A stretch of DNA of 64,000 bases, taken from contig CACKBQ010000003.1 of NCBI GenBank assembly GCA_902598405.1, positions 1 to 64,000 on the forward strand. The letters are read 5' to 3'. Positions 1 to 64,000 of the stretch are shown piece by piece. The translations under genes and the position numbers were made by a program. Below the pieces are notes generated by a model that had not been told where the DNA came from, did no database searches, and saw only the letters and a list, made by a program, of their open reading frames with translations. Every line of letters starts with the position of its first letter. Position 1 is the stretch's first letter. This DNA comes from an uncultured Pelagibacteraceae bacterium. Its GTDB lineage: Bacteria > Pseudomonadota > Alphaproteobacteria > Pelagibacterales > AG-422-B15.

Positions 1-952
1 GAGATTTAAACCACTCATCCTTTGGAAGTATACAAATTGAAGTACAAGATCTGGTCTCTGGATCTTTAGCTAGAAATTCAAAATTATCATGCTTATCAAT
101 CCAATTATTAACTAATTTTAAATTTGTTTCTGATATATCAATTAATTTATTTAAACCGCCTAACTCTAAGCCCCAATTAAGGGAATTTAATACATCTTCA
201 ACACTGATCATGGATGGAGTGTTTATTGTTGCTCCAGAAAATATTCCTGAAATTAATTTTTGATTATTTGCTAGACGAAATATTTTAGGGATAGGCCATG
301 GTGGTGTGAAAGTTTCAAGTCGTTCAACTGCACGAGGTGATAAAATCAACATACCATGGGCAGCTTCGCTTCCTAAAACTTTTTGCCATGAGTAAGTAAT
401 CACATCTAATTTATGCCAATCCATGTGCATTGAAAATACTGCAGATGTGGCATCACATATTGTTAATCCTTTTCTTTGATCACTTATCCAATCAGTATTT
501 TTTATTCTTACTCCTGCGGTAGTACCATTCCATGTAAAAACAATATCGTTGTCAGGATTGCTATCAGAAAAATCAGGAAGTTCCCCATATTCCGCTTTAA
601 TTAACTTTTTATCTTTTAGAGGCAGTTGTTCTCCTGCGTCTATATTCCAGTCATGACCAAAATTTTCCCATGAATAAACTTCAACTCCTCTTTGACCAAG
701 CATACACCACATAGCCATTTCAACAGCGCCAGTATCAGACGCAGGAACAATACCAATTAAGTAGTCATCAGGAATTTCCAACAGTTGTCTTGACTTATCA
801 ATTACCTCTTGAAGTTTTTTAACAGCTGCGCCAGATCTGTGAGACCTTGAAAGAGCTGCATTTTTTAAATTATCAAACGACCATCCTGGAGGTTTGGCGC
901 AGGGACCGGATGAAAAATAAGGATAATGAGGCTTCTGAGCGGGCTTTTCCAT
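1..952 (-). CDS. serC: Phosphoserine aminotransferase, partial (C-terminus beyond the window start)
   Basis: Own reverse-strand translation from ATG at 952: MEKPAQKPHYPYFSSGPCAKPPGWSFDNLKNAALSRSHRSGAAVKKLQEVIDKSRQLLEIPDDYLIGIVPASDTGAVEMAMW...; SerC-type aminotransferase N-terminus. Not in the ORF track, presumably because the stop codon is off the window. Confidence 0.88.
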   Translation of the reverse strand, partial: MEKPAQKPHYPYFSSGPCAKPPGWSFDNLKNAALSRSHRSGAAVKKLQEVIDKSRQLLEIPDDYLIGIVPASDTGAVEMAMWCMLGQRGVEVYSWENFGHDWNIDAGEQLPLKDKKLIKAEYGELPDFSDSNPDNDIVFTWNGTTAGVRIKNTDWISDQRKGLTICDATSAVFSMHMDWHKLDVITYSWQKVLGSEAAHGMLILSPRAVERLETFTPPWPIPKIFRLANNQKLISGIFSGATINTPSMISVEDVLNSLNWGLELGGLNKLIDISETNLKLVNNWIDKHDNFEFLAKDPETRSCTSICILPKDEWFKS

Positions 953-956
953 TAAA

Positions 957-2171
957 TTAAATATCCATAAGCAAATTAACCAAGCCATCAGCAGGCTTCG
1001 GATCAAAGTAAGTTGACTTTTTAGGGACAATCTTACCCTTGTCTGCGATGGACATTATCTTTTTCATCGGTAAAGGGCAAATAAAAAATCCTATATCTGC
1101 CACACCTTTATCCACTTCATTTGCCAATTTTTTATGATCAAATTTACCTGGAATATTCGACAAATTTACTAAAGAACAATTACATTGTTTTTTAATGATA
1201 CTATTTATCATTATTTTCTCAACTATGTCAGTGTCAGTTTCATATTTAGTATAGAGTTTTTTATTTGATATGAGTGAAACATTGTACCAAGTTTTATTTA
1301 AATATATCATCACACTGCCTGGGTCACACGGATTCTTAAATTTTAATTTTTTTTCTAGCTTAAACTTTTTCTTTAAGGCCTGAATTATTTTTTGTTGATT
1401 AAAATTTTTAAATTTAGCTAATCGATGAAAGCTCAATATATTTACAGAATGCTCATCAAATATTGCCGCAAGAAGGTTTATTTTTTCTTTTTTATTTTTA
1501 TTAAGATTTTTCTTTTTGTTTAAATTTTCAATAGCGGAGTACCTGTGATGCCCATCAGCAATATAAAATTTTTGAATTTTTGATAATTTCTTTCTCAAAG
1601 ATCGAATTTCATTTTTTTCACTTACTTTCCAAAGAGATCTGGTTGTACCGCCTGGCGACTTAAATTTATAAAGAGGTTTTTTTCTTTCGTATTTTTTAAA
1701 ATCAATGTGTCTGCTATTTTGATTTTTATAGGATAAATAAACTGGACCTATTTGCATTTTTGTGTGTTCAATTGTTTCCATGATAGAATTCGATCGTGCT
1801 TTGAATATTGCTTCATGTTTCAGAATTTTATTATTCCCTTCCTCGAACTCTATTGATGCAACTATACCAAACTGCTTCTTATTATATTTATCTAAACAAT
1901 ATACATAAAAACATTCTTCCTTCTCCTGAAAAATAATATTATTCTTTATCATAGACTCTAAGTGCTCGTATGCGTGCTTTTTTGAATTTTTTTTGGTAAT
2001 GTTAGGGTAAAATGCTTTTGGGCTTACTACGTTTAAGAAATTATATTCTGACTCTTTTAAAATTTTATTTAGCTGTTTGTTCGTTAAATTATCAAAAGTT
2101 GGCAATACCACTTCCTCTACTCTTTTCTGTAAAGGCCTAAAGGCTTTGAATGGTTTTATTGATAAGGTCAT
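957..2171 (-). CDS. DUF1015 family protein
   Basis: 404-aa ORF; N-terminal 'IKPFKAFRPLQ' and 'YIADGHHRYSA' motif typical of DUF1015; adjacent to serC. Confidence 0.85.
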   Translation of the reverse strand: MTLSIKPFKAFRPLQKRVEEVVLPTFDNLTNKQLNKILKESEYNFLNVVSPKAFYPNITKKNSKKHAYEHLESMIKNNIIFQEKEECFYVYCLDKYNKKQFGIVASIEFEEGNNKILKHEAIFKARSNSIMETIEHTKMQIGPVYLSYKNQNSRHIDFKKYERKKPLYKFKSPGGTTRSLWKVSEKNEIRSLRKKLSKIQKFYIADGHHRYSAIENLNKKKNLNKNKKEKINLLAAIFDEHSVNILSFHRLAKFKNFNQQKIIQALKKKFKLEKKLKFKNPCDPGSVMIYLNKTWYNVSLISNKKLYTKYETDTDIVEKIMINSIIKKQCNCSLVNLSNIPGKFDHKKLANEVDKGVADIGFFICPLPMKKIMSIADKGKIVPKKSTYFDPKPADGLVNLLMDI

Positions 2172-2273
2172 ATTTATTTATTTGATAAAACGCTGATTAA
2201 GTAGGGTATTTATATGTATATTTTATGCATAAATCTCGCAGATTTTAAGTTTTTTTATCTGAAATTATGGCTA

Positions 2274-2301
2274 TTGACATAAGAAAAGTGACGTTTATAT
2301 T
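2274..2301 (+). promoter_or_regulatory. Putative sigma70-type promoter for the rplU operon (TTGACA - 16 nt - TATATT)
   Basis: Read directly: TTGACA 2274-2279, TATATT 2296-2301, 36 nt before the rplU ATG at 2337. Confidence 0.6.
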
Positions 2302-2336
2302 CAGGCCACTTTTAATATCAAATAGTAATTTCTATT

Positions 2337-2771
2337 ATGTTTGCGATTATTTCAACTGGCGGAAAGCAGTATAAAGTTAGCGAAAACACTATGTTGAGTG
2401 TGAGCAAAATTGATGGCAAAGATGGTGATAAGATCACTATCGATGATGTCCTTTTCGCTTGTGATAAAGAACAATTTTCTGTGGGATCTCCACAAATCAG
2501 TGGCGCGAAAGTTAATGCTGAAATTATTAAACAAGACAGAGATAGAAAAATTTTAGTATTTAAGAAGAAAAGAAGAAAAAACTATCGAAGACTTAATGGT
2601 CACAGACAGGATATAACGTTTTTAAAAATTAATTCACTTGATATACCTGGATTTACTTCAAAAAAAGCTGTGAAGAAAGCAAGTGATACGAAGTTAGAAA
2701 CTGAAAAGAAAACAGTTACAAAAAAGAAAACTACAGTTAAAAAGAAAACTGTGAAAAAAAAGGATAGCTAA
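2337..2771 (+). CDS. rplU: 50S ribosomal protein bL21 with Lys-rich C-terminal extension
   Basis: [16 protein letters not shown]... ; followed by rpmA and obgE. Confidence 0.97.
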
Positions 2772-2773
2772 TA

Positions 2774-3031
2774 ATGGCAACTAAAAAAGCTGGCGGCTCA
2801 TCGAGAAACGGAAGAGACTCAGCTGGAAGAAGATTGGGTATAAAGAAATACAGTGGTCAAACTGTGATACCTGGTAACATCATAGCTAGACAAAGGGGCA
2901 CTAAATGGCACCCAGGTGATAATGTAGGCCTTGGAAAAGATCATACAATTTTTTCGCTTGTTGATGGCTTTGTAAAGTTTGGTAAGAAAAAAAACGGAAA
3001 AACATTTATTTCTGTTGTTCCCAAACAGTAA
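2774..3031 (+). CDS. rpmA: 50S ribosomal protein bL27
   Basis: [29 protein letters not shown]... Confidence 0.98.
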
Positions 3032-3050
3032 ATCTATATCTTTTTTCTAA

Positions 3051-4040
<990 letters not shown>

Positions 4041-5150
4041 ATGAAATTAGAACAAACAAATAGAATTATTATCAAAATTGGATCTGCACTTCTATTCAAT
4101 GAAACTTCGGGAAGTCTTAATAAAGAATGGCTTAATAGTCTTGCTGAAGATGTTAAATATTTAAGAGAAAATGATAAAGAGGTTATAATTGTTTCTTCTG
4201 GAGCAATTGCGATGGGCGCAAAAGATTTAGATCTTGATATGAAAAATATGAAGATGGATATGAATCAAGCTGTGTCTGCTGTGGGCCAAATACATTTAAT
4301 GGGATCATTTAAGAGTGCGTTTGAAAAAAATGAAATTAAAATTTCACAAATTCTTCTTACCTTAGATGATACTGAACAAAGAAGAAGATCAATAAATGCC
4401 AGAAGAACAATAGATACATTATTAAAATTGGGTATTGTTCCAGTCGTTAATGAAAATGATACAATTGCGACAAGTGAAATAAGATATGGGGACAATGATA
4501 GACTTGCATCAAGAGTGGCTCAAATAACAAGTGCAGATTGTCTTATTTTATTATCTAATATTAATGGCCTTTATTCTGCTGATCCTAGTACTGATGAGGA
4601 TGTAAAATTGATAAATAAGGTAAGTGAAATTGATAAAGATATTGAAAAAATGATTGGGCAATCAATTTCGGATTACGGAAAAGGTGGAATGAAGACAAAA
4701 ATTCAAGCCGCAAAGACAGCTATGCTATCAGGCTGTCACCTAGCAATTACTAATGGTTCTATAATGAGACCTGTAAAGTCTTTATTTGAGGGACGTCCAT
4801 GTACATGGTTTGAACCAACTAAAACCCCCTTGGCAGCACGCAAGCAATGGATCGCGGGAACAATGAAGCCCGTAGGTAAAATAATAATTGATGATGGAGC
4901 TGTTGATGCACTTAAAAAAGGAAGTAGTCTCTTACCGGCTGGTGTAAAGTCAGTAGAGGGGAACTTTGAGAGAGGAGATGTTATTGAAGTATTGTCGTCT
5001 GATCAAAATAAAATAGGCATAGGGTTAGCAGGTTACGCTGCAGAAGAAAGTATTAAAATTATGGGACACAAAAGTGATGAAATAGCTAACATTCTAAGTT
5101 ACTCTTACAGAGAAGAAATGATACATAAGGACGATTTAGTTTTGATATGA
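4041..5150 (+). CDS. proB: Glutamate 5-kinase
   Basis: IIIKIGSALL, AK-kinase and PUA regions; upstream of proA. Confidence 0.96.
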   Translation: MKLEQTNRIIIKIGSALLFNETSGSLNKEWLNSLAEDVKYLRENDKEVIIVSSGAIAMGAKDLDLDMKNMKMDMNQAVSAVGQIHLMGSFKSAFEKNEIKISQILLTLDDTEQRRRSINARRTIDTLLKLGIVPVVNENDTIATSEIRYGDNDRLASRVAQITSADCLILLSNINGLYSADPSTDEDVKLINKVSEIDKDIEKMIGQSISDYGKGGMKTKIQAAKTAMLSGCHLAITNGSIMRPVKSLFEGRPCTWFEPTKTPLAARKQWIAGTMKPVGKIIIDDGAVDALKKGSSLLPAGVKSVEGNFERGDVIEVLSSDQNKIGIGLAGYAAEESIKIMGHKSDEIANILSYSYREEMIHKDDLVLI

Positions 5151-6403
5151 GTATTGAATTAGAATTAGAAAAGATGGGTGAAAACAGTGTTAGGGCCTCA
5201 AAAGACATTAGGTCTTTGAACGAAAGAGATAAAAATAATATTTTAAAATCAATTATTGTAAGTTTAGAAAAGAATAAAAAAAATATTCTAAATGCTAATT
5301 CATTAGATATTAGTAACTCTGAAAATAGTCTTTCAAAAGCAATGGTTGATCGACTTATGCTAGATGACGAACGATTTGATGGAATATTGTCGTCAATTGA
5401 AAATGTTATTTCTTTAAAAGATCCAGTTGGAAACAAACTTTATTCTAATAAACGGCCAAATGGAATGTTAGTTGAAAGAGTGTCTGTTCCTCTTGGTGTT
5501 ATTGGAATTATTTATGAAAGCAGACCAAACGTTACAGTTGATGCAACAGTTTTATGTCTAAAAGCTGGCAATAGTGTAATACTAAGAGGAGGATCTGAGT
5601 GCTTTAACACTAACTCAGAAATGGTAAAATCGATACAAGGGGCTTTAAAGGAAAATTCTGTTAGCGAACATATTGTTCAATATGTAAGCACCACAGATAG
5701 AGCGGCAGTAGATTACATGCTTGCTAAAATGGGAAAATATATTGATGTTGTAGTACCTAGAGGCGGTAAAGGTTTAGTAAAAAAAGTTCAAGACACCGCA
5801 AAAATACCTGTTATTGGACATCTCGATGGAATATGTCACTTATATGTTGATGAAACATCAGATACAGAAATAGCAAGCAAAATCGTAGAAAATGCAAAAT
5901 TGAGAAGAACTGGAATTTGTGGTGCAGCTGAAACTATATTAATTGATGAAAACTGTGTCGACACTCATTTACCAAAAATTATTACTGATTTAATTAATGG
6001 GGGCTGTGAAGTAAGAGGAGATAATGTATGTATGAAAATCTCAGACAAAGTTCTAAAAGCATCCGAAGAAGATTGGGGTACAGAATATTTAGATGCAATA
6101 ATATCTATAAAGACTGTTAAAGGGGTAGATGAAGCAATAGAACATATTGCTACATATGGATCAGGTCATACAGAGAGTATTATTTCTGAAGATAAAGAGA
6201 AAGTTGAAAAGTTTTTAAATACCGTAGGTAGTGCAATTGTTATGCATAATACCTCAACCCAATTTGCAGATGGAGGTGAATTTGGTTTAGGTGCTGAAAT
6301 AGGAATTGCTACCGGCAAATTGCACGCCAGAGGGCCAGTTGGATTAGAAGGGCTGACAACTTATAAATATATAGTGAGAGGAAATGGGCAGGTTAGACCG
6401 TAA
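5147..6403 (+). CDS. proA: Gamma-glutamyl phosphate reductase
   Basis: VPLGVIGIIYESRPNVTVDA, RRTGICGAAETIL motifs. Confidence 0.97.
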   Translation: MSIELELEKMGENSVRASKDIRSLNERDKNNILKSIIVSLEKNKKNILNANSLDISNSENSLSKAMVDRLMLDDERFDGILSSIENVISLKDPVGNKLYSNKRPNGMLVERVSVPLGVIGIIYESRPNVTVDATVLCLKAGNSVILRGGSECFNTNSEMVKSIQGALKENSVSEHIVQYVSTTDRAAVDYMLAKMGKYIDVVVPRGGKGLVKKVQDTAKIPVIGHLDGICHLYVDETSDTEIASKIVENAKLRRTGICGAAETILIDENCVDTHLPKIITDLINGGCEVRGDNVCMKISDKVLKASEEDWGTEYLDAIISIKTVKGVDEAIEHIATYGSGHTESIISEDKEKVEKFLNTVGSAIVMHNTSTQFADGGEFGLGAEIGIATGKLHARGPVGLEGLTTYKYIVRGNGQVRP

Positions 6404-6961
6404 ATGAAAATTGGCATTTTAGGAAGTTCATTTAATCCAGCACATTTAGGACATTTAAAATTATCAGACAAGGCAATTCAAATTTTTGATCTTGATGAAG
6501 TCTGGTGGATGATCACAAAGCAAAATCCATTGAAGGAAAAAGATAATTATATGTCATTTAAAGAAAGAAATAATCAAGCAAAAAAACTAATAGGCAATAA
6601 CAATATTAAACTGAAATTTTTTGAGGATATTACTAACTCAAATTATTTAATTGATAATTTGAAATATATCAAATCTAACTTTACCGAGGATGAGTTCATA
6701 TTTTTAATGGGTAGCGACTCTTTTGAAGAAATGGATAAATGGAAAAATTATTTAGATATTTTTAATCAAATGCCTATTGCTGTATTTAATCGTAATGAAA
6801 AATTATATAATCCACTTACTTCTATAGTTGCAGAAAAATTTAAAAACAACCAAATAAAATTGTCTGATGCAAAGTTGATATTTACCAAATCACCTGCTTG
6901 GATATTTATTCGTGACTTCAATGTAAGTGAGTCATCAACTGCTATTAGAAATAATAAATGA
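6404..6961 (+). CDS. nadD: Nicotinate-nucleotide adenylyltransferase
   Basis: MKIGILGSSFNPAHLGHLKL (GxFxPxHxGH nucleotidyltransferase motif); proA-nadD-rsfS order. Confidence 0.93.
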   Translation: MKIGILGSSFNPAHLGHLKLSDKAIQIFDLDEVWWMITKQNPLKEKDNYMSFKERNNQAKKLIGNNNIKLKFFEDITNSNYLIDNLKYIKSNFTEDEFIFLMGSDSFEEMDKWKNYLDIFNQMPIAVFNRNEKLYNPLTSIVAEKFKNNQIKLSDAKLIFTKSPAWIFIRDFNVSESSTAIRNNK

Positions 6962-7281
6962 CTCAAATACTAAAAAAAATATTAAATGATTTAGAGGACA
7001 ATAAGGCTCTGGATATAGTCTCAATAGATATATCTAAAAAAACTTCACTAGCTGACCACCTAGTATTTGCAACTGGAACATCAAATAGACATATAAACGC
7101 GATTTCCCAATCAGTTCATAAAATGCTTAAAAGTCTAAATATTACACTGCCATCAATTGAGGGAAACCAAGACAGTGGCTGGATAGTAATTGATAGTGGT
7201 GACGTTATTATACATTTATTCAAAGATGAAATTAGAAAATTTTATAACTTAGAAAATATGTGGTCCGCAGAAATTGAATAA
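6958..7281 (+). CDS. rsfS: Ribosomal silencing factor RsfS
   Basis: DHLVFATGTSNRHINAIS...GWIVIDSGDVIIHLF. Confidence 0.95.
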   Translation: MTQILKKILNDLEDNKALDIVSIDISKKTSLADHLVFATGTSNRHINAISQSVHKMLKSLNITLPSIEGNQDSGWIVIDSGDVIIHLFKDEIRKFYNLENMWSAEIE

Positions 7282-7292
7282 TTGATCCTTAA

Positions 7293-7727
7293 ATGAAAAT
7301 TGAAATTCTACATTTTGATAAATTTAAATTTGATCATGAAGAACAACTTCATGATATTTATATAAAACGTATTTCACAGTTTAGAAATATTATAACTGAT
7401 ATAAAAACAGTAAAAATTAACAATAAAGGAATTGAAAATAGAATAGTTAAAAAGAAGGCCAATGAGTGTTTTGTAAGCCTTGACGAGAAAGGTGAGCATT
7501 TTTCAACTGAGGACTTAAAAGTATTCTTATTTAATAATAATTTCAAAAACTTGAAATTTATTGTTGGCAGTACTGATGGTATTCAGAAAGGTATACTAGA
7601 AAAAAGTAATAAGGTAATTTCCTTGAGTAAAATGACATTAACGCACTCATTTGCACTAATAATTTTATTAGAACAAATATATAGATCTGCTACTATTGTA
7701 TCTAATCATCCATATCATAGAGTTTAA
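7293..7727 (+). CDS. rlmH: 23S rRNA (pseudouridine1915-N3)-methyltransferase RlmH
   Basis: C-terminal 'ALIILLEQIYRSATIVSNHPYHRV' characteristic; follows rsfS. Confidence 0.93.
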   Translation: MKIEILHFDKFKFDHEEQLHDIYIKRISQFRNIITDIKTVKINNKGIENRIVKKKANECFVSLDEKGEHFSTEDLKVFLFNNNFKNLKFIVGSTDGIQKGILEKSNKVISLSKMTLTHSFALIILLEQIYRSATIVSNHPYHRV

Positions 7728-7729
7728 AA

Positions 7730-8878
7730 ATGAAAATTTTGTTTATTACGCTATCATTTATTATATCACTTTTTAGCTTTAATTATATCTCTGCAAATAA
7801 CCAAGACCTTTATAAAAAATTGGATGTCTTTGGGGATGTTTTTGACATTATAAAAAGTAATTATGTCGAGGATATAAATGACGAAAAGGTAATTGAATAC
7901 GCAATTAACGGTATGCTTCAATCATTGGATCCATTTTCAAGCTATATGGATTCAGAAATTTATACTGATATGCAAGAAGAAACTAAAGGCGAATTTGGAG
8001 GACTTGGAATTGAGGTAACAATGGAAAACGGGTATGTAAAAGTAATTTCCCCAATTGATGACACTCCGGCTGCGAGAGCAGGAATGCGCCCTGGTGATTA
8101 TATTACACATATTGATGAAATTGACGTGCTTGGATTGACACTAAGTGAAGCCGTTGAGCTTTTGCGAGGGCCTGTAGGTAAATCATTAACGATAAAAGTG
8201 GTTAGAATCGGAGAAGAAGACCCCATAGATGTGACATTAAAAAGGGCGGTTATAACTGTACAAGCAGTAAAATTTAAGGCTGAGGGTAACATTGGATACA
8301 TAAGATTAATATCATTCAGCGAACAAGCCGATAAAGGCATTAGAAATGCTGTAAAAGAATTATCAAACAGTATCGGAAAAAATAATATTGAGGGCTACAT
8401 AATTGATTTAAGGAATAATCCTGGTGGCTTATTGGATCAATCGGCAAAAGTTACAAATAACTTCCTAAAATCTGGTGAAATTGTATCAATAAAGGGAAGA
8501 GATAAAAATGATATATCAAGATTTACAGCGTCAGGTGGGGACATTGCTAACGATAAGCCAATTATTGTTCTTATAAATCAGGGATCCGCATCAGCATCCG
8601 AAATTGTTGCGGGTGCGCTTCAAGATCATAAACGCGCAATTATTCTTGGAGAACAATCATACGGAAAGGGATCAGTTCAAACGATCTTTCCATTAAAAGA
8701 CTCAAGTGCTATCAGAATGACAACAGCGCTTTATTATACGCCCTCTGGTGACTCTATTCATAGAGTTGGAATAACTCCAGATATTGAAGTTGAATATATT
8801 TACGATGAGGACGAAGAAACCGATAATCAATTAAATTATGCTCTAGATCTTTTTGATAAAGAAAAGATGTTTGAATAA
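7730..8878 (+). CDS. ctpA: Carboxy-terminal processing protease (S41)
   Basis: PDZ region, 'GYIDLRNNPGGLL'-type and 'INQGSASASEIVAGALQDHKRAIILGEQSYGKGSVQ' catalytic motif. Confidence 0.93.
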   Translation: MKILFITLSFIISLFSFNYISANNQDLYKKLDVFGDVFDIIKSNYVEDINDEKVIEYAINGMLQSLDPFSSYMDSEIYTDMQEETKGEFGGLGIEVTMENGYVKVISPIDDTPAARAGMRPGDYITHIDEIDVLGLTLSEAVELLRGPVGKSLTIKVVRIGEEDPIDVTLKRAVITVQAVKFKAEGNIGYIRLISFSEQADKGIRNAVKELSNSIGKNNIEGYIIDLRNNPGGLLDQSAKVTNNFLKSGEIVSIKGRDKNDISRFTASGGDIANDKPIIVLINQGSASASEIVAGALQDHKRAIILGEQSYGKGSVQTIFPLKDSSAIRMTTALYYTPSGDSIHRVGITPDIEVEYIYDEDEETDNQLNYALDLFDKEKMFE

Positions 8879-8905
8879 AATTAATATTTTCAGCAACAGA
8901 ACAGA

Positions 8906-9376
8906 ATGGATCAAAAACCAAGGTATAGAAGAGGAGTTGGAATGATCATTCTCAATTCTAAGAATCAAATTTTTATTGGACAAAGATTTGATAAAGATAA
9001 ATCAGCTTGGCAGATGCCACAAGGTGGAATTGATAAAGCAGAAAGCCCTGCAAAAGCTGTTATACGAGAAATGAAAGAGGAAACTGGAATTAAAAAAAAT
9101 TATAAAATTATATATAAAAGTAAAACTTGGTATTTTTATAAACTTCCTTCTTATTTAAGAAAAAAACTTTGGAAAGGTAGATTTATTGGTCAAAAACAAA
9201 AATGGTTTATAATAAGATTTACCGGAAAAGATGAAGATATAAATATTAAAACAAAGAAACCAGAATTTAAGAAATGGGAATGGTCTACACAAGATAAAAT
9301 ACTTAAAAAAATCGTTCCCTTTAAAAGAAAACTTTATACAAACATATTTAAAGAAATTAATAATATTGATATTTAA
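8906..9376 (+). CDS. rppH: RNA pyrophosphohydrolase (Nudix)
   Basis: YRRGVGMIILN..., Nudix box GGIDKAESPAKAVIREMKEETG. Confidence 0.9.
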   Translation: MDQKPRYRRGVGMIILNSKNQIFIGQRFDKDKSAWQMPQGGIDKAESPAKAVIREMKEETGIKKNYKIIYKSKTWYFYKLPSYLRKKLWKGRFIGQKQKWFIIRFTGKDEDINIKTKKPEFKKWEWSTQDKILKKIVPFKRKLYTNIFKEINNIDI

Positions 9377-9759
9377 TTTAAAAGAAGTTTTAAACTATCA
9401 ATTTTTTTCTGAATTTTCATTTTTTGAGTCTCATCAGCGGTCTCAAGAGCTGAAGAATAATTCTCAATTTTATCATTAATAAAGTCATTATTCAAAGCAG
9501 CTTCTTCATCCAAACCCACAGCTATAACAAGTAGCTCGTTGTTAGAGAATTTAATAAAGCCCTCTTCAACAAACAATGATTGTATTTGATCTGAATTAGT
9601 TACTTTTATGATTCCTGGCCTAAGAGAGGTAATAATATTTGAGTGATTTGGAAGCACTCCAAGATCACCTTCCGCACCAGGTAAGACAACCATTTGAGCA
9701 TCACCCTCAAGGTATATTTTTTCAGGCGTTACTAATTTATAGTTAAATTGATCAGACAT
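9373..9759 (-). CDS. atpC: F1F0 ATP synthase epsilon subunit
   Basis: KLVTPEKIYLEGDAQMVVLPGAEGDLGVLPNHSNIITSLRPG; end of the atp cluster. Confidence 0.96.
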   Translation of the reverse strand: MSDQFNYKLVTPEKIYLEGDAQMVVLPGAEGDLGVLPNHSNIITSLRPGIIKVTNSDQIQSLFVEEGFIKFSNNELLVIAVGLDEEAALNNDFINDKIENYSSALETADETQKMKIQKKIDSLKLLLN

Positions 9760-9764
9760 TCAAG

Positions 9765-11201
<1,437 letters not shown>

Positions 11202-11205
11202 TTAA

Positions 11206-12091
11206 TTAAACTGCTTCTGCTCCAGAAATTATCTCAATAAGCTCTTTAGTAATAACAGCTTGTCTGGAACGGTTATAAAATAGTGTTAAATTATCAATCA
11301 TATCAGACGCGTTTCTTGATGCATTATCCATAGCGCTCATTCTAGCACCTTGTTCGCTGGCCGCACTTTCTAGTAAAGCCTTAAATATTTGTATTGTAAA
11401 GTTCAGCGGGAGTAGTTCATCGAGTATTTCACTCTCACCAGGTTCAAATTCAAAAAAAGTATTATCATTTTTCATTGTATCTGACTCGTTTTCAGAAATA
11501 TCAATTGGAACAATTTGTTGTTCAGTTGGAATCTGTGATATTACTGATTTAAACTTATTATAAAAGATAGAACATTTATCAAATTCTTCATCAAAATACA
11601 TTTTTATTATTTTGTCAGCTATATTTTTTGCATCCTGATAAGAAGCAGACTTAACAGATCTCATATCAACAACTTCGACAATTTTTTCTTCATGCTGTCT
11701 TTTAATAATGTCATAACCCTTTTTTCCGACACAAACAATTTTTACTTGTTTGCCTGACTCCTCAAGACTTGCTACTTTATCTCGAAGTGATTTAGTGACA
11801 ATTGAATTAAATCCACCACACAGTCCTCTCTCAGATGTAAAGAGGATCAACATATGAATTGAGTCCTTATTATCTCCGGTTAATAAATTTCTTTCATTTG
11901 AAGTTGGAGAGTACCCAGATGATATAGATGATATAAGATCCTCCATGGTCTCAGAATAAGGACGACTTGACTCAGCAGATTCTTGGGCACGCCGTAATTT
12001 TGCAGCCGCAACCATTTTCATGGCTTTAGTTATTTTTTGAGTAGACTTAACGCTACCAATTCGTTTTTTTTAGATCATCTAAACTTGGCAT
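11206..12091 (-). CDS. atpG: F1F0 ATP synthase gamma subunit; interrupted by a +1 nt frameshift at an A8 tract (conceptual start 12091; tracked ORF only 11206..12021)
   Basis: Tracked ORF starts [13 protein letters not shown], an internal AtpG segment. From ATG at 12091, immediately after the atpA stop: MPSLDDLKK, then an out-of-frame stop; removing one A from A8 gives [36 protein letters not shown], a canonical AtpG N-terminus. Confidence 0.92.
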
Positions 12092-13618
12092 TTACCTATT
12101 TTTTTTAAACTCTTCGATTATTGATGTTAATTTACTGGAAATGTCATCATTTAAGTCTCCAGATGAATTGATAGACTCAATAATATCTGAATGAGATGAT
12201 TTTATAAGTTCAAATAGATCTTTTTCAAAATCCCTTATCTGATTCAACTCCAGATCATCTAAATAGCCATTCACACCGGTAAAAATTGAAACAACTTGCT
12301 CTGCAATTGTCATCGGTGAATACTGGTTTTGTTTTAATAGTTCTGTAAGTTTTGAACCTCTATTTAATAGTTTTTGAGTTGAGGCATCTAGGTCTGAACC
12401 AAATTGGGCAAATGCTGCCATTTCACGGTACTGGGCCAGTTCAAGTTTTATCGAGCCTGCTACCTTCTTCATCGCCTTGGTTTGCGCTGCAGAACCAACT
12501 CGGGACACACTTAAACCTACATTAACTGCTGGTCTGATACCTTGGTTAAACAATTCAGTTTCTAGAAAAATTTGACCATCAGTGATCGAAATCACGTTTG
12601 TCGGAATAAATGCACTAACATCATTTGCTTGAGTTTCAATTACAGGCAACGCTGTTAATGAACCACCTCCATTTTCATCATTCATCTTGGCTGCTCTCTC
12701 AAGCAATCTACTGTGAAGATAAAATACGTCTCCTGGAAACGCTTCACGTCCTGGAGGTCTTCTAAGAAGTAATGACATTTGTCTATAAGCTACTGCTTGT
12801 TTTGATAAATCGTCATAAATTATTAGAGCATGCATTCCATTATCACGGAAATATTCACCCATTGAACAACCAGTATAAGGAGCAAGAAATTGTAGTGGAG
12901 CAGCGTCACTTGCTGTTGCTGCAACAACTGTAGTATATTCCATAGCACCAGCGTCTTCTAAGGCTTTCACTGTTTGAGCAATTGAAGATCTTTTTTGACC
13001 TATACCGACATAAATACAATAAAGTTTCTTAGATTCATCGCCAGACTCATTAATAGATTTTTGATTTATAATAGTATCAATAGCAATTGCTGTTTTCCCA
13101 GTTTGTCTGTCACCGATAATTAATTCACGTTGTCCTCTGCCAATTGGAATCAAGCTGTCGATCGCTTTAAGACCTGTTTGCATTGGTTCAGATACCGATT
13201 TTCTTGGTATTATACCTGGCGCTTTAACTTCAATACGACTTCTATTCTGTGACTCAATGTTTCCTTTTCCATCTATTGGATTTCCAAGTGCATCTACCAC
13301 TCTTCCAAGCAACTCCTTACCTACAGGAACATCAACAATAGAATTTGTCCTTTTAACCGTGTCACCTTCTTTAATATTTGCATCACTTCCAAATAGTACA
13401 ACACCTACATTATCATCCTCCAGGTTAAGGGCCATTCCTCTTGTACCATCATCAAACATTACCATTTCACCGGCCTGAACATTATCAAGCCCATAAATTC
13501 TTGCGATACCATCTCCAATTGAAAGAACTTGACCAACTTCTGTAATTTCAGAGTCAGATCCAAAATTTTTAATTTCTTCTTTGAGTATTTTTGATATTTC
13601 TGATGGTTGTATGTCCAT
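12092..13618 (-). CDS. atpA: F1F0 ATP synthase alpha subunit
   Basis: [18 protein letters not shown] Walker A; conserved AtpA. Confidence 0.99.
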
Positions 13619-14178
13619 TAAGCGACCTCTTTCATTTTTTCTTTTAATGTTTGGAGTTGATTTTTAATACTGCTATCAATCATTTGACTGCCAACTTGTA
13701 TTTTAAGACCTCCTATTAAAGTCTCATCAACTATGGTGTTAATATTAAATTCTGAACTAAACTTATCTTTGAGTTTATCTTTAATATGCTTTAATTCTTC
13801 TTCTTTAAGAACTTTAGCTGAAGTAATTGTTGCTGACATCTCACCCTTAAGTCCAGACATTAATTTTTCAAATGAATTAATTATATCCATTAAGTAGTTT
13901 ATTCGGTTTTTATTAATTATCACTCCAATAAAATTTTTTGCCAGCTTAGACATTTCAATTTTCTCAGAAAGTGAATTAAAAAAATTGAATTTATTAGATT
14001 TGCTGATTGAAGGGTTTTTAACCATGGATAATAAAGTATCATCTTCATTCAATATTTTTTTTAAATTTAAAAGTTCACTGGAAACAGTTTCGAGTACTTT
14101 GGCCTCTTTTGCCAGCTGAAATAATGCATTAGCATATCTATCAACTGATGCGATTTGTCTTGTACTTGCGTTAGCCAT
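13618..14178 (-). CDS. atpH: F1F0 ATP synthase delta subunit
   Basis: [13 protein letters not shown]..., C-terminal '[27 protein letters not shown]'. Confidence 0.96.
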
Positions 14179-14262
14179 TATGTGGAAATTCCTTAAAAAT
14201 TCACTCTTTCCGTACCATTAACTCTCATATTTTTCAAGTATTGGAATGTCGCAATTCGAATT

Positions 14263-16257
14263 TTATACAAAGCTAAATGGGTCGATATCCACAGATATGT
14301 TTACGCTCGATAATGATTTGGAATTCTTGAGCCAAGCATTGACTATTTTTTGCATATTTCTGGCTTTTTTGTCATGTATCAAAAATCTCTGTCTGTGGCG
14401 TCCTTTTAACTTGGATAATGGGGCTGGCGCAGGACCATATATTTCAAGTTCTGAAATATTTGGAATAGAACCAAACATGATACTGCATTGCTCCCTCACC
14501 TTGGCAATATTATTTCCACTAACAATTACTGCTGCCATTTTTCCTGAGGGTGGAAGGTTATTAAGCTTGCGATAATATATTTCATTTTCATAAAATGCAT
14601 CTCGATCTAATTGTGCAAGAGACTGAATAGTTTCGTTTTCAGGATAATATGTTTGAATAATCACTCTTCCTTTTGTTTGAGCCCGTCCCGCTCTTCCGGA
14701 TACTTGATATAAGGCCTGATAAGTTTTTTCAGAAGCTCTCAGATCACCACCTTTCAATGTCATATCCGCATCAATTACTCCAACACATGCAAGGTTAGGA
14801 AAGTGATAACCTTTGGTTATAAGTTGAGTTCCAATAATAATATCATATTCATGATCTTTAATTTGTTTTACCTTAATTTCTAATTCATCTTGCGATTTTA
14901 TATGATCACTAGAGAATAGGCATATCTTTGCCAAGGGAAAAGTTTTTGAAATTTCTGTAAATATTTTTTCAATGCCGGCTCCATAATCAATAAAGTGGCT
15001 ATCATTATTTTGACATGAAGGACATTCTAAGCCCCTAGTTAAAATACTATGACCACAGTGATGACATAGTAATTTTTTATTATTTAAATGTTCTACTAAG
15101 TAACTTGAGCAATTTTTACATGTTATTTTATGCCCACATGACTTACAAATAATTACGGGTGCATATCCTCTTTTGTTGATATAAAGCAATGTCTGCTGTT
15201 TTTTTTTCAATGTCTGACTGATTTCTTTAATGAGTCTTTCAGATAACCATTGATCTTTTTTTAATTTTTCTTTTTTCATATTAACTATAAAAATTTCATT
15301 TTCTTCTTGATTAAAATACTTATTTTTGATCGAAACTTTATTATATTTTTTATTCATCACATTAAAAATTGTCTCGAGTGATGGAGTAGCGCTTGCTAGA
15401 ATAATTGGAATATCTTCTATTGAACTCTTAACGACTGACATATCCCGTGCGTGGTATATACCTTGTTCTTCTTGTTTATAAGAGCTGTCATGTTCTTCAT
15501 CTAAGACAATCATTGATAGGTTTTTGTATGGTAGAAATAAAGAGGAACGAGCACCAACAATAATTTGAGAAGTCCCATCAATAATGCTCTTTAATACTTT
15601 TGTTTTATAAGCAGTACTTATCTTTGAGTGCCAAACTACTGGTGAAAATCCAAATCTTTCTTCAATTCTATTTACAAAGTCTCCTGTCAATGAAACTTCT
15701 GGGAACATAATTAAAACTTGTTCACCGTCTTTAACAAAATTTTTTATAACATCAAAATAAACTTCTGTTTTTCCAGATCCAGGGACACCATCAAGTAGGA
15801 CAGGCTTAAAATTTTGTTGTTGAAAAATTTTTAGTATATCTTGAGAAGCCCTTTTTTGCTCCAAACTTAGCTTTATTGTCTTAACATTTTTTTTAATATT
15901 CGAAGTGAGTTCTTTTGTTTTTTTCTTTTTAAAATAAAATTTACTATGCGACAAAATCATTTTGAGAACTAACCCTCTATCAATTAAATTGTAATTACTA
16001 ACCCAATTTAAAAACTTTATCATTTTTGAATTCAGTCTATATTCGGGTGAAATTTCTTTTATAAATTTCAACTTTATTTTTGAATCATTTAAAACACTGT
16101 TTACTTTGGTGATAATTCCAACTTTTTCTCCTGAGCGCAAAGGAGCTAAAACAATCATTCCAACTCTAGGTTTTTCAATCGTTTCGTATTTATAGGTAAA
16201 TTCTTCACTTACATTGTGAGCTAATAAGACATCTATATAGTAAATAATTTTATTCAT
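14263..16257 (-). CDS. priA: Primosomal protein N' (PriA helicase)
   Basis: LLDGVPGSGKTEVYF, DEEHDSSYKQEE, zinc-binding CxxC pairs, VSGRAGRA. Confidence 0.97.
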   Translation of the reverse strand: MNKIIYYIDVLLAHNVSEEFTYKYETIEKPRVGMIVLAPLRSGEKVGIITKVNSVLNDSKIKLKFIKEISPEYRLNSKMIKFLNWVSNYNLIDRGLVLKMILSHSKFYFKKKKTKELTSNIKKNVKTIKLSLEQKRASQDILKIFQQQNFKPVLLDGVPGSGKTEVYFDVIKNFVKDGEQVLIMFPEVSLTGDFVNRIEERFGFSPVVWHSKISTAYKTKVLKSIIDGTSQIIVGARSSLFLPYKNLSMIVLDEEHDSSYKQEEQGIYHARDMSVVKSSIEDIPIILASATPSLETIFNVMNKKYNKVSIKNKYFNQEENEIFIVNMKKEKLKKDQWLSERLIKEISQTLKKKQQTLLYINKRGYAPVIICKSCGHKITCKNCSSYLVEHLNNKKLLCHHCGHSILTRGLECPSCQNNDSHFIDYGAGIEKIFTEISKTFPLAKICLFSSDHIKSQDELEIKVKQIKDHEYDIIIGTQLITKGYHFPNLACVGVIDADMTLKGGDLRASEKTYQALYQVSGRAGRAQTKGRVIIQTYYPENETIQSLAQLDRDAFYENEIYYRKLNNLPPSGKMAAVIVSGNNIAKVREQCSIMFGSIPNISELEIYGPAPAPLSKLKGRHRQRFLIHDKKARNMQKIVNAWLKNSKSLSSVNISVDIDPFSFV

Positions 16258-16315
16258 AAATTTTGTTTGAATCTCTAACTATGATATAAATATATCAGTC
16301 AAAATATTATTTGTT

Positions 16316-16972
16316 ATGGAATTCTTTTTAGATACAGCAGATGTAGAAGTAATTAGAGAATTTAAAGTAACTGGCTTGATTAATGGAATTACAACCAATC
16401 CATCATTAGTGGCCAAATCAGGAAAAGATTTTAAAAAAATACTTAAAGAAATTTCTAAAATGATAAAAGGGCCGATTAGTGCTGAAGTTACGGCCATTGA
16501 ATGCAAGGGAATGATTGCGGAAGCAAAAATACTATCAAAAATATCTAAAAATATTGTTATTAAGTTACCTTTAACAGAAGAAGGACTTAAAGCTTGTAAG
16601 ATACTAAGCGGCAAAAAGATCAAGACCAATGTAACCCTATGTTTTTCAGCTGCGCAAGCATTAATTGCTGCTAAATGTGGAGCAACATATATATCTCCAT
16701 TTGTAGGACGGTTAGATGATATAGGTGAAAATGGAATGAACCTAATTAGAGAAATCAAAGCGATATATTCAAATTATAAAAATATTAAAACAAAAATATT
16801 AGTTGCTTCAGTTAGAACTGTTGATCATGTTATTGAGTCTGGAATGATTGGTGCTGACGTAGTCACCTTGCCGCCTGCAACGCTTGAAAAGCTATATAAG
16901 CACCCCTTAACAGATAAGGGTTTAAAAGCTTTTCTCGATGATTGGAAAAAAACGAATCAAAAAATTCTTTAG
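16316..16972 (+). CDS. tal: Transaldolase / fructose-6-phosphate aldolase family
   Basis: [16 protein letters not shown]...[13 protein letters not shown]; '[33 protein letters not shown]'. Confidence 0.93.
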
Positions 16973-16975
16973 TGT

Positions 16976-17893
16976 GTGAATAATCAAGTTAAAGAATGCT
17001 TTCACGATTGGATTGAGAATTTACAGAAAGTAAGAAACTTAAGCGACAACACGCTTATAAGCTACAAAAATGACATTGAAAAATTTTTAATTTTTTCAAA
17101 GGATCATTTTGGGGGTAGCTTATCAATGAGTGATCTTGATAGTATGCAAATTTCTGACTTTAGAAGTTTCTTATCCTTTTTAAGAAATCAAGGCATTGGA
17201 ACTACATCAATTGCACGAGTGATATCATCATTAAAATCTTTTTTTAATTTCTTAGTAAAGAATGAAAAAATCAAAAATAGTACGATACAATCCTTAAAAT
17301 CTCCTAAAGCAAAAAAGTCTTTGCCCAGACCAATTTCAGCTGATCTTGCAATTGAAGCTATTAAATATTCGCAAGAAATTGAAAAAGAGAAATGGGTAGG
17401 ATTACGAAATAAGTCAATCCTTATGCTTTTATATGGATGTGGATTGAGAATATCTGAGGCATTAAATTTAAATTATGATGATATTAATGAAAATGAATAT
17501 CTGGTTATTAGAGGAAAAGGTAACAAAGAAAGACTCGTGCCCTTAATGGAATTTATTAAGCACGAAATAAAAGAATATATAAAAGAGTGTCCAAAAGGTT
17601 TTGAAAATGGTGATCCACTTTTTTTAGGTAAAAGAATGAACCGTCTTAGTCCGAGAATTATTCAATATACTTTGGAAAAAATTAGACATAATTTGTCTTT
17701 ACCTGAAACTGCAACCCCTCATGCGTTGAGACATAGTTTTGCTACACATTTGCTGGACTCAGGTGGAGACTTGAGAACAATTCAGGAATTATTGGGACAT
17801 AGCAGTCTTTCCACAACTCAAAGATATACCAAAGTTGAGACTGAGCGACTATATGAAGCATATTCAAAAACCCATCCGCTTGCTAAGAAATAA
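16976..17893 (+). CDS. xerC: Tyrosine recombinase XerC-like
   Basis: Phage integrase catalytic motifs ATPHALRHSFATHLL, LLGHSSLSTTQRYT; next to priA/tal. Confidence 0.9.
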   Translation: MNNQVKECFHDWIENLQKVRNLSDNTLISYKNDIEKFLIFSKDHFGGSLSMSDLDSMQISDFRSFLSFLRNQGIGTTSIARVISSLKSFFNFLVKNEKIKNSTIQSLKSPKAKKSLPRPISADLAIEAIKYSQEIEKEKWVGLRNKSILMLLYGCGLRISEALNLNYDDINENEYLVIRGKGNKERLVPLMEFIKHEIKEYIKECPKGFENGDPLFLGKRMNRLSPRIIQYTLEKIRHNLSLPETATPHALRHSFATHLLDSGGDLRTIQELLGHSSLSTTQRYTKVETERLYEAYSKTHPLAKK

Positions 17894-17914
17894 ATAAATT
17901 ATATATTAATACAT

Positions 17915-18310
17915 ATGCAAAACCCAATATCAAGATGGCATGATGTTGTTAATCTTCGAGACTATAATGCTCTGACAGAGATATTAGATGAGCATGTTAT
18001 TTTTTATTCTCCAGTTGTGTACACACCTCAGCGAGGAAAAGATATCACATTAAAATATTTAATGGCTGCATCAGAAGTATTTAATGCATCGAATTTTAAA
18101 TATCATAAAGAAATAATTGGAAAAACAAACGCAAGCCTTGAATTTACTTTGACTATTGAAGATACTGATATTAATGGAATCGACCTAATCACATGGAATG
18201 AAGCTGGACTTATTACTGAATTTAAAGTATTTATCAGACCACTCCAGGGTGTTAATATAATACACAAGATGATGGGTAACATGTTAGAGAGTTTTAAAAA
18301 TGTCAGTTGA
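17915..18310 (+). CDS. SnoaL/NTF2-like domain protein
   Basis: Short alpha+beta ORF 'RWHDVVNLRDYNALTEILDEHVIFYSPVVYTPQRGKD', NTF2-like signature. Confidence 0.65.
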   Translation: MQNPISRWHDVVNLRDYNALTEILDEHVIFYSPVVYTPQRGKDITLKYLMAASEVFNASNFKYHKEIIGKTNASLEFTLTIEDTDINGIDLITWNEAGLITEFKVFIRPLQGVNIIHKMMGNMLESFKNVS

Positions 18311-19220
18311 TTTTTTGTTCCAATATTCCGCTCTAGAGCTTTTTTGGTTATTGGTGCCAATTTTAATTGGAATAGCAGTTGTAGAAACATTAGCTATATA
18401 TTTCTTTAAATTGAAAGGTAAAAATGATTTTAAAGAATGGATATTAAATATGTCCATGGGAGTTCTAAGTTACCCTGTTAATGGAATATTTGCGTTTATA
18501 ACACTAGGAGCTCTATTTTGGGCTAAGGAATTTCAGATTTATACATTCCCATTTACTTTAAGCGCTTTAGTTTTATGCTTCATACTTGATGATTTAACTT
18601 TTTATTTACATCACAGAATTTGTCATCGATGGCGATGGGGCTGGGGGCTGCATCGAACTCACCACTCTTCAGAAAGAATGGGCATCGATGTGGGTGCAAG
18701 ACAACCATTTACAAAACACTTCACTGGAACTCGAATGCTCAAAATACCACTTGTAATCATTGGCTTTGATCCAGTAATGGTTTTATTCTGTGTGTTTATA
18801 AACGGTTACTACCAATATTTATGCCACACTCAAACTATATATAAGTTACCACGCTGGTATGAGTATTTATTTAACACACCTTCACACCATAGAGTTCATC
18901 ATGCAAGAAATCCGAAATACCTTGATGCAAATTATGCTGGAACACTAATGGTTTGGGATAGAATGTTTGGAACATTTGTTGCTGAAGATCCAAAAGAACC
19001 TTGTGACTATGGATTGGTGGTTCCGATGACATCTTTGAATCCTCTTAGGATATTATTTGAAGAATATGCAAATATATTTAAAGACATTTCAATGCGCGGT
19101 ATTTCGCTTAAAGATAGATTTATGTATCTTTTCGGCCCTCCTGGATGGTCGCATGACGGAACCCGAAAAACCTCAACTCAAATTAAAGAAGATTATAACA
19201 GGGCGATTAAAAGTCATTAA
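18300..19220 (+). CDS. Sterol desaturase / fatty acid hydroxylase family protein
   Basis: Histidine boxes LHHRICH, LHRTHHSS, SHHRVHHARN with transmembrane segments. Confidence 0.88.
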   Translation: MSVDFLFQYSALELFWLLVPILIGIAVVETLAIYFFKLKGKNDFKEWILNMSMGVLSYPVNGIFAFITLGALFWAKEFQIYTFPFTLSALVLCFILDDLTFYLHHRICHRWRWGWGLHRTHHSSERMGIDVGARQPFTKHFTGTRMLKIPLVIIGFDPVMVLFCVFINGYYQYLCHTQTIYKLPRWYEYLFNTPSHHRVHHARNPKYLDANYAGTLMVWDRMFGTFVAEDPKEPCDYGLVVPMTSLNPLRILFEEYANIFKDISMRGISLKDRFMYLFGPPGWSHDGTRKTSTQIKEDYNRAIKSH

Positions 19221-19810
19221 TGACACCTCCAGCTCATTTTGCTCTTTCTGAAATACTGATTGTAATAGCTGGTGCATACTCAATAAGAGTCTTTTTGCAA
19301 CATAAGCTAAACTTTGCTGCTGCTGGAGTTTTAGTACTGGCAGTCGCAGCTTTTTTAGCAACCCTTAGGTTTGGCTTGAACATGCATACCGAGCTGAAGT
19401 CTTCACATCAATTATTCACAGCTCTATCACTTCTATTCGGAGTACCCCTCATCACGATAGACGTCATTAAAAAAAGTCAGTTAATTAATGAAAAGATAAT
19501 TTTAATTTTTGCACTGATAATGGCATTGATAAGTATATATATTTTCTTTCAAGCAAAGAGTTTAATCATTATGTATGCTGTTATGTGGCTTGTTCTTGGA
19601 ATAATTTTTTCTTTTTTGATACCAAGAGAAAAGATTTCTTCTCGTTTCGTATCAAGCTTCATTTTTTCAATAATACTGGTTAATTTTATTATTAGACAGG
19701 TTCAGCTGTTTGAACCAAATCTCAGCTGGCATTTTTATCATGTAGTTGTAGCAGTCTGGCTGTACTTGATGACTTTATTAATAACAATAAAGGAAGCTAA
19801 ATATGAATAG
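19220..19810 (+). CDS. Uncharacterised multi-pass membrane protein
   Basis: 196-aa hydrophobic ORF overlapping the sterol desaturase-like gene by TAATG. Confidence 0.65.
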   Translation: MTPPAHFALSEILIVIAGAYSIRVFLQHKLNFAAAGVLVLAVAAFLATLRFGLNMHTELKSSHQLFTALSLLFGVPLITIDVIKKSQLINEKIILIFALIMALISIYIFFQAKSLIIMYAVMWLVLGIIFSFLIPREKISSRFVSSFIFSIILVNFIIRQVQLFEPNLSWHFYHVVVAVWLYLMTLLITIKEAKYE

Positions 19811-21188
19811 CTTGATTATCCACGTTTAACGCAGCTTCTTTTATTGATTCTGTTAGAGTTGGATGTGCGTGACACGTTCTTGCGATATCTTCAGCTGATG
19901 CTCCAAATTCCATTGCAATTGTGAGTTCGCCAATAAGGTTGCCAGCGTCTGCTCCAATGATATGAACACCTAATACTTCATCTGTATTTTTATCAGATAA
20001 GATCTTCACAAACCCGCTTGTTTCATTCATCACTTTAGCTTTACCATTTGCTGAAAACGGAAATTTACCTATTTTGTATGTGATGTTGTTTTTCTTTAAT
20101 TCTTCCTCTGTTTTTCCAACTGAAGCAACTTCTGGGGCAGTATAAATAACCGATGGAATTGTATTATAGTTAACGTGTCCAGCCTGACCGTCAATAATCT
20201 CAGCTACAGCAGTACCTTCCTCTGAAGCTTTATGGGCAAGCATTGGTCCTACTTTACAATCACCGATTGCATAAATATTTTCAATCGAAGTATTAAAATG
20301 CTGATTAGTCTCAATAAAGCCTTTATCATTCGTTTTTACTCCTATCTTCTCTAAGTTCAGACCAAAAGTGTAAGGTTTTCGACCAGTCGATATTAAAACT
20401 TTGTCACAATCCATATCAAGAGTTTGACCATTGTTTTCAACCGAAACAGAAAGCGAGCCATTGCTTTTATTTACCTTTCTTAGAGCAGTAGAAAGCTTAA
20501 AATCAAATCCTTGTTTAATTAGTATTTTTTGAAAAGCATCAGAAATTTCTTGGTCCATTCCAGGAAGTATTCGGTCAGCATATTCAATAACTGTTACCTT
20601 TGATCCTAGTCTTGACCAAACAGATCCCATTTCCAAGCCAATGTAACCTGCGCCAATAATCATTAAGTGCTTTGGAACAGACGATAAACTTAAAGCTCCA
20701 GTGGATGATAAGATATCAATTTCATCAATGATCACTCCCTCAGGTGAAACAACTTCTGAACCTGTAGCAATAATTGTTTTAGATGATTTAATAACCTCTG
20801 AGCTATCGCCAGTTAAAATCTCAATTTGCTCATTATTAATGAACTTAGCAAATCCCAATTTTCTTGTAACTTTATTTTTTTTAAAAAGAAATTCGATACC
20901 ATTTGTAAGTGACTCGACGCTTTCATTTTTAGATTTCATTATTTTATTTAGATCAAACGATACGTTATCAAAATTAATTCCTAATTGATTAAGTTCTGAA
21001 GCTTGATGAAATAAATGAGAAGAATGCAATAGAGATTTTGAGGGAATACATCCAATATTTAAGCAGGTACCGCCAAGCGTTTGTCCCTTTTCGATACAAC
21101 AAACTTTGTATCCAAGTTGTGATGCCCTAATTGCACAAACGTAACCAGCAGGCCCGCTACCAATCACTGTGATATCAAATTGTTCCAA
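19797..21188 (-). CDS. lpdA: Dihydrolipoyl dehydrogenase
   Basis: GGTCLNIGCIPSKSLLHSSH, HAHPTLTESIKEAA; downstream of sucAB. Confidence 0.97.
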   Translation of the reverse strand: MEQFDITVIGSGPAGYVCAIRASQLGYKVCCIEKGQTLGGTCLNIGCIPSKSLLHSSHLFHQASELNQLGINFDNVSFDLNKIMKSKNESVESLTNGIEFLFKKNKVTRKLGFAKFINNEQIEILTGDSSEVIKSSKTIIATGSEVVSPEGVIIDEIDILSSTGALSLSSVPKHLMIIGAGYIGLEMGSVWSRLGSKVTVIEYADRILPGMDQEISDAFQKILIKQGFDFKLSTALRKVNKSNGSLSVSVENNGQTLDMDCDKVLISTGRKPYTFGLNLEKIGVKTNDKGFIETNQHFNTSIENIYAIGDCKVGPMLAHKASEEGTAVAEIIDGQAGHVNYNTIPSVIYTAPEVASVGKTEEELKKNNITYKIGKFPFSANGKAKVMNETSGFVKILSDKNTDEVLGVHIIGADAGNLIGELTIAMEFGASAEDIARTCHAHPTLTESIKEAALNVDNQAIHI

Positions 21189-21189
21189 A

Positions 21190-22428
21190 TTAAACTCCTA
21201 ACAATAGTCTACTTGGATCCTCTAGACCCTCTTTAACTCTGACTAAAAAAGTTACGGCTCCTTTACCGTCTACTATTCTATGATCGTATGAAAGGGCAAG
21301 ATACATCATGGGTCTAATTTTTATTTCACCATCAATAGCTATCGGTCTTTCTTCTATTTTATGCATTCCCAATATTCCTGATTGAGGCGGATTTAATATT
21401 GGAGTTGACATTAAAGATCCATAAACACCACCATTGGATATTGTAAATGTACCACCTTGCATATCTTCAATACTTAATTGGCCAGAACGAGCTTTCTGTC
21501 CCAGTTGATAGATTTCTTTTTCTACTTCAACAAGAGATTTTTTATCGGCGTCTTTAACAACGGGTACGACAAGGCCTTGATCAGTTCCAACAGCAACACC
21601 AATATTGTAAAAATTTTTATAAATGACGTCGTTGTTTTCAATTTCTGCGTTTACTTCAGGAATATCTCTCAGCGCAGTTATACATGCTTTCACGAAAAAA
21701 GACATGAAGCCTAATTTCACGCCATACTTTTTTTCAAATTCTGATTTATGATCATTACGTGTCTTGATAAGCTCACTCATATCAACCTCATTAAATGTTG
21801 TGAGCATAGCAGCATTATTCTGAGCATCCTTTAGACGTTTCGCTATGGTTTGCCTTAATCGCGACATGGGCACTCGTTCTTCTCTTTTATCGGTTTGTCT
21901 ACTTGTTTGAGGAGTATTTTCTTGTTTTTCTATGTTTTGATAATTTATGACGTCAGATTTAGTAATTCTACCATCCTCTCTTGAAGAGGTAACAGTATTA
22001 ATATTTATATTCTTTTCAGCAGCAATTTTTCTTACAGCAGGGGATAATTTTTGATTATTTAAGTTATCAATTTGAATTGGCATCTCTTCTTTTGGTGGAG
22101 ACTTTACTTCCTCAGGAATAATTTTTTCTGGAGTCGTAACTGATTTTTCATTTACTGGTTCTGACTGTTTAACTTTTTGTTCTATAGAAGCATTTTCATC
22201 AATAGACCCTAAGATTGCACCAACTTCGACAGTTGAACCTTCTTCTGCATTGATTTTTTGTATACAGCCATTTGATGGAGAAGGAACTTCAAGAGTTACT
22301 TTATCTGTTTCAAGCTCAAGCAGTGGTTCATCGACGGATACAGAGTCACCTTCATTCTTATACCATTTTGCTACCGTTGCCTCTACAACGCTTTCTCCGA
22401 GAGAAGGAACTTTGATTTCAACAGACAT
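21190..22428 (-). CDS. sucB: 2-oxoglutarate dehydrogenase E2 (dihydrolipoyl succinyltransferase)
   Basis: Lipoyl domain [13 protein letters not shown]; catalytic [16 protein letters not shown]. Confidence 0.97.
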
Positions 22429-22454
22429 ATTTAATATTTAACACTTTAAGATTA

Positions 22455-25415
22455 TTATTCAATCGGCAGTTTAAATTTAACTAATGTTACGCCATCCTTG
22501 TGTTTTTTAATTTCATTTATATCGCTCTCTACAGCCAGCTTTATAATATTGGCTTGGTTTTCTGCATGACGATTAGCTATACCAGTAGCAGGAGATGCGG
22601 ATGCCTTTCTACCTATAAATAGTAGTTCTTTATATTTTCCTGTTATTACCTGTAATACTGACTCAATACGATGTTTAACAAATCTGAAGGCTCCCATATT
22701 TGATGGCTCTTCTTGAACCCAAATTATTTCAGCATTTGGAAACTGTAACACTTCTTCTTTTAAAACTTCATAAGGAAATGGATACAATTGATCAAATCTT
22801 AAAATGTGTACATTATCTTTTTTTAATTTTTCAAGATGATCATCAAGCTCAAAATATATTTTTCCAGAACATAAAAGCAATCTATTTACTTTTGATTTTT
22901 GATCTGAAGTCAGTTCTTTTCTTAAAATTCGATGAAAGGTTGATCCATTTGTAAATTCTTCAATGCTAGATGTATTTTTTTTGTGCCTTAATGTAGATTT
23001 AGGTGTCATGATAACCAGTGGTTTTCTGAAATCTCTATGAAGCTGTCTTCTTAGAGCATGAAAATAATTTGCGGGTGAAGTACAATTAACAACTTGAATA
23101 TTGTCCTCGGCACACATTTGTAAAAATCTCTCTAATCTTCCACTTGTGTGTTCAGGCCCCTGGCCTTCATGGCCGTGTGGCAAAAGCAATGTCAGACCTG
23201 ACATTCTTAACCATTTTCTCTCACCAGTAGTTATAAATTGGTCAATTATTGTCTGAGCATTGTTTGCAAAGTCACCAAATTGACCCTCCCAAAGCACTAG
23301 AGTTCTTGGATCAACTTGTGAATAACCATATTCGAAACCCAAAACACCATACTCAGATAAAAAACTATCAATGATTTCAAAAAATCCTTGTTTTTCTCTA
23401 AAATGTCTCAATGGTACAAATCTTTTCTCGCTTACTTGATCATAAAGAACTGCATGTCTTTGACTAAAAGTGCCTCTGCCCGAGTCTTGACCTGAAAGCC
23501 TTACTCCATAACCTTCTGATAGCAATGAAGCAAATGCAAGAGACTCAGCAGTTGCCCAGTCAATTCCATTACCTGTTAGTATACTTGATAATCTATCATC
23601 ATAAATTTTTTTTATTCTTCTATGTGGGTTAAAGTTTTCTGGAATGGTGTGTATTTCTTCCCCAATTTTTAAAAGCTCATTTTCAGTAATAGCTGTTTTA
23701 CCTCTTCTTGCATCGATTGACGCTACCGTTATACCTTTCCATGAACCTTCAAGCCAGTCAGCTTTATTTGGCTTATACGACTTTGCAAATTTTAACTCTT
23801 CATTCAATTTACTGGCGTAAATTGATCTTTCATTTTTAACATCGTCATTAGTTAAAACACCTTCTTCAATAAGTTTTTTTTCATAAATTTTAAGAGTAGA
23901 CGGGTGAGATTTAATTTTTTGATACATTAGCGGCTGTGTAAATTCTGGTAAATCCATTTCATTATGGCCAGATCGACGATAACAAAACATATCTACTACA
24001 ACGTCAGTTTTAAATTTATTTCTAAATTCAACTGCTAGTCTGCATACATGAACGACTGCTTCAACATCATCTCCATTAACATGAAATATCGGCGCCTGTA
24101 TGATTTTTGCTATTTCGGTACAGTACGGAGCTGAACGACCATAATGTGGCATTGTGGTGAAACCTATTTGATTGTTAATAACAAAATGAATTGTACCTCC
24201 TGTGCGAAAACCCCGTAATTGCGACATCGCAAAAGTTTCTGCAACAACACCTTGCCCAGCCATTGCAGCATCACCATGAATTAATAGTCCTATTACTCTG
24301 TCGTTTGTTTTATCTTGAAGCAATGTTTGCTCAGCTCTAACTTTTCCTATCACTACGGGATCCACTGCCTCCAAATGTGATGGGTTTGGCGTCAAAGAAA
24401 GATGAATTTTTTTATCATCAAACTCTCTATCACTTGAAATCCCTAAATGGTACTTCACGTCGCCGGATCCTAAAACTTCATTGGGATCCTCTCCTCCACC
24501 CTCAAATTTTGCCATAATTGATCGCAAGGGAACTTCCATAACAGATGAAAGCAGGGTTAATCTTCCACGATGTGCGGTTCCTATATATATGTCCTCGACT
24601 CCTGCTAAGCAGCTTTGTTTAATTATTTGCTCAATGCCTGGGACAGTCGACTCACTGCCAACGAGCCCAAACCTTTTGGTGCCTATAAATTTTTTATCAA
24701 GGAATTGCTCGAACATTTCAGCTTCAAGCAAACGTTTGAATATTGCTTTCTTACCGTTTGAGGTAAACTGTGTTTTATTTCTAACCTCCTCTATTCTTTC
24801 TTGAACCCATTGCTTTTGATCAGCATCTTGAATATGAACAAATTCAACACCTATAGATCCGCAATAAGTTTCCTTAAGTATGTCAATTATATTTCTGAGT
24901 TTAGCAAAGTTTAGACCAAGACTTCCGTCAATAAAAATTTCTTTATCAAGGTCATTTTCTTTGAAACCATAATTTCTATAATCAAGTTCAGAATATGTTT
25001 TAATTTCTTTTAAATTTAGTGGATCCAGATTTGATGCAAGATGACCATTAACTCTATAAGCTCTGATAAGTCTTATTGCTCTTATTGAGTCAAAAACCTG
25101 TTCTTTAAATACTTCACTCGTAACAATGTTATCTTTATTTAATATTTGGGACTCTATTTTGATTTCACTCTCATTAATATTTTCTAAAGTATCTTCTTCA
25201 TTATTGGTTTCTAATTTTTGAGATGCCCAACTAGCACGAAGAATATTTTGTTGATTTAAGTTATCTGTAATGCCAGAAAAAAAAGTTCTCCAATCATCTG
25301 GAATGTCAGCGGGATTATTTTGAAATCTTTCGAACATTTGTTCGATATAAACTGCGTTTGCACCGTGCAGGAAAGATGTTTTATCAAAAATATCGTTTAT
25401 GGATGACTTTGTCAT
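22455..25415 (-). CDS. sucA: 2-oxoglutarate dehydrogenase E1
   Basis: 986-aa ORF; GMAHRGRL-like 'GTAHRGRLTLLSSV', 'HGHEGQGPEHTSGRLERFLQ'. Confidence 0.98.
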   Translation of the reverse strand: MTKSSINDIFDKTSFLHGANAVYIEQMFERFQNNPADIPDDWRTFFSGITDNLNQQNILRASWASQKLETNNEEDTLENINESEIKIESQILNKDNIVTSEVFKEQVFDSIRAIRLIRAYRVNGHLASNLDPLNLKEIKTYSELDYRNYGFKENDLDKEIFIDGSLGLNFAKLRNIIDILKETYCGSIGVEFVHIQDADQKQWVQERIEEVRNKTQFTSNGKKAIFKRLLEAEMFEQFLDKKFIGTKRFGLVGSESTVPGIEQIIKQSCLAGVEDIYIGTAHRGRLTLLSSVMEVPLRSIMAKFEGGGEDPNEVLGSGDVKYHLGISSDREFDDKKIHLSLTPNPSHLEAVDPVVIGKVRAEQTLLQDKTNDRVIGLLIHGDAAMAGQGVVAETFAMSQLRGFRTGGTIHFVINNQIGFTTMPHYGRSAPYCTEIAKIIQAPIFHVNGDDVEAVVHVCRLAVEFRNKFKTDVVVDMFCYRRSGHNEMDLPEFTQPLMYQKIKSHPSTLKIYEKKLIEEGVLTNDDVKNERSIYASKLNEELKFAKSYKPNKADWLEGSWKGITVASIDARRGKTAITENELLKIGEEIHTIPENFNPHRRIKKIYDDRLSSILTGNGIDWATAESLAFASLLSEGYGVRLSGQDSGRGTFSQRHAVLYDQVSEKRFVPLRHFREKQGFFEIIDSFLSEYGVLGFEYGYSQVDPRTLVLWEGQFGDFANNAQTIIDQFITTGERKWLRMSGLTLLLPHGHEGQGPEHTSGRLERFLQMCAEDNIQVVNCTSPANYFHALRRQLHRDFRKPLVIMTPKSTLRHKKNTSSIEEFTNGSTFHRILRKELTSDQKSKVNRLLLCSGKIYFELDDHLEKLKKDNVHILRFDQLYPFPYEVLKEEVLQFPNAEIIWVQEEPSNMGAFRFVKHRIESVLQVITGKYKELLFIGRKASASPATGIANRHAENQANIIKLAVESDINEIKKHKDGVTLVKFKLPIE

Positions 25416-25429
25416 TAAGCAGATTAATT

Positions 25430-26311
25430 TTAGTTTTGATTCTTTAATACCTCAAGTAAAGTTGATCCTAAAGCTGCTGGAGAATTTGAAATTTGAATCC
25501 CAGCACTCTTCATGGCTTCAATTTTATCTTCTGCTCCACCTTTCCCTCCAGATACAATTGCTCCAGCGTGTCCCATTCTTCTTCCTGGAGGGGCTGACGT
25601 TCCTGCAATAAATCCAACGGTTGGCTTTTTTACCTTTTCTTTTCTCAAAAATTCAGCTGCTTCTTCCTCAGCTGAACCGCCAATTTCACCAATCATGATT
25701 ATCGATTCAGTTTCCGGATCAGATAAGAAAAGTTCCAAACAATCAATAAAGTTTGTTCCATTCACTGGATCGCCCCCTATTCCAATACAGGTGGATTGTC
25801 CAAGACCTTCCACTGTTGTTTGATAAACTGCTTCATAAGTTAGTGTTCCAGACCTAGATACAATTCCTACGTTTCCCTTTTGATGAATGTGCGCTGGCAT
25901 TATACCAATCTTACACTCATCGGGAGTTATGACTCCCGGACAATTGGGGCCAATGAGGCGTGATTTGGAAGATCTTAATTTATCTTTGACCTCTAGCATA
26001 TCCATAACAGGAATTCCCTCTGTTATACAAACTATTAGCTCCATCTCACTATCTATTGCTTCTAAAATTGCTTTTGCGGCAAATGGGGGAGGAACATAAA
26101 TTACAGTGGCATTTGCTTCTGTTTTATCTTTAGCTTCTTTTACTGTATCAAATACTGGCAACCCTAAGTGCTCAGTTCCTCCCTTTTTTGGAGTAACTCC
26201 ACCAACCATGTTAGTGCCATATTTAATTGCCTGTTCTGAATGAAAGGTACCTTGTGATCCGGTGAAACCCTGACAAATAACTTTTGTATCTTTGTTAACT
26301 ATTACTGACAT
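25430..26311 (-). CDS. sucD: Succinate-CoA ligase alpha subunit
   Basis: [29 protein letters not shown]...[16 protein letters not shown]. Confidence 0.98.
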
Positions 26312-27468
26312 TAAACTAGCTTGACTATTTTTTTTGCTGCATCATCTAAATCATTGGCAGAAATAATTTCGATACTTGAATTATCAAGAATTTTTTTACC
26401 TTCATCAACATTTGTGCCTTCAAGTCTAACTACAAGCGGTACAGAGATTTCTAATTCTTTTGCAGCAGCAACAATTCCTTCAGCAATGATGTCACATCTC
26501 ATGATTCCACCAAAGATATTAACTAAGATGCCTTTTACACCTTTATCAGAAAGAATAATTTTAAATGCACTCGAAACCTTTTCTTTAGAAGCTCCACCAC
26601 CAACATCAAGAAAGTTGGCGGGCTCACCACCATACATTTTAATAATATCTAAGCTAGCCATTGCCAAGCCTGCGCCATTGACCATACAGCCTATATTCCC
26701 ATCCAATTTTATATATGCGAGATCATATTTTGATGCCTCTCTTTCATATTCATCCTCTTCATTCTCATCCCTTAATTCCTCAATTTCTGGATGGCGGTAT
26801 AAAGCATTATCATCAAAGTTAACTTTAGCATCGAGACACAATAGTTTGTTAGTCTCAGTTATAATCAAAGGATTAACTTCAACAAGACTTGCATCTTTTT
26901 CTAAAAAAAATTTATACATATTTTTTATAAGATCAGAAAGTTGGCCCTCAAGCTCTTTTTTGAGTTCAAAAGCTTTACTAATTGTATTTATATCATTTTC
27001 AGTAACGCCTATTGAAGGCTCTATTTGAACTGTTGTTATATTTTCTGGGGTATCTTTTGCAACTGCTTCAATGTCCATACCTCCCATCTTAGATACAATA
27101 AAGGCAACTTTGCTTGTCGCTCTGTCTAACAAACAAGAAAGGTATAATTCTTTTTTAATATCCGACCCATTTTCAATGTAGATACGTTTTACTTCTTTTC
27201 CTGCTGGGCCTGTTTGAGGCGTTATTAAATTCATACCAAACATTTTTTCAGCCTCATTTACAGCTTCTTCTTTTGAAGAAACTACTTTAACGCCCCCACC
27301 TTTACCTCTGCCACCTGCATGAATTTGCGCTTTAACAACCCAAATTGGACCCTTAACTTTTCCTACTGCTTCATTTATCTGACTTTTTTCATATGCAACG
27401 CTTCCTTTGGACACAGGAATATCATAACCGTCAAATAATTCCTTTGCTTGATGTTCGTGTATATTCAT
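26311..27468 (-). CDS. sucC: Succinate-CoA ligase beta subunit
   Basis: [12 protein letters not shown]...[17 protein letters not shown]. Confidence 0.98.
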
Positions 27469-28431
27469 TTATTTAAGTGAAGGATCAATATTTTTTGCAG
27501 CCTCAAATAGCTCACTGACTGCTTCGATTGAAGTTTTAAAATATTTTTCTTCTTCTTCGTCTAAATCAAGTTCAACAACTTTTTCAATTCCAGCTGAGCC
27601 AATAACAACAGGAACTCCAACATATAAATCTGAAACACCATATTCACCATTTAAATATGCTGCGCATGGTAACGTTTTTTTCTTATCATTTAGATATGAG
27701 TCGGCCATTTCAATTCCTGATGCTGCCGGCCCATAAAAAGCGGATCCGGTTTCCAATAACTTTACAACTTCGGCTCCACCTTTTCTCGTCCTATCAATAA
27801 TCTCGTCAAGCCTAGCCTTTGAAATTTTTCCTTTATTCACTAAATCAGTCAGGTTTTCACCACTAACCATAGTTCTATTTGGAACTGGTACCATTGTATC
27901 ACCATGGCCACCAAGAACAAATGAGTCTACTTCGCTAATTGGAACGTTCAATTCTTGTGATAAGAAATATTTAAAACGTGAAGTATCTAAAACTCCAGCC
28001 ATACCGACAACTTTATTTTTTGGAAGTCCTGAATATTTTTGAAGAGCCATAACGATTACATCCAATGGATTTGTAATACAAATAACGAAGGCATTAGGAG
28101 AAGTTGATTTTATACCTTCAGCTACTTGCTTGATAATTTTTAAGTTTGTTCCCAAAAGGTCGTCTCTAGTCATTCCTGGTTTTCGAGGAACTCCAGCTGT
28201 TATAATTATAACATCAGAGTCACTTGTATCCTCATAATTATCAGTACCAGACAAGGAAACATTAAAACCATCTATGGCTGAGGACTGCGCTATATCAAGA
28301 GCTTTACCTTTTGCCAGTCCAGACATCAAATCAAAAAGAACCACATCTCCAAGCTCTTTCATGGCAGCTAAATGAGCAAGTGTGCCTCCAATTTGCCCAG
28401 CTCCTATAAGTGATATTTTTTTACTTGTCAT
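27469..28431 (-). CDS. mdh: Malate dehydrogenase
   Basis: [30 protein letters not shown]. Confidence 0.97.
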
Positions 28432-28492
28432 GATGAGTTTATAGCTCGGTAAACTAACTAGATAGCGATTAAAATCAAGATAAATTAAATAT

Positions 28493-29986
28493 TTACTTCA
28501 TTGTTGGAATGGTAAATTCAGCACCTTTCCTAATACCAGTTGGCCATCTCGAAGTAACAGTTTTGAGACGCGTAAAGAACCTTACTCCGTCCATACCATG
28601 CATTGCATGATCCCCAAATAAGGATCTTTTCCAACCACCAAAGCTATGAAAAGCCATGGGTACTGGTATGGGAACATTCACTCCAACCATTCCAATTTTG
28701 CATTGATTAGCAAAAGCTCTAGCTGTGTCACCATCACGAGTATAAATAGTGGTGCCGTTTCCGAATTCATGATCGTTAACCATTTTTAAAGCATCGTCAA
28801 AAGTAGGTTGTCGTACAACAGATAATACAGGTCCAAATATTTCTTCTCTATATATCTTCATATCTTCCTTAACATGATCAAATAAACAGCCTCCGATGAA
28901 GTATCCATTTTCATAACCTTGAAGAGATATTGATCTTCCATCCACTATAAGATCAGCTCCTTCAGCAACTCCAGAGTCAACATAGTTTTTTACTTTTGAT
29001 AAATGTACATCACTGATGAGTGGACCCATTTCAACTTCTGGATCTGTTCCGGGGCCAACTTTAAGTCCTTGAACGCGAGGGGTAAGCTTTTCAATTAATT
29101 TATCACCCACATCACCAACAGCTACAGCAACAGAGAGAGCCATGCATCGCTCTCCTGCAGATCCATACCCTGCGCCGATCAGACCATCAACAACTTGGTC
29201 TAAATCTGCATCAGGCATTACAACCATATGATTTTTTGCACCTCCTAATGACTGGACGCGCTTATTGTGTTTAGAAGATGTATGATAAATGTACTCAGCA
29301 ACTGGAGTCGAGCCAACAAAACTAACTGATGCAACTTCAGGATCGGTGATCAGAAGATCTACTGCTTCTTTATCGCCGTTAACCACATTGAAAACACCAT
29401 CTGGTAACCCTGCTTCTTTAAGTAAATCTCCCATCATGTATGGAACCGTTGGATCTTTTTCACTCGGTTTTAAAATAAATGAATTACCGCATGCAATAGA
29501 CATAACAAACATCCACATTGGAACCATAGCAGGAAAATTGAAAGGTGAAATTCCCACACAAACCCCAAGAGGCTGTCGCATACTCCAGCTGTCGATATTT
29601 GATCCGACGTTTTCAGAATATTCTCCTTTAAGCAAATGAGGAATACCACAAGCAAACTCAACTACTTCCATGCCTCTTGTTATTGAGCCAACTGAGTCTG
29701 ATAAAATTTTTCCATGCTCTGTTGTTAATTCCAGAGCTAATTTGTCCATATCTCTGAGAATTAAATCTTTGAATTTAAATAAAACTCGAGACCTAGTCAG
29801 TGATGGAGTAACAGCCCATTCTTTACCTGCTTTGACTGCACAACTTATTGCCACGGATACATCTTCTTTGTTAGCAAAGTTAACTTCTCTTATTTTTTCT
29901 CCATTTGCAGGGTTATATACGTCACCAAATCTATCTGACTTACTCACGTACTCTTTACCATTAATAAAATGATTAACAATATTCAT
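28493..29986 (-). CDS. mmsA: Methylmalonate-semialdehyde dehydrogenase (CoA-acylating) family
   Basis: ALDH family with '[19 protein letters not shown]', 'NHFINGKEY'; MmsA-like. Confidence 0.88.
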
Positions 29987-29995
29987 CTAAATTAC

Positions 29996-31003
29996 CTAGA
30001 TTTCAAAACTTTCGCCTATAGCCTCACAGCTTTTGGCCCACAGCATGCTCTTGACTTCAGGATTATCATAAAAAGACTCAAGTGAAAAAGATTTTGCTTT
30101 ACCTTTCATTCCTTTTAAACCAGGCCCTACCATTGAGCCTGAATTAATTTTAGGATCTGCAATACATCTTAGGAGACCCAAAGTTCCATCTTTTTCAGAC
30201 TGCCCAAACTTCATTAAATATTTTGTAAAAAAACTGCCCATTCCGCCATCCGCTACTGTTGTAGATTGTAAATCACTTTCTGCAAGACCCGGATGAGCAA
30301 CCATCGCTCTAATTTTTGAATTATTTTTTTGCAACTTTTCATGCAAACATGCAGTGAATGCAGCATTAGCAAGCTTTGTCTGGGCATAACGCTCCCATCG
30401 GCCACCACCAAACATCAAATTACCTCCATCTCCACCTAAGTTGCCACCTTTTTTTTCAAGAAACTTTTCTTTAAGTCTTTTTGTTTGAAAGCGTGCAATA
30501 CTAGAATGATTAACTATTCTTGCTTCATCCCTTAATTGTGATGCTTTTTCTAGTAAGGGCATACATAATTTAGTTAGAAGAAAATGGGACAAGTGATTAG
30601 TTTGCATTTGTACATCAAAGCCGTCGATTGTGGCTTTATCTTTAAGAGCCATTACGCCCGCATTATTGCATAATACATCAAGGCCATCGCTACATATTTC
30701 ATTAATTTTTGGAAATGCAGTTTTTACCGAGTCAAAACTTTGTAGATCACAATCCACTCTGTGAAAATTTCCATTTGCACAATTTTGTCTAAGTAAATTT
30801 AAAGATGACTCGGCTCTAGTCGAAGGACGATTCAATAGTAGGACTTTAGCACCAAGCTTAGCTACTGACTCAGCAGCATAAAATCCAAGCCCAGAAGTTG
30901 TGCCTGTTATAGCAACTGTTTTATTCTCCATTGAAGGTAGTGAGTTGAATAAATCATCAAAATACTTAGTATCGAGATTAGGTTTAGTATAAGAATTTTT
31001 CAT
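29996..31003 (-). CDS. Short-chain dehydrogenase/reductase (retinol dehydrogenase-like)
   Basis: Rossmann TGTTSGLGFYAAESVAKLGAKVLLLNR, NNAGVM, YAQTKLAN. Confidence 0.85.
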   Translation of the reverse strand: MKNSYTKPNLDTKYFDDLFNSLPSMENKTVAITGTTSGLGFYAAESVAKLGAKVLLLNRPSTRAESSLNLLRQNCANGNFHRVDCDLQSFDSVKTAFPKINEICSDGLDVLCNNAGVMALKDKATIDGFDVQMQTNHLSHFLLTKLCMPLLEKASQLRDEARIVNHSSIARFQTKRLKEKFLEKKGGNLGGDGGNLMFGGGRWERYAQTKLANAAFTACLHEKLQKNNSKIRAMVAHPGLAESDLQSTTVADGGMGSFFTKYLMKFGQSEKDGTLGLLRCIADPKINSGSMVGPGLKGMKGKAKSFSLESFYDNPEVKSMLWAKSCEAIGESFEI

Positions 31004-31053
31004 ATAATGAAATATTCTAGATTAAATACAACTAATGGCAATGTTTGAAAATT

Positions 31054-31287
31054 ATGAGAAAACTTGACCTTCATGGATTTACACTTGAGGATGCTTATCA
31101 AGAATTCACTGACTTTATTTACGAAGCTTACCAAGGAAGTATACCCAAAGTAGAGGTCATAACAGGTAAAAGTGGACAAATCAGAAAAGAATTTCCTCAT
31201 TGGGCAGAAAGCAGTCACCAAATACAGTACATTGAACAGAGTTGGCATGAAGGCAGTTTTGTTGTCAAAATCCAGAGGAAATATTGA
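31054..31287 (+). CDS. Stand-alone Smr-domain protein
   Basis: MRKLDLHGFTLEDAYQEFTDFI...VITGKSGQIRKEFPHW (LDLHG and TGxG of Smr). ATG at 31054 preferred over the tracked TTG at 31045. Confidence 0.8.
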   Translation: MRKLDLHGFTLEDAYQEFTDFIYEAYQGSIPKVEVITGKSGQIRKEFPHWAESSHQIQYIEQSWHEGSFVVKIQRKY

Positions 31288-31355
31288 AATCAAGCTCTGT
31301 CATTTTGGCAAACTTATTAGAGTTTAATTAGAAAGTTTTACACTTATATGTATAA

Positions 31356-31414
31356 CTCAATGGTGGGTACGTAATATTTTCATAAAATCCCCTAATCAAC
31401 TGCCCGCCATTGAG
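31356..31414 (+). ncRNA. Candidate structured RNA: 14-bp stem-loop in the long convergent gap
   Basis: CTCAATGGTGGGTA (31356-31369) pairs with TGCCCGCCATTGAG (31401-31414) with two U-G wobbles on the + strand; nested ATTTT-CAT-AAAAT in the loop. Confidence 0.35.
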
Positions 31415-31421
31415 ATTTATA

Positions 31422-31502
31422 GTGTTTAATTATTTTATCGTAGTTGCAATTTTTATTTCAGTTCTGCTGGTAAGTATACTTTTTGATTTTACAATAATTT
31501 AA
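31422..31502 (+). CDS. Possible small hydrophobic peptide (26 aa, GTG start)
   Basis: Own translation: MFNYFIVVAIFISVLLVSILFDFTII*; starts 8 nt after the stem-loop and ends right at the sdhB stop. No clear Shine-Dalgarno, so speculative. Confidence 0.2.
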   Translation: MFNYFIVVAIFISVLLVSILFDFTII

Positions 31503-32279
31503 TTACTGCTGTGCTATCATTTGTTTGATACCAGCAATAGCCTTTGCGGGGTTGAGACCTTTTGGACAAGCTTGAGTGCAATTCATTATTGTATGGCATC
31601 TATAAACTTTAAACGTATCATCTAATTCTTTTAATCTCTCTTTTCTTTCCTCATCACGGCTATCTTGTAACCAACGATATGACTGAAGCAGGACTGCAGG
31701 GCCCAAATATTTGTCACTGTTCCACCAATAACTTGGGCATGAAGTTGAGCAACATGCACACAAGATGCATTCATACAAGCCATCTAATTTTTCACGGTCA
31801 TTTCTTGATTGAATATTTTCAGTATCGTTTGCGTTTTGTTTCTTATTCATAAGCCATGGCTTGATGGACTTTAATTGCTTATAGAGTGTTTTTAAATTTG
31901 TAACCAAGTCTTTTATAACTGGCATGTGAGGCAGAGGATAAATTTTTATGTCACCTTTCACATCACTAATTGCTTTGGTACAAGCAAGTGTATTTGTCCC
32001 ATCAATATTCATTGCACAAGAACCACATATGCCCTCGCGACATGATCGTCTAAAGGTTAATGAAGTATCAATTTCACTTTTGATTTTCATAACTGCGTCC
32101 AATACCATCGGACCACAATCGTCTAGATCAACTTCATAAGTGTCCATCCTTGGGTTTTTCCCATCGTCGGGAGACCAACGGTAGATTTTGAATTTTTTAG
32201 TATTTCCATTGCTTTTTTCAGACTTGTAATAATCACCGTCTGTTAATTTAGAATTGTCGGGAAGATTAAACTGAACCAT
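31503..32279 (-). CDS. sdhB: Succinate dehydrogenase iron-sulfur subunit
   Basis: [37 protein letters not shown]. Confidence 0.98.
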
Positions 32280-34054
32280 TAATAAACTCTGGCCTTTGGC
32301 GCAATATATTTAACTTCGTTTGATAATGTGTATTCGTGAACTGATCTATAATCCAATTCACAACTCTTATCGTTCAGCCATGACATTGTATGCTTCATCC
32401 AATTTTTATCGTCTCTTTCCTTATAGTCTTCTCGAGCGTGAGCCCCTCTGCTTTCTTTTCTATTTAGTGCAGAGTTCATTGTAACTACAGCTTGTGCAAT
32501 TAGGTTTTTATATTCAAGTGTTTCTAACAAATCAGTATTCCATATAAGTGATTTGTCTTTAATTTTAATATTTTCTGAATTTAACCAAGTTTCTTCGATA
32601 AGTTTTTTTCCTTCAGACATAATCTCATCATCTCTAAAAACAGCGCAGTGTTTCTGCATAACTCTCTGCATTTGAGACCTTAATTCTGAAGTTGAAATAT
32701 CCCCATCAGAAGATCGTGTACTATCAAACCTTGCAATGACTTCATCGATTACATGGCTTGGAATTTCCTTATTGGGTTCGTCTTTATTTACCGTATCATT
32801 TATTCTATCTGCAGCTGCTTTGCCAAAAACCACTAAATCAATTAGAGAATTTGATCCGAGTCTATTTGCACCATGAACACTCACACAAGCAGCTTCACCA
32901 ACTGCCATCAAACCCTGTACGACTGTTTCATTTCCTTTTTCGAGGTTCATTACTTCTCCATGAAAATTTGTTGGAATTCCACCCATATTATAATGAACCG
33001 TAGGTATAATTGGAATTGGCTCTTTAGTTACATCAACTCCTGCGAAAACTTTTGCGGACTCTGAAATACCAGGCAATCTTTCTTCCAATATATCTGAGTC
33101 TATGTGATCAAGATGTAGATAAGCATGATCCTTATCTTTACCAACGCCTCTACCCTCTAAAATTTCTTTTGTTATAGAACGAGACACAACATCTCTTGAA
33201 GCTAAGTCTTTCGCTGATGGTGCGTATCTCTCCATGAAACGTTCGCCTTCACTGTTTACTAAATAACCGCCTTCTCCTCTTGCGCCCTCTGTTATAAGAC
33301 AGCCAACGCCATAAATACCTGTTGGATGAAATTGAACAAATTCCATATCTTGTAGAGGTAGGCCAGCTCTTAAAACCATAGCGTTACCATCGCCTGTGCA
33401 GGTGTGAGCTGAAGTTGCAGAAAAATAAACACGGCCATATCCACCAGATGCTAGTATTGTTTGTTTAGAATTAAATACATGTAATTTACCGTCCTCTAAA
33501 CACCATGCAACAACACCCCTGCATTCACCCTCAACCATTAATAAGTCCAAAACAAAATATTCAATATAATAGTCAACGTCGTGTTTTAATGATTGCCCGT
33601 ATAAAGTATGAATTATTGCATGGCCAGTTCGATCAGCAGCAGCACATGTTCTTTGTGCAGTACCTTCACCATAATTTTTGGTCATCCCTCCAAAGGCTCT
33701 TTGATAAATTTTTCCATCCTCTGTTCGACTAAATGGAACTCCATAATTCTCTAATTCTAAAACAGCTTTTGGTGCATTTTTGCACAAATACTCAATTGCA
33801 TCCTGATCCCCAAGCCAATCAGAGCCTTTCACGGTATCATACATGTGCCATCTCCAATCATCATCACCCATATTTCCAAGCGCAGCAGAGATGCCTCCCT
33901 GTGCTGCAACCGTATGACTTCTGGTTGGGAATACTTTTGAAATACAAGCAGTCTTGTAACCATTCTCAACAGCACCTACTGTCGCTCTCAAACCAGATCC
34001 ACCAGCACCAACAACAACTACATCGTAATCGTGATATTCAATTTCGTAATTCAT
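32279..34054 (-). CDS. sdhA: Succinate dehydrogenase flavoprotein subunit
   Basis: [35 protein letters not shown]. Confidence 0.99.
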
Positions 34055-34058
34055 TAAG

Positions 34059-34388
34059 TTAACCTATAAAAATTAGTAGTAGAGACAAACAAACAAAAAT
34101 TAGTATTAGTAAAAAAAATATTGAAATTATTACATTTAATATCCTTTTAACCACATCAGAGTGAACATAATCATCAAGGATTTCGTGCACACCTGTATTC
34201 ATATGAATTAATCCTAAGACCGTGAAAATCAATATAAACCCTACACCCCATAAGTTGCTTAATTCACTCAGAATTAATTGATATGGCAGAGTGGAAAGGT
34301 GTATTATTTTTATGAATAAGTAAGCAACGAGTGGTAGTAGTAAAATCGTGCTCCATCGATGAAGTTTCCAAGTATTTTTGGCAGACAT
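34059..34388 (-). CDS. sdhD: Succinate dehydrogenase membrane anchor subunit
   Basis: [28 protein letters not shown]...[12 protein letters not shown]; start set at the internal Met because the tracked start (34460) overlaps sdhC. Confidence 0.88.
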
Positions 34389-34390
34389 AG

Positions 34391-34768
34391 TTAATATCCA
34401 ATCATAATTAAAAACCAAAATAGAACAGTGAGCAAAACAGTAAACAAAATTGTAATCCAACCTGTCAATTTGGCAGTATTTAATTCAAGCCCAATACCAA
34501 CGTCCCAGAATAAGTGCCTTAGGCAGTTTAAAAAATAAAACAAATATGAAAACGTAAGACCTATTAATATTGTTCTTATAAAAATATTTTCTGATAAGGA
34601 AATTATAAATTGAAAAGTTTCTTCGCCAGCGCTAATTGAATATAAATATATTATTAATATGATTACACCTAATGATGAAACTATGCCCGTTATTCTATGA
34701 AGAATTGATAGTATTGACGTAATTTGCCATCTATAAACTTGCAAATGTGGTGATAAGGGACTGCTCAT
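34391..34768 (-). CDS. sdhC: Succinate dehydrogenase cytochrome b556 subunit
   Basis: SPLSPHLQVYRWQITSILSILHRITGIV. Confidence 0.93.
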   Translation of the reverse strand: MSSPLSPHLQVYRWQITSILSILHRITGIVSSLGVIILIIYLYSISAGEETFQFIISLSENIFIRTILIGLTFSYLFYFLNCLRHLFWDVGIGLELNTAKLTGWITILFTVLLTVLFWFLIMIGY

Positions 34769-34816
34769 TAGTAATATTTATATATACCAAATTGCCGGTG
34801 ATTAAACGACAGTAAA

Positions 34817-36775
34817 TTATTTTTTTCTTGGAATTAAAGCCCAATAATCAAGACTTAACAAAACGGACGGATCAAAGCGCTTGTTACTATCTTGATGTTG
34901 AAACTGATAAGCCTGTGCATCACCAATTCCATTTGTTCTGATTCGAATAGCACCTAATGATTCTGATACTTCGACTTTATCTAAAATCAGACTCCAAGCA
35001 AAAACAGTTGTTCCAGCAAAACACGGTGATGCGTGAGTTCCACCGTTGATCGCAATAATTTTAAAAGCATTTGAAAGTCCATTAAACGATAAAGCTCTTG
35101 TTAAACTTATAACGTGACCACCATATACAATTCTTTTTCCAAACCTGCCACCTTTTTCAACAAAATGGTTAAAGTGAACTTTTGCATTGTTCTGGTATAA
35201 TTTTGTTGCCATCATATGTTCAGCCTCTTCAACTGTCATACCATCAATATGATTTATTTTTTCGTCAATAGAATAATCCTCATAACAAAGATCAGAGCCT
35301 GAGGCTTTATAATCATATCCTGCACAATCAAAATCATATTTTTTTGCAATTTCTACAACCTCCTCACTTGTAAGCTCTTTATTTAATTCCGGTATAGACG
35401 GTTCTGCTTTATTTAGATTTCTATTTTTTTTTCTAACCATAACCCATCTTTTATAATCAATAACTGGTTCGTCATGCTGGTTAGTGCCTACAGAGTGAAC
35501 ATAGACTACCCCATTTTCTCCACTTGAATTCTCTTTAATGCCAATCACTTCTGAAGTTGAACTAATTGTATCTCCTGGATAAGCTGGCTTTAAAAATTTA
35601 CACTCTGCGTAACCTAAATTGGCAATTGCATTTAAAGAGATATCTGGGACAGTTTTACCAAAAGCTATGTTAAATAAAAGAAAATCGTCAATTGGTGATT
35701 TTTCTAATGAGAGTTTTTTTGCAAACTCATCTGAGCAGTGCAGGGCATACCTTGAACCGTATAAAGCTGTATAAAGTGCACAATCTCCATATGTTATTGT
35801 TCGTGGAGTTGCGTGTATTATTTTTTGTCCTAACTTAAAATTTTCAAAAAAATTACCAACTTTATATTTACTTGAAGAAGTTTGTATAACTTCTGATTGA
35901 TCTAGTTCTGTAACTTTTGAAACAAGCAATTCTGCTTCTATAATTCGTTTTGCATGATTTACGTGTAATTCCTCTATCTGACTGCCTTCAAACGTAATTA
36001 CTCCAACATTTGGGTCCTTTTTTCTTGCATCCTCAAAGGCTGCAACAATTCGTTTTGCTTTGTCTAGTTGTTCAGCCGTAGGGGTAAATATTTTATTGCA
36101 TATTTGTATTTGTCCGGGGTGTATTAAGGTTTTACCATCAAATCCAAGACCATGACTATAGATACACTCTTCTTCAAAGCCATTAGCGTCTCTGATGTCA
36201 TTAAAAACTCCATCAAGTAGTGATAATTTGTAGGCTTTTGTTGCCATCATACATTTCTCAAAACTTGTGACTAATGCAGTTCTTTTCAGTTCTTCCTCTA
36301 TACCCAACTCTGCAGACAAGTCATTGGTTCCCATTACAAAACATTTTAAATATTTTGATGATTTTGCAATATCATACGCGTTTACAATGGATAAAGCTGT
36401 TTCCATCATAACCCAAATTTTAGTTTCTTTATTTTTAAGATATTTTTCAAAAGCTTTAACATCTTTAGCTTCATTTACTTTAGGGATTAATATTGCATCG
36501 GGATTACATTTGTCCAAGACCTTAATATCTATTTTACCATCATCAGTATCCAAAGCATTTACTCTTATCACCTGCTCCTTATTTTTGTTTACACCAGAAT
36601 TTATAATTTCGATAATTGCTGTGCGTGCATCATTTCTGGCATTTGCAGCTACCGAGTCTTCTAAGTCGTAAATAATTGCATCTACATCAAGCGTACTACT
36701 TTTTTTTAATGCTTTTGGATTAGATCCAGGAACATAAAGTACGCTTCTTCTTGGTTTTCTTACATCTTGTCTCAT
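34817..36775 (-). CDS. Two-domain protein: citrate lyase beta/malyl-CoA lyase-like domain fused to MaoC/mesaconyl-CoA hydratase-like domain
   Basis: N-term RRSVLYVPGSNPKALKKSSTLDVDAIIYDLEDSVA (HpcH/HpaI/CitE); C-term 'GNFFENFKLGQKIIHATPRTITYGDCALYTALYGSRYALHCSDEFAKKL' (mesaconyl-CoA hydratase/MaoC). Confidence 0.85.
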   Translation of the reverse strand: MRQDVRKPRRSVLYVPGSNPKALKKSSTLDVDAIIYDLEDSVAANARNDARTAIIEIINSGVNKNKEQVIRVNALDTDDGKIDIKVLDKCNPDAILIPKVNEAKDVKAFEKYLKNKETKIWVMMETALSIVNAYDIAKSSKYLKCFVMGTNDLSAELGIEEELKRTALVTSFEKCMMATKAYKLSLLDGVFNDIRDANGFEEECIYSHGLGFDGKTLIHPGQIQICNKIFTPTAEQLDKAKRIVAAFEDARKKDPNVGVITFEGSQIEELHVNHAKRIIEAELLVSKVTELDQSEVIQTSSSKYKVGNFFENFKLGQKIIHATPRTITYGDCALYTALYGSRYALHCSDEFAKKLSLEKSPIDDFLLFNIAFGKTVPDISLNAIANLGYAECKFLKPAYPGDTISSTSEVIGIKENSSGENGVVYVHSVGTNQHDEPVIDYKRWVMVRKKNRNLNKAEPSIPELNKELTSEEVVEIAKKYDFDCAGYDYKASGSDLCYEDYSIDEKINHIDGMTVEEAEHMMATKLYQNNAKVHFNHFVEKGGRFGKRIVYGGHVISLTRALSFNGLSNAFKIIAINGGTHASPCFAGTTVFAWSLILDKVEVSESLGAIRIRTNGIGDAQAYQFQHQDSNKRFDPSVLLSLDYWALIPRKK

Positions 36776-37788
36776 TTAGATAAATGTTCCTCAATTAGCA
36801 TTTCAGCGATTTGGATTGTATTTAAAGCAGCACCTTTCCTTAAATTATCAGAAACTACCCAAATAGATAATCCATTTTTTGTAGACGTATCCTCTCGAAT
36901 TCGCGATACATACGTGTCATCATTTCCTGCACACTCTTTTGGAGTTACATAACCTCCATCAGCTCTTTCATCAAGTAGTGTGCACCCAGGAGCATTTTTA
37001 ATAGCTTCACGTGCTTCTTCTACTGAAATTTTGTTTTCAAACTCAATATTTACAGCTTCAGAGTGACCAATAAATACAGGAACGCGAACACATGTAGCGC
37101 TAAAGCTGATCTCACTACTTAAAATTTTATGAGTTTCTTGTCTCATTTTTAATTCTTCTTTTGTGTACCCATCATCCATGAATTTATCAATATGAGGTAT
37201 GACATTAAAGGCAATTGGTTTGGTAAACTTAACATTATCTTTAATATCATCAGAGAACATATTTTTTGTTTGCTCAAACAGCTCGTCCATACCAGCCTTA
37301 CCTGCACCCGAAACAGATTGATAAGTTGATACAATAACTTTTTTTATTTTTGAAATTTCGTGCAATGGTTTTAAGGCAACCACCAATTGAATTGTTGAGC
37401 AGTTTGGATTAGCAATTATATTTCTTTTTTTATAATTATTTAGATCACTTGGGTTAACCTCAGGCACAACCAGAGGAATATCTTCTTCCATTCTAAAATG
37501 ACTAGAGTTATCTATAACAATACAGTTTTTTTCTGCAAACTTTGGTGCCCATTCCTTTGAGGTACTAGCTCCTGCTGAGAAGAGTGCCAATTCTACTTTT
37601 GAAGGATCAAACTTTTCAATAGATTCTACAATTAGTTTATCCTCCCCAAATTCAATTTCCATGCCTTCACTTCTACTAGAAGCTACAGGAAATATTTTTG
37701 ACGCATCATATTTTTTTTCAGAGAGAATATTTAACATTTCTCTTCCAACATTTCCTGTGGCACCCACTATAGCAATATTAAAATTCAT
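36772..37788 (-). CDS. asd: Aspartate-semialdehyde dehydrogenase
   Basis: IAIVGATGNVGREML, NPNCSTIQLVVALKPLH. Confidence 0.96.
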   Translation of the reverse strand: MNFNIAIVGATGNVGREMLNILSEKKYDASKIFPVASSRSEGMEIEFGEDKLIVESIEKFDPSKVELALFSAGASTSKEWAPKFAEKNCIVIDNSSHFRMEEDIPLVVPEVNPSDLNNYKKRNIIANPNCSTIQLVVALKPLHEISKIKKVIVSTYQSVSGAGKAGMDELFEQTKNMFSDDIKDNVKFTKPIAFNVIPHIDKFMDDGYTKEELKMRQETHKILSSEISFSATCVRVPVFIGHSEAVNIEFENKISVEEAREAIKNAPGCTLLDERADGGYVTPKECAGNDDTYVSRIREDTSTKNGLSIWVVSDNLRKGAALNTIQIAEMLIEEHLSK

Positions 37789-37791
37789 AAT

Positions 37792-38901
37792 TTAAAAGTT
37801 TTCTTTCAATTGATTTAATATTTGATCACCCATTTCAACTGTTGATAGGTTTTTGTTATCATCACCTATTAAATCCGCAGTTTTAAAGCCATTGGCAAGT
37901 ACATTATTTACAGCCTTATTTATAAGATCTGATTCCTTGTCCATATTGAATGAGTACTTTAAACACATCGCAAAACTAAGAATAGATGCAATTGGGTTTG
38001 CTATTCCTTTGCCAGCTATGTCCGGTGCAGACCCATGAACTGGCTCATATAAAGACTTTCTAAAATTATTACTATCGACTGCACCCAAAGAAGCAGAGGG
38101 CAACATTCCAAGCGAACCCGTGAGCATGGCCGCCTCATCTGACAGAATGTCTCCAAATAAATTATCAGTAACAATAACATCAAACTGTTTAGGGTTTCTA
38201 ACTAATTGCATCGCACAATTATCTGCATACATATGAGATAACTCGACATTAGAATATTCATTTTCGTGCACATAAGAGACTTCTTCCCTCCACAATATTC
38301 CAGACTCCATCACATTTGATTTTTCACATGAAGTAACCCTGTTACCTCTTTTACTTGCAAGTTCAAATGCTATTCGTGCAACTCTTCTAACTTCATCAGT
38401 GCTATAGGATTGAGTGTTAATTCCAATACGATTTCCGTTACCTGTATCTTCAATACCTCTTGGTTCACCAAAATAAATACCACCGGTAAGTTCTCTAACA
38501 ATTAATATATCGAGACCTGATACTAAGTCTGGTTTAAGAGAAGAGGCGTCAACCATTGACTCAAAACATAGAGCAGGCCTTAAGTTTGCAAACAAGTCTA
38601 ATTCTTTTCTAATTCTCAAAAGGCCTTGTTCAGGTTTAAGAGAAAAATCTAAATTATCCCATTTTTCTCCACCCACAGCACCAAGTAAAACTGCGTGAGA
38701 ATTTTTAGCTTTTTCAAGAGTCTCATCAGATAGAGGGGTGCCATAGCGATCATAGGCAGATCCACCAATATCGTCCTCTTCTATCTCAAATTTAACTTTA
38801 CTAAGTTCACCAATACTCTTAGCAACCTTTATGACCTCCTTCATTACTTCAGGCCCTATACCGTCGCCAGGTAAGACTAATAATTTATAAGAATTGCTCA
38901 T
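37792..38901 (-). CDS. leuB: 3-isopropylmalate dehydrogenase
   Basis: [43 protein letters not shown]. Confidence 0.98.
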
Positions 38902-39524
38902 TTTATTTGTTGGCTATACAACCAGGGTGTTGTTGACTTTTGCTTATTTTCAAAATCAGAAATATGATTAACTTTAGCTAGTGTCAATCCAATATCATCT
39001 AAACCCTCTAATAGGCTAGTTTTTTTGGCTTTATCAAGTTCAAAACTTACCTCATGATTTATATTTTTATCAAAATAAGAAATCTTCTGATTTTCTAAAT
39101 CAATTGTAAAACTAAGACTGTTTTCCGCTGCTTTTTGTAATTTAGTTACTTCAGACTCATCTAATTTGATTGGAAGAATACCATTCTTGAAACAATTATT
39201 ATAAAAGATATCCGCAAAGCTCGAAGCGATGATGCATTTAATACCATAATCTAAGATTGACCAAGGAGCATGTTCACGAGATGACCCACAGCCAAAATTT
39301 TTACCAGTAATCAAAATTTGAGAGTCTTTATATTTATCTTGATTAAGGACAAACGAATCTATGGGTGCATCTTTTTCATCATATCTTAATTCATAAAATA
39401 AATTTTTACCTAAACCTGTTCGCTTAATTGTTTTGAGAAATTGTTTTGGAATGATCATATCAGTATCAACATTCACCATTGGTAAAGGAATTGCATTACT
39501 TTCTATTTTTTTAAATTTTTCCAT
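38898..39524 (-). CDS. leuD: 3-isopropylmalate dehydratase small subunit
   Basis: [29 protein letters not shown]. Confidence 0.98.
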
Positions 39525-40927
39525 TATATCTCTCTACAGTCTGATAGTTTTCCATTGATAGCCGCGGCAGCAGCCATAGCTGGACTCATTAAATGAGTAC
39601 GACCTCCTCTTCCTTGCCTACCTTCAAAGTTTCTGTTTGAAGTGGAAGCGCATCTTTCTTGAGGTTTAAGTTTATCAGCATTCATTGCAAGACACATTGA
39701 ACATCCGGGCTCTCTCCATTCAAAGCCTGACTCAATAAATATTTTATCCAAACCCTCCTCTTCTGCCTGCTGTTTAACTAAACCGGACCCAGGAACGATT
39801 ATTGCATTTACATGGTCCGCAACTTTTCTATCCTTTGCAATTTTGGATGCAGCTCTCAAGTCTTCAATCCGTCCATTAGTGCATGAACCAATAAATACCT
39901 TATCTACTTTCACCTCTTTAAGTGGTGTGTTCGGAACAAGACCCATGTATTCCAAAGCTCTAATCATTGATTTTTTCTTCGTCTCATCGCTTTCGTCCTC
40001 AGGGTTTGGAACCAATCCATCAATCGAAACGACATCCTCAGGACTTGTGCCCCATGTGACTTGCGGAATGATATCGCTTGCATCAATATTTACTGTTTTG
40101 TCATAAGCAGCACCTTCATCAGAAGCTAGCGATAACCAATAATCTGATGCTGATTGATATTCATTTTCTGCTGGAGAAAATGGTCTACCCTTTAAGTATT
40201 CAATTGTTTTTTCATCAGGACTGATTAAACCAGCTCTTGCTCCCGCTTCAATTGACATGTTACAGACAGTCATTCTTCCCTCCATTGTTAGGGATTTGAT
40301 CGCATCACCTGTGTATTCAATAACATATCCAGTACCTCCAGCAGTTCCAATTGTTTGAATAATCTTTAAAACAATATCTTTTGCTGTGACACCCAGTGGC
40401 AGTTCACCTTGTATATTAATTTGCATATTCTTAGCTTTAGTTTGTACCAATGTTTGAGTTGCAAGAACATGTTCTACTTCAGAAGTTCCAATTCCCCATG
40501 CAAGAGCACCGAAGGCACCGTGTGTTGACGTATGGCTATCACCACAAACGATAGTCATTCCTGGTTGTGTGAAACCTTGCTCCGGTCCGATAATATGAAC
40601 TATGCCCTGTCTTTTATCAGACATAGAAAGAAAAGTAATTCCGTGCTCTTTACAATTCTCTTCAAGAGTATCTACCTGTAACTTAGACTCTGGATCTGAT
40701 ATTCCCTCATCTCTATTTGTTGTAGGAATATTGTGATCAGCAGTGGCTAATGTGAAATTAGGTTTTCTAACTGATCTGTTTGCAATTTTTAGTCCCTCAA
40801 ATGCTTGGGGACTTGTAACTTCATGGACAAGATGTCTGTCAATATAAATGATTGATGTTCCATCTTCATTTTCTGAAACTAAATGATCATTCCATATTTT
40901 ATCATATAATGTCTTTGGAGTACTCAT
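39524..40927 (-). CDS. leuC: 3-isopropylmalate dehydratase large subunit
   Basis: [40 protein letters not shown]. Confidence 0.98.
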
Positions 40928-40966
40928 AAATAACTTTGATTAACAAAAAAAACGAGAAAGAAGTAA

Positions 40967-41551
40967 TTATTCTTTTGTTGTTTCTGATTCTTCTGAACTT
41001 TCAGCATTATCTTCAGGAACTTGTTCTTGAGCAATCTCATCAACTTCAGAGTTTGTTTTTTCCTCAGCTTGAGAAGCATCAGCTGCAACTTCAACACTCT
41101 CATCTTGAGCAGGCTCATCAGAAGCAATAATTTCTTCTTCTACAACTTCTTCACTCTCATCAATATATAAACTAGCAAGATCTGGTTGCTTCTTTCGGAT
41201 TCTCTCAACGATTCTTGCTTTCTTACCGGTTAGATCTCTAAGATAGTAAAGCTTAGCTCTTCTGACTTGTCCACTTCTTACAATCGAGATGGAGTCAATA
41301 GACGGACTAAAGATTGGAAATACTCTTTCTACGCCCTCACCGAAAGAAATTTTTCTAACTGTAAATGAAGAACTTAGACCTCTATTTTTCTTTCTGATAC
41401 AAACGCCCTCGAATGCCTGTATTCTCTCACGCGTACCCTCACGTACCTTGACATTCACTCTTACTGTATCTCCTGGATGGAATTGTGGTATTTTCTTACC
41501 TTTGACTAGTGACTTTATCTGGTCTTTTTCGAATTGTTCTATGATGTTCAT
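40967..41551 (-). CDS. rplS: 50S ribosomal protein bL19 with long acidic C-terminal extension
   Basis: [52 protein letters not shown]; Glu/Asp/Ser-rich tail of about 65-70 aa. Confidence 0.97.
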
Positions 41552-41578
41552 GGTAGCCTCGCACCGTGTTTTAATACT

Positions 41579-42295
41579 TTATTTCTTCCTTGTCTTGCTT
41601 TTTTTGTAGTTTTTCCATAAATCTGGCCTAACTTTCTGTGTCAGTTTTTCAGATTGTTTTAAGCGCCACTCACTAATATTTCTGTGATTTCCAGAGAGCA
41701 ATATGTCTGGAATTGTCAAATTTTTCCATTTTTTAGGCCTTGTATACTGAGGGTATTCAAGAAGGTCTTTTGAGAAGGTCTCTGAACTGGCAGACTTCAT
41801 GTCACCAAGTGTTCCTGGCAACAGTCTCACTATTGACTCTACTAAAACCTGGGAAGCTATTTCACCACCCGCCAGTATATAGTCTCCAATACTTATTTCC
41901 TCAATAGGATAGAAATCGAGTATACGTTGATCAATGCCTTCATATCTACCACAAAGAATATTAATTCCTTTCATCTTTGAAAAATTAATAACTTTACTTT
42001 GAGTTAAAGGAGTACCGCGAGGACTTAAATATATCATTGGATAACTATCTTTAGATTTTATATTCTTGTAACAAGCATCAACAGATTTCCCAATTACATC
42101 TGCTTTTAAAACCATACCAGGACCGCCACCAGCTGTGGTATCATCTACTTTTTTGTAATTACCTTTTGAATATTTTCTCGGATCAATTGTTTTTAATGAC
42201 CATATTTTTTTCTTTAATGCCTTACCCACGACTCCTGTGTTTAAAAGTCCAGGAAAACTATTTGGGAAAAGTGTGATAATTTTTACTCGATACAT
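41579..42295 (-). CDS. trmD: tRNA (guanine37-N1)-methyltransferase
   Basis: VKIITLFPNSFPGLL, DDTTAGGGPGMVLK, LCGRYEGIDQRI. Confidence 0.98.
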   Translation of the reverse strand: MYRVKIITLFPNSFPGLLNTGVVGKALKKKIWSLKTIDPRKYSKGNYKKVDDTTAGGGPGMVLKADVIGKSVDACYKNIKSKDSYPMIYLSPRGTPLTQSKVINFSKMKGINILCGRYEGIDQRILDFYPIEEISIGDYILAGGEIASQVLVESIVRLLPGTLGDMKSASSETFSKDLLEYPQYTRPKKWKNLTIPDILLSGNHRNISEWRLKQSEKLTQKVRPDLWKNYKKSKTRKK

Positions 42296-42297
42296 TG

Positions 42298-42804
42298 CTA
42301 GCCTATATAGTCATTGATATTTTTTGTAATAATAATTTTTTTTATAAGATCAATTTTTTTTATTGTGTTTTCACTTATTGGAATAAAGTGGTCTTTAGCA
42401 TTTTTTTTTCTTATTTCTAGTAAATCCGATGAACCGTAATTCTGAACAGATATTACTTTTCCAATACTTTTTCCATCATTAGTTTTTACAATTAAATTAA
42501 TTAATTGATGATAATAGTATTGGTTTAATTTTTTTATAACTGGTAAATACGATTGATCGATTTCTATTGTAAGCCCTACAATTTTTTCAGCCAACTCCCT
42601 TGTTTTAATTTGTTCACAACTAGCAATAAAACCAGTTTTTAACTCTTTCAATTTTTTAAGAGTGATATTTGAATATTTTTTCCCAAGTCTACAGGGGCCA
42701 TATCTAAATACATCGTCTGGCGTTTCTGTATATGATGTAATCTTGAAATGACCCTTTAAACCGTGAACTGCTCTTACTTCTCCAATAACTATCAATTGGG
42801 ACAT
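42298..42804 (-). CDS. rimM: Ribosome maturation factor RimM
   Basis: IVIGEVRAVHGLKGHFKITSYTETP; between rpsP and trmD. Confidence 0.95.
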   Translation of the reverse strand: MSQLIVIGEVRAVHGLKGHFKITSYTETPDDVFRYGPCRLGKKYSNITLKKLKELKTGFIASCEQIKTRELAEKIVGLTIEIDQSYLPVIKKLNQYYYHQLINLIVKTNDGKSIGKVISVQNYGSSDLLEIRKKNAKDHFIPISENTIKKIDLIKKIIITKNINDYIG

Positions 42805-42815
42805 AATTAATAAGC

Positions 42816-43289
42816 TTAGTCTTTTTTCTCCTCTTCTGCTGGAGCTTCCTCTGCTGAAGTCTCTTCTGCTGGAGCTTCATCAGTTTTTGCCTCTGCTGCT
42901 GGAGCTTCCTCTGCTGGAGTCTCTTCTGCTGGAGCTTCAGGTGTAGGCTGATTCTTTGCTTCCTCAGCTGCAGCTAATCTTTCTTGTGCTTTCTTTTTTG
43001 GCTGAGCTTTTTTAGGATTGTTGCCTTGTGCTGGCATTGGTATTACGCCGGCTTCTCCCAAAAATCTTGCAACCTTATCTGTTGGTTTTGCTCCTTTAGA
43101 AATCCACTCTTTTATTGACTCTAAGTTTAGTTGGATCCTATCCTTATTATCTTTTTGTAAAAGAGGATTGTACAATCCTACCTTTTCAATAAATCTACCA
43201 TCTCGCGGACTTCTTGAATCTGCAACTACAACTCTGTATACAGGCCTTTTTTTTGAGCCTGCTCTCGATAGTCTTATTTTTAACGCCAT
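42816..43289 (-). CDS. rpsP: 30S ribosomal protein bS16 with repetitive Ala/Glu/Pro tail
   Basis: [43 protein letters not shown]. Confidence 0.98.
42831..42950. repeat. Four tandem 30-bp repeat units within the rpsP 3' end
   Basis: Units 42831-42860, 42861-42890, 42891-42920, 42921-42950 all begin CTC(T)TCTGCTGGAGCTTC or a close variant; units 1/3 and 2/4 are most alike (60-bp higher order). Confidence 0.85.
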
Positions 43290-43315
43290 TTTATTCTCCT
43301 TTTATTTGTTAATAA

Positions 43316-44698
43316 TTAAAATTTATTTTTAAAAAAATCACTCGGCATACCACTTCCAAGTTGGCCTGCCAACATATTTGGATCAATTGATCCTCCCCCT
43401 TTTCTAGATAACTTCTTCATCATGTCTGACATCTTTCTATGTTGTTTTAGAATTTTATTTATTTCAGATACTGAAGTCCCTGACCCTGCCGCTATTCTTT
43501 TTTTTCTTGATCCATTAATTATCTTTGGCTTGCTTCGCTCGTATTTTGTCATTGAGAGAATAATTGCTTCTTGTTGAGCAATTGAATTGTCAGGATTACT
43601 ATTTTGTGGGATCTTATCGCTCAGATTACTTAGTCCAGGAATAAATTTCATCATACCCGAAATGCCACCCATTTTTTTCATCTGTCTGATTTGACTAAGC
43701 AAATCGTCGAGGTCAAATTCTCCTTTTTGTAATTTTTTGGCCATTTCTTCAGCATCCTCTTGAGCAACAGTTTCAGCAGCTTTTTCAACTAAGGTTACAA
43801 TATCTCCCATTCCAAGAATACGATTGGCAATTCGCTCTGGGTGAAATTTTTCAAGGTCATCGACTTGCTCCCCAACTCCCATAAATTTAATTGGACAATC
43901 AGTAATGTACTTCATGCTTAATGCGGCCCCACCCCGAGCATCACCATCAATCCTAGTAAGAATAGAGCCAGTAATATTGATTGCTTTTGCAAAATCGCTT
44001 GCAACATTCACTGCCTCCTGGCCAGTTAGGCTGTCTAAAACAAGTATCGTTTCTAGAGGGTTAATTTCTTTTTCCAGCAAACTCAATTCGCTCATTAGCC
44101 CTTCTTCAACATTCATTCTCCCCGCTGTATCATATAAAACACAATCAATTTCCTGTAATTCAGCAAATTGTTTTGCTCTTGATACAATATCAAGAGGCAT
44201 TTGATTTTCGAGTTTAGGTAAAATTGTTACATCAATTAACTCAGAAAGTTTTTTTAGCTGATCAAAGGCAGCTGGTCTTGTGGTGTCTAATGAAACAAAT
44301 AAAATCTTCTTATCGTAATTACTTTTGAGATAATTACCGATTTTACCAACAGTCGTTGTCTTGCCAGAACCTTGAAGTCCTGCAAATAAATAAGATGAAA
44401 CTTGATTATCGTTTATTTGGAATTCTGGTGAAGCTGACCCTAAAATTTGAATTAATTGATCATTCACAATTTTTGTTATCATTTGCGCGGGCGTTATTGA
44501 TCTAATAATTTCCTTTCCGATTGCCTCTTTTTTGACATCCTCTATGAATTTTTTTGCAATTGGCAATGCAACATCAGCTTCAAGAAGAGCTCTTCGAATA
44601 TCTCTCATTGCACTATCGAGAGAGGCCTCATCAATAGAACCTGTCTTTTTTAAACTCTTAAATATTTCCTCAAACCGATTATTAAGGTTTTCAAACAA
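43316..44698 (-). CDS. ffh: Signal recognition particle protein Ffh
   Basis: FAGLQGSGKTTTVGKIGNYL, DTAGR, TRIDGDARGGAALS; TTG start with AAGGAGA upstream. Confidence 0.97.
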   Translation of the reverse strand: MFENLNNRFEEIFKSLKKTGSIDEASLDSAMRDIRRALLEADVALPIAKKFIEDVKKEAIGKEIIRSITPAQMITKIVNDQLIQILGSASPEFQINDNQVSSYLFAGLQGSGKTTTVGKIGNYLKSNYDKKILFVSLDTTRPAAFDQLKKLSELIDVTILPKLENQMPLDIVSRAKQFAELQEIDCVLYDTAGRMNVEEGLMSELSLLEKEINPLETILVLDSLTGQEAVNVASDFAKAINITGSILTRIDGDARGGAALSMKYITDCPIKFMGVGEQVDDLEKFHPERIANRILGMGDIVTLVEKAAETVAQEDAEEMAKKLQKGEFDLDDLLSQIRQMKKMGGISGMMKFIPGLSNLSDKIPQNSNPDNSIAQQEAIILSMTKYERSKPKIINGSRKKRIAAGSGTSVSEINKILKQHRKMSDMMKKLSRKGGGSIDPNMLAGQLGSGMPSDFFKNKF

Positions 44699-44716
44699 AA
44701 TAAACTCTCCTTCAGC

Positions 44717-44812
44717 AGGTAGTGCACCAATGGGCGAAACTCGCTGACTGGTGTCGATACCTTTATTTATGGCACCGCAGAAATAATATTTCTGACGGAA
44801 AACGTGAGTTTT
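44717..44812. promoter_or_regulatory. Hairpin-dense ffh/dapF divergent leader (candidate cis-regulatory RNA and/or operator)
   Basis: Stacked stem 44717-44762 (AGGTA/TACCT, CACCA/TGGTG, GCGA/TCGC), 17-nt inverted repeat CAGAAATAATATTTCTG 44778-44794, hairpin AAAAC-GTGA-GTTTT 44799-44812. Confidence 0.35.
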
Positions 44813-44896
44813 TTATTACTTCAGTAAGTTAATGTCAAGATTCATTTAATTTCTTATTTACTGGAAAAATCAAAATTGGCTCAATATAAAGTGTTT

Positions 44897-45721
44897 ATGC
44901 AGGAGTTTAAGTTCGTAAAGATGAATGGCCTAGGAAATGATTTTATTGTTATTGACCAAAGGGTATCTGAATTTGATTTATCAGAAGAACAAATAAAATT
45001 AATTTGTAACAGAACAGTCGGGGTTGGCTGCGATCAACTAATCATGATAAGGAAGTCACAAGATAACAGCGATCTAATGATTAAATTTTTTAATTCAGAT
45101 GGAACTGAAATAGATGCTTGTGGAAATGGTTCGCGTTGTGTTGCAAACTTATTAATGAAAGAAACAAAGAGTGAGAAAATAAACTTAACTACACGTGAAA
45201 GAACAATTGCATGTGAAAAGGTTGATGATGTCACAGTTAGTGTAAATATGGGCAAGCCAAAATTCGAATGGAATGAAATCCCTTTGACTAAGGATATCGA
45301 TCCAGTGGATATAAATTTTTCAATCAGAGACCTTACTCTAAAAAAACCATTTTTAGTTAACATTGGTAATCCACATATTATTTTTTTTGATGATGAAATC
45401 GAAAAATATGATGTTGAAAGTTTTGGATCTTTAATTGAAAACGATAGTTTATTTCCTGAAAAAATAAATGTGAGTTTTGCAAAGTTAAAAAGTGATAATC
45501 ACATTGTACTAAACGTATGGGAAAGGGGTGCAGGAAAAACAAATGCTTGTGGTACGGCTGCTTGTGCAACAGCTGTAGCAGGAGTTGAGATGGGATTGAT
45601 AAAAAATAAGGTGACAGTAACATTGCCAGGGGGTGATTTAGAAATATATTATAAAAGTAGTGACAATATAATTATGACGGGTCCAACTGAGATAAATTTT
45701 ACTGATAAATATAAGCTGTGA
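44897..45721 (+). CDS. dapF: Diaminopimelate epimerase
   Basis: KMNGLGNDFIVID, FNSDGTEIDACGNGSRC, GAGKTNACGTAACAT; start chosen at MQEFKF rather than the tracked TTG at 44876. Confidence 0.95.
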   Translation: MQEFKFVKMNGLGNDFIVIDQRVSEFDLSEEQIKLICNRTVGVGCDQLIMIRKSQDNSDLMIKFFNSDGTEIDACGNGSRCVANLLMKETKSEKINLTTRERTIACEKVDDVTVSVNMGKPKFEWNEIPLTKDIDPVDINFSIRDLTLKKPFLVNIGNPHIIFFDDEIEKYDVESFGSLIENDSLFPEKINVSFAKLKSDNHIVLNVWERGAGKTNACGTAACATAVAGVEMGLIKNKVTVTLPGGDLEIYYKSSDNIIMTGPTEINFTDKYKL

Positions 45722-46104
45722 GAAATAAAAATTCTAAAAAAAATACTAAAATATACTTCAATAACTCATGCAGTATCTGTAGATTTGAAATAAACCACTA
45801 TAAGAAACTTAATAATGTTATTGATTGGGTCGATGTTACTCAAAATAAAGTTGCTGAAAAGGAAACCTCAAAAGAACCAAGTCAATTGATAAGACGTCTT
45901 CATGCCATACATGATGGAAAGATTTTAGAAGGAATCGATGCTTTTTTACTGATATGGTCTCAACTTCCAAGGTATAAATGGCTTTATAATTTTATTAAAT
46001 TGCCGCTTATCTATCATTTGAGTCATATATTGTATGAAGTTTTTGCATTTGCTCTATATTTAAAAAATCGAAATCAAATAAGTAATGAAAGATCCAGAAA
46101 TTAA
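45718..46104 (+). CDS. Thiol-disulfide oxidoreductase DCC / DUF393 family protein
   Basis: IYFNNSCSICRFEINHYKK (CxxC near the N-terminus), RLHAIHDGKILEGIDAFLLIW. Confidence 0.8.
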   Translation: MRNKNSKKNTKIYFNNSCSICRFEINHYKKLNNVIDWVDVTQNKVAEKETSKEPSQLIRRLHAIHDGKILEGIDAFLLIWSQLPRYKWLYNFIKLPLIYHLSHILYEVFAFALYLKNRNQISNERSRN

Positions 46105-47341
46105 AACTTACGGATGTAGACTGAATTTTTATGAGTCTGAAGTTATAAGAAAATACGCAAAAGATAATAATCTTCAGAACCATATTTTTATTAATAGTTG
46201 CGCTGTTACAAATAAAACTATCGCTGATCTGAAAAATGAAATTAGAAAAGTAAAAAAAGAAAATCAACAAAGTCAAGTCGTTCTTACCGGTTGTGCTGCA
46301 CAGATACATAAAAAAGATTTTGAAGCAATGAGCGAAGTGGACTCCATAATTGGAAATAAAGAAAAATTAGAATCCTCAACCTATACAACTATAAGAGAAA
46401 GTAATAAGCCCGTAAATTTAGTAGGAGATATATTCGAAAATGAACAAGCAATTTCGCCGATTATAAGTAAAGTTAAAAACAGAATAAGAGGATTTGTACA
46501 AATACAAAATGGATGTGATCATAGGTGTACATTTTGTATTATTCCATATGGACGAGGAAATTCAAGAAGTGTGGATCCAAAAAATATTATAAAACAAATA
46601 AAGTTACTTCTAGAAAAGAACTACAAGGAGATAGTGCTAACTGGCGTTGATCTCACAAGCTACGGTAGTGATTTTGAGAATAAAATTTCATTGTCAAAGT
46701 TAGTAAAAACTATTCTCAATAGGTTGCCTCAACTTAACAGACTGAGACTGTCATCTCTTGACATCGCAGAAATAGATGATGAATTAATAAATCTTTACGG
46801 TAGTGAGAAACGTTTACTTCCTCATATTCATTTATCTCTGCAGGCTGGCGATAATATGATTTTAAAAAGAATGAAAAGAAGACATTCAAGAGAAGATGCA
46901 ATTAATGCAATAGAGCGCATCAGAGCTGTTAGACCTGATATTGTATTTGGTGCAGATTTAATTGCTGGATTTCCAACAGAAACGGAAGAAATGTTTCTAA
47001 ATTCAGTGCGTCTTATAGATGAATGTAATATTACTTTTTTGCACGTGTTTCCATTTTCACCAAGAGATGGAACGCCCGCCGCTAGAATGCCTCAATTAGA
47101 TCGAGAAATTATAAAAAAAAGAGCAAAAATACTCAGAGATATTGGCGAGCGAAAGATTACCGAGCACTACGATAAGCTTAAAAATAAAGAGATTAACCTT
47201 ATTGTTGAGAGTCACAATCAAGGTAGATCAGATACATTTGCAAAGGTCTGTCTCGATGATAATTTTGAAGCGGGTAAAATAATAAAAATGCTTGTCACTG
47301 GAAAGCGTCAAGAAGGCTTAATTGGAAATATAATTGTTTAA
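46085..47341 (+). CDS. mtaB: tRNA threonylcarbamoyladenosine methylthiotransferase (MiaB-like radical SAM)
   Basis: TYGCRLNFYES, QNGCDHRCTFCIIPYGRGNSRS. Confidence 0.9.
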   Translation: MKDPEIKTYGCRLNFYESEVIRKYAKDNNLQNHIFINSCAVTNKTIADLKNEIRKVKKENQQSQVVLTGCAAQIHKKDFEAMSEVDSIIGNKEKLESSTYTTIRESNKPVNLVGDIFENEQAISPIISKVKNRIRGFVQIQNGCDHRCTFCIIPYGRGNSRSVDPKNIIKQIKLLLEKNYKEIVLTGVDLTSYGSDFENKISLSKLVKTILNRLPQLNRLRLSSLDIAEIDDELINLYGSEKRLLPHIHLSLQAGDNMILKRMKRRHSREDAINAIERIRAVRPDIVFGADLIAGFPTETEEMFLNSVRLIDECNITFLHVFPFSPRDGTPAARMPQLDREIIKKRAKILRDIGERKITEHYDKLKNKEINLIVESHNQGRSDTFAKVCLDDNFEAGKIIKMLVTGKRQEGLIGNIIV

Positions 47342-48206
47342 GAGTTTAAAATCTGGCCTAGCAAAAGTATTTGCAAATCAAAAAATTGATCAAAATACAA
47401 TACAGGATTTTGAGGATCTTCTCATAACTTCTGAAGTTGATGTTGAAACATCAGAACTCATTACAAAAAAATTAGCAAATGAAAAATTTTCTAATGCTCC
47501 TTCGCTGGAAGAAATTCAATCATCCCTTAGTAAAATTATAAATGAAATTGTATCAACAAATATAAAGAAAATTGACTATAGAAATAATACAAAACCCTAC
47601 GTTATATTAATGGTAGGAGTAAATGGTTCAGGTAAAACTACTACAATTGCAAAATTGGCAAATCAATTTCAACAAGAAAAAAAAAATGTTCTGTTGGTTG
47701 CTGCTGATACCTTTAGAGCAGCGGCTGCGGAGCAATTGAATGAATGGGCTGATAAAATAGGAACGGACTTTATAAGAGATGATGATAAATCTGACCCTGC
47801 AAGTGTGGTATTTAAGTCAATTGAATATGCAAATAAAAATAATATTGACGTAATTATAATCGATACAGCTGGAAGACTTCAGAACAAAACTGATTTAATG
47901 GATCAATTAGGTAAAATTGACCGAGTGCTTAAAAAACACGATGAAACACTACCTCATGATTCAATAATATCGATTGACGCCACAACAGGACAAAATGCCT
48001 TAAAACAAGTGGAAGAATTTAATAAATTTACCAAGATAACTGGGATTATTATGACAAAATTTGATTCGAATGCAGCAGGGGGGACACTTGTATCAATTTC
48101 AAATAAAACAAATATACCAATTTTAGCAATTGGTAGTGGTGAGCAAATCAGTGATCTTATTGATTTTGATCCTGAGCAATTTGCCAATAATTTTATTAGA
48201 AATTAA
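47334..48206 (+). CDS. ftsY: SRP receptor FtsY (short N-terminus)
   Basis: MVGVNGSGKTTTIAKLANQF, DTFRAAAAEQL, TKFDSNAAGG. Confidence 0.95.
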   Translation: MFKSLKSGLAKVFANQKIDQNTIQDFEDLLITSEVDVETSELITKKLANEKFSNAPSLEEIQSSLSKIINEIVSTNIKKIDYRNNTKPYVILMVGVNGSGKTTTIAKLANQFQQEKKNVLLVAADTFRAAAAEQLNEWADKIGTDFIRDDDKSDPASVVFKSIEYANKNNIDVIIIDTAGRLQNKTDLMDQLGKIDRVLKKHDETLPHDSIISIDATTGQNALKQVEEFNKFTKITGIIMTKFDSNAAGGTLVSISNKTNIPILAIGSGEQISDLIDFDPEQFANNFIRN

Positions 48207-48688
48207 AAAGGTCTTATGATTGAGATCGTTGCGCTTTCTGTACCAGGATTCGTATCACCAATACTTGCATTGGAAATATGATTTAAATTAAACCCTATCC
48301 GACTTGATTTAAGTTTATATGAAAACTCAATCTGACTTCTAAATTCAAGATTATATCCCAAATCTTTACTATCTCCTCTATCATAATATCCTAACGCAAA
48401 GCTTGGCGTAAAAAACCATTTTTCTGAAATGCCAATATCTTTTCTTAAACCTGAATAAACATATTTTCCGTTATCACCGTTCCTCATAACACCCAAGAAA
48501 GGTTTAAGATCATAATTATTTTTTAAAAAGTTATTCCCGTACAAATATTCAAATCTTAATTCTGATGAGTCAACTGTGTCGTTTACATCAAATTGACCAA
48601 GTGAAAAAGACCACATGTTTTCTTCATTGCTTTGAGAACTAAATCCATAGGATATTAAAATTAAAATTGTAAAAAATAATTTTTTCAT
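48203..48688 (-). CDS. PagL-like lipid A 3-O-deacylase (acyloxyacyl hydrolase family)
   Basis: Signal peptide; C-terminal 'IGFNLNHISNASIGDTNPGTESATISI' resembles the PagL HxSN catalytic motif. Confidence 0.7.
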   Translation of the reverse strand: MKKLFFTILILISYGFSSQSNEENMWSFSLGQFDVNDTVDSSELRFEYLYGNNFLKNNYDLKPFLGVMRNGDNGKYVYSGLRKDIGISEKWFFTPSFALGYYDRGDSKDLGYNLEFRSQIEFSYKLKSSRIGFNLNHISNASIGDTNPGTESATISIIRPF

Positions 48689-48699
48689 AAAAAATATTT

Positions 48700-48999
48700 T
48701 TATGATCCGTATCTTACAAATGTATCGGCCACTTCACCTTCTTGTATATAACCACCTGACCAAGTTACGCATCCACCTGACCATTTAACAACGTTACCTT
48801 CACCGTCACATCCATCAGCAACTATTTCTTCTAGCTTCTCATATAATGGCTCTTGTAATTCTTGAAATTCAGAAATATCTTCCCTTGTTGTAAGCTCAAC
48901 ATCCTCATAATCTTTAGTTTCATCTTCAATTCCACCTGCAAAAGTAAAATTCAAACTTAGGAAAAAAAATAATAAAAATGCATAAATTTTTGATTTCAT
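48700..48999 (-). CDS. Small secreted acidic protein with tandem WSGG motif
   Basis: MKSKIYAFLLFFFLSLNFTFAGG... signal peptide; start at 48999 (AGAGGTG upstream) preferred over the tracked 49068. Confidence 0.6.
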   Translation of the reverse strand: MKSKIYAFLLFFFLSLNFTFAGGIEDETKDYEDVELTTREDISEFQELQEPLYEKLEEIVADGCDGEGNVVKWSGGCVTWSGGYIQEGEVADTFVRYGS

Positions 49000-49071
49000 A
49001 AACACCTCTTTTAATTTCACTATAATATAAAATTTCAAATTGTTTAAAAGATATCTACAAATTGTCAAAAA

Positions 49072-49428
49072 TTAGGCATAGCTTCTTTTTTGTCTATAAA
49101 TTGCAATGGCTCCAATTATCATTATGAGGAATGGCAGAGACCATAATATATAGGTTAAGCTGTTAAATGGCGGTGTCATCAAAATCCAATCGCCATATCT
49201 TTCTACTAAATATTCTTTAATTTGGCGATCGGTCTCACCTTGACTAATTTTTTCACGAATAAGTTTTTTTAAATCCTCTGCTAATTCTGCATTAGATTCA
49301 TGAATTGTTTGGCCCTGGCACACAAGACACCTTACCTCTTTAAAAAGCTCAATTGCCCTAGGATCTTCAGCTGTAGCGTTATTTTGCAGCAAAAAAAGGA
49401 GTAAAAATATCTTAATTATCTTTATCAT
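49072..49428 (-). CDS. ccmH: Cytochrome c biogenesis protein CcmH
   Basis: EVRCLVCQGQTIHESNAELAEDLKKLIREKI (LVCQ motif). Confidence 0.95.
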   Translation of the reverse strand: MIKIIKIFLLLFLLQNNATAEDPRAIELFKEVRCLVCQGQTIHESNAELAEDLKKLIREKISQGETDRQIKEYLVERYGDWILMTPPFNSLTYILWSLPFLIMIIGAIAIYRQKRSYA

Positions 49429-49431
49429 ACT

Positions 49432-49956
49432 TCAATTATCCCTAATTATTGGAAGAATTTTCTCTTCCATCTCATTCATATGAATTGGGCCAATATGTTT
49501 ATAAATAATTATACCGTTAGCAATAATATAAGTCTCAGGAACTCCGTAAACTCCCAAATCAATAGAGGTTCTTCCTGAATTATCTGAGCCAATTTTGACA
49601 AATGGATTTCCAAGATCATTTATGAAATTTTTTGCTTCCTCATTATTATCTTTATAATTCAAACCAAATATTTCCACTTCATAAAGTTCTGACAAAACCA
49701 TTAAAATGTCGTGTTCTGCTCGACATGGTATACACCAAGAAGACCAAACATTTAATAAAATTGGATTTTCACTATTTAAGTCTAAATTTGTAAGCTCTTC
49801 CTGTCCAAAAAGGTTTGGCAATGAAAATTCTGGTACTTTTTGTCCAACAAGAGGACTCGAAAGTTTTGATGTGTCATTATTTAAAGAAAAAAATAAGAAT
49901 ATACTTAATAATATTATTAAGACCAAAGGTAAAAATTTTAAATGATTACTTTTCAT
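49432..49956 (-). CDS. ccmG: Thiol:disulfide interchange protein CcmG/DsbE
   Basis: NVWSSWCIPCRAEHD (CxxC), YGVPETYII. Confidence 0.93.
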   Translation of the reverse strand: MKSNHLKFLPLVLIILLSIFLFFSLNNDTSKLSSPLVGQKVPEFSLPNLFGQEELTNLDLNSENPILLNVWSSWCIPCRAEHDILMVLSELYEVEIFGLNYKDNNEEAKNFINDLGNPFVKIGSDNSGRTSIDLGVYGVPETYIIANGIIIYKHIGPIHMNEMEEKILPIIRDN

Positions 49957-51859
49957 CGAAACGCCCGATTCTTATGGAAGCAGATATAATTCCCCCAAAG
50001 ATTATCATTAAGGTGCCTAACCAAAGTATTGTCATGAAAGGTTTGATATGCATTCTGACACTTATTGATTGCTGATCTTGAGGGACATTCATGACAAGGT
50101 AAATATCTGAAAAAAATTTGTGCAAAATACTTGCTTCTGAAGTAATTGTAGGTGGGTTTGAATAAAATCTGATTTCAGGAGTGAATGTATCTATTAACTT
50201 ACCATCTTTTTTCATCAGAAAATATGCTTTTAGTGAGTTATAATTGCTTTCCTCAACTTGCTCAATTTTATCAAAACTAAAAATATATTTTTGCAATTGT
50301 AAATTATCTCCTACTTTAGCGTTATAAATTCTCTCCTCAGAATACACAGCATTACTTACAACTGCCATCATCAAGATACCAAATCCAGCATGCGCGAGAT
50401 TTTGACCTAAGTTGGTTCTTACTAAAATATTTTTCTTATTAAAGTTAATACTAGCTGTCATCGAAGAAATTATTAAAAGCAAACTAAAGAAAATAATTAA
50501 GATTTCAGTCAAATTGAATAATTCAAAATATAGACTGATTATCAATGTAATCGTTAATGATGTAATAATGAGATATCGAAGTTGAATAATTATTTTATAG
50601 AGTTTTGTGTCAGTCCATCCCAAACGTGGAGATATAAACATAAAAAAAAGAAAAAGTATTATGATGGGGGCAATAGTCGTTGAATAATATTTTGGTCCTA
50701 CAGTTAAGCTCTTATTGAGTAGTAAATCAGTTGCAAGAGGGTACATAGTTCCCAAAAAAACAATTGTTAATATTGTTATCAAAAGCCAGTTATTTACTTG
50801 TATGCCGGTACCTCTGCTTATCAAACCCATACTACTTATCTTATTAATTTTTTCAGAGTTGTAGGCAAATAAGCTAAAAGAAAAGACAAGTATAAAAAAA
50901 ATAAATACTAAAATAAATAAACCTCTTCCAGGATCGCTGGCAAAGGTATGAACTGAGTTTAGGATTCCAGACCGTACAAGAAAAGTTCCAACTAAACTCA
51001 ATGAAAATGTAAGTATGGCTAAAATAATAGTCCAGGATTGCATTACATTTCTTTTCTGAAGTATCAACACGCAGTGAATTAATGCAGTTGCGGCTATCCA
51101 CGGCATTAGCGATGCATTCTCAACTGGATCCCAAAACCAATAGCCACCCCAGCCAAGTTCATAATATGCCCAAAATGAACCTAAGGCTATTCCTGCAGTA
51201 AGAAATGCCCAGGCAGAAAAAACCCATGGTTTAACAATTGAAGCCCATTGTTGGTTGACTTCTTTTGTAATTAACCCTGCAATTGCTAAGCTAAATACAA
51301 GAGAAAAGCCAACATAACCTACATACAAAACAGGTGGATGTATTGCTAAGAGTGGATCCTGTAAAATAGGGTTCAGACCAATACCATCAAAAAAATTGTT
51401 TTGATTTAATGCAAATGGATTTGATAAAAAAAATAAAAATGCGACAAATCCAAAGATCATAATACTCTGTACAGCAACTGTGATATCTTTGAATCTTTCA
51501 GTAATTCTTTTCGAGAGAGCAAATAAAAAATTAAATAACACTAAAATTAAAATCCATAAAAGCATACTTCCCTCATGATTTCCCCAAACACCAGAGAATT
51601 TATATATAAGTGGCTTTTCTGAATGAGAATTGAAATAAACTAAATCAAAATTAAAATCTGAAATGAGAAAAAGATAAATTAGTATTAAAAATGATAACAG
51701 TATTGAAATTAACTGCACGGAGGCCAACACTATGATACTAGGTCTAGTGAAAATTTTATTATTTAATATTTTACTAGACTGCATTAGTGATGCAGTTAGA
51801 CAAAGAAGTAGCAAAAAATTTGAAATATAAAATATATATAAACTCATTCGCCTTGCCAT
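49946..51859 (-). CDS. ccmF: Heme lyase CcmF
   Basis: GVWGNHEGSMLLWILIL, WGGYWFWDPVENASLMPW WWD-type motif. Confidence 0.97.
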   Translation of the reverse strand: MARRMSLYIFYISNFLLLLCLTASLMQSSKILNNKIFTRPSIIVLASVQLISILLSFLILIYLFLISDFNFDLVYFNSHSEKPLIYKFSGVWGNHEGSMLLWILILVLFNFLFALSKRITERFKDITVAVQSIMIFGFVAFLFFLSNPFALNQNNFFDGIGLNPILQDPLLAIHPPVLYVGYVGFSLVFSLAIAGLITKEVNQQWASIVKPWVFSAWAFLTAGIALGSFWAYYELGWGGYWFWDPVENASLMPWIAATALIHCVLILQKRNVMQSWTIILAILTFSLSLVGTFLVRSGILNSVHTFASDPGRGLFILVFIFFILVFSFSLFAYNSEKINKISSMGLISRGTGIQVNNWLLITILTIVFLGTMYPLATDLLLNKSLTVGPKYYSTTIAPIIILFLFFMFISPRLGWTDTKLYKIIIQLRYLIITSLTITLIISLYFELFNLTEILIIFFSLLLIISSMTASINFNKKNILVRTNLGQNLAHAGFGILMMAVVSNAVYSEERIYNAKVGDNLQLQKYIFSFDKIEQVEESNYNSLKAYFLMKKDGKLIDTFTPEIRFYSNPPTITSEASILHKFFSDIYLVMNVPQDQQSISVRMHIKPFMTILWLGTLMIIFGGIISASIRIGRFDEK

Positions 51860-52281
51860 TTACCAGATTTTTTAAGTGTTTCTATGACTTCAGGAGGCAT
51901 ATAGTTTTCGTCATGCTTAGCTAAGACTTTATTTGCAATAAATCTACCATCATTCATGTAAACCCCCTCAACAACTACTCCCTTATCCTCAGCAAATAAA
52001 TTTGGCAGAATACCCTCATATTTAACTTCAATTTCGTTATCACCGTCAGTAATACTGAAATAAAAGATACTGTCAGTTTCGTTTTGAACGGAGTCTACAG
52101 ATACAAGGCCACCCAACCTCATTATTTGACCTTGTTTATCTGGATTTTTTAAAAGTTCAGTTGGGCCGTAAAAATAAATTATATTATCCCTTAAATTAAA
52201 AATAATTATCAATACTGCGATTAAAACAATAATTAAACTTAAGAGGAATTTAATTAATCTGCTTTTTACTAAACTAGTCAA
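51844..52281 (-). CDS. ccmE: Heme chaperone CcmE
   Basis: RLGGLVSVDS, VLAKHDENYMPPEV (heme-binding His region). Confidence 0.96.
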   Translation of the reverse strand: MTSLVKSRLIKFLLSLIIVLIAVLIIIFNLRDNIIYFYGPTELLKNPDKQGQIMRLGGLVSVDSVQNETDSIFYFSITDGDNEIEVKYEGILPNLFAEDKGVVVEGVYMNDGRFIANKVLAKHDENYMPPEVIETLKKSGKWQGE

Positions 52282-52429
52282 TTTTCTTTTTTGTTTTTTT
52301 AAAAATTTTTTCGTATTTCCTTAAATTTAATATGTTTATTAAAAAAAATATAACTAAGGAAAAGAAAAAAATACCATATGAAGACCAAACAAAGAATGCA
52401 TATCCACCCATATCTAATAATTCATTCAT
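52274..52429 (-). CDS. ccmD: Heme exporter protein CcmD (51 aa; not in the ORF track)
   Basis: Own translation: MNELLDMGGYAFFVWSSYGIFFFSLVIFFLINILNLRKYEKIFKKTKKKID*; 'GGYAFFVWSSYG' is the CcmD signature; sits between ccmC and ccmE with overlapping start/stop. Confidence 0.93.
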   Translation of the reverse strand: MNELLDMGGYAFFVWSSYGIFFFSLVIFFLINILNLRKYEKIFKKTKKKID

Positions 52430-53130
52430 TAATTACTGGTCCTTAATATTTTATTTTCAATCAAGACAAGTCTGAATCTGATTAGAGATACTGTTACTAG
52501 AAATAAAAAACAAGCAGCTGTCATTATAAATAATGGAATAAGCATACTTACATCAATAGTTGGTGCAGAAAGCTTTGAAATTGAAGCAGGTTGATGCAAG
52601 GTATTCCACCAATCAACTGAAAATTTAATTATTGGTATATTTATAAAACCTATTATTGCTAGTGCTGCTGATATTTTTGAAGCAAGCTCCTTATTTGATA
52701 TAGCCTGCCAAAGAAAGATATAAGCGATGTAAAGAAAAAATAATATTAACATAGAAGTTAGTCTTGCGTCCCATACCCACCATACACCCCATGTAGGCTT
52801 GCCCCATATACTTCCGGTTATCAATGACATTAAAGTAAACACCATTCCTACTTGAGCAATTGATCTTGCAACAACATTAAAAAGAGGGTTTCGGGTTATG
52901 AACCAAAGAACACATGAACCAGCTAAAATAGAGTAAGTCATAAGAGCAAACCATGCCGAAGGGACATGAATGTACATAATTCTCATCGAGTCTCCTTGAA
53001 TATAATCTGGAGGAGACTGAAAAAGTGAATAGTATAAACCTATAATAAACACAAAAGTTGTCGCAAAAATTAAGTATGGATTTGCAGACTTGATAAGCTC
53101 AATATGATTATTATTAATTTTGATATACAT
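52429..53130 (-). CDS. ccmC: Heme exporter protein CcmC
   Basis: MRIMYIHVPSAWFAL, GKPTWGVWWVWDARLTSMLILF. Confidence 0.97.
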   Translation of the reverse strand: MYIKINNNHIELIKSANPYLIFATTFVFIIGLYYSLFQSPPDYIQGDSMRIMYIHVPSAWFALMTYSILAGSCVLWFITRNPLFNVVARSIAQVGMVFTLMSLITGSIWGKPTWGVWWVWDARLTSMLILFFLYIAYIFLWQAISNKELASKISAALAIIGFINIPIIKFSVDWWNTLHQPASISKLSAPTIDVSMLIPLFIMTAACFLFLVTVSLIRFRLVLIENKILRTSN

Positions 53131-53164
53131 TTTCTCTTATATATATAACGACTTGAGGCATTGC

Positions 53165-53788
53165 CTACTCTCCATAAAGACGCAGACCATAAGCGGTTAC
53201 ATATATAGAGATAACAAAAGAAAGCATTGATAATCCTAATAGAATTGGCCAAGATCCAGCATCAGAGCCAAAAATGATAAAAGGCACAAATAGCGGTATC
53301 ATTATAATTGCTTTCAAAAAAATTGTTCTTTTGGCACCGAGCGTTAGTGCGCTAACAAAATTCGCAATGAAAACCATGCCAAATGAACCTATGAATAAAT
53401 TTATAAATATTTGTATAGTCTCTAAATAATCCAAATAAAATAGAAAACTCAATATTGGTAGGATTACTAAGAGTGGAAGACAGTAAATAAACCAATGGGT
53501 AACATATTTGCTGATTACTAAATACTCTATCGTCTTATTTTTCTGCATAATAATATCTAAATTACCATCTTCATAATCAGCATTATAAATTCTATCAACT
53601 GTAATTATGATTGATAAAGCTAGTGCAATCCAAACTACACCTTTAAACAAAAGTTTAAGCTGATCACTTTGAGTGCCAAAGGCAAATGGAATTAATATTA
53701 AAATTAGTACAAAGAAAGATACTGTGAAAAAGAAATTAGCACTTGAATAAAACGATAATAATAGATCTCTTTTAATTAAATTTAACAT
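53165..53788 (-). CDS. ccmB: Heme exporter permease CcmB
   Basis: Multi-pass protein between ccmA and ccmC; 'DYEDGNLDII', 'SALTLGAKRT'. Confidence 0.94.
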   Translation of the reverse strand: MLNLIKRDLLLSFYSSANFFFTVSFFVLILILIPFAFGTQSDQLKLLFKGVVWIALALSIIITVDRIYNADYEDGNLDIIMQKNKTIEYLVISKYVTHWFIYCLPLLVILPILSFLFYLDYLETIQIFINLFIGSFGMVFIANFVSALTLGAKRTIFLKAIIMIPLFVPFIIFGSDAGSWPILLGLSMLSFVISIYVTAYGLRLYGE

Positions 53789-53789
53789 A

Positions 53790-54389
53790 TTAGATATTAA
53801 CTTCCTTATGAAATTTTTTTGGCAAGTTAATATTAGAAGTAAGTATAACTATTCCCATGTTTTCGTTAAACCGATTAATTTTTTCTATTAGCGAGTTAGT
53901 GTTAACTTCATCAAGATAAACAAACGGTTCATCTAAAAACCAAAATTCATATTTATTATAGTTTAGTCTATGGAGAGAAATACATTTTTTTTGACCATCA
54001 CTTAATGAGCCAACATCTCTATTAATTAAATGATCAAGATTATCGAGTTCTAATAGTTTTGCATGATCAAGAGTTTCATTAAAGAGAATATCCCATAGCT
54101 CTAAATTTTTTTTTATTGAAAGATTATCTTTAAGAGAGTTCTTTTGGCTAATCAGGTTAAACTTATTATTATATAAATTGTCCTCAAGTATACTTAGATC
54201 ATTTAATGATACTTTGCCCTGATAGGATGTGATAAAATTGGATAAAATTCTTAAGAGGGTAGTTTTACCAGAACCATTTCGTCCTTTTACAACCAATGTT
54301 TCACCAGATTTAATAGTAAGATTAATATTATTGAGAACTTTGCTTTCTCCTCTTTTACAGCTCAAATCCTCAATTTTTAGTTCGTTCAT
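53790..54389 (-). CDS. ccmA: Heme exporter ATP-binding protein CcmA
   Basis: VKGRNGSGKTTLLRIL, LSDGQKKCISLHRL, FWFLDEPF. Confidence 0.95.
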   Translation of the reverse strand: MNELKIEDLSCKRGESKVLNNINLTIKSGETLVVKGRNGSGKTTLLRILSNFITSYQGKVSLNDLSILEDNLYNNKFNLISQKNSLKDNLSIKKNLELWDILFNETLDHAKLLELDNLDHLINRDVGSLSDGQKKCISLHRLNYNKYEFWFLDEPFVYLDEVNTNSLIEKINRFNENMGIVILTSNINLPKKFHKEVNI

Positions 54390-54448
54390 TATAAACTTTA
54401 TGTTGATAGCTTGTTAAATTAGTCTAAATATAGCAGCAGTAAACCTCT

Positions 54449-57130
54449 ATGTACGACAGCTTTAAAACAAAAAAAACACTAAAAATAGGAAAAAAAACCT
54501 ACACCTATTTCAGCTTCAAAGCTGCTGAAAAAAATGGTCTTAAAAACATCTCTTCATTGCCATTTTCAATAAAAGTACTCTTGGAAAATCTCATAAGAAA
54601 CGAGGATGGCACTACTGTCAGTGTGGATGACATCAAAGATTTTGATAACTGGAAAACTAATAAAAAAATTAATAGAGAAATCAATTTTAGACCTGCGAGA
54701 GTCTTAATGCAAGATTTTACAGGTGTACCAGCGGTTGTTGACCTTGCATCTATGAGGTCTGCAATTATGAGTGAGAAAGGAGACCCTAAAAAAGTAAATC
54801 CTTTATCGCCAGTTGATCTAGTAATAGATCACTCTGTGATGGTTGATAAGTACGGCTCAGCAACTTCCTACAAAGCAAATGTAGATTTAGAATATAAAAG
54901 AAACATTGAAAGATATGAATTCTTGAGATGGGGGCAAAAATCCTTTGATAACTTTCGTGTTGTACCACCTGGTACAGGTATTTGCCATCAGGTAAATCTG
55001 GAATATCTTGCCAAGACTGTTTGGTCTGAGAAGAAAAAAATTAAAAATAGAAATTTGAATTTAGCTTATCCAGACACTGTGGTTGGAACAGACAGCCATA
55101 CGACTATGATAAATGGTTTATCTGTACTTGGATGGGGAGTAGGTGGAATAGAGGCTGAGGCTGCGATGTTAGGCCAGCCAATTTCAATGATCGTTCCAGA
55201 AGTTATAGGATTTGAGATAAAAGGAAAAATAAAGGAAGGTATAACAGCCACAGATCTGGTTTTAACAATTACTGAACAGTTAAGACAAAAAGGGGTTGTA
55301 GGAAAGTTTGTAGAATTTTACGGCGCTGGCCTTAAAGAGTTATCAGTTCCTGATAGGGCAACAATTTCAAATATGGCTCCTGAATATGGTGCGACTTGTG
55401 GTTTTTTTCCGATCGATGAGGAAACAATTAAATTTCTGAAAGTTAGTGGTAGATCCACCGAAGAAATTAAACTTGTCGAAAAATACGCAAAGGCTCAAGA
55501 TTTATGGGAAGACTACAAAAAAAGCAAAAGAGTTTACACAGAAACTATGCGATTAGATTTATCTAATATCGAGCCAAGTTTAGCTGGTCCAAAGCGACCA
55601 CAAGATAAAATATTATTATCAAATGTATCTGATACATTTAAAAAATCTTTTGAAAAAGAGTTTGGTCAAAAGAATATTGACAACCCCATACATGTTAATA
55701 ATGAAAAATTTCAAATTGATAATGGGCATGTCGCTATTGCAGCTATTACAAGTTGCACCAATACCTCTAATCCTAGTGTAATGATTGGGGCTGGGATTCT
55801 TGCGCAAAAAGCGATTAAGATGGGGCTTAAAAGCAAGCCTTGGGTAAAAACATCTTTAGCCCCGGGATCAAAAGTAGTGACTGATTACTTAACGAAATCA
55901 GGACTACAAGAATATCTTGATAAACTTGGTTTTAATTTGGTTGGCTTTGGTTGTACAACATGTATTGGAAATTCTGGCCCACTCGATGAGAATATTTCTG
56001 ACGCTATCACAAAAAATGACTTAATTGTAAGTGGTGTTTTATCAGGTAATAGAAATTTTGAAGGTAGAATTAATCCTTTCGTAAAGGCTAACTACCTCGC
56101 ATCACCTCCTCTTGTTGTTGCTTATGCCTTGGCCGGTTCAACCAAGATTAACTTAACTAAAGATCCACTAGGTTATGGAAAAAACAACCAACCTATTTAT
56201 CTAAAAGATATTTGGCCAAAATCAAAAGAGATAAAAATGGTAATGAACAAAATTATTAATTCAAATTTATACAAGCAACGTTACAAGAATGTTTTTAAAG
56301 GTGACAAGAAATGGAATACAGTAAAATCTCCAAGTGGTTTGACGTATAAATGGAATAAAAAATCTACCTACGTACAACATCCGCCATTTTTTAAAAATTC
56401 AGAATTAAATAGTATCTCTGACATTAAAGGTGCGAATATTCTTGGAATATTTGGTGACTCTGTAACAACAGACCACATCAGCCCCGCTGGAGCCATTAAA
56501 GAAGATAGTCCTGCCGGTGATTATCTTAAATCAAAGAAAATAAAAAAAATTGATTTTAACTCGTTTGGTGCCAGAAGAGGAAATCATGAGATAATGATGA
56601 GGGGTACTTTTGCAAATATTAGAATAAAAAATGAAATGTTAGATAACATTGAAGGTGGATATACCATTCATTATCCATCCAAAAAACAAATGTCAATTTA
56701 TGAAGCCTCAATAAAATACAATAAATCAAAAACACCATTAGTTGTCATTGCGGGAAAAGATTATGGAATGGGCTCATCAAGAGACTGGGCAGCAAAAGGA
56801 ACTAATTTGCTTGGTGTTAGAGCGGTAATTGCTGAGTCTTATGAGAGAATACATAGATCTAACTTAATCGGAATGGGTGTACTTCCTTTTGTATTCAAAG
56901 ATGGTGAGAATAGAAAATCTCTAAAATTAGAAGGCCCAGAAAAAATAACAATAAGTGGTATTAAAGATAATTTAAAACCTCAATCTTTTTATAATGCAAT
57001 GATAGTTTATAAAAATGGTAAAAATATAACCACTGAGATAAAACTATTAGTGAATACATCTACAGAAGTAGAATACCTCCACAGCGGAGGCATTCTACAA
57101 TATGTTTTAAAGGAATTAGTAAACTCTTAA
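54449..57130 (+). CDS. acnA: Aconitate hydratase A
   Basis: 893 aa; VVGTDSHTTMINGLSVLGWGVGGIEAEAAMLGQP, AAITSCTNTSNPSVMIGAG. Confidence 0.99.
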   Translation: MYDSFKTKKTLKIGKKTYTYFSFKAAEKNGLKNISSLPFSIKVLLENLIRNEDGTTVSVDDIKDFDNWKTNKKINREINFRPARVLMQDFTGVPAVVDLASMRSAIMSEKGDPKKVNPLSPVDLVIDHSVMVDKYGSATSYKANVDLEYKRNIERYEFLRWGQKSFDNFRVVPPGTGICHQVNLEYLAKTVWSEKKKIKNRNLNLAYPDTVVGTDSHTTMINGLSVLGWGVGGIEAEAAMLGQPISMIVPEVIGFEIKGKIKEGITATDLVLTITEQLRQKGVVGKFVEFYGAGLKELSVPDRATISNMAPEYGATCGFFPIDEETIKFLKVSGRSTEEIKLVEKYAKAQDLWEDYKKSKRVYTETMRLDLSNIEPSLAGPKRPQDKILLSNVSDTFKKSFEKEFGQKNIDNPIHVNNEKFQIDNGHVAIAAITSCTNTSNPSVMIGAGILAQKAIKMGLKSKPWVKTSLAPGSKVVTDYLTKSGLQEYLDKLGFNLVGFGCTTCIGNSGPLDENISDAITKNDLIVSGVLSGNRNFEGRINPFVKANYLASPPLVVAYALAGSTKINLTKDPLGYGKNNQPIYLKDIWPKSKEIKMVMNKIINSNLYKQRYKNVFKGDKKWNTVKSPSGLTYKWNKKSTYVQHPPFFKNSELNSISDIKGANILGIFGDSVTTDHISPAGAIKEDSPAGDYLKSKKIKKIDFNSFGARRGNHEIMMRGTFANIRIKNEMLDNIEGGYTIHYPSKKQMSIYEASIKYNKSKTPLVVIAGKDYGMGSSRDWAAKGTNLLGVRAVIAESYERIHRSNLIGMGVLPFVFKDGENRKSLKLEGPEKITISGIKDNLKPQSFYNAMIVYKNGKNITTEIKLLVNTSTEVEYLHSGGILQYVLKELVNS

Positions 57131-57136
57131 GCCCAA

Positions 57137-57766
57137 TTAGGATTTATAATTTGACAAAATTTGACTAAGGTCACTTGACCCCTGACCATTTACTGTATTT
57201 CTAATTGCTTTAAAAATTTGCTCCGATGCTGACGCAAAATCACCATCACTTATACTGTAGTTTTGTCTATGCAGTGTAAAATTTACTTCGACACAGATTT
57301 CGTCACAGTCTGTATAAAAAAAAGTATAAAAAGGGTTAATTTCACCGATCACAGAGCATGTTTCTTCAAAATTTCCAGAGCCTCTGGAGTCAATATTTGA
57401 GGTTGTCACATCAGCATCAGTAATCCATCCTGCATCACAAGCATAGAATGATTTTCTATATGAAGTTTCTTCAGATTTTGAACCCAAAACTGCATAATTA
57501 ATTCCATCAAAATTAAAAGCATTGTCGGTAGGACCAACATCTTCAGGAACTAAAGTTGCATATACATAGAAATTGCCTGATGGAACACTACCAGATTTTT
57601 CTAAATCATATACTTTCCAATTACCAGGTAATATAGGAAGATCATTTTGATTATAAGCATTCTTTATTTCGCCATTATAAAAAACTTGTTCGTTAAGTTC
57701 TGTGGCATTACTAAAAGAAATTGACATTAACAGTAATGATAGAGAGATAATAATATTTTTAAACAT
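57137..57766 (-). CDS. Uncharacterised secreted protein
   Basis: Clear signal peptide MFKNIIISLSLLLMSISFSNA; four cysteines in the mature part; no family recognised. Confidence 0.6.
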   Translation of the reverse strand: MFKNIIISLSLLLMSISFSNATELNEQVFYNGEIKNAYNQNDLPILPGNWKVYDLEKSGSVPSGNFYVYATLVPEDVGPTDNAFNFDGINYAVLGSKSEETSYRKSFYACDAGWITDADVTTSNIDSRGSGNFEETCSVIGEINPFYTFFYTDCDEICVEVNFTLHRQNYSISDGDFASASEQIFKAIRNTVNGQGSSDLSQILSNYKS

Positions 57767-57834
57767 ACTTTTTCCTTTTGTTTGACTATAAATTATACTT
57801 CAAAATAAACATTAAAATAGTACTAATTTCAGAT

Positions 57835-59721
57835 CTAAATTTCAATTGCACTATAGATTGTATTTATCAATTTTTTTGAAAACTCAATTGGATCTGACGG
57901 TTTTTCGCCATCAAGAATTTTTGATTGTTCATATAACAAAATAGAAATATTTTCTACTTCTCCAATCTTGTTCTTATCTTTGCTCATTTTAGATAGCTTT
58001 TTTATAAGTTTATGATTTGGATTTATTTCCATAACCTTTAATGATAATCCTTGATTGAGTTGATTATGCTGTTGAAGAATTTTTTCGAGTTGAGGGTCCA
58101 TTGCTCCTTCATCACTGACTAAGCATACCGCACTATCAGTAAGTCTTGATGAAATTCTGACATCTTTTACTTTATCTTTTAATTTTTCTTTCAATAAATT
58201 TATGAGAGGTTCTGTAGACCTATTTTCCTTACTGTCTTTTTTTTCACCGTCAATTTTTTCAAGATCGTCGGCACCTCTTGTTACTGATTTGAAGTTTTTT
58301 TCAAGATACGAAGGAGTTGATGAGGTCCAAAAACTATCTACAGGATCATCTAATATCAAGACATTAATATCTCTAGACTTGTAGCCCTCTAAGCTTGGAT
58401 TGTTAATTATGTTTTCATAACTATCTCCTGTCATAAAATAAATATCTTTTTGTTTTTTTCCCATTGACTCTATGTACTCGTTCAGTGTTATCAGTTTGCT
58501 CGACTTGGAGTTTTTAAATAATGAAATTTCTAAGATTGCATCTTTTCTCTCAAAATCCTCATAAATACCCTCTTTAAGAACTGGGCCAAAATTTTCCCAA
58601 AATTTTTCGTATGAATCTCTATGTTTAGCTAATTTCTTTTTTAAATCAGATATTGTTCGTTTCACCAGAGATGATCTAATTTTAGTAACTACAGGGTTAT
58701 TTTGAAGCATTTCACGACTAATATTTAATGGCAGATCTTCCGAGTCAATTATGCCACGAAGGAAGCGAAGATAGGGAGGAATAAGTTCAGGACAATTGTC
58801 AGTTATAAATACTCTTTTGACGTAAAGTTTTAATCTATTTTCTCTAGCAGGGTCATATAAATCAAAAGGCTTTGTTGATGGAATAAAATTCAATACTGTG
58901 TACTCAATTTTACCTTCAGCTTTGTAGTGTGATGTCATCCAAGGGTCATCGAACATTTGTCCTGTATGATTATAAAACTCTTTATATTGCTCAGCTGAAA
59001 TTTTATTTTTAGGTCTTGTCCAAATTGCTGAAGCTGAATTAACTGACTCCAAAGTTTCATCTTTTTTTTCAGTGCCATCACTAATATAAATTGGAATACT
59101 TATATGATCAGAGTACCTTTTAATTATATTTTGAACTCTATCTTTATCTAAATATTCTTTTGATTCATTTGTTAAACTTAGTTCAATTGTTGTTCCTCTA
59201 TTTGAAGCAAGAAGACTTGGGTCTTCAGTCTCCTCAATTGTAAAACTGCTTTCCCCATCAGAAGTCCATATCCATATCTTATTTTCTCCAGCTTTTCGTG
59301 TAATAACTTTAGTTTGGGAAGCAACCATGAAAGCTGAATAGAATCCAACACCAAATTGACCAATTAGAGATAGGTCTTTAGTTTTTGACTCAGACAATTC
59401 TTTCAAAAAATGGGCAGTACCAGAACGAGCGATAGTTCCTAGATTAGATACGAGATCTTTTTTATTCATACCAATTCCGTTATCGGAAATTGATATCAAA
59501 TTACTTTTTTTATCAATCGCAATCTGTATTTTAAAATTTGGATCATCTTTGATTAACTTTTCTTTAGTATTAGCCAAATATCTAAGTTTATCACATGCGT
59601 CAGAGGCATTGGAGACAAGCTCTCTTACAAATACTTCTTTTTCTGAGTAAACAGAATTGATCATTAATTTCAGCAACTGGCTGACTTCTGTTTGGAACTC
59701 TAATTTTTCTGATTTAGGCAT
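57835..59721 (-). CDS. htpG: Molecular chaperone HtpG (Hsp90)
   Basis: LEFQTEVSQLLKLMINSVYSEKEVFVRELVSNASDACDKLRY; start moved to MPKSEK (59721) from the tracked 59736. Confidence 0.97.
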   Translation of the reverse strand: MPKSEKLEFQTEVSQLLKLMINSVYSEKEVFVRELVSNASDACDKLRYLANTKEKLIKDDPNFKIQIAIDKKSNLISISDNGIGMNKKDLVSNLGTIARSGTAHFLKELSESKTKDLSLIGQFGVGFYSAFMVASQTKVITRKAGENKIWIWTSDGESSFTIEETEDPSLLASNRGTTIELSLTNESKEYLDKDRVQNIIKRYSDHISIPIYISDGTEKKDETLESVNSASAIWTRPKNKISAEQYKEFYNHTGQMFDDPWMTSHYKAEGKIEYTVLNFIPSTKPFDLYDPARENRLKLYVKRVFITDNCPELIPPYLRFLRGIIDSEDLPLNISREMLQNNPVVTKIRSSLVKRTISDLKKKLAKHRDSYEKFWENFGPVLKEGIYEDFERKDAILEISLFKNSKSSKLITLNEYIESMGKKQKDIYFMTGDSYENIINNPSLEGYKSRDINVLILDDPVDSFWTSSTPSYLEKNFKSVTRGADDLEKIDGEKKDSKENRSTEPLINLLKEKLKDKVKDVRISSRLTDSAVCLVSDEGAMDPQLEKILQQHNQLNQGLSLKVMEINPNHKLIKKLSKMSKDKNKIGEVENISILLYEQSKILDGEKPSDPIEFSKKLINTIYSAIEI

Positions 59722-59741
59722 AATATTTACTCTCAAAAACT

Positions 59742-59769
59742 ATATTGGAATTATCCATGGAAATTCAAG
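59742..59769 (-). promoter_or_regulatory. Putative RpoH (sigma32)-type promoter for htpG: CTTG - 17 nt - CCAATAT
   Basis: Reverse strand reads CTTGAATTTCCATGGATAATTCCAATAT, close to the alphaproteobacterial RpoH pattern CTTG-N17-CYTATNT. Confidence 0.55.
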
Positions 59770-59850
59770 GCAATTTAAGTGAGGTTATCTCGAAAATTTT
59801 CCCTATTTTCAGTGTTTTTTAAATATTTTTCAAGATAACATAAGATAAAA

Positions 59851-60204
59851 ATGACAATACATTACATTAGCACTGACCAAACCTTCAAAAGCTCTACTCA
59901 ATCAAGAAATAAATTTACGAGTTTCCATAAAACCGAGCTTAATCTAATACTTTCAGTATACGCACAAAAAGTCAGCCAAGGACATTGGAAAGACTATGCA
60001 ATAGATCACGGTAAATACACCGCGGTATTTTCAATTTATCGAAGTACTTTCGAGAATGCTTTTTTAAGAATAATTAAAAATAAAAATAAGGGAAAGCGTA
60101 TAACATTTACGTTAATCGATTTTAATAACAAAAAAATTAAGGTAAGTGAGAGCTTATCAGATATTACTCGATACCTTAAAGTTTCTGTAAAACGTATAGC
60201 CTGA
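59851..60204 (+). CDS. DUF2794 family protein
   Basis: 'ELNLILSVYAQKVSQGHWKDYAIDHGKYTAVFSIYRS' resembles the alphaproteobacterial DUF2794 family. Confidence 0.7.
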   Translation: MTIHYISTDQTFKSSTQSRNKFTSFHKTELNLILSVYAQKVSQGHWKDYAIDHGKYTAVFSIYRSTFENAFLRIIKNKNKGKRITFTLIDFNNKKIKVSESLSDITRYLKVSVKRIA

Positions 60205-60206
60205 AC

Positions 60207-60941
60207 TTATCTTCTTTGGCCGAAAAGTCTTAACAACATTATAAATAGATTTATAAAATCTAAATAAAGTGTTAATGCACCCATAATAGCTTTCTTTGCA
60301 GCGACTTCACCGCTATCATATGCCATATACATATTTTTTATCTTTTGAGTGTCGTAAGCCGTCAAACCAACAAAAATCAAAACTCCAAGAATAGATATAC
60401 CATAATATAATGCTGGTGATTGCATAAAGATATTTACAATTGATGCAATTATAATTCCTATCAATCCCATAAATAGGAATGATCCAAAATTAGTTAAATC
60501 TCTTTTTGTTGTATAACCATATATACTCATTGCTCCAAATGTACTTGCTGTAATAAAGAATACTCTAGCTATACTTGCACCGGTGTAAGTTAGGAAAATT
60601 GTAGAAAGTGATAAACCCATTAAAAATGCAAATATCCAAAACATTGTCTGTGCTCTAGAAGCAGACATGCCTCTTATTCCAAAACTCATATACATCACAA
60701 TTCCAAGAGGTGCTAACGCAACAACCCACATCATTGGACCAGTATAAAGGGTCACGCCCAAATTTGTAAGGCCAACAATTTCTCCTGTTGGACCCATTAC
60801 TGCCGTTGCTTGAAATAACATATATGCAACTAAACCTGTTAAGGCCAAACCAGATGCCATGTAATTATAAACACTCATCATATATTGCCTTAGACCTTCG
60901 TCGATTGCTGGCGTTGATTGAGCTCTAGTTTGATAATCCAT
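60207..60941 (-). CDS. Bax inhibitor-1 / YccA family membrane protein
   Basis: Seven-TM-like protein 'YMMSVYNYMASGLALTGLVAYML...GLTAYDTQKIKNMY...ALTLYLDFINLFIMLLRLFG'. Confidence 0.93.
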   Translation of the reverse strand: MDYQTRAQSTPAIDEGLRQYMMSVYNYMASGLALTGLVAYMLFQATAVMGPTGEIVGLTNLGVTLYTGPMMWVVALAPLGIVMYMSFGIRGMSASRAQTMFWIFAFLMGLSLSTIFLTYTGASIARVFFITASTFGAMSIYGYTTKRDLTNFGSFLFMGLIGIIIASIVNIFMQSPALYYGISILGVLIFVGLTAYDTQKIKNMYMAYDSGEVAAKKAIMGALTLYLDFINLFIMLLRLFGQRR

Positions 60942-60968
60942 ATTTAAAAACCTCTTGTAAAAATTGTT

Positions 60969-60988
60969 TTATGTATTTTAATACATAA
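60969..60988. promoter_or_regulatory. Inverted repeat / candidate operator TTATGTATT-TT-AATACATAA
   Basis: Perfect 9-bp arms with a 2-bp centre in the divergent intergenic region 60942-61061. Confidence 0.4.
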
Positions 60989-61061
60989 TTATAAAGGTAA
61001 TCAATACAAGTAATTATTTATCAAGATTTTATTAAATTAATACAGATACTTAGGAGTTTAA

Positions 61062-62069
61062 GTGGAGAAGGTTTTAGTCACAGGTGCATCAGGTTACATA
61101 GCACTGCACTGTATTACTGAATTATTGAAAAATGGATATGCTGTTAAAGGTTCTCTACGAAGCATGAATAGAGAAAATGAAGTACGAGAAGCAGTAAAAA
61201 AGGAAATACCAGACAACAATTTAGAATTTTGTAAACTTGATCTAATGTCTGATGAAGGTTGGGAAAGTTGTGCGTCTGATTGTGACTATATGATACATTT
61301 AGCATCGCCTTTCATAGTTGGAGAACCAAAAAATGAAAATGAGCTCATACAGCCAGCCACAGAAGGAACGATGCGAGCTCTTAAAGCTGCAAAAAAAGCT
61401 AGTATAAAAAAAGTTGTTCTTACATCGTCAATTGTTGCTATTGCCTACGGACATAATCAAAAAATTTGTAGCAGTCATGATTGGACCAACACAGATAAAG
61501 ATGTCGGTGCATATAATAAAAGTAAAACTTTAGCTGAAAAAGCTGCATGGGAATTTATTAATTTACCAGAAAACAAAGATCTAAAAATGACAACTATTCA
61601 TCCAGGTTTTGTCATGGGTCCACTATTAAGTAATGATACCATGGGTGCCTCTGCTAGTTTTATGGCTCGACTGATACTTGGAAAAATTCCTGCGTTACCA
61701 GATGTATATATGCATATATCTGATGTTAGAGATACGGCTATGTTGCATGTGAAGGCTCTTAAATCAGAAGCCAGCGATGGTAAAAGAATACTCACAACTT
61801 CAATAAATGATTATCATATTACAAAAATTGCAAAGATTGTAAAAGATAGTGGCTTTGAAAAAGTTTCAACTAAAGTTATGCCAACGTTTTTATTAAGAGT
61901 TTTTGCATTGTTCAATTTACAAATGAAAGGTATTTTAAAAAATATCAAAAGAGGTAGTTATAAAACTGATAACAGCTCAACAGTTTCTATTTTTAACTGG
62001 GAACCTACACCAGTTGAAAAAACAATAAGTGACATGGCGCTGTCCATGGGTAAGATACTCGGAAAGTAG
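61062..62069 (+). CDS. NAD-dependent epimerase/dehydratase (dihydroflavonol-4-reductase-like), copy 1
   Basis: VLVTGASGYIALHCITELLKNGY, YNKSKTLAEKAAW; GTG start preceded by TAGGAG. Confidence 0.88.
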   Translation: MEKVLVTGASGYIALHCITELLKNGYAVKGSLRSMNRENEVREAVKKEIPDNNLEFCKLDLMSDEGWESCASDCDYMIHLASPFIVGEPKNENELIQPATEGTMRALKAAKKASIKKVVLTSSIVAIAYGHNQKICSSHDWTNTDKDVGAYNKSKTLAEKAAWEFINLPENKDLKMTTIHPGFVMGPLLSNDTMGASASFMARLILGKIPALPDVYMHISDVRDTAMLHVKALKSEASDGKRILTTSINDYHITKIAKIVKDSGFEKVSTKVMPTFLLRVFALFNLQMKGILKNIKRGSYKTDNSSTVSIFNWEPTPVEKTISDMALSMGKILGK

Positions 62070-62077
62070 AATAATAT

Positions 62078-63088
62078 ATGGAAAAAGTTTTAGTTACGGG
62101 AGGATCAGGTTACATTGCTCAGCATTGTATAGCTGAATTACTCAAAAAAGGGTACTCAGTTAAAACATCATTACGATCTGAAAATCGTGAAGCAGAAGTA
62201 AGGCAGGCAATAGCAAAAGAAGTTGATGCAAAAAATAATTTAGAGTTTTGTAAATTAGACCTACTAAAGGATGAAGGATGGGATGATGCAGTTGCTGGCT
62301 GTAAATATGTATTGCACGTTGCATCTCCACTAACCGACAAGGCGCCTGATGATGAAAATGAGATCATTCAGCCGGCCAAGGAAGGACTTCTAAGAGCGCT
62401 TAAAAGCTCAATAAAGAACAAGATTAAAAGATTTGTTATGACTTCATCTTTCTCAGCTGTGGGATATGGAAATGAAGAAAAAATATACGACGAAAGTCAT
62501 TGGACTGATCCAAGTCAAAATATTGGAGCATACAACAAAAGTAAGGCAATTGCAGAAAAGGAGATGTGGTCTTACTTAAACAGTCTTAATGACAATGAAA
62601 AAATAGAAGCCGTTGCAATAAACCCTACTTTAGTCATAGGTCCATCATTATCTGATGATGTTGGAACTTCAAATGTATTTATTCAAAGAATGTTGGACGG
62701 CTCTTACCCTGTTGTTCCAAAAGTTCATTTTGGATGGGTTACTGTGAAAGATACGGCAAGAGCGCATGTTGAAGCAATGATACATCCAGAAGCAAGTGGA
62801 AAAAGATTCATACTTGCAGAAAAATGTATGTGGCTATCCGATATGAATAAGCTTTTAAGAAAACATGGTTATAAAAAAGCCCCTTCAATTGAGGCTCCAA
62901 ATATTTTAATGAAAGTTCTAGGTTTATTTAGCAAAGAAGCTGGGGCAATATCGGGCTTTGTTGGTAAAACAAAATTTACTAATTCCGAAAATGCTAAAAA
63001 TATTTTAAAATTTAATTTCGAAAGTGCGGATGAGGCAATCATCCAAACTGTAAAACAATTTGAAGAACTTGGACTGATTACAAAATAA
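62078..63088 (+). CDS. NAD-dependent epimerase/dehydratase (dihydroflavonol-4-reductase-like), copy 2
   Basis: VLVTGGSGYIAQHCIAELLKKGYSV, YNKSKAIAEKEMW; clear paralog of the preceding gene. Confidence 0.88.
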   Translation: MEKVLVTGGSGYIAQHCIAELLKKGYSVKTSLRSENREAEVRQAIAKEVDAKNNLEFCKLDLLKDEGWDDAVAGCKYVLHVASPLTDKAPDDENEIIQPAKEGLLRALKSSIKNKIKRFVMTSSFSAVGYGNEEKIYDESHWTDPSQNIGAYNKSKAIAEKEMWSYLNSLNDNEKIEAVAINPTLVIGPSLSDDVGTSNVFIQRMLDGSYPVVPKVHFGWVTVKDTARAHVEAMIHPEASGKRFILAEKCMWLSDMNKLLRKHGYKKAPSIEAPNILMKVLGLFSKEAGAISGFVGKTKFTNSENAKNILKFNFESADEAIIQTVKQFEELGLITK

Positions 63089-64000
63089 TGGAATACAGAA
63101 AATTAGGTAGATCAGATATTGACGTAAGCTTGATATGCTTGGGCACAATGACCTGGGGAGAACAGAATACCGAGGCCGATGCTCACGATCAATTGGATTA
63201 TGCTCTAGATCATGAAGTTAATTTTATCGATACAGCTGAAATTTATGCTGTGCCAACTAAAGCTGAAACTCAGGGTTTAACAGAAAAATATATCGGTACT
63301 TGGTTCAAAACACGAGGCAACAGAGATAAGGTTGTTCTTGCAACTAAAGTTGCTGGTCGTTCTGGAATGTCGTGGCTTCGAGAAAATGAGGAAATACCTC
63401 GTTTGTCCAAAGAACATGTTTTCTATGCAGTTGAGCAAAGTCTTAAAAGACTACAAACAGATTACATTGATCTCTACCAAGTTCATTGGCCTGATAGACC
63501 TTTTGGTGCGTTTTCAGGAAGGCTTGAGTACAAACATATGGATACATCAGACTCCATACCTTTAGAGGAAACTCTTGAGGCTCTTGGTGAATTAGTTAAG
63601 CAAGGTAAAGTCAGGCAAATTGGTTTATCTAATGAAACGCCGTGGGGAACCATGAAATATTTAGAGCTTGCTGAAACTAAATCGCTACCGCGCGTGGCCT
63701 CAATTCAAAATGCTTATAATTTAGTCAATAGAGGTTTTGAAATTGGTTTATCAGAAGTGGCGATGCATGAACAAGTAGGCTTGCTTGCTTACTCGCCTTT
63801 GGCGCAAGGAACATTAACTGGAAAATATTTAGGTGGACAGATGCCTCAAGGTTCAAGACTTGCCCTGTTTGGAGACGGTCCTTTAATGATGAGATATAAA
63901 GGAGATAAGACACAGCAGGCAATTGAAATGTATGTAAATCTTGCAAAAAAATACGAAATTGACCCTGCTCAACTAGCTATTCAATTTTGTAATATTCAAC
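63088..64000 (+). CDS. Aldo/keto reductase (Tas-like), partial at the window end
   Basis: Own translation: MEYRKLGRSDIDVSLICLGTMTWGEQNTEADAHDQLDYALDHEVNFIDTAEIYAVP...DYIDLYQVHWPDRP...; start overlaps the previous stop (TAATG). Confidence 0.9.
   Translation, partial: MEYRKLGRSDIDVSLICLGTMTWGEQNTEADAHDQLDYALDHEVNFIDTAEIYAVPTKAETQGLTEKYIGTWFKTRGNRDKVVLATKVAGRSGMSWLRENEEIPRLSKEHVFYAVEQSLKRLQTDYIDLYQVHWPDRPFGAFSGRLEYKHMDTSDSIPLEETLEALGELVKQGKVRQIGLSNETPWGTMKYLELAETKSLPRVASIQNAYNLVNRGFEIGLSEVAMHEQVGLLAYSPLAQGTLTGKYLGGQMPQGSRLALFGDGPLMMRYKGDKTQQAIEMYVNLAKKYEIDPAQLAIQFCNIQ

What the first reader, a model, noticed from the sequence alone, without database searches (positions are those of the whole stretch)
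31288..31502. Outlier 215-bp gap between convergent Smr and sdhB carrying a structured element
The other convergent pairs in this window have essentially no spacer: rppH/atpC, 19810/lpdA and ftsY/pagL-like overlap, acnA/57137 are 6 bp apart, and DUF2794/BI-1 are 2 bp apart. Against that compaction, a 215-bp convergent gap probably holds a gene or RNA. It contains a 14-bp stem (31356-31369 with 31401-31414) whose two non-Watson-Crick positions are U-G on the + strand but would be A-C on the - strand, which points to a + strand RNA. A nested ATTTT/AAAAT hairpin lies in the loop, and TATATG (31345-31350) sits about where a -10 box would put transcription start at the stem base.
Basis: partly seen in the sequence, partly recalled or inferred. 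Interest (0 to 1): 0.6.

Follow-up and report, generated by a model that had tools for sequence, protein, structure and literature searches.

The report
Nitrogen-box RNA with tiny membrane protein
In a family of SAR11 ocean bacteria, the unusually wide gap next to the succinate dehydrogenase genes holds an unannotated nitrogen-regulon-type promoter, a conserved RNA hairpin and a 26-residue membrane protein, which together look like a previously undescribed regulator switched on when nitrogen is scarce.

Summary
The Smr/sdhB gap is syntenic across the SAR11 genus. It holds, all on the + strand: (1) a 13-bp inverted repeat, TGTCATTTTGGCA (31298-31310); (2) a TATA element exactly 47 nt from the start of that box in every congener; (3) a 14-bp hairpin with strong covariation whose ~30-nt loop shows four cytosines kept in all four genera; (4) an unannotated 26-codon ORF (31422-31502), a one-helix membrane microprotein under purifying selection whose stop abuts the sdhB stop, so the "gap" is really full. 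In six genomes, exact copies of the box outside coding sequence lie before amtB, glnK/glnB-glnA, a CP-ATP-grasp gene, an rpoH-type sigma gene and this element. It is therefore a nitrogen-regulon box, probably bound by NtrX: one NtrX-type protein was found per near-complete genome and no sigma-54. The hairpin persists in a 13-species clade (and G020) that lost the ORF, so the RNA has its own role. Best reading: a nitrogen-limitation-induced dual-function RNA (C-rich seed loop plus microprotein), like Vibrio VcdRP, restricted to this SAR11 family. No Rfam, Pfam or PDB match. Expression, NtrX binding and targets are untested. The nested ATTTT/AAAAT hairpin is not supported.

The parts
31298..31310 (.). 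inverted-repeat operator TGTCATTTTGGCA (consensus TGTCAWWTTGGCA); putative NtrX site
   Evidence: conserved in the gap of g1 and g8 species, degenerate in g7; exact copies elsewhere precede amtB, glnK/glnB-glnA, CP-ATPgrasp, rpoH-type genes
31345..31350 (+). -10-like element TATATG
   Evidence: TATA is exactly 47 nt from box start in all g1, 46 in g8, mostly 57 in g7
31356..31414 (+). structured RNA: 14-bp stem 31356-31369 / 31401-31414 around a 31-nt loop; predicted transcript starts near its base
   Evidence: covariation, strand bias of wobbles, covariance model R1 hit 79 bits
31388..31396 (+). conserved unpaired loop segment UCCCCUAAU; candidate base-pairing seed
   Evidence: CCCC is present in the loop of every sequence in g1, g7, g8 and g9, even where the stem sequence is wholly different
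31422..31502 (+). unannotated 26-codon ORF (GTG start) MFNYFIVVAIFISVLLVSILFDFTII, single-TM microprotein; stop abuts sdhB stop
   Evidence: homologous ORFs in three other genera; dN/dS about 0.08 in L017/L020, dN about 0.2 with saturated dS in g7

Best explanation
The gap encodes one + strand transcription unit, induced under nitrogen limitation by a regulator (most likely phosphorylated NtrX) that binds the TGTCAWWTTGGCA box about 47 nt upstream of the TATA element. The transcript starts at or just before the base of the hairpin. It acts in two ways: its C-rich loop (UCCCCUAAU) pairs with G-rich ribosome-binding regions of target mRNAs, and its 3' part is translated into a 23-26-residue single-helix inner-membrane microprotein that modulates a membrane complex or transporter. 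Shown by sequence comparison: synteny, box, TATA spacing, covarying hairpin, invariant CCCC loop, coding selection on the ORF, co-occurrence of the box with nitrogen-assimilation genes, and retention of the RNA after ORF loss. Inferred: transcription, NtrX binding, direction of regulation, base-pairing targets, protein partner.
For: Gap syntenic in 25/25 congeners examined, length 173-224; the RNA model finds one copy in each of the 32 g1 genomes where it hits, and the 11 g1 genomes without it lack the sdhB match (10) or have it cut at a contig edge (G018). Covariation: 26 cells changed on both sides against 8.4 in shuffles, 91.4% of cells paired against 27-55% in slid registers; the stem is replaced wholesale in g7 and g8 yet still pairs. 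12 G-U against 0 A-C in core columns. Box-CCCC pattern in 36 of 397 order genomes, 35 of them in the window's own family. Box: of 22 exact copies in six genomes, 4 lie inside the sdhC CDS and one at a contig edge (same sequence as the rpoH site); the other 17 are intergenic before amtB (4), glnK/glnB-glnA (4), CP-ATPgrasp (3), rpoH-type sigma (2) and this element (4). One sigma54-activator-family protein in each of five near-complete genomes, in the one inspected (G059) NtrX beside NtrY; no sigma-54. NtrX sites elsewhere are CAAN2-5TTG (PMC9223101); this box is CAAN1TTG-like. ORF: conserved microprotein in four genera. A 13-species clade plus G020 without the ORF keep hairpin and box.
Against: No transcript data. 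No intrinsic terminator was found, so the 3' end is unknown. No near-complementary translation-start region in the window's genome (nothing under 3 mismatches, hits not above control) and no convincing target among 63 window ORFs. In the window's own clade the ORF starts at GTG with only a weak SD (GAG). The box is not proven to bind NtrX, and CP-ATPgrasp and rpoH are not classic nitrogen genes.
Confidence: 0.6

Rival explanations
1. The hairpin is only a cis-acting 5' UTR element of the microprotein mRNA (translational control, mRNA stability or ligand sensing); there is no trans-acting RNA.
For: The hairpin lies directly between promoter and ORF in four genera; the C-rich loop could pair with an SD, with 4-bp matches in G095, g8 and G088 (by inspection).
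Against: Hairpin, box and loop persist in 13 related species and in G020 that have no ORF; loop-to-own-SD pairing is not conserved in the window's clade.
Confidence: 0.25
2. The transcript reads through into sdhB and acts as antisense RNA to the sdh operon, lowering succinate dehydrogenase when nitrogen is scarce.
For: Convergent layout with no spacer and no terminator found before sdhB.
Against: In G095 and G063 the module stays beside Smr but sdhB lies kilobases away, so adjacency to sdhB is not required.
Confidence: 0.08
3. Bidirectional transcription terminator or 3'-end stabilising stem shared by Smr and sdhB.
For: Stem-loop between two convergent genes.
Against: 31-nt loop, no U-tract, no terminator hit, conserved loop sequence, wobbles compatible with + only, promoter-like spacing.
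Confidence: 0.03
4. Type I toxin-antitoxin locus with a small hydrophobic toxin.
For: Small single-TM peptide with a structured leader.
Against: Single copy at a fixed site in streamlined genomes, shared box with amtB and glnK, no antisense antitoxin promoter identified, clean ORF loss with RNA retention.
Confidence: 0.03

Closest known systems
VcdRP dual-function sRNA of Vibrio cholerae (PMC8672173)
   Different: No sequence homology claimed; VcdP binds citrate synthase whereas this ORF is a membrane helix; CRP-repressed there, nitrogen-box promoter here; here the ORF is 3' of the seed, in VcdRP the seed is in the 3' part
Nitrogen-limitation sRNAs: NsiR4 of cyanobacteria (PMC9196836), GlnZ from glnA 3' UTR of Enterobacteriaceae (PMC9731577)
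   Same: Nitrogen-regulated small RNAs that tune nitrogen/carbon balance (abstracts)
   Different: Different phyla or classes, regulators and structures; GlnZ is a processed 3' UTR, this has its own promoter
'Cand. Pelagibacter ubique' structured RNA motifs (ffh, rhtB, pntA and other motifs; PMC2704228)
   Same: Short covarying hairpins in compact SAR11 intergenic regions
   Different: None lies at Smr/sdhB; the motif is absent from the 344 f2 genomes sampled apart from weak chance hits
NtrX sites CAAN2-5TTG of Brucella and Sinorhizobium (PMC9223101)
   Same: Palindrome with CAA/TTG half-sites, and NtrX is the candidate regulator
   Different: Spacer here is one base, with extra conserved TGT/GCA flanks; binding not tested

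Membership tests
Rfam families | match above gathering score | tested here: not met
   No hit over the gap at gathering scores; only chance hits at E up to 10
Structured RNA (any) | compensatory base changes across relatives | tested here: met
   wholesale stem replacement in g7/g8
Dual-function sRNA (VcdRP-like) | conserved single-stranded C-rich seed | tested here: met
   CCCC in the loop of all sequences
Dual-function sRNA (VcdRP-like) | translated small ORF on the same RNA | tested here: inconclusive
   ORF under purifying selection in four genera; co-transcription and translation not measured; lost in some species
Dual-function sRNA (VcdRP-like) | base-pairing regulation of trans mRNAs (Hfq-dependent) | not testable with these tools
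   No convincing target found by complementarity; needs experiment
Intrinsic terminator | GC stem, short loop, U-tract | tested here: not met
   one search found none in 30800-32000; loop 31 nt
Nitrogen (NtrX-type) regulon | operator shared with nitrogen-assimilation promoters | tested here: met
Nitrogen (NtrX-type) regulon | binding by NtrX and induction by nitrogen limitation | not testable with these tools
   NtrX-type protein present in five near-complete relatives, no sigma-54; needs EMSA and RNA-seq
Known small membrane proteins (Pfam/PDB) | profile match | tested here: not met
   no Pfam and no PDB match; power is low for 26 aa
Type I toxin-antitoxin | toxicity and antisense antitoxin | not tested

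The most novel reading that the evidence does not exclude
A nitrogen-starvation-induced, NtrX-controlled dual-function RNA, unique to one SAR11 family, in which a CCCC-loop sRNA and a 26-aa membrane microprotein together retune carbon/nitrogen flux, and in which the RNA function has outlived the protein in several lineages.
Probability: 0.4. Interest if true: 0.75.

Novelty: new member of a known kind. Interest (0 to 1): 0.62.

Why it matters
[quoted passage not shown] This locus offers a concrete, testable nitrogen regulon (box, NtrX, amtB, glnK-glnA), an RNA regulator inside it and a microprotein too short for gene callers. It also shows that outlier gaps in streamlined genomes can be used to find hidden genes.

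Tried and rejected
Nested ATTTT/AAAAT hairpin: no covariation. Rfam at gathering and permissive thresholds: nothing. Covariance-model hits in f2 genomes and in G063:C2 at 22-25 bits: inspected, coding or terminator sequence, chance. Minus-strand mini-ORF behind AGGGG inside the hairpin (MKILRTHH, MKKEYRVAHQ...): not conserved as protein, a by-product of the C-rich loop. Box copy at 34463-34475: inside the sdhC coding sequence, taken as coincidence of a conserved codon run. Perfect antisense target search in the own genome: only 3-mismatch hits, not above control. Duplex scan of 63 window ORFs: top hits are not at real start sites. Pho box: repeat spacing 8 instead of 11 (by inspection).

Full report
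WHAT WAS CHECKED. The Smr/sdhB gap is exactly 31288-31502. The + strand folds better than shuffles (z -3.29), the - strand does not (-0.58). Rfam gives nothing here.

CONSERVATION. The genome is a ~1.05-Mb draft of the SAR11 order; its nearest named records are uncultured Pelagibacteraceae single-cell genomes such as AG-895-F07 and AG-914-B16. Relatives carry tool labels: own family f1 with genera g1 (own), g7, g8, g9; f2 is the other SAR11 family. The Smr-gap-sdhB order holds in 25 of 25 congeners examined, with gap lengths 173-224. A covariance model of the hairpin finds one copy in each of 32 g1 genomes; of the 11 others, ten have no sdhB match and one (G018) is cut at a contig edge. It also hits G095 (g9). 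Weak hits in f2 are chance. In four f2 genomes the region downstream of sdhB runs straight into the aldehyde dehydrogenase gene, with no Smr or element.

STRUCTURE AND STRAND. Across 17 distinct hairpins 91.4% of cells pair, 7 pairs show double changes, and the covariation score (0.295) exceeds all 500 shuffles (mean 0.181) and all slid registers. Core columns hold 12 G-U and no A-C cells, so the RNA is read on +. In g7 (GAGCACTAA/TTAGTGCTC; in G060 GAGTGCTA pairing with TAGCACTC) and g8 (AAGCGGAAGA/TCTTCCGCTT) the stem sequence is entirely different yet still pairs, and the loop still carries CCCC. The loop, not the stem, is the conserved sequence...TCATNAANTCCCCTAATNAA... in g1.

A HIDDEN GENE. 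Downstream of the hairpin, 31422-31502 encodes GTG-started MFNYFIVVAIFISVLLVSILFDFTII, ending flush against the sdhB stop, so the compaction rule of the window is not broken. Homologues of 23-26 residues sit at the same place in g7, g8 and G095. Substitutions are mostly synonymous: dS 0.53 against dN 0.04 for L017/L020; dN about 0.2 with dS 1.8 or saturated among g7. No Pfam or PDB relatives, though power at this length is low. On an sdhB tree the ORF is absent from one well-supported clade of 13 species, from G020, and degenerate in two g7 genomes, while box and hairpin remain. Presence in outlying genera suggests these are losses; the tree needs four changes and does not by itself fix the direction.

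A NITROGEN BOX. The inverted repeat TGTCATTTTGGCA lies 10 nt after the Smr stop. Its start is exactly 47 nt from TATA in every g1 sequence, 46 in g8 and mostly 57 (one helical turn more) in g7, typical of an activator-promoter geometry. A scan of six genomes for TGTCAWWTTGGCA with up to one mismatch finds 7-16 copies per genome against 1-7 for the reversed control. The 22 exact copies: 4 inside sdhC coding sequence, 1 at a contig edge with the same sequence as the rpoH site, and 17 intergenic, before amtB (4), glnK-glnA or glnB-glnA (4), a circularly permuted ATP-grasp protein (3), an rpoH-type sigma factor (2) and this element (4) (families confirmed). A one-mismatch copy precedes a urea/amide-type binding protein gene. 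Five near-complete genomes encode exactly one sigma54-activator-family protein; the one inspected, in G059, sits beside an NtrY-type kinase and lacks the GAFTGA segment (the GAFTGA reading is mine). No sigma-54 was found. NtrX sites in other alphaproteobacteria are CAAN2-5TTG (PMC9223101), close to the CAA-N-TTG core of this box. NtrX as the binder is an inference.

HOW IT LIKELY WORKS. Under nitrogen limitation the box-bound regulator activates a transcript starting at the hairpin base (inferred). The exposed CCCC-containing loop is the natural seed for pairing with G-rich translation start regions. VcdR of Vibrio cholerae uses one conserved site with four consecutive cytosines, on an RNA that also encodes a 29-aa protein (PMC8672173). 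That is a resemblance in working, not evidence of kinship. The retained hairpin in ORF-less species argues for RNA function apart from the ORF; the selected ORF argues for a protein function where present. Targets and partner are unknown: no near-perfect target exists in the draft genome and the small duplex scan was uninformative.

DISTRIBUTION. The pattern box-N(55-85)-CCCC occurs in 36 of 397 order genomes, 35 of them in the window's own family and one chance match in f2. In G095 and G063 the module remains next to Smr while sdhB lies elsewhere, so the stable neighbour is Smr.

LIMITS. Everything rests on comparative sequence analysis; most genomes are incomplete single-cell or draft assemblies; there is no expression, binding or translation evidence; the 3' end of the transcript is unknown. 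The literature search covered only open-licence papers; the published SAR11 nitrogen-limitation study I know of was not held.

Noticed in passing
window 44717-44768, - strand: ffh sRNA motif (RF01793), a known Pelagibacter structured RNA, 44.6 bits.
   Followed up: no
L262, L244, L257, L263, L269, L243, L249, L264, L246, L248, L242, L253, L259, L261: TGTCAWWTTGGCA boxes before amtB, glnK/glnB-glnA, CP-ATPgrasp, rpoH-type and urea-binding-protein-like genes: a candidate NtrX regulon for this SAR11 family.
   Followed up: partly
L305:1081-2409: NtrX-type regulator apparently lacking the GAFTGA loop, in genomes without sigma-54.
   Followed up: partly
window 34463-34475: Exact box copy inside the sdhC coding sequence, conserved among congeners because the codons are; probably not an operator.
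   Followed up: partly
L127 and L130: In G095 and G063 other genes lie between the Smr-RNA module and sdhB, showing the module travels with Smr rather than with sdhB.
   Followed up: partly
L128, L130: Degenerate or truncated microprotein ORFs behind intact hairpins in two g7 genomes, possibly caught in the act of loss.
   Followed up: no
window 63566-63724: Another apparent 159-bp convergent gap, but it depends on a 77-aa ORF that may not be a gene.
   Followed up: no
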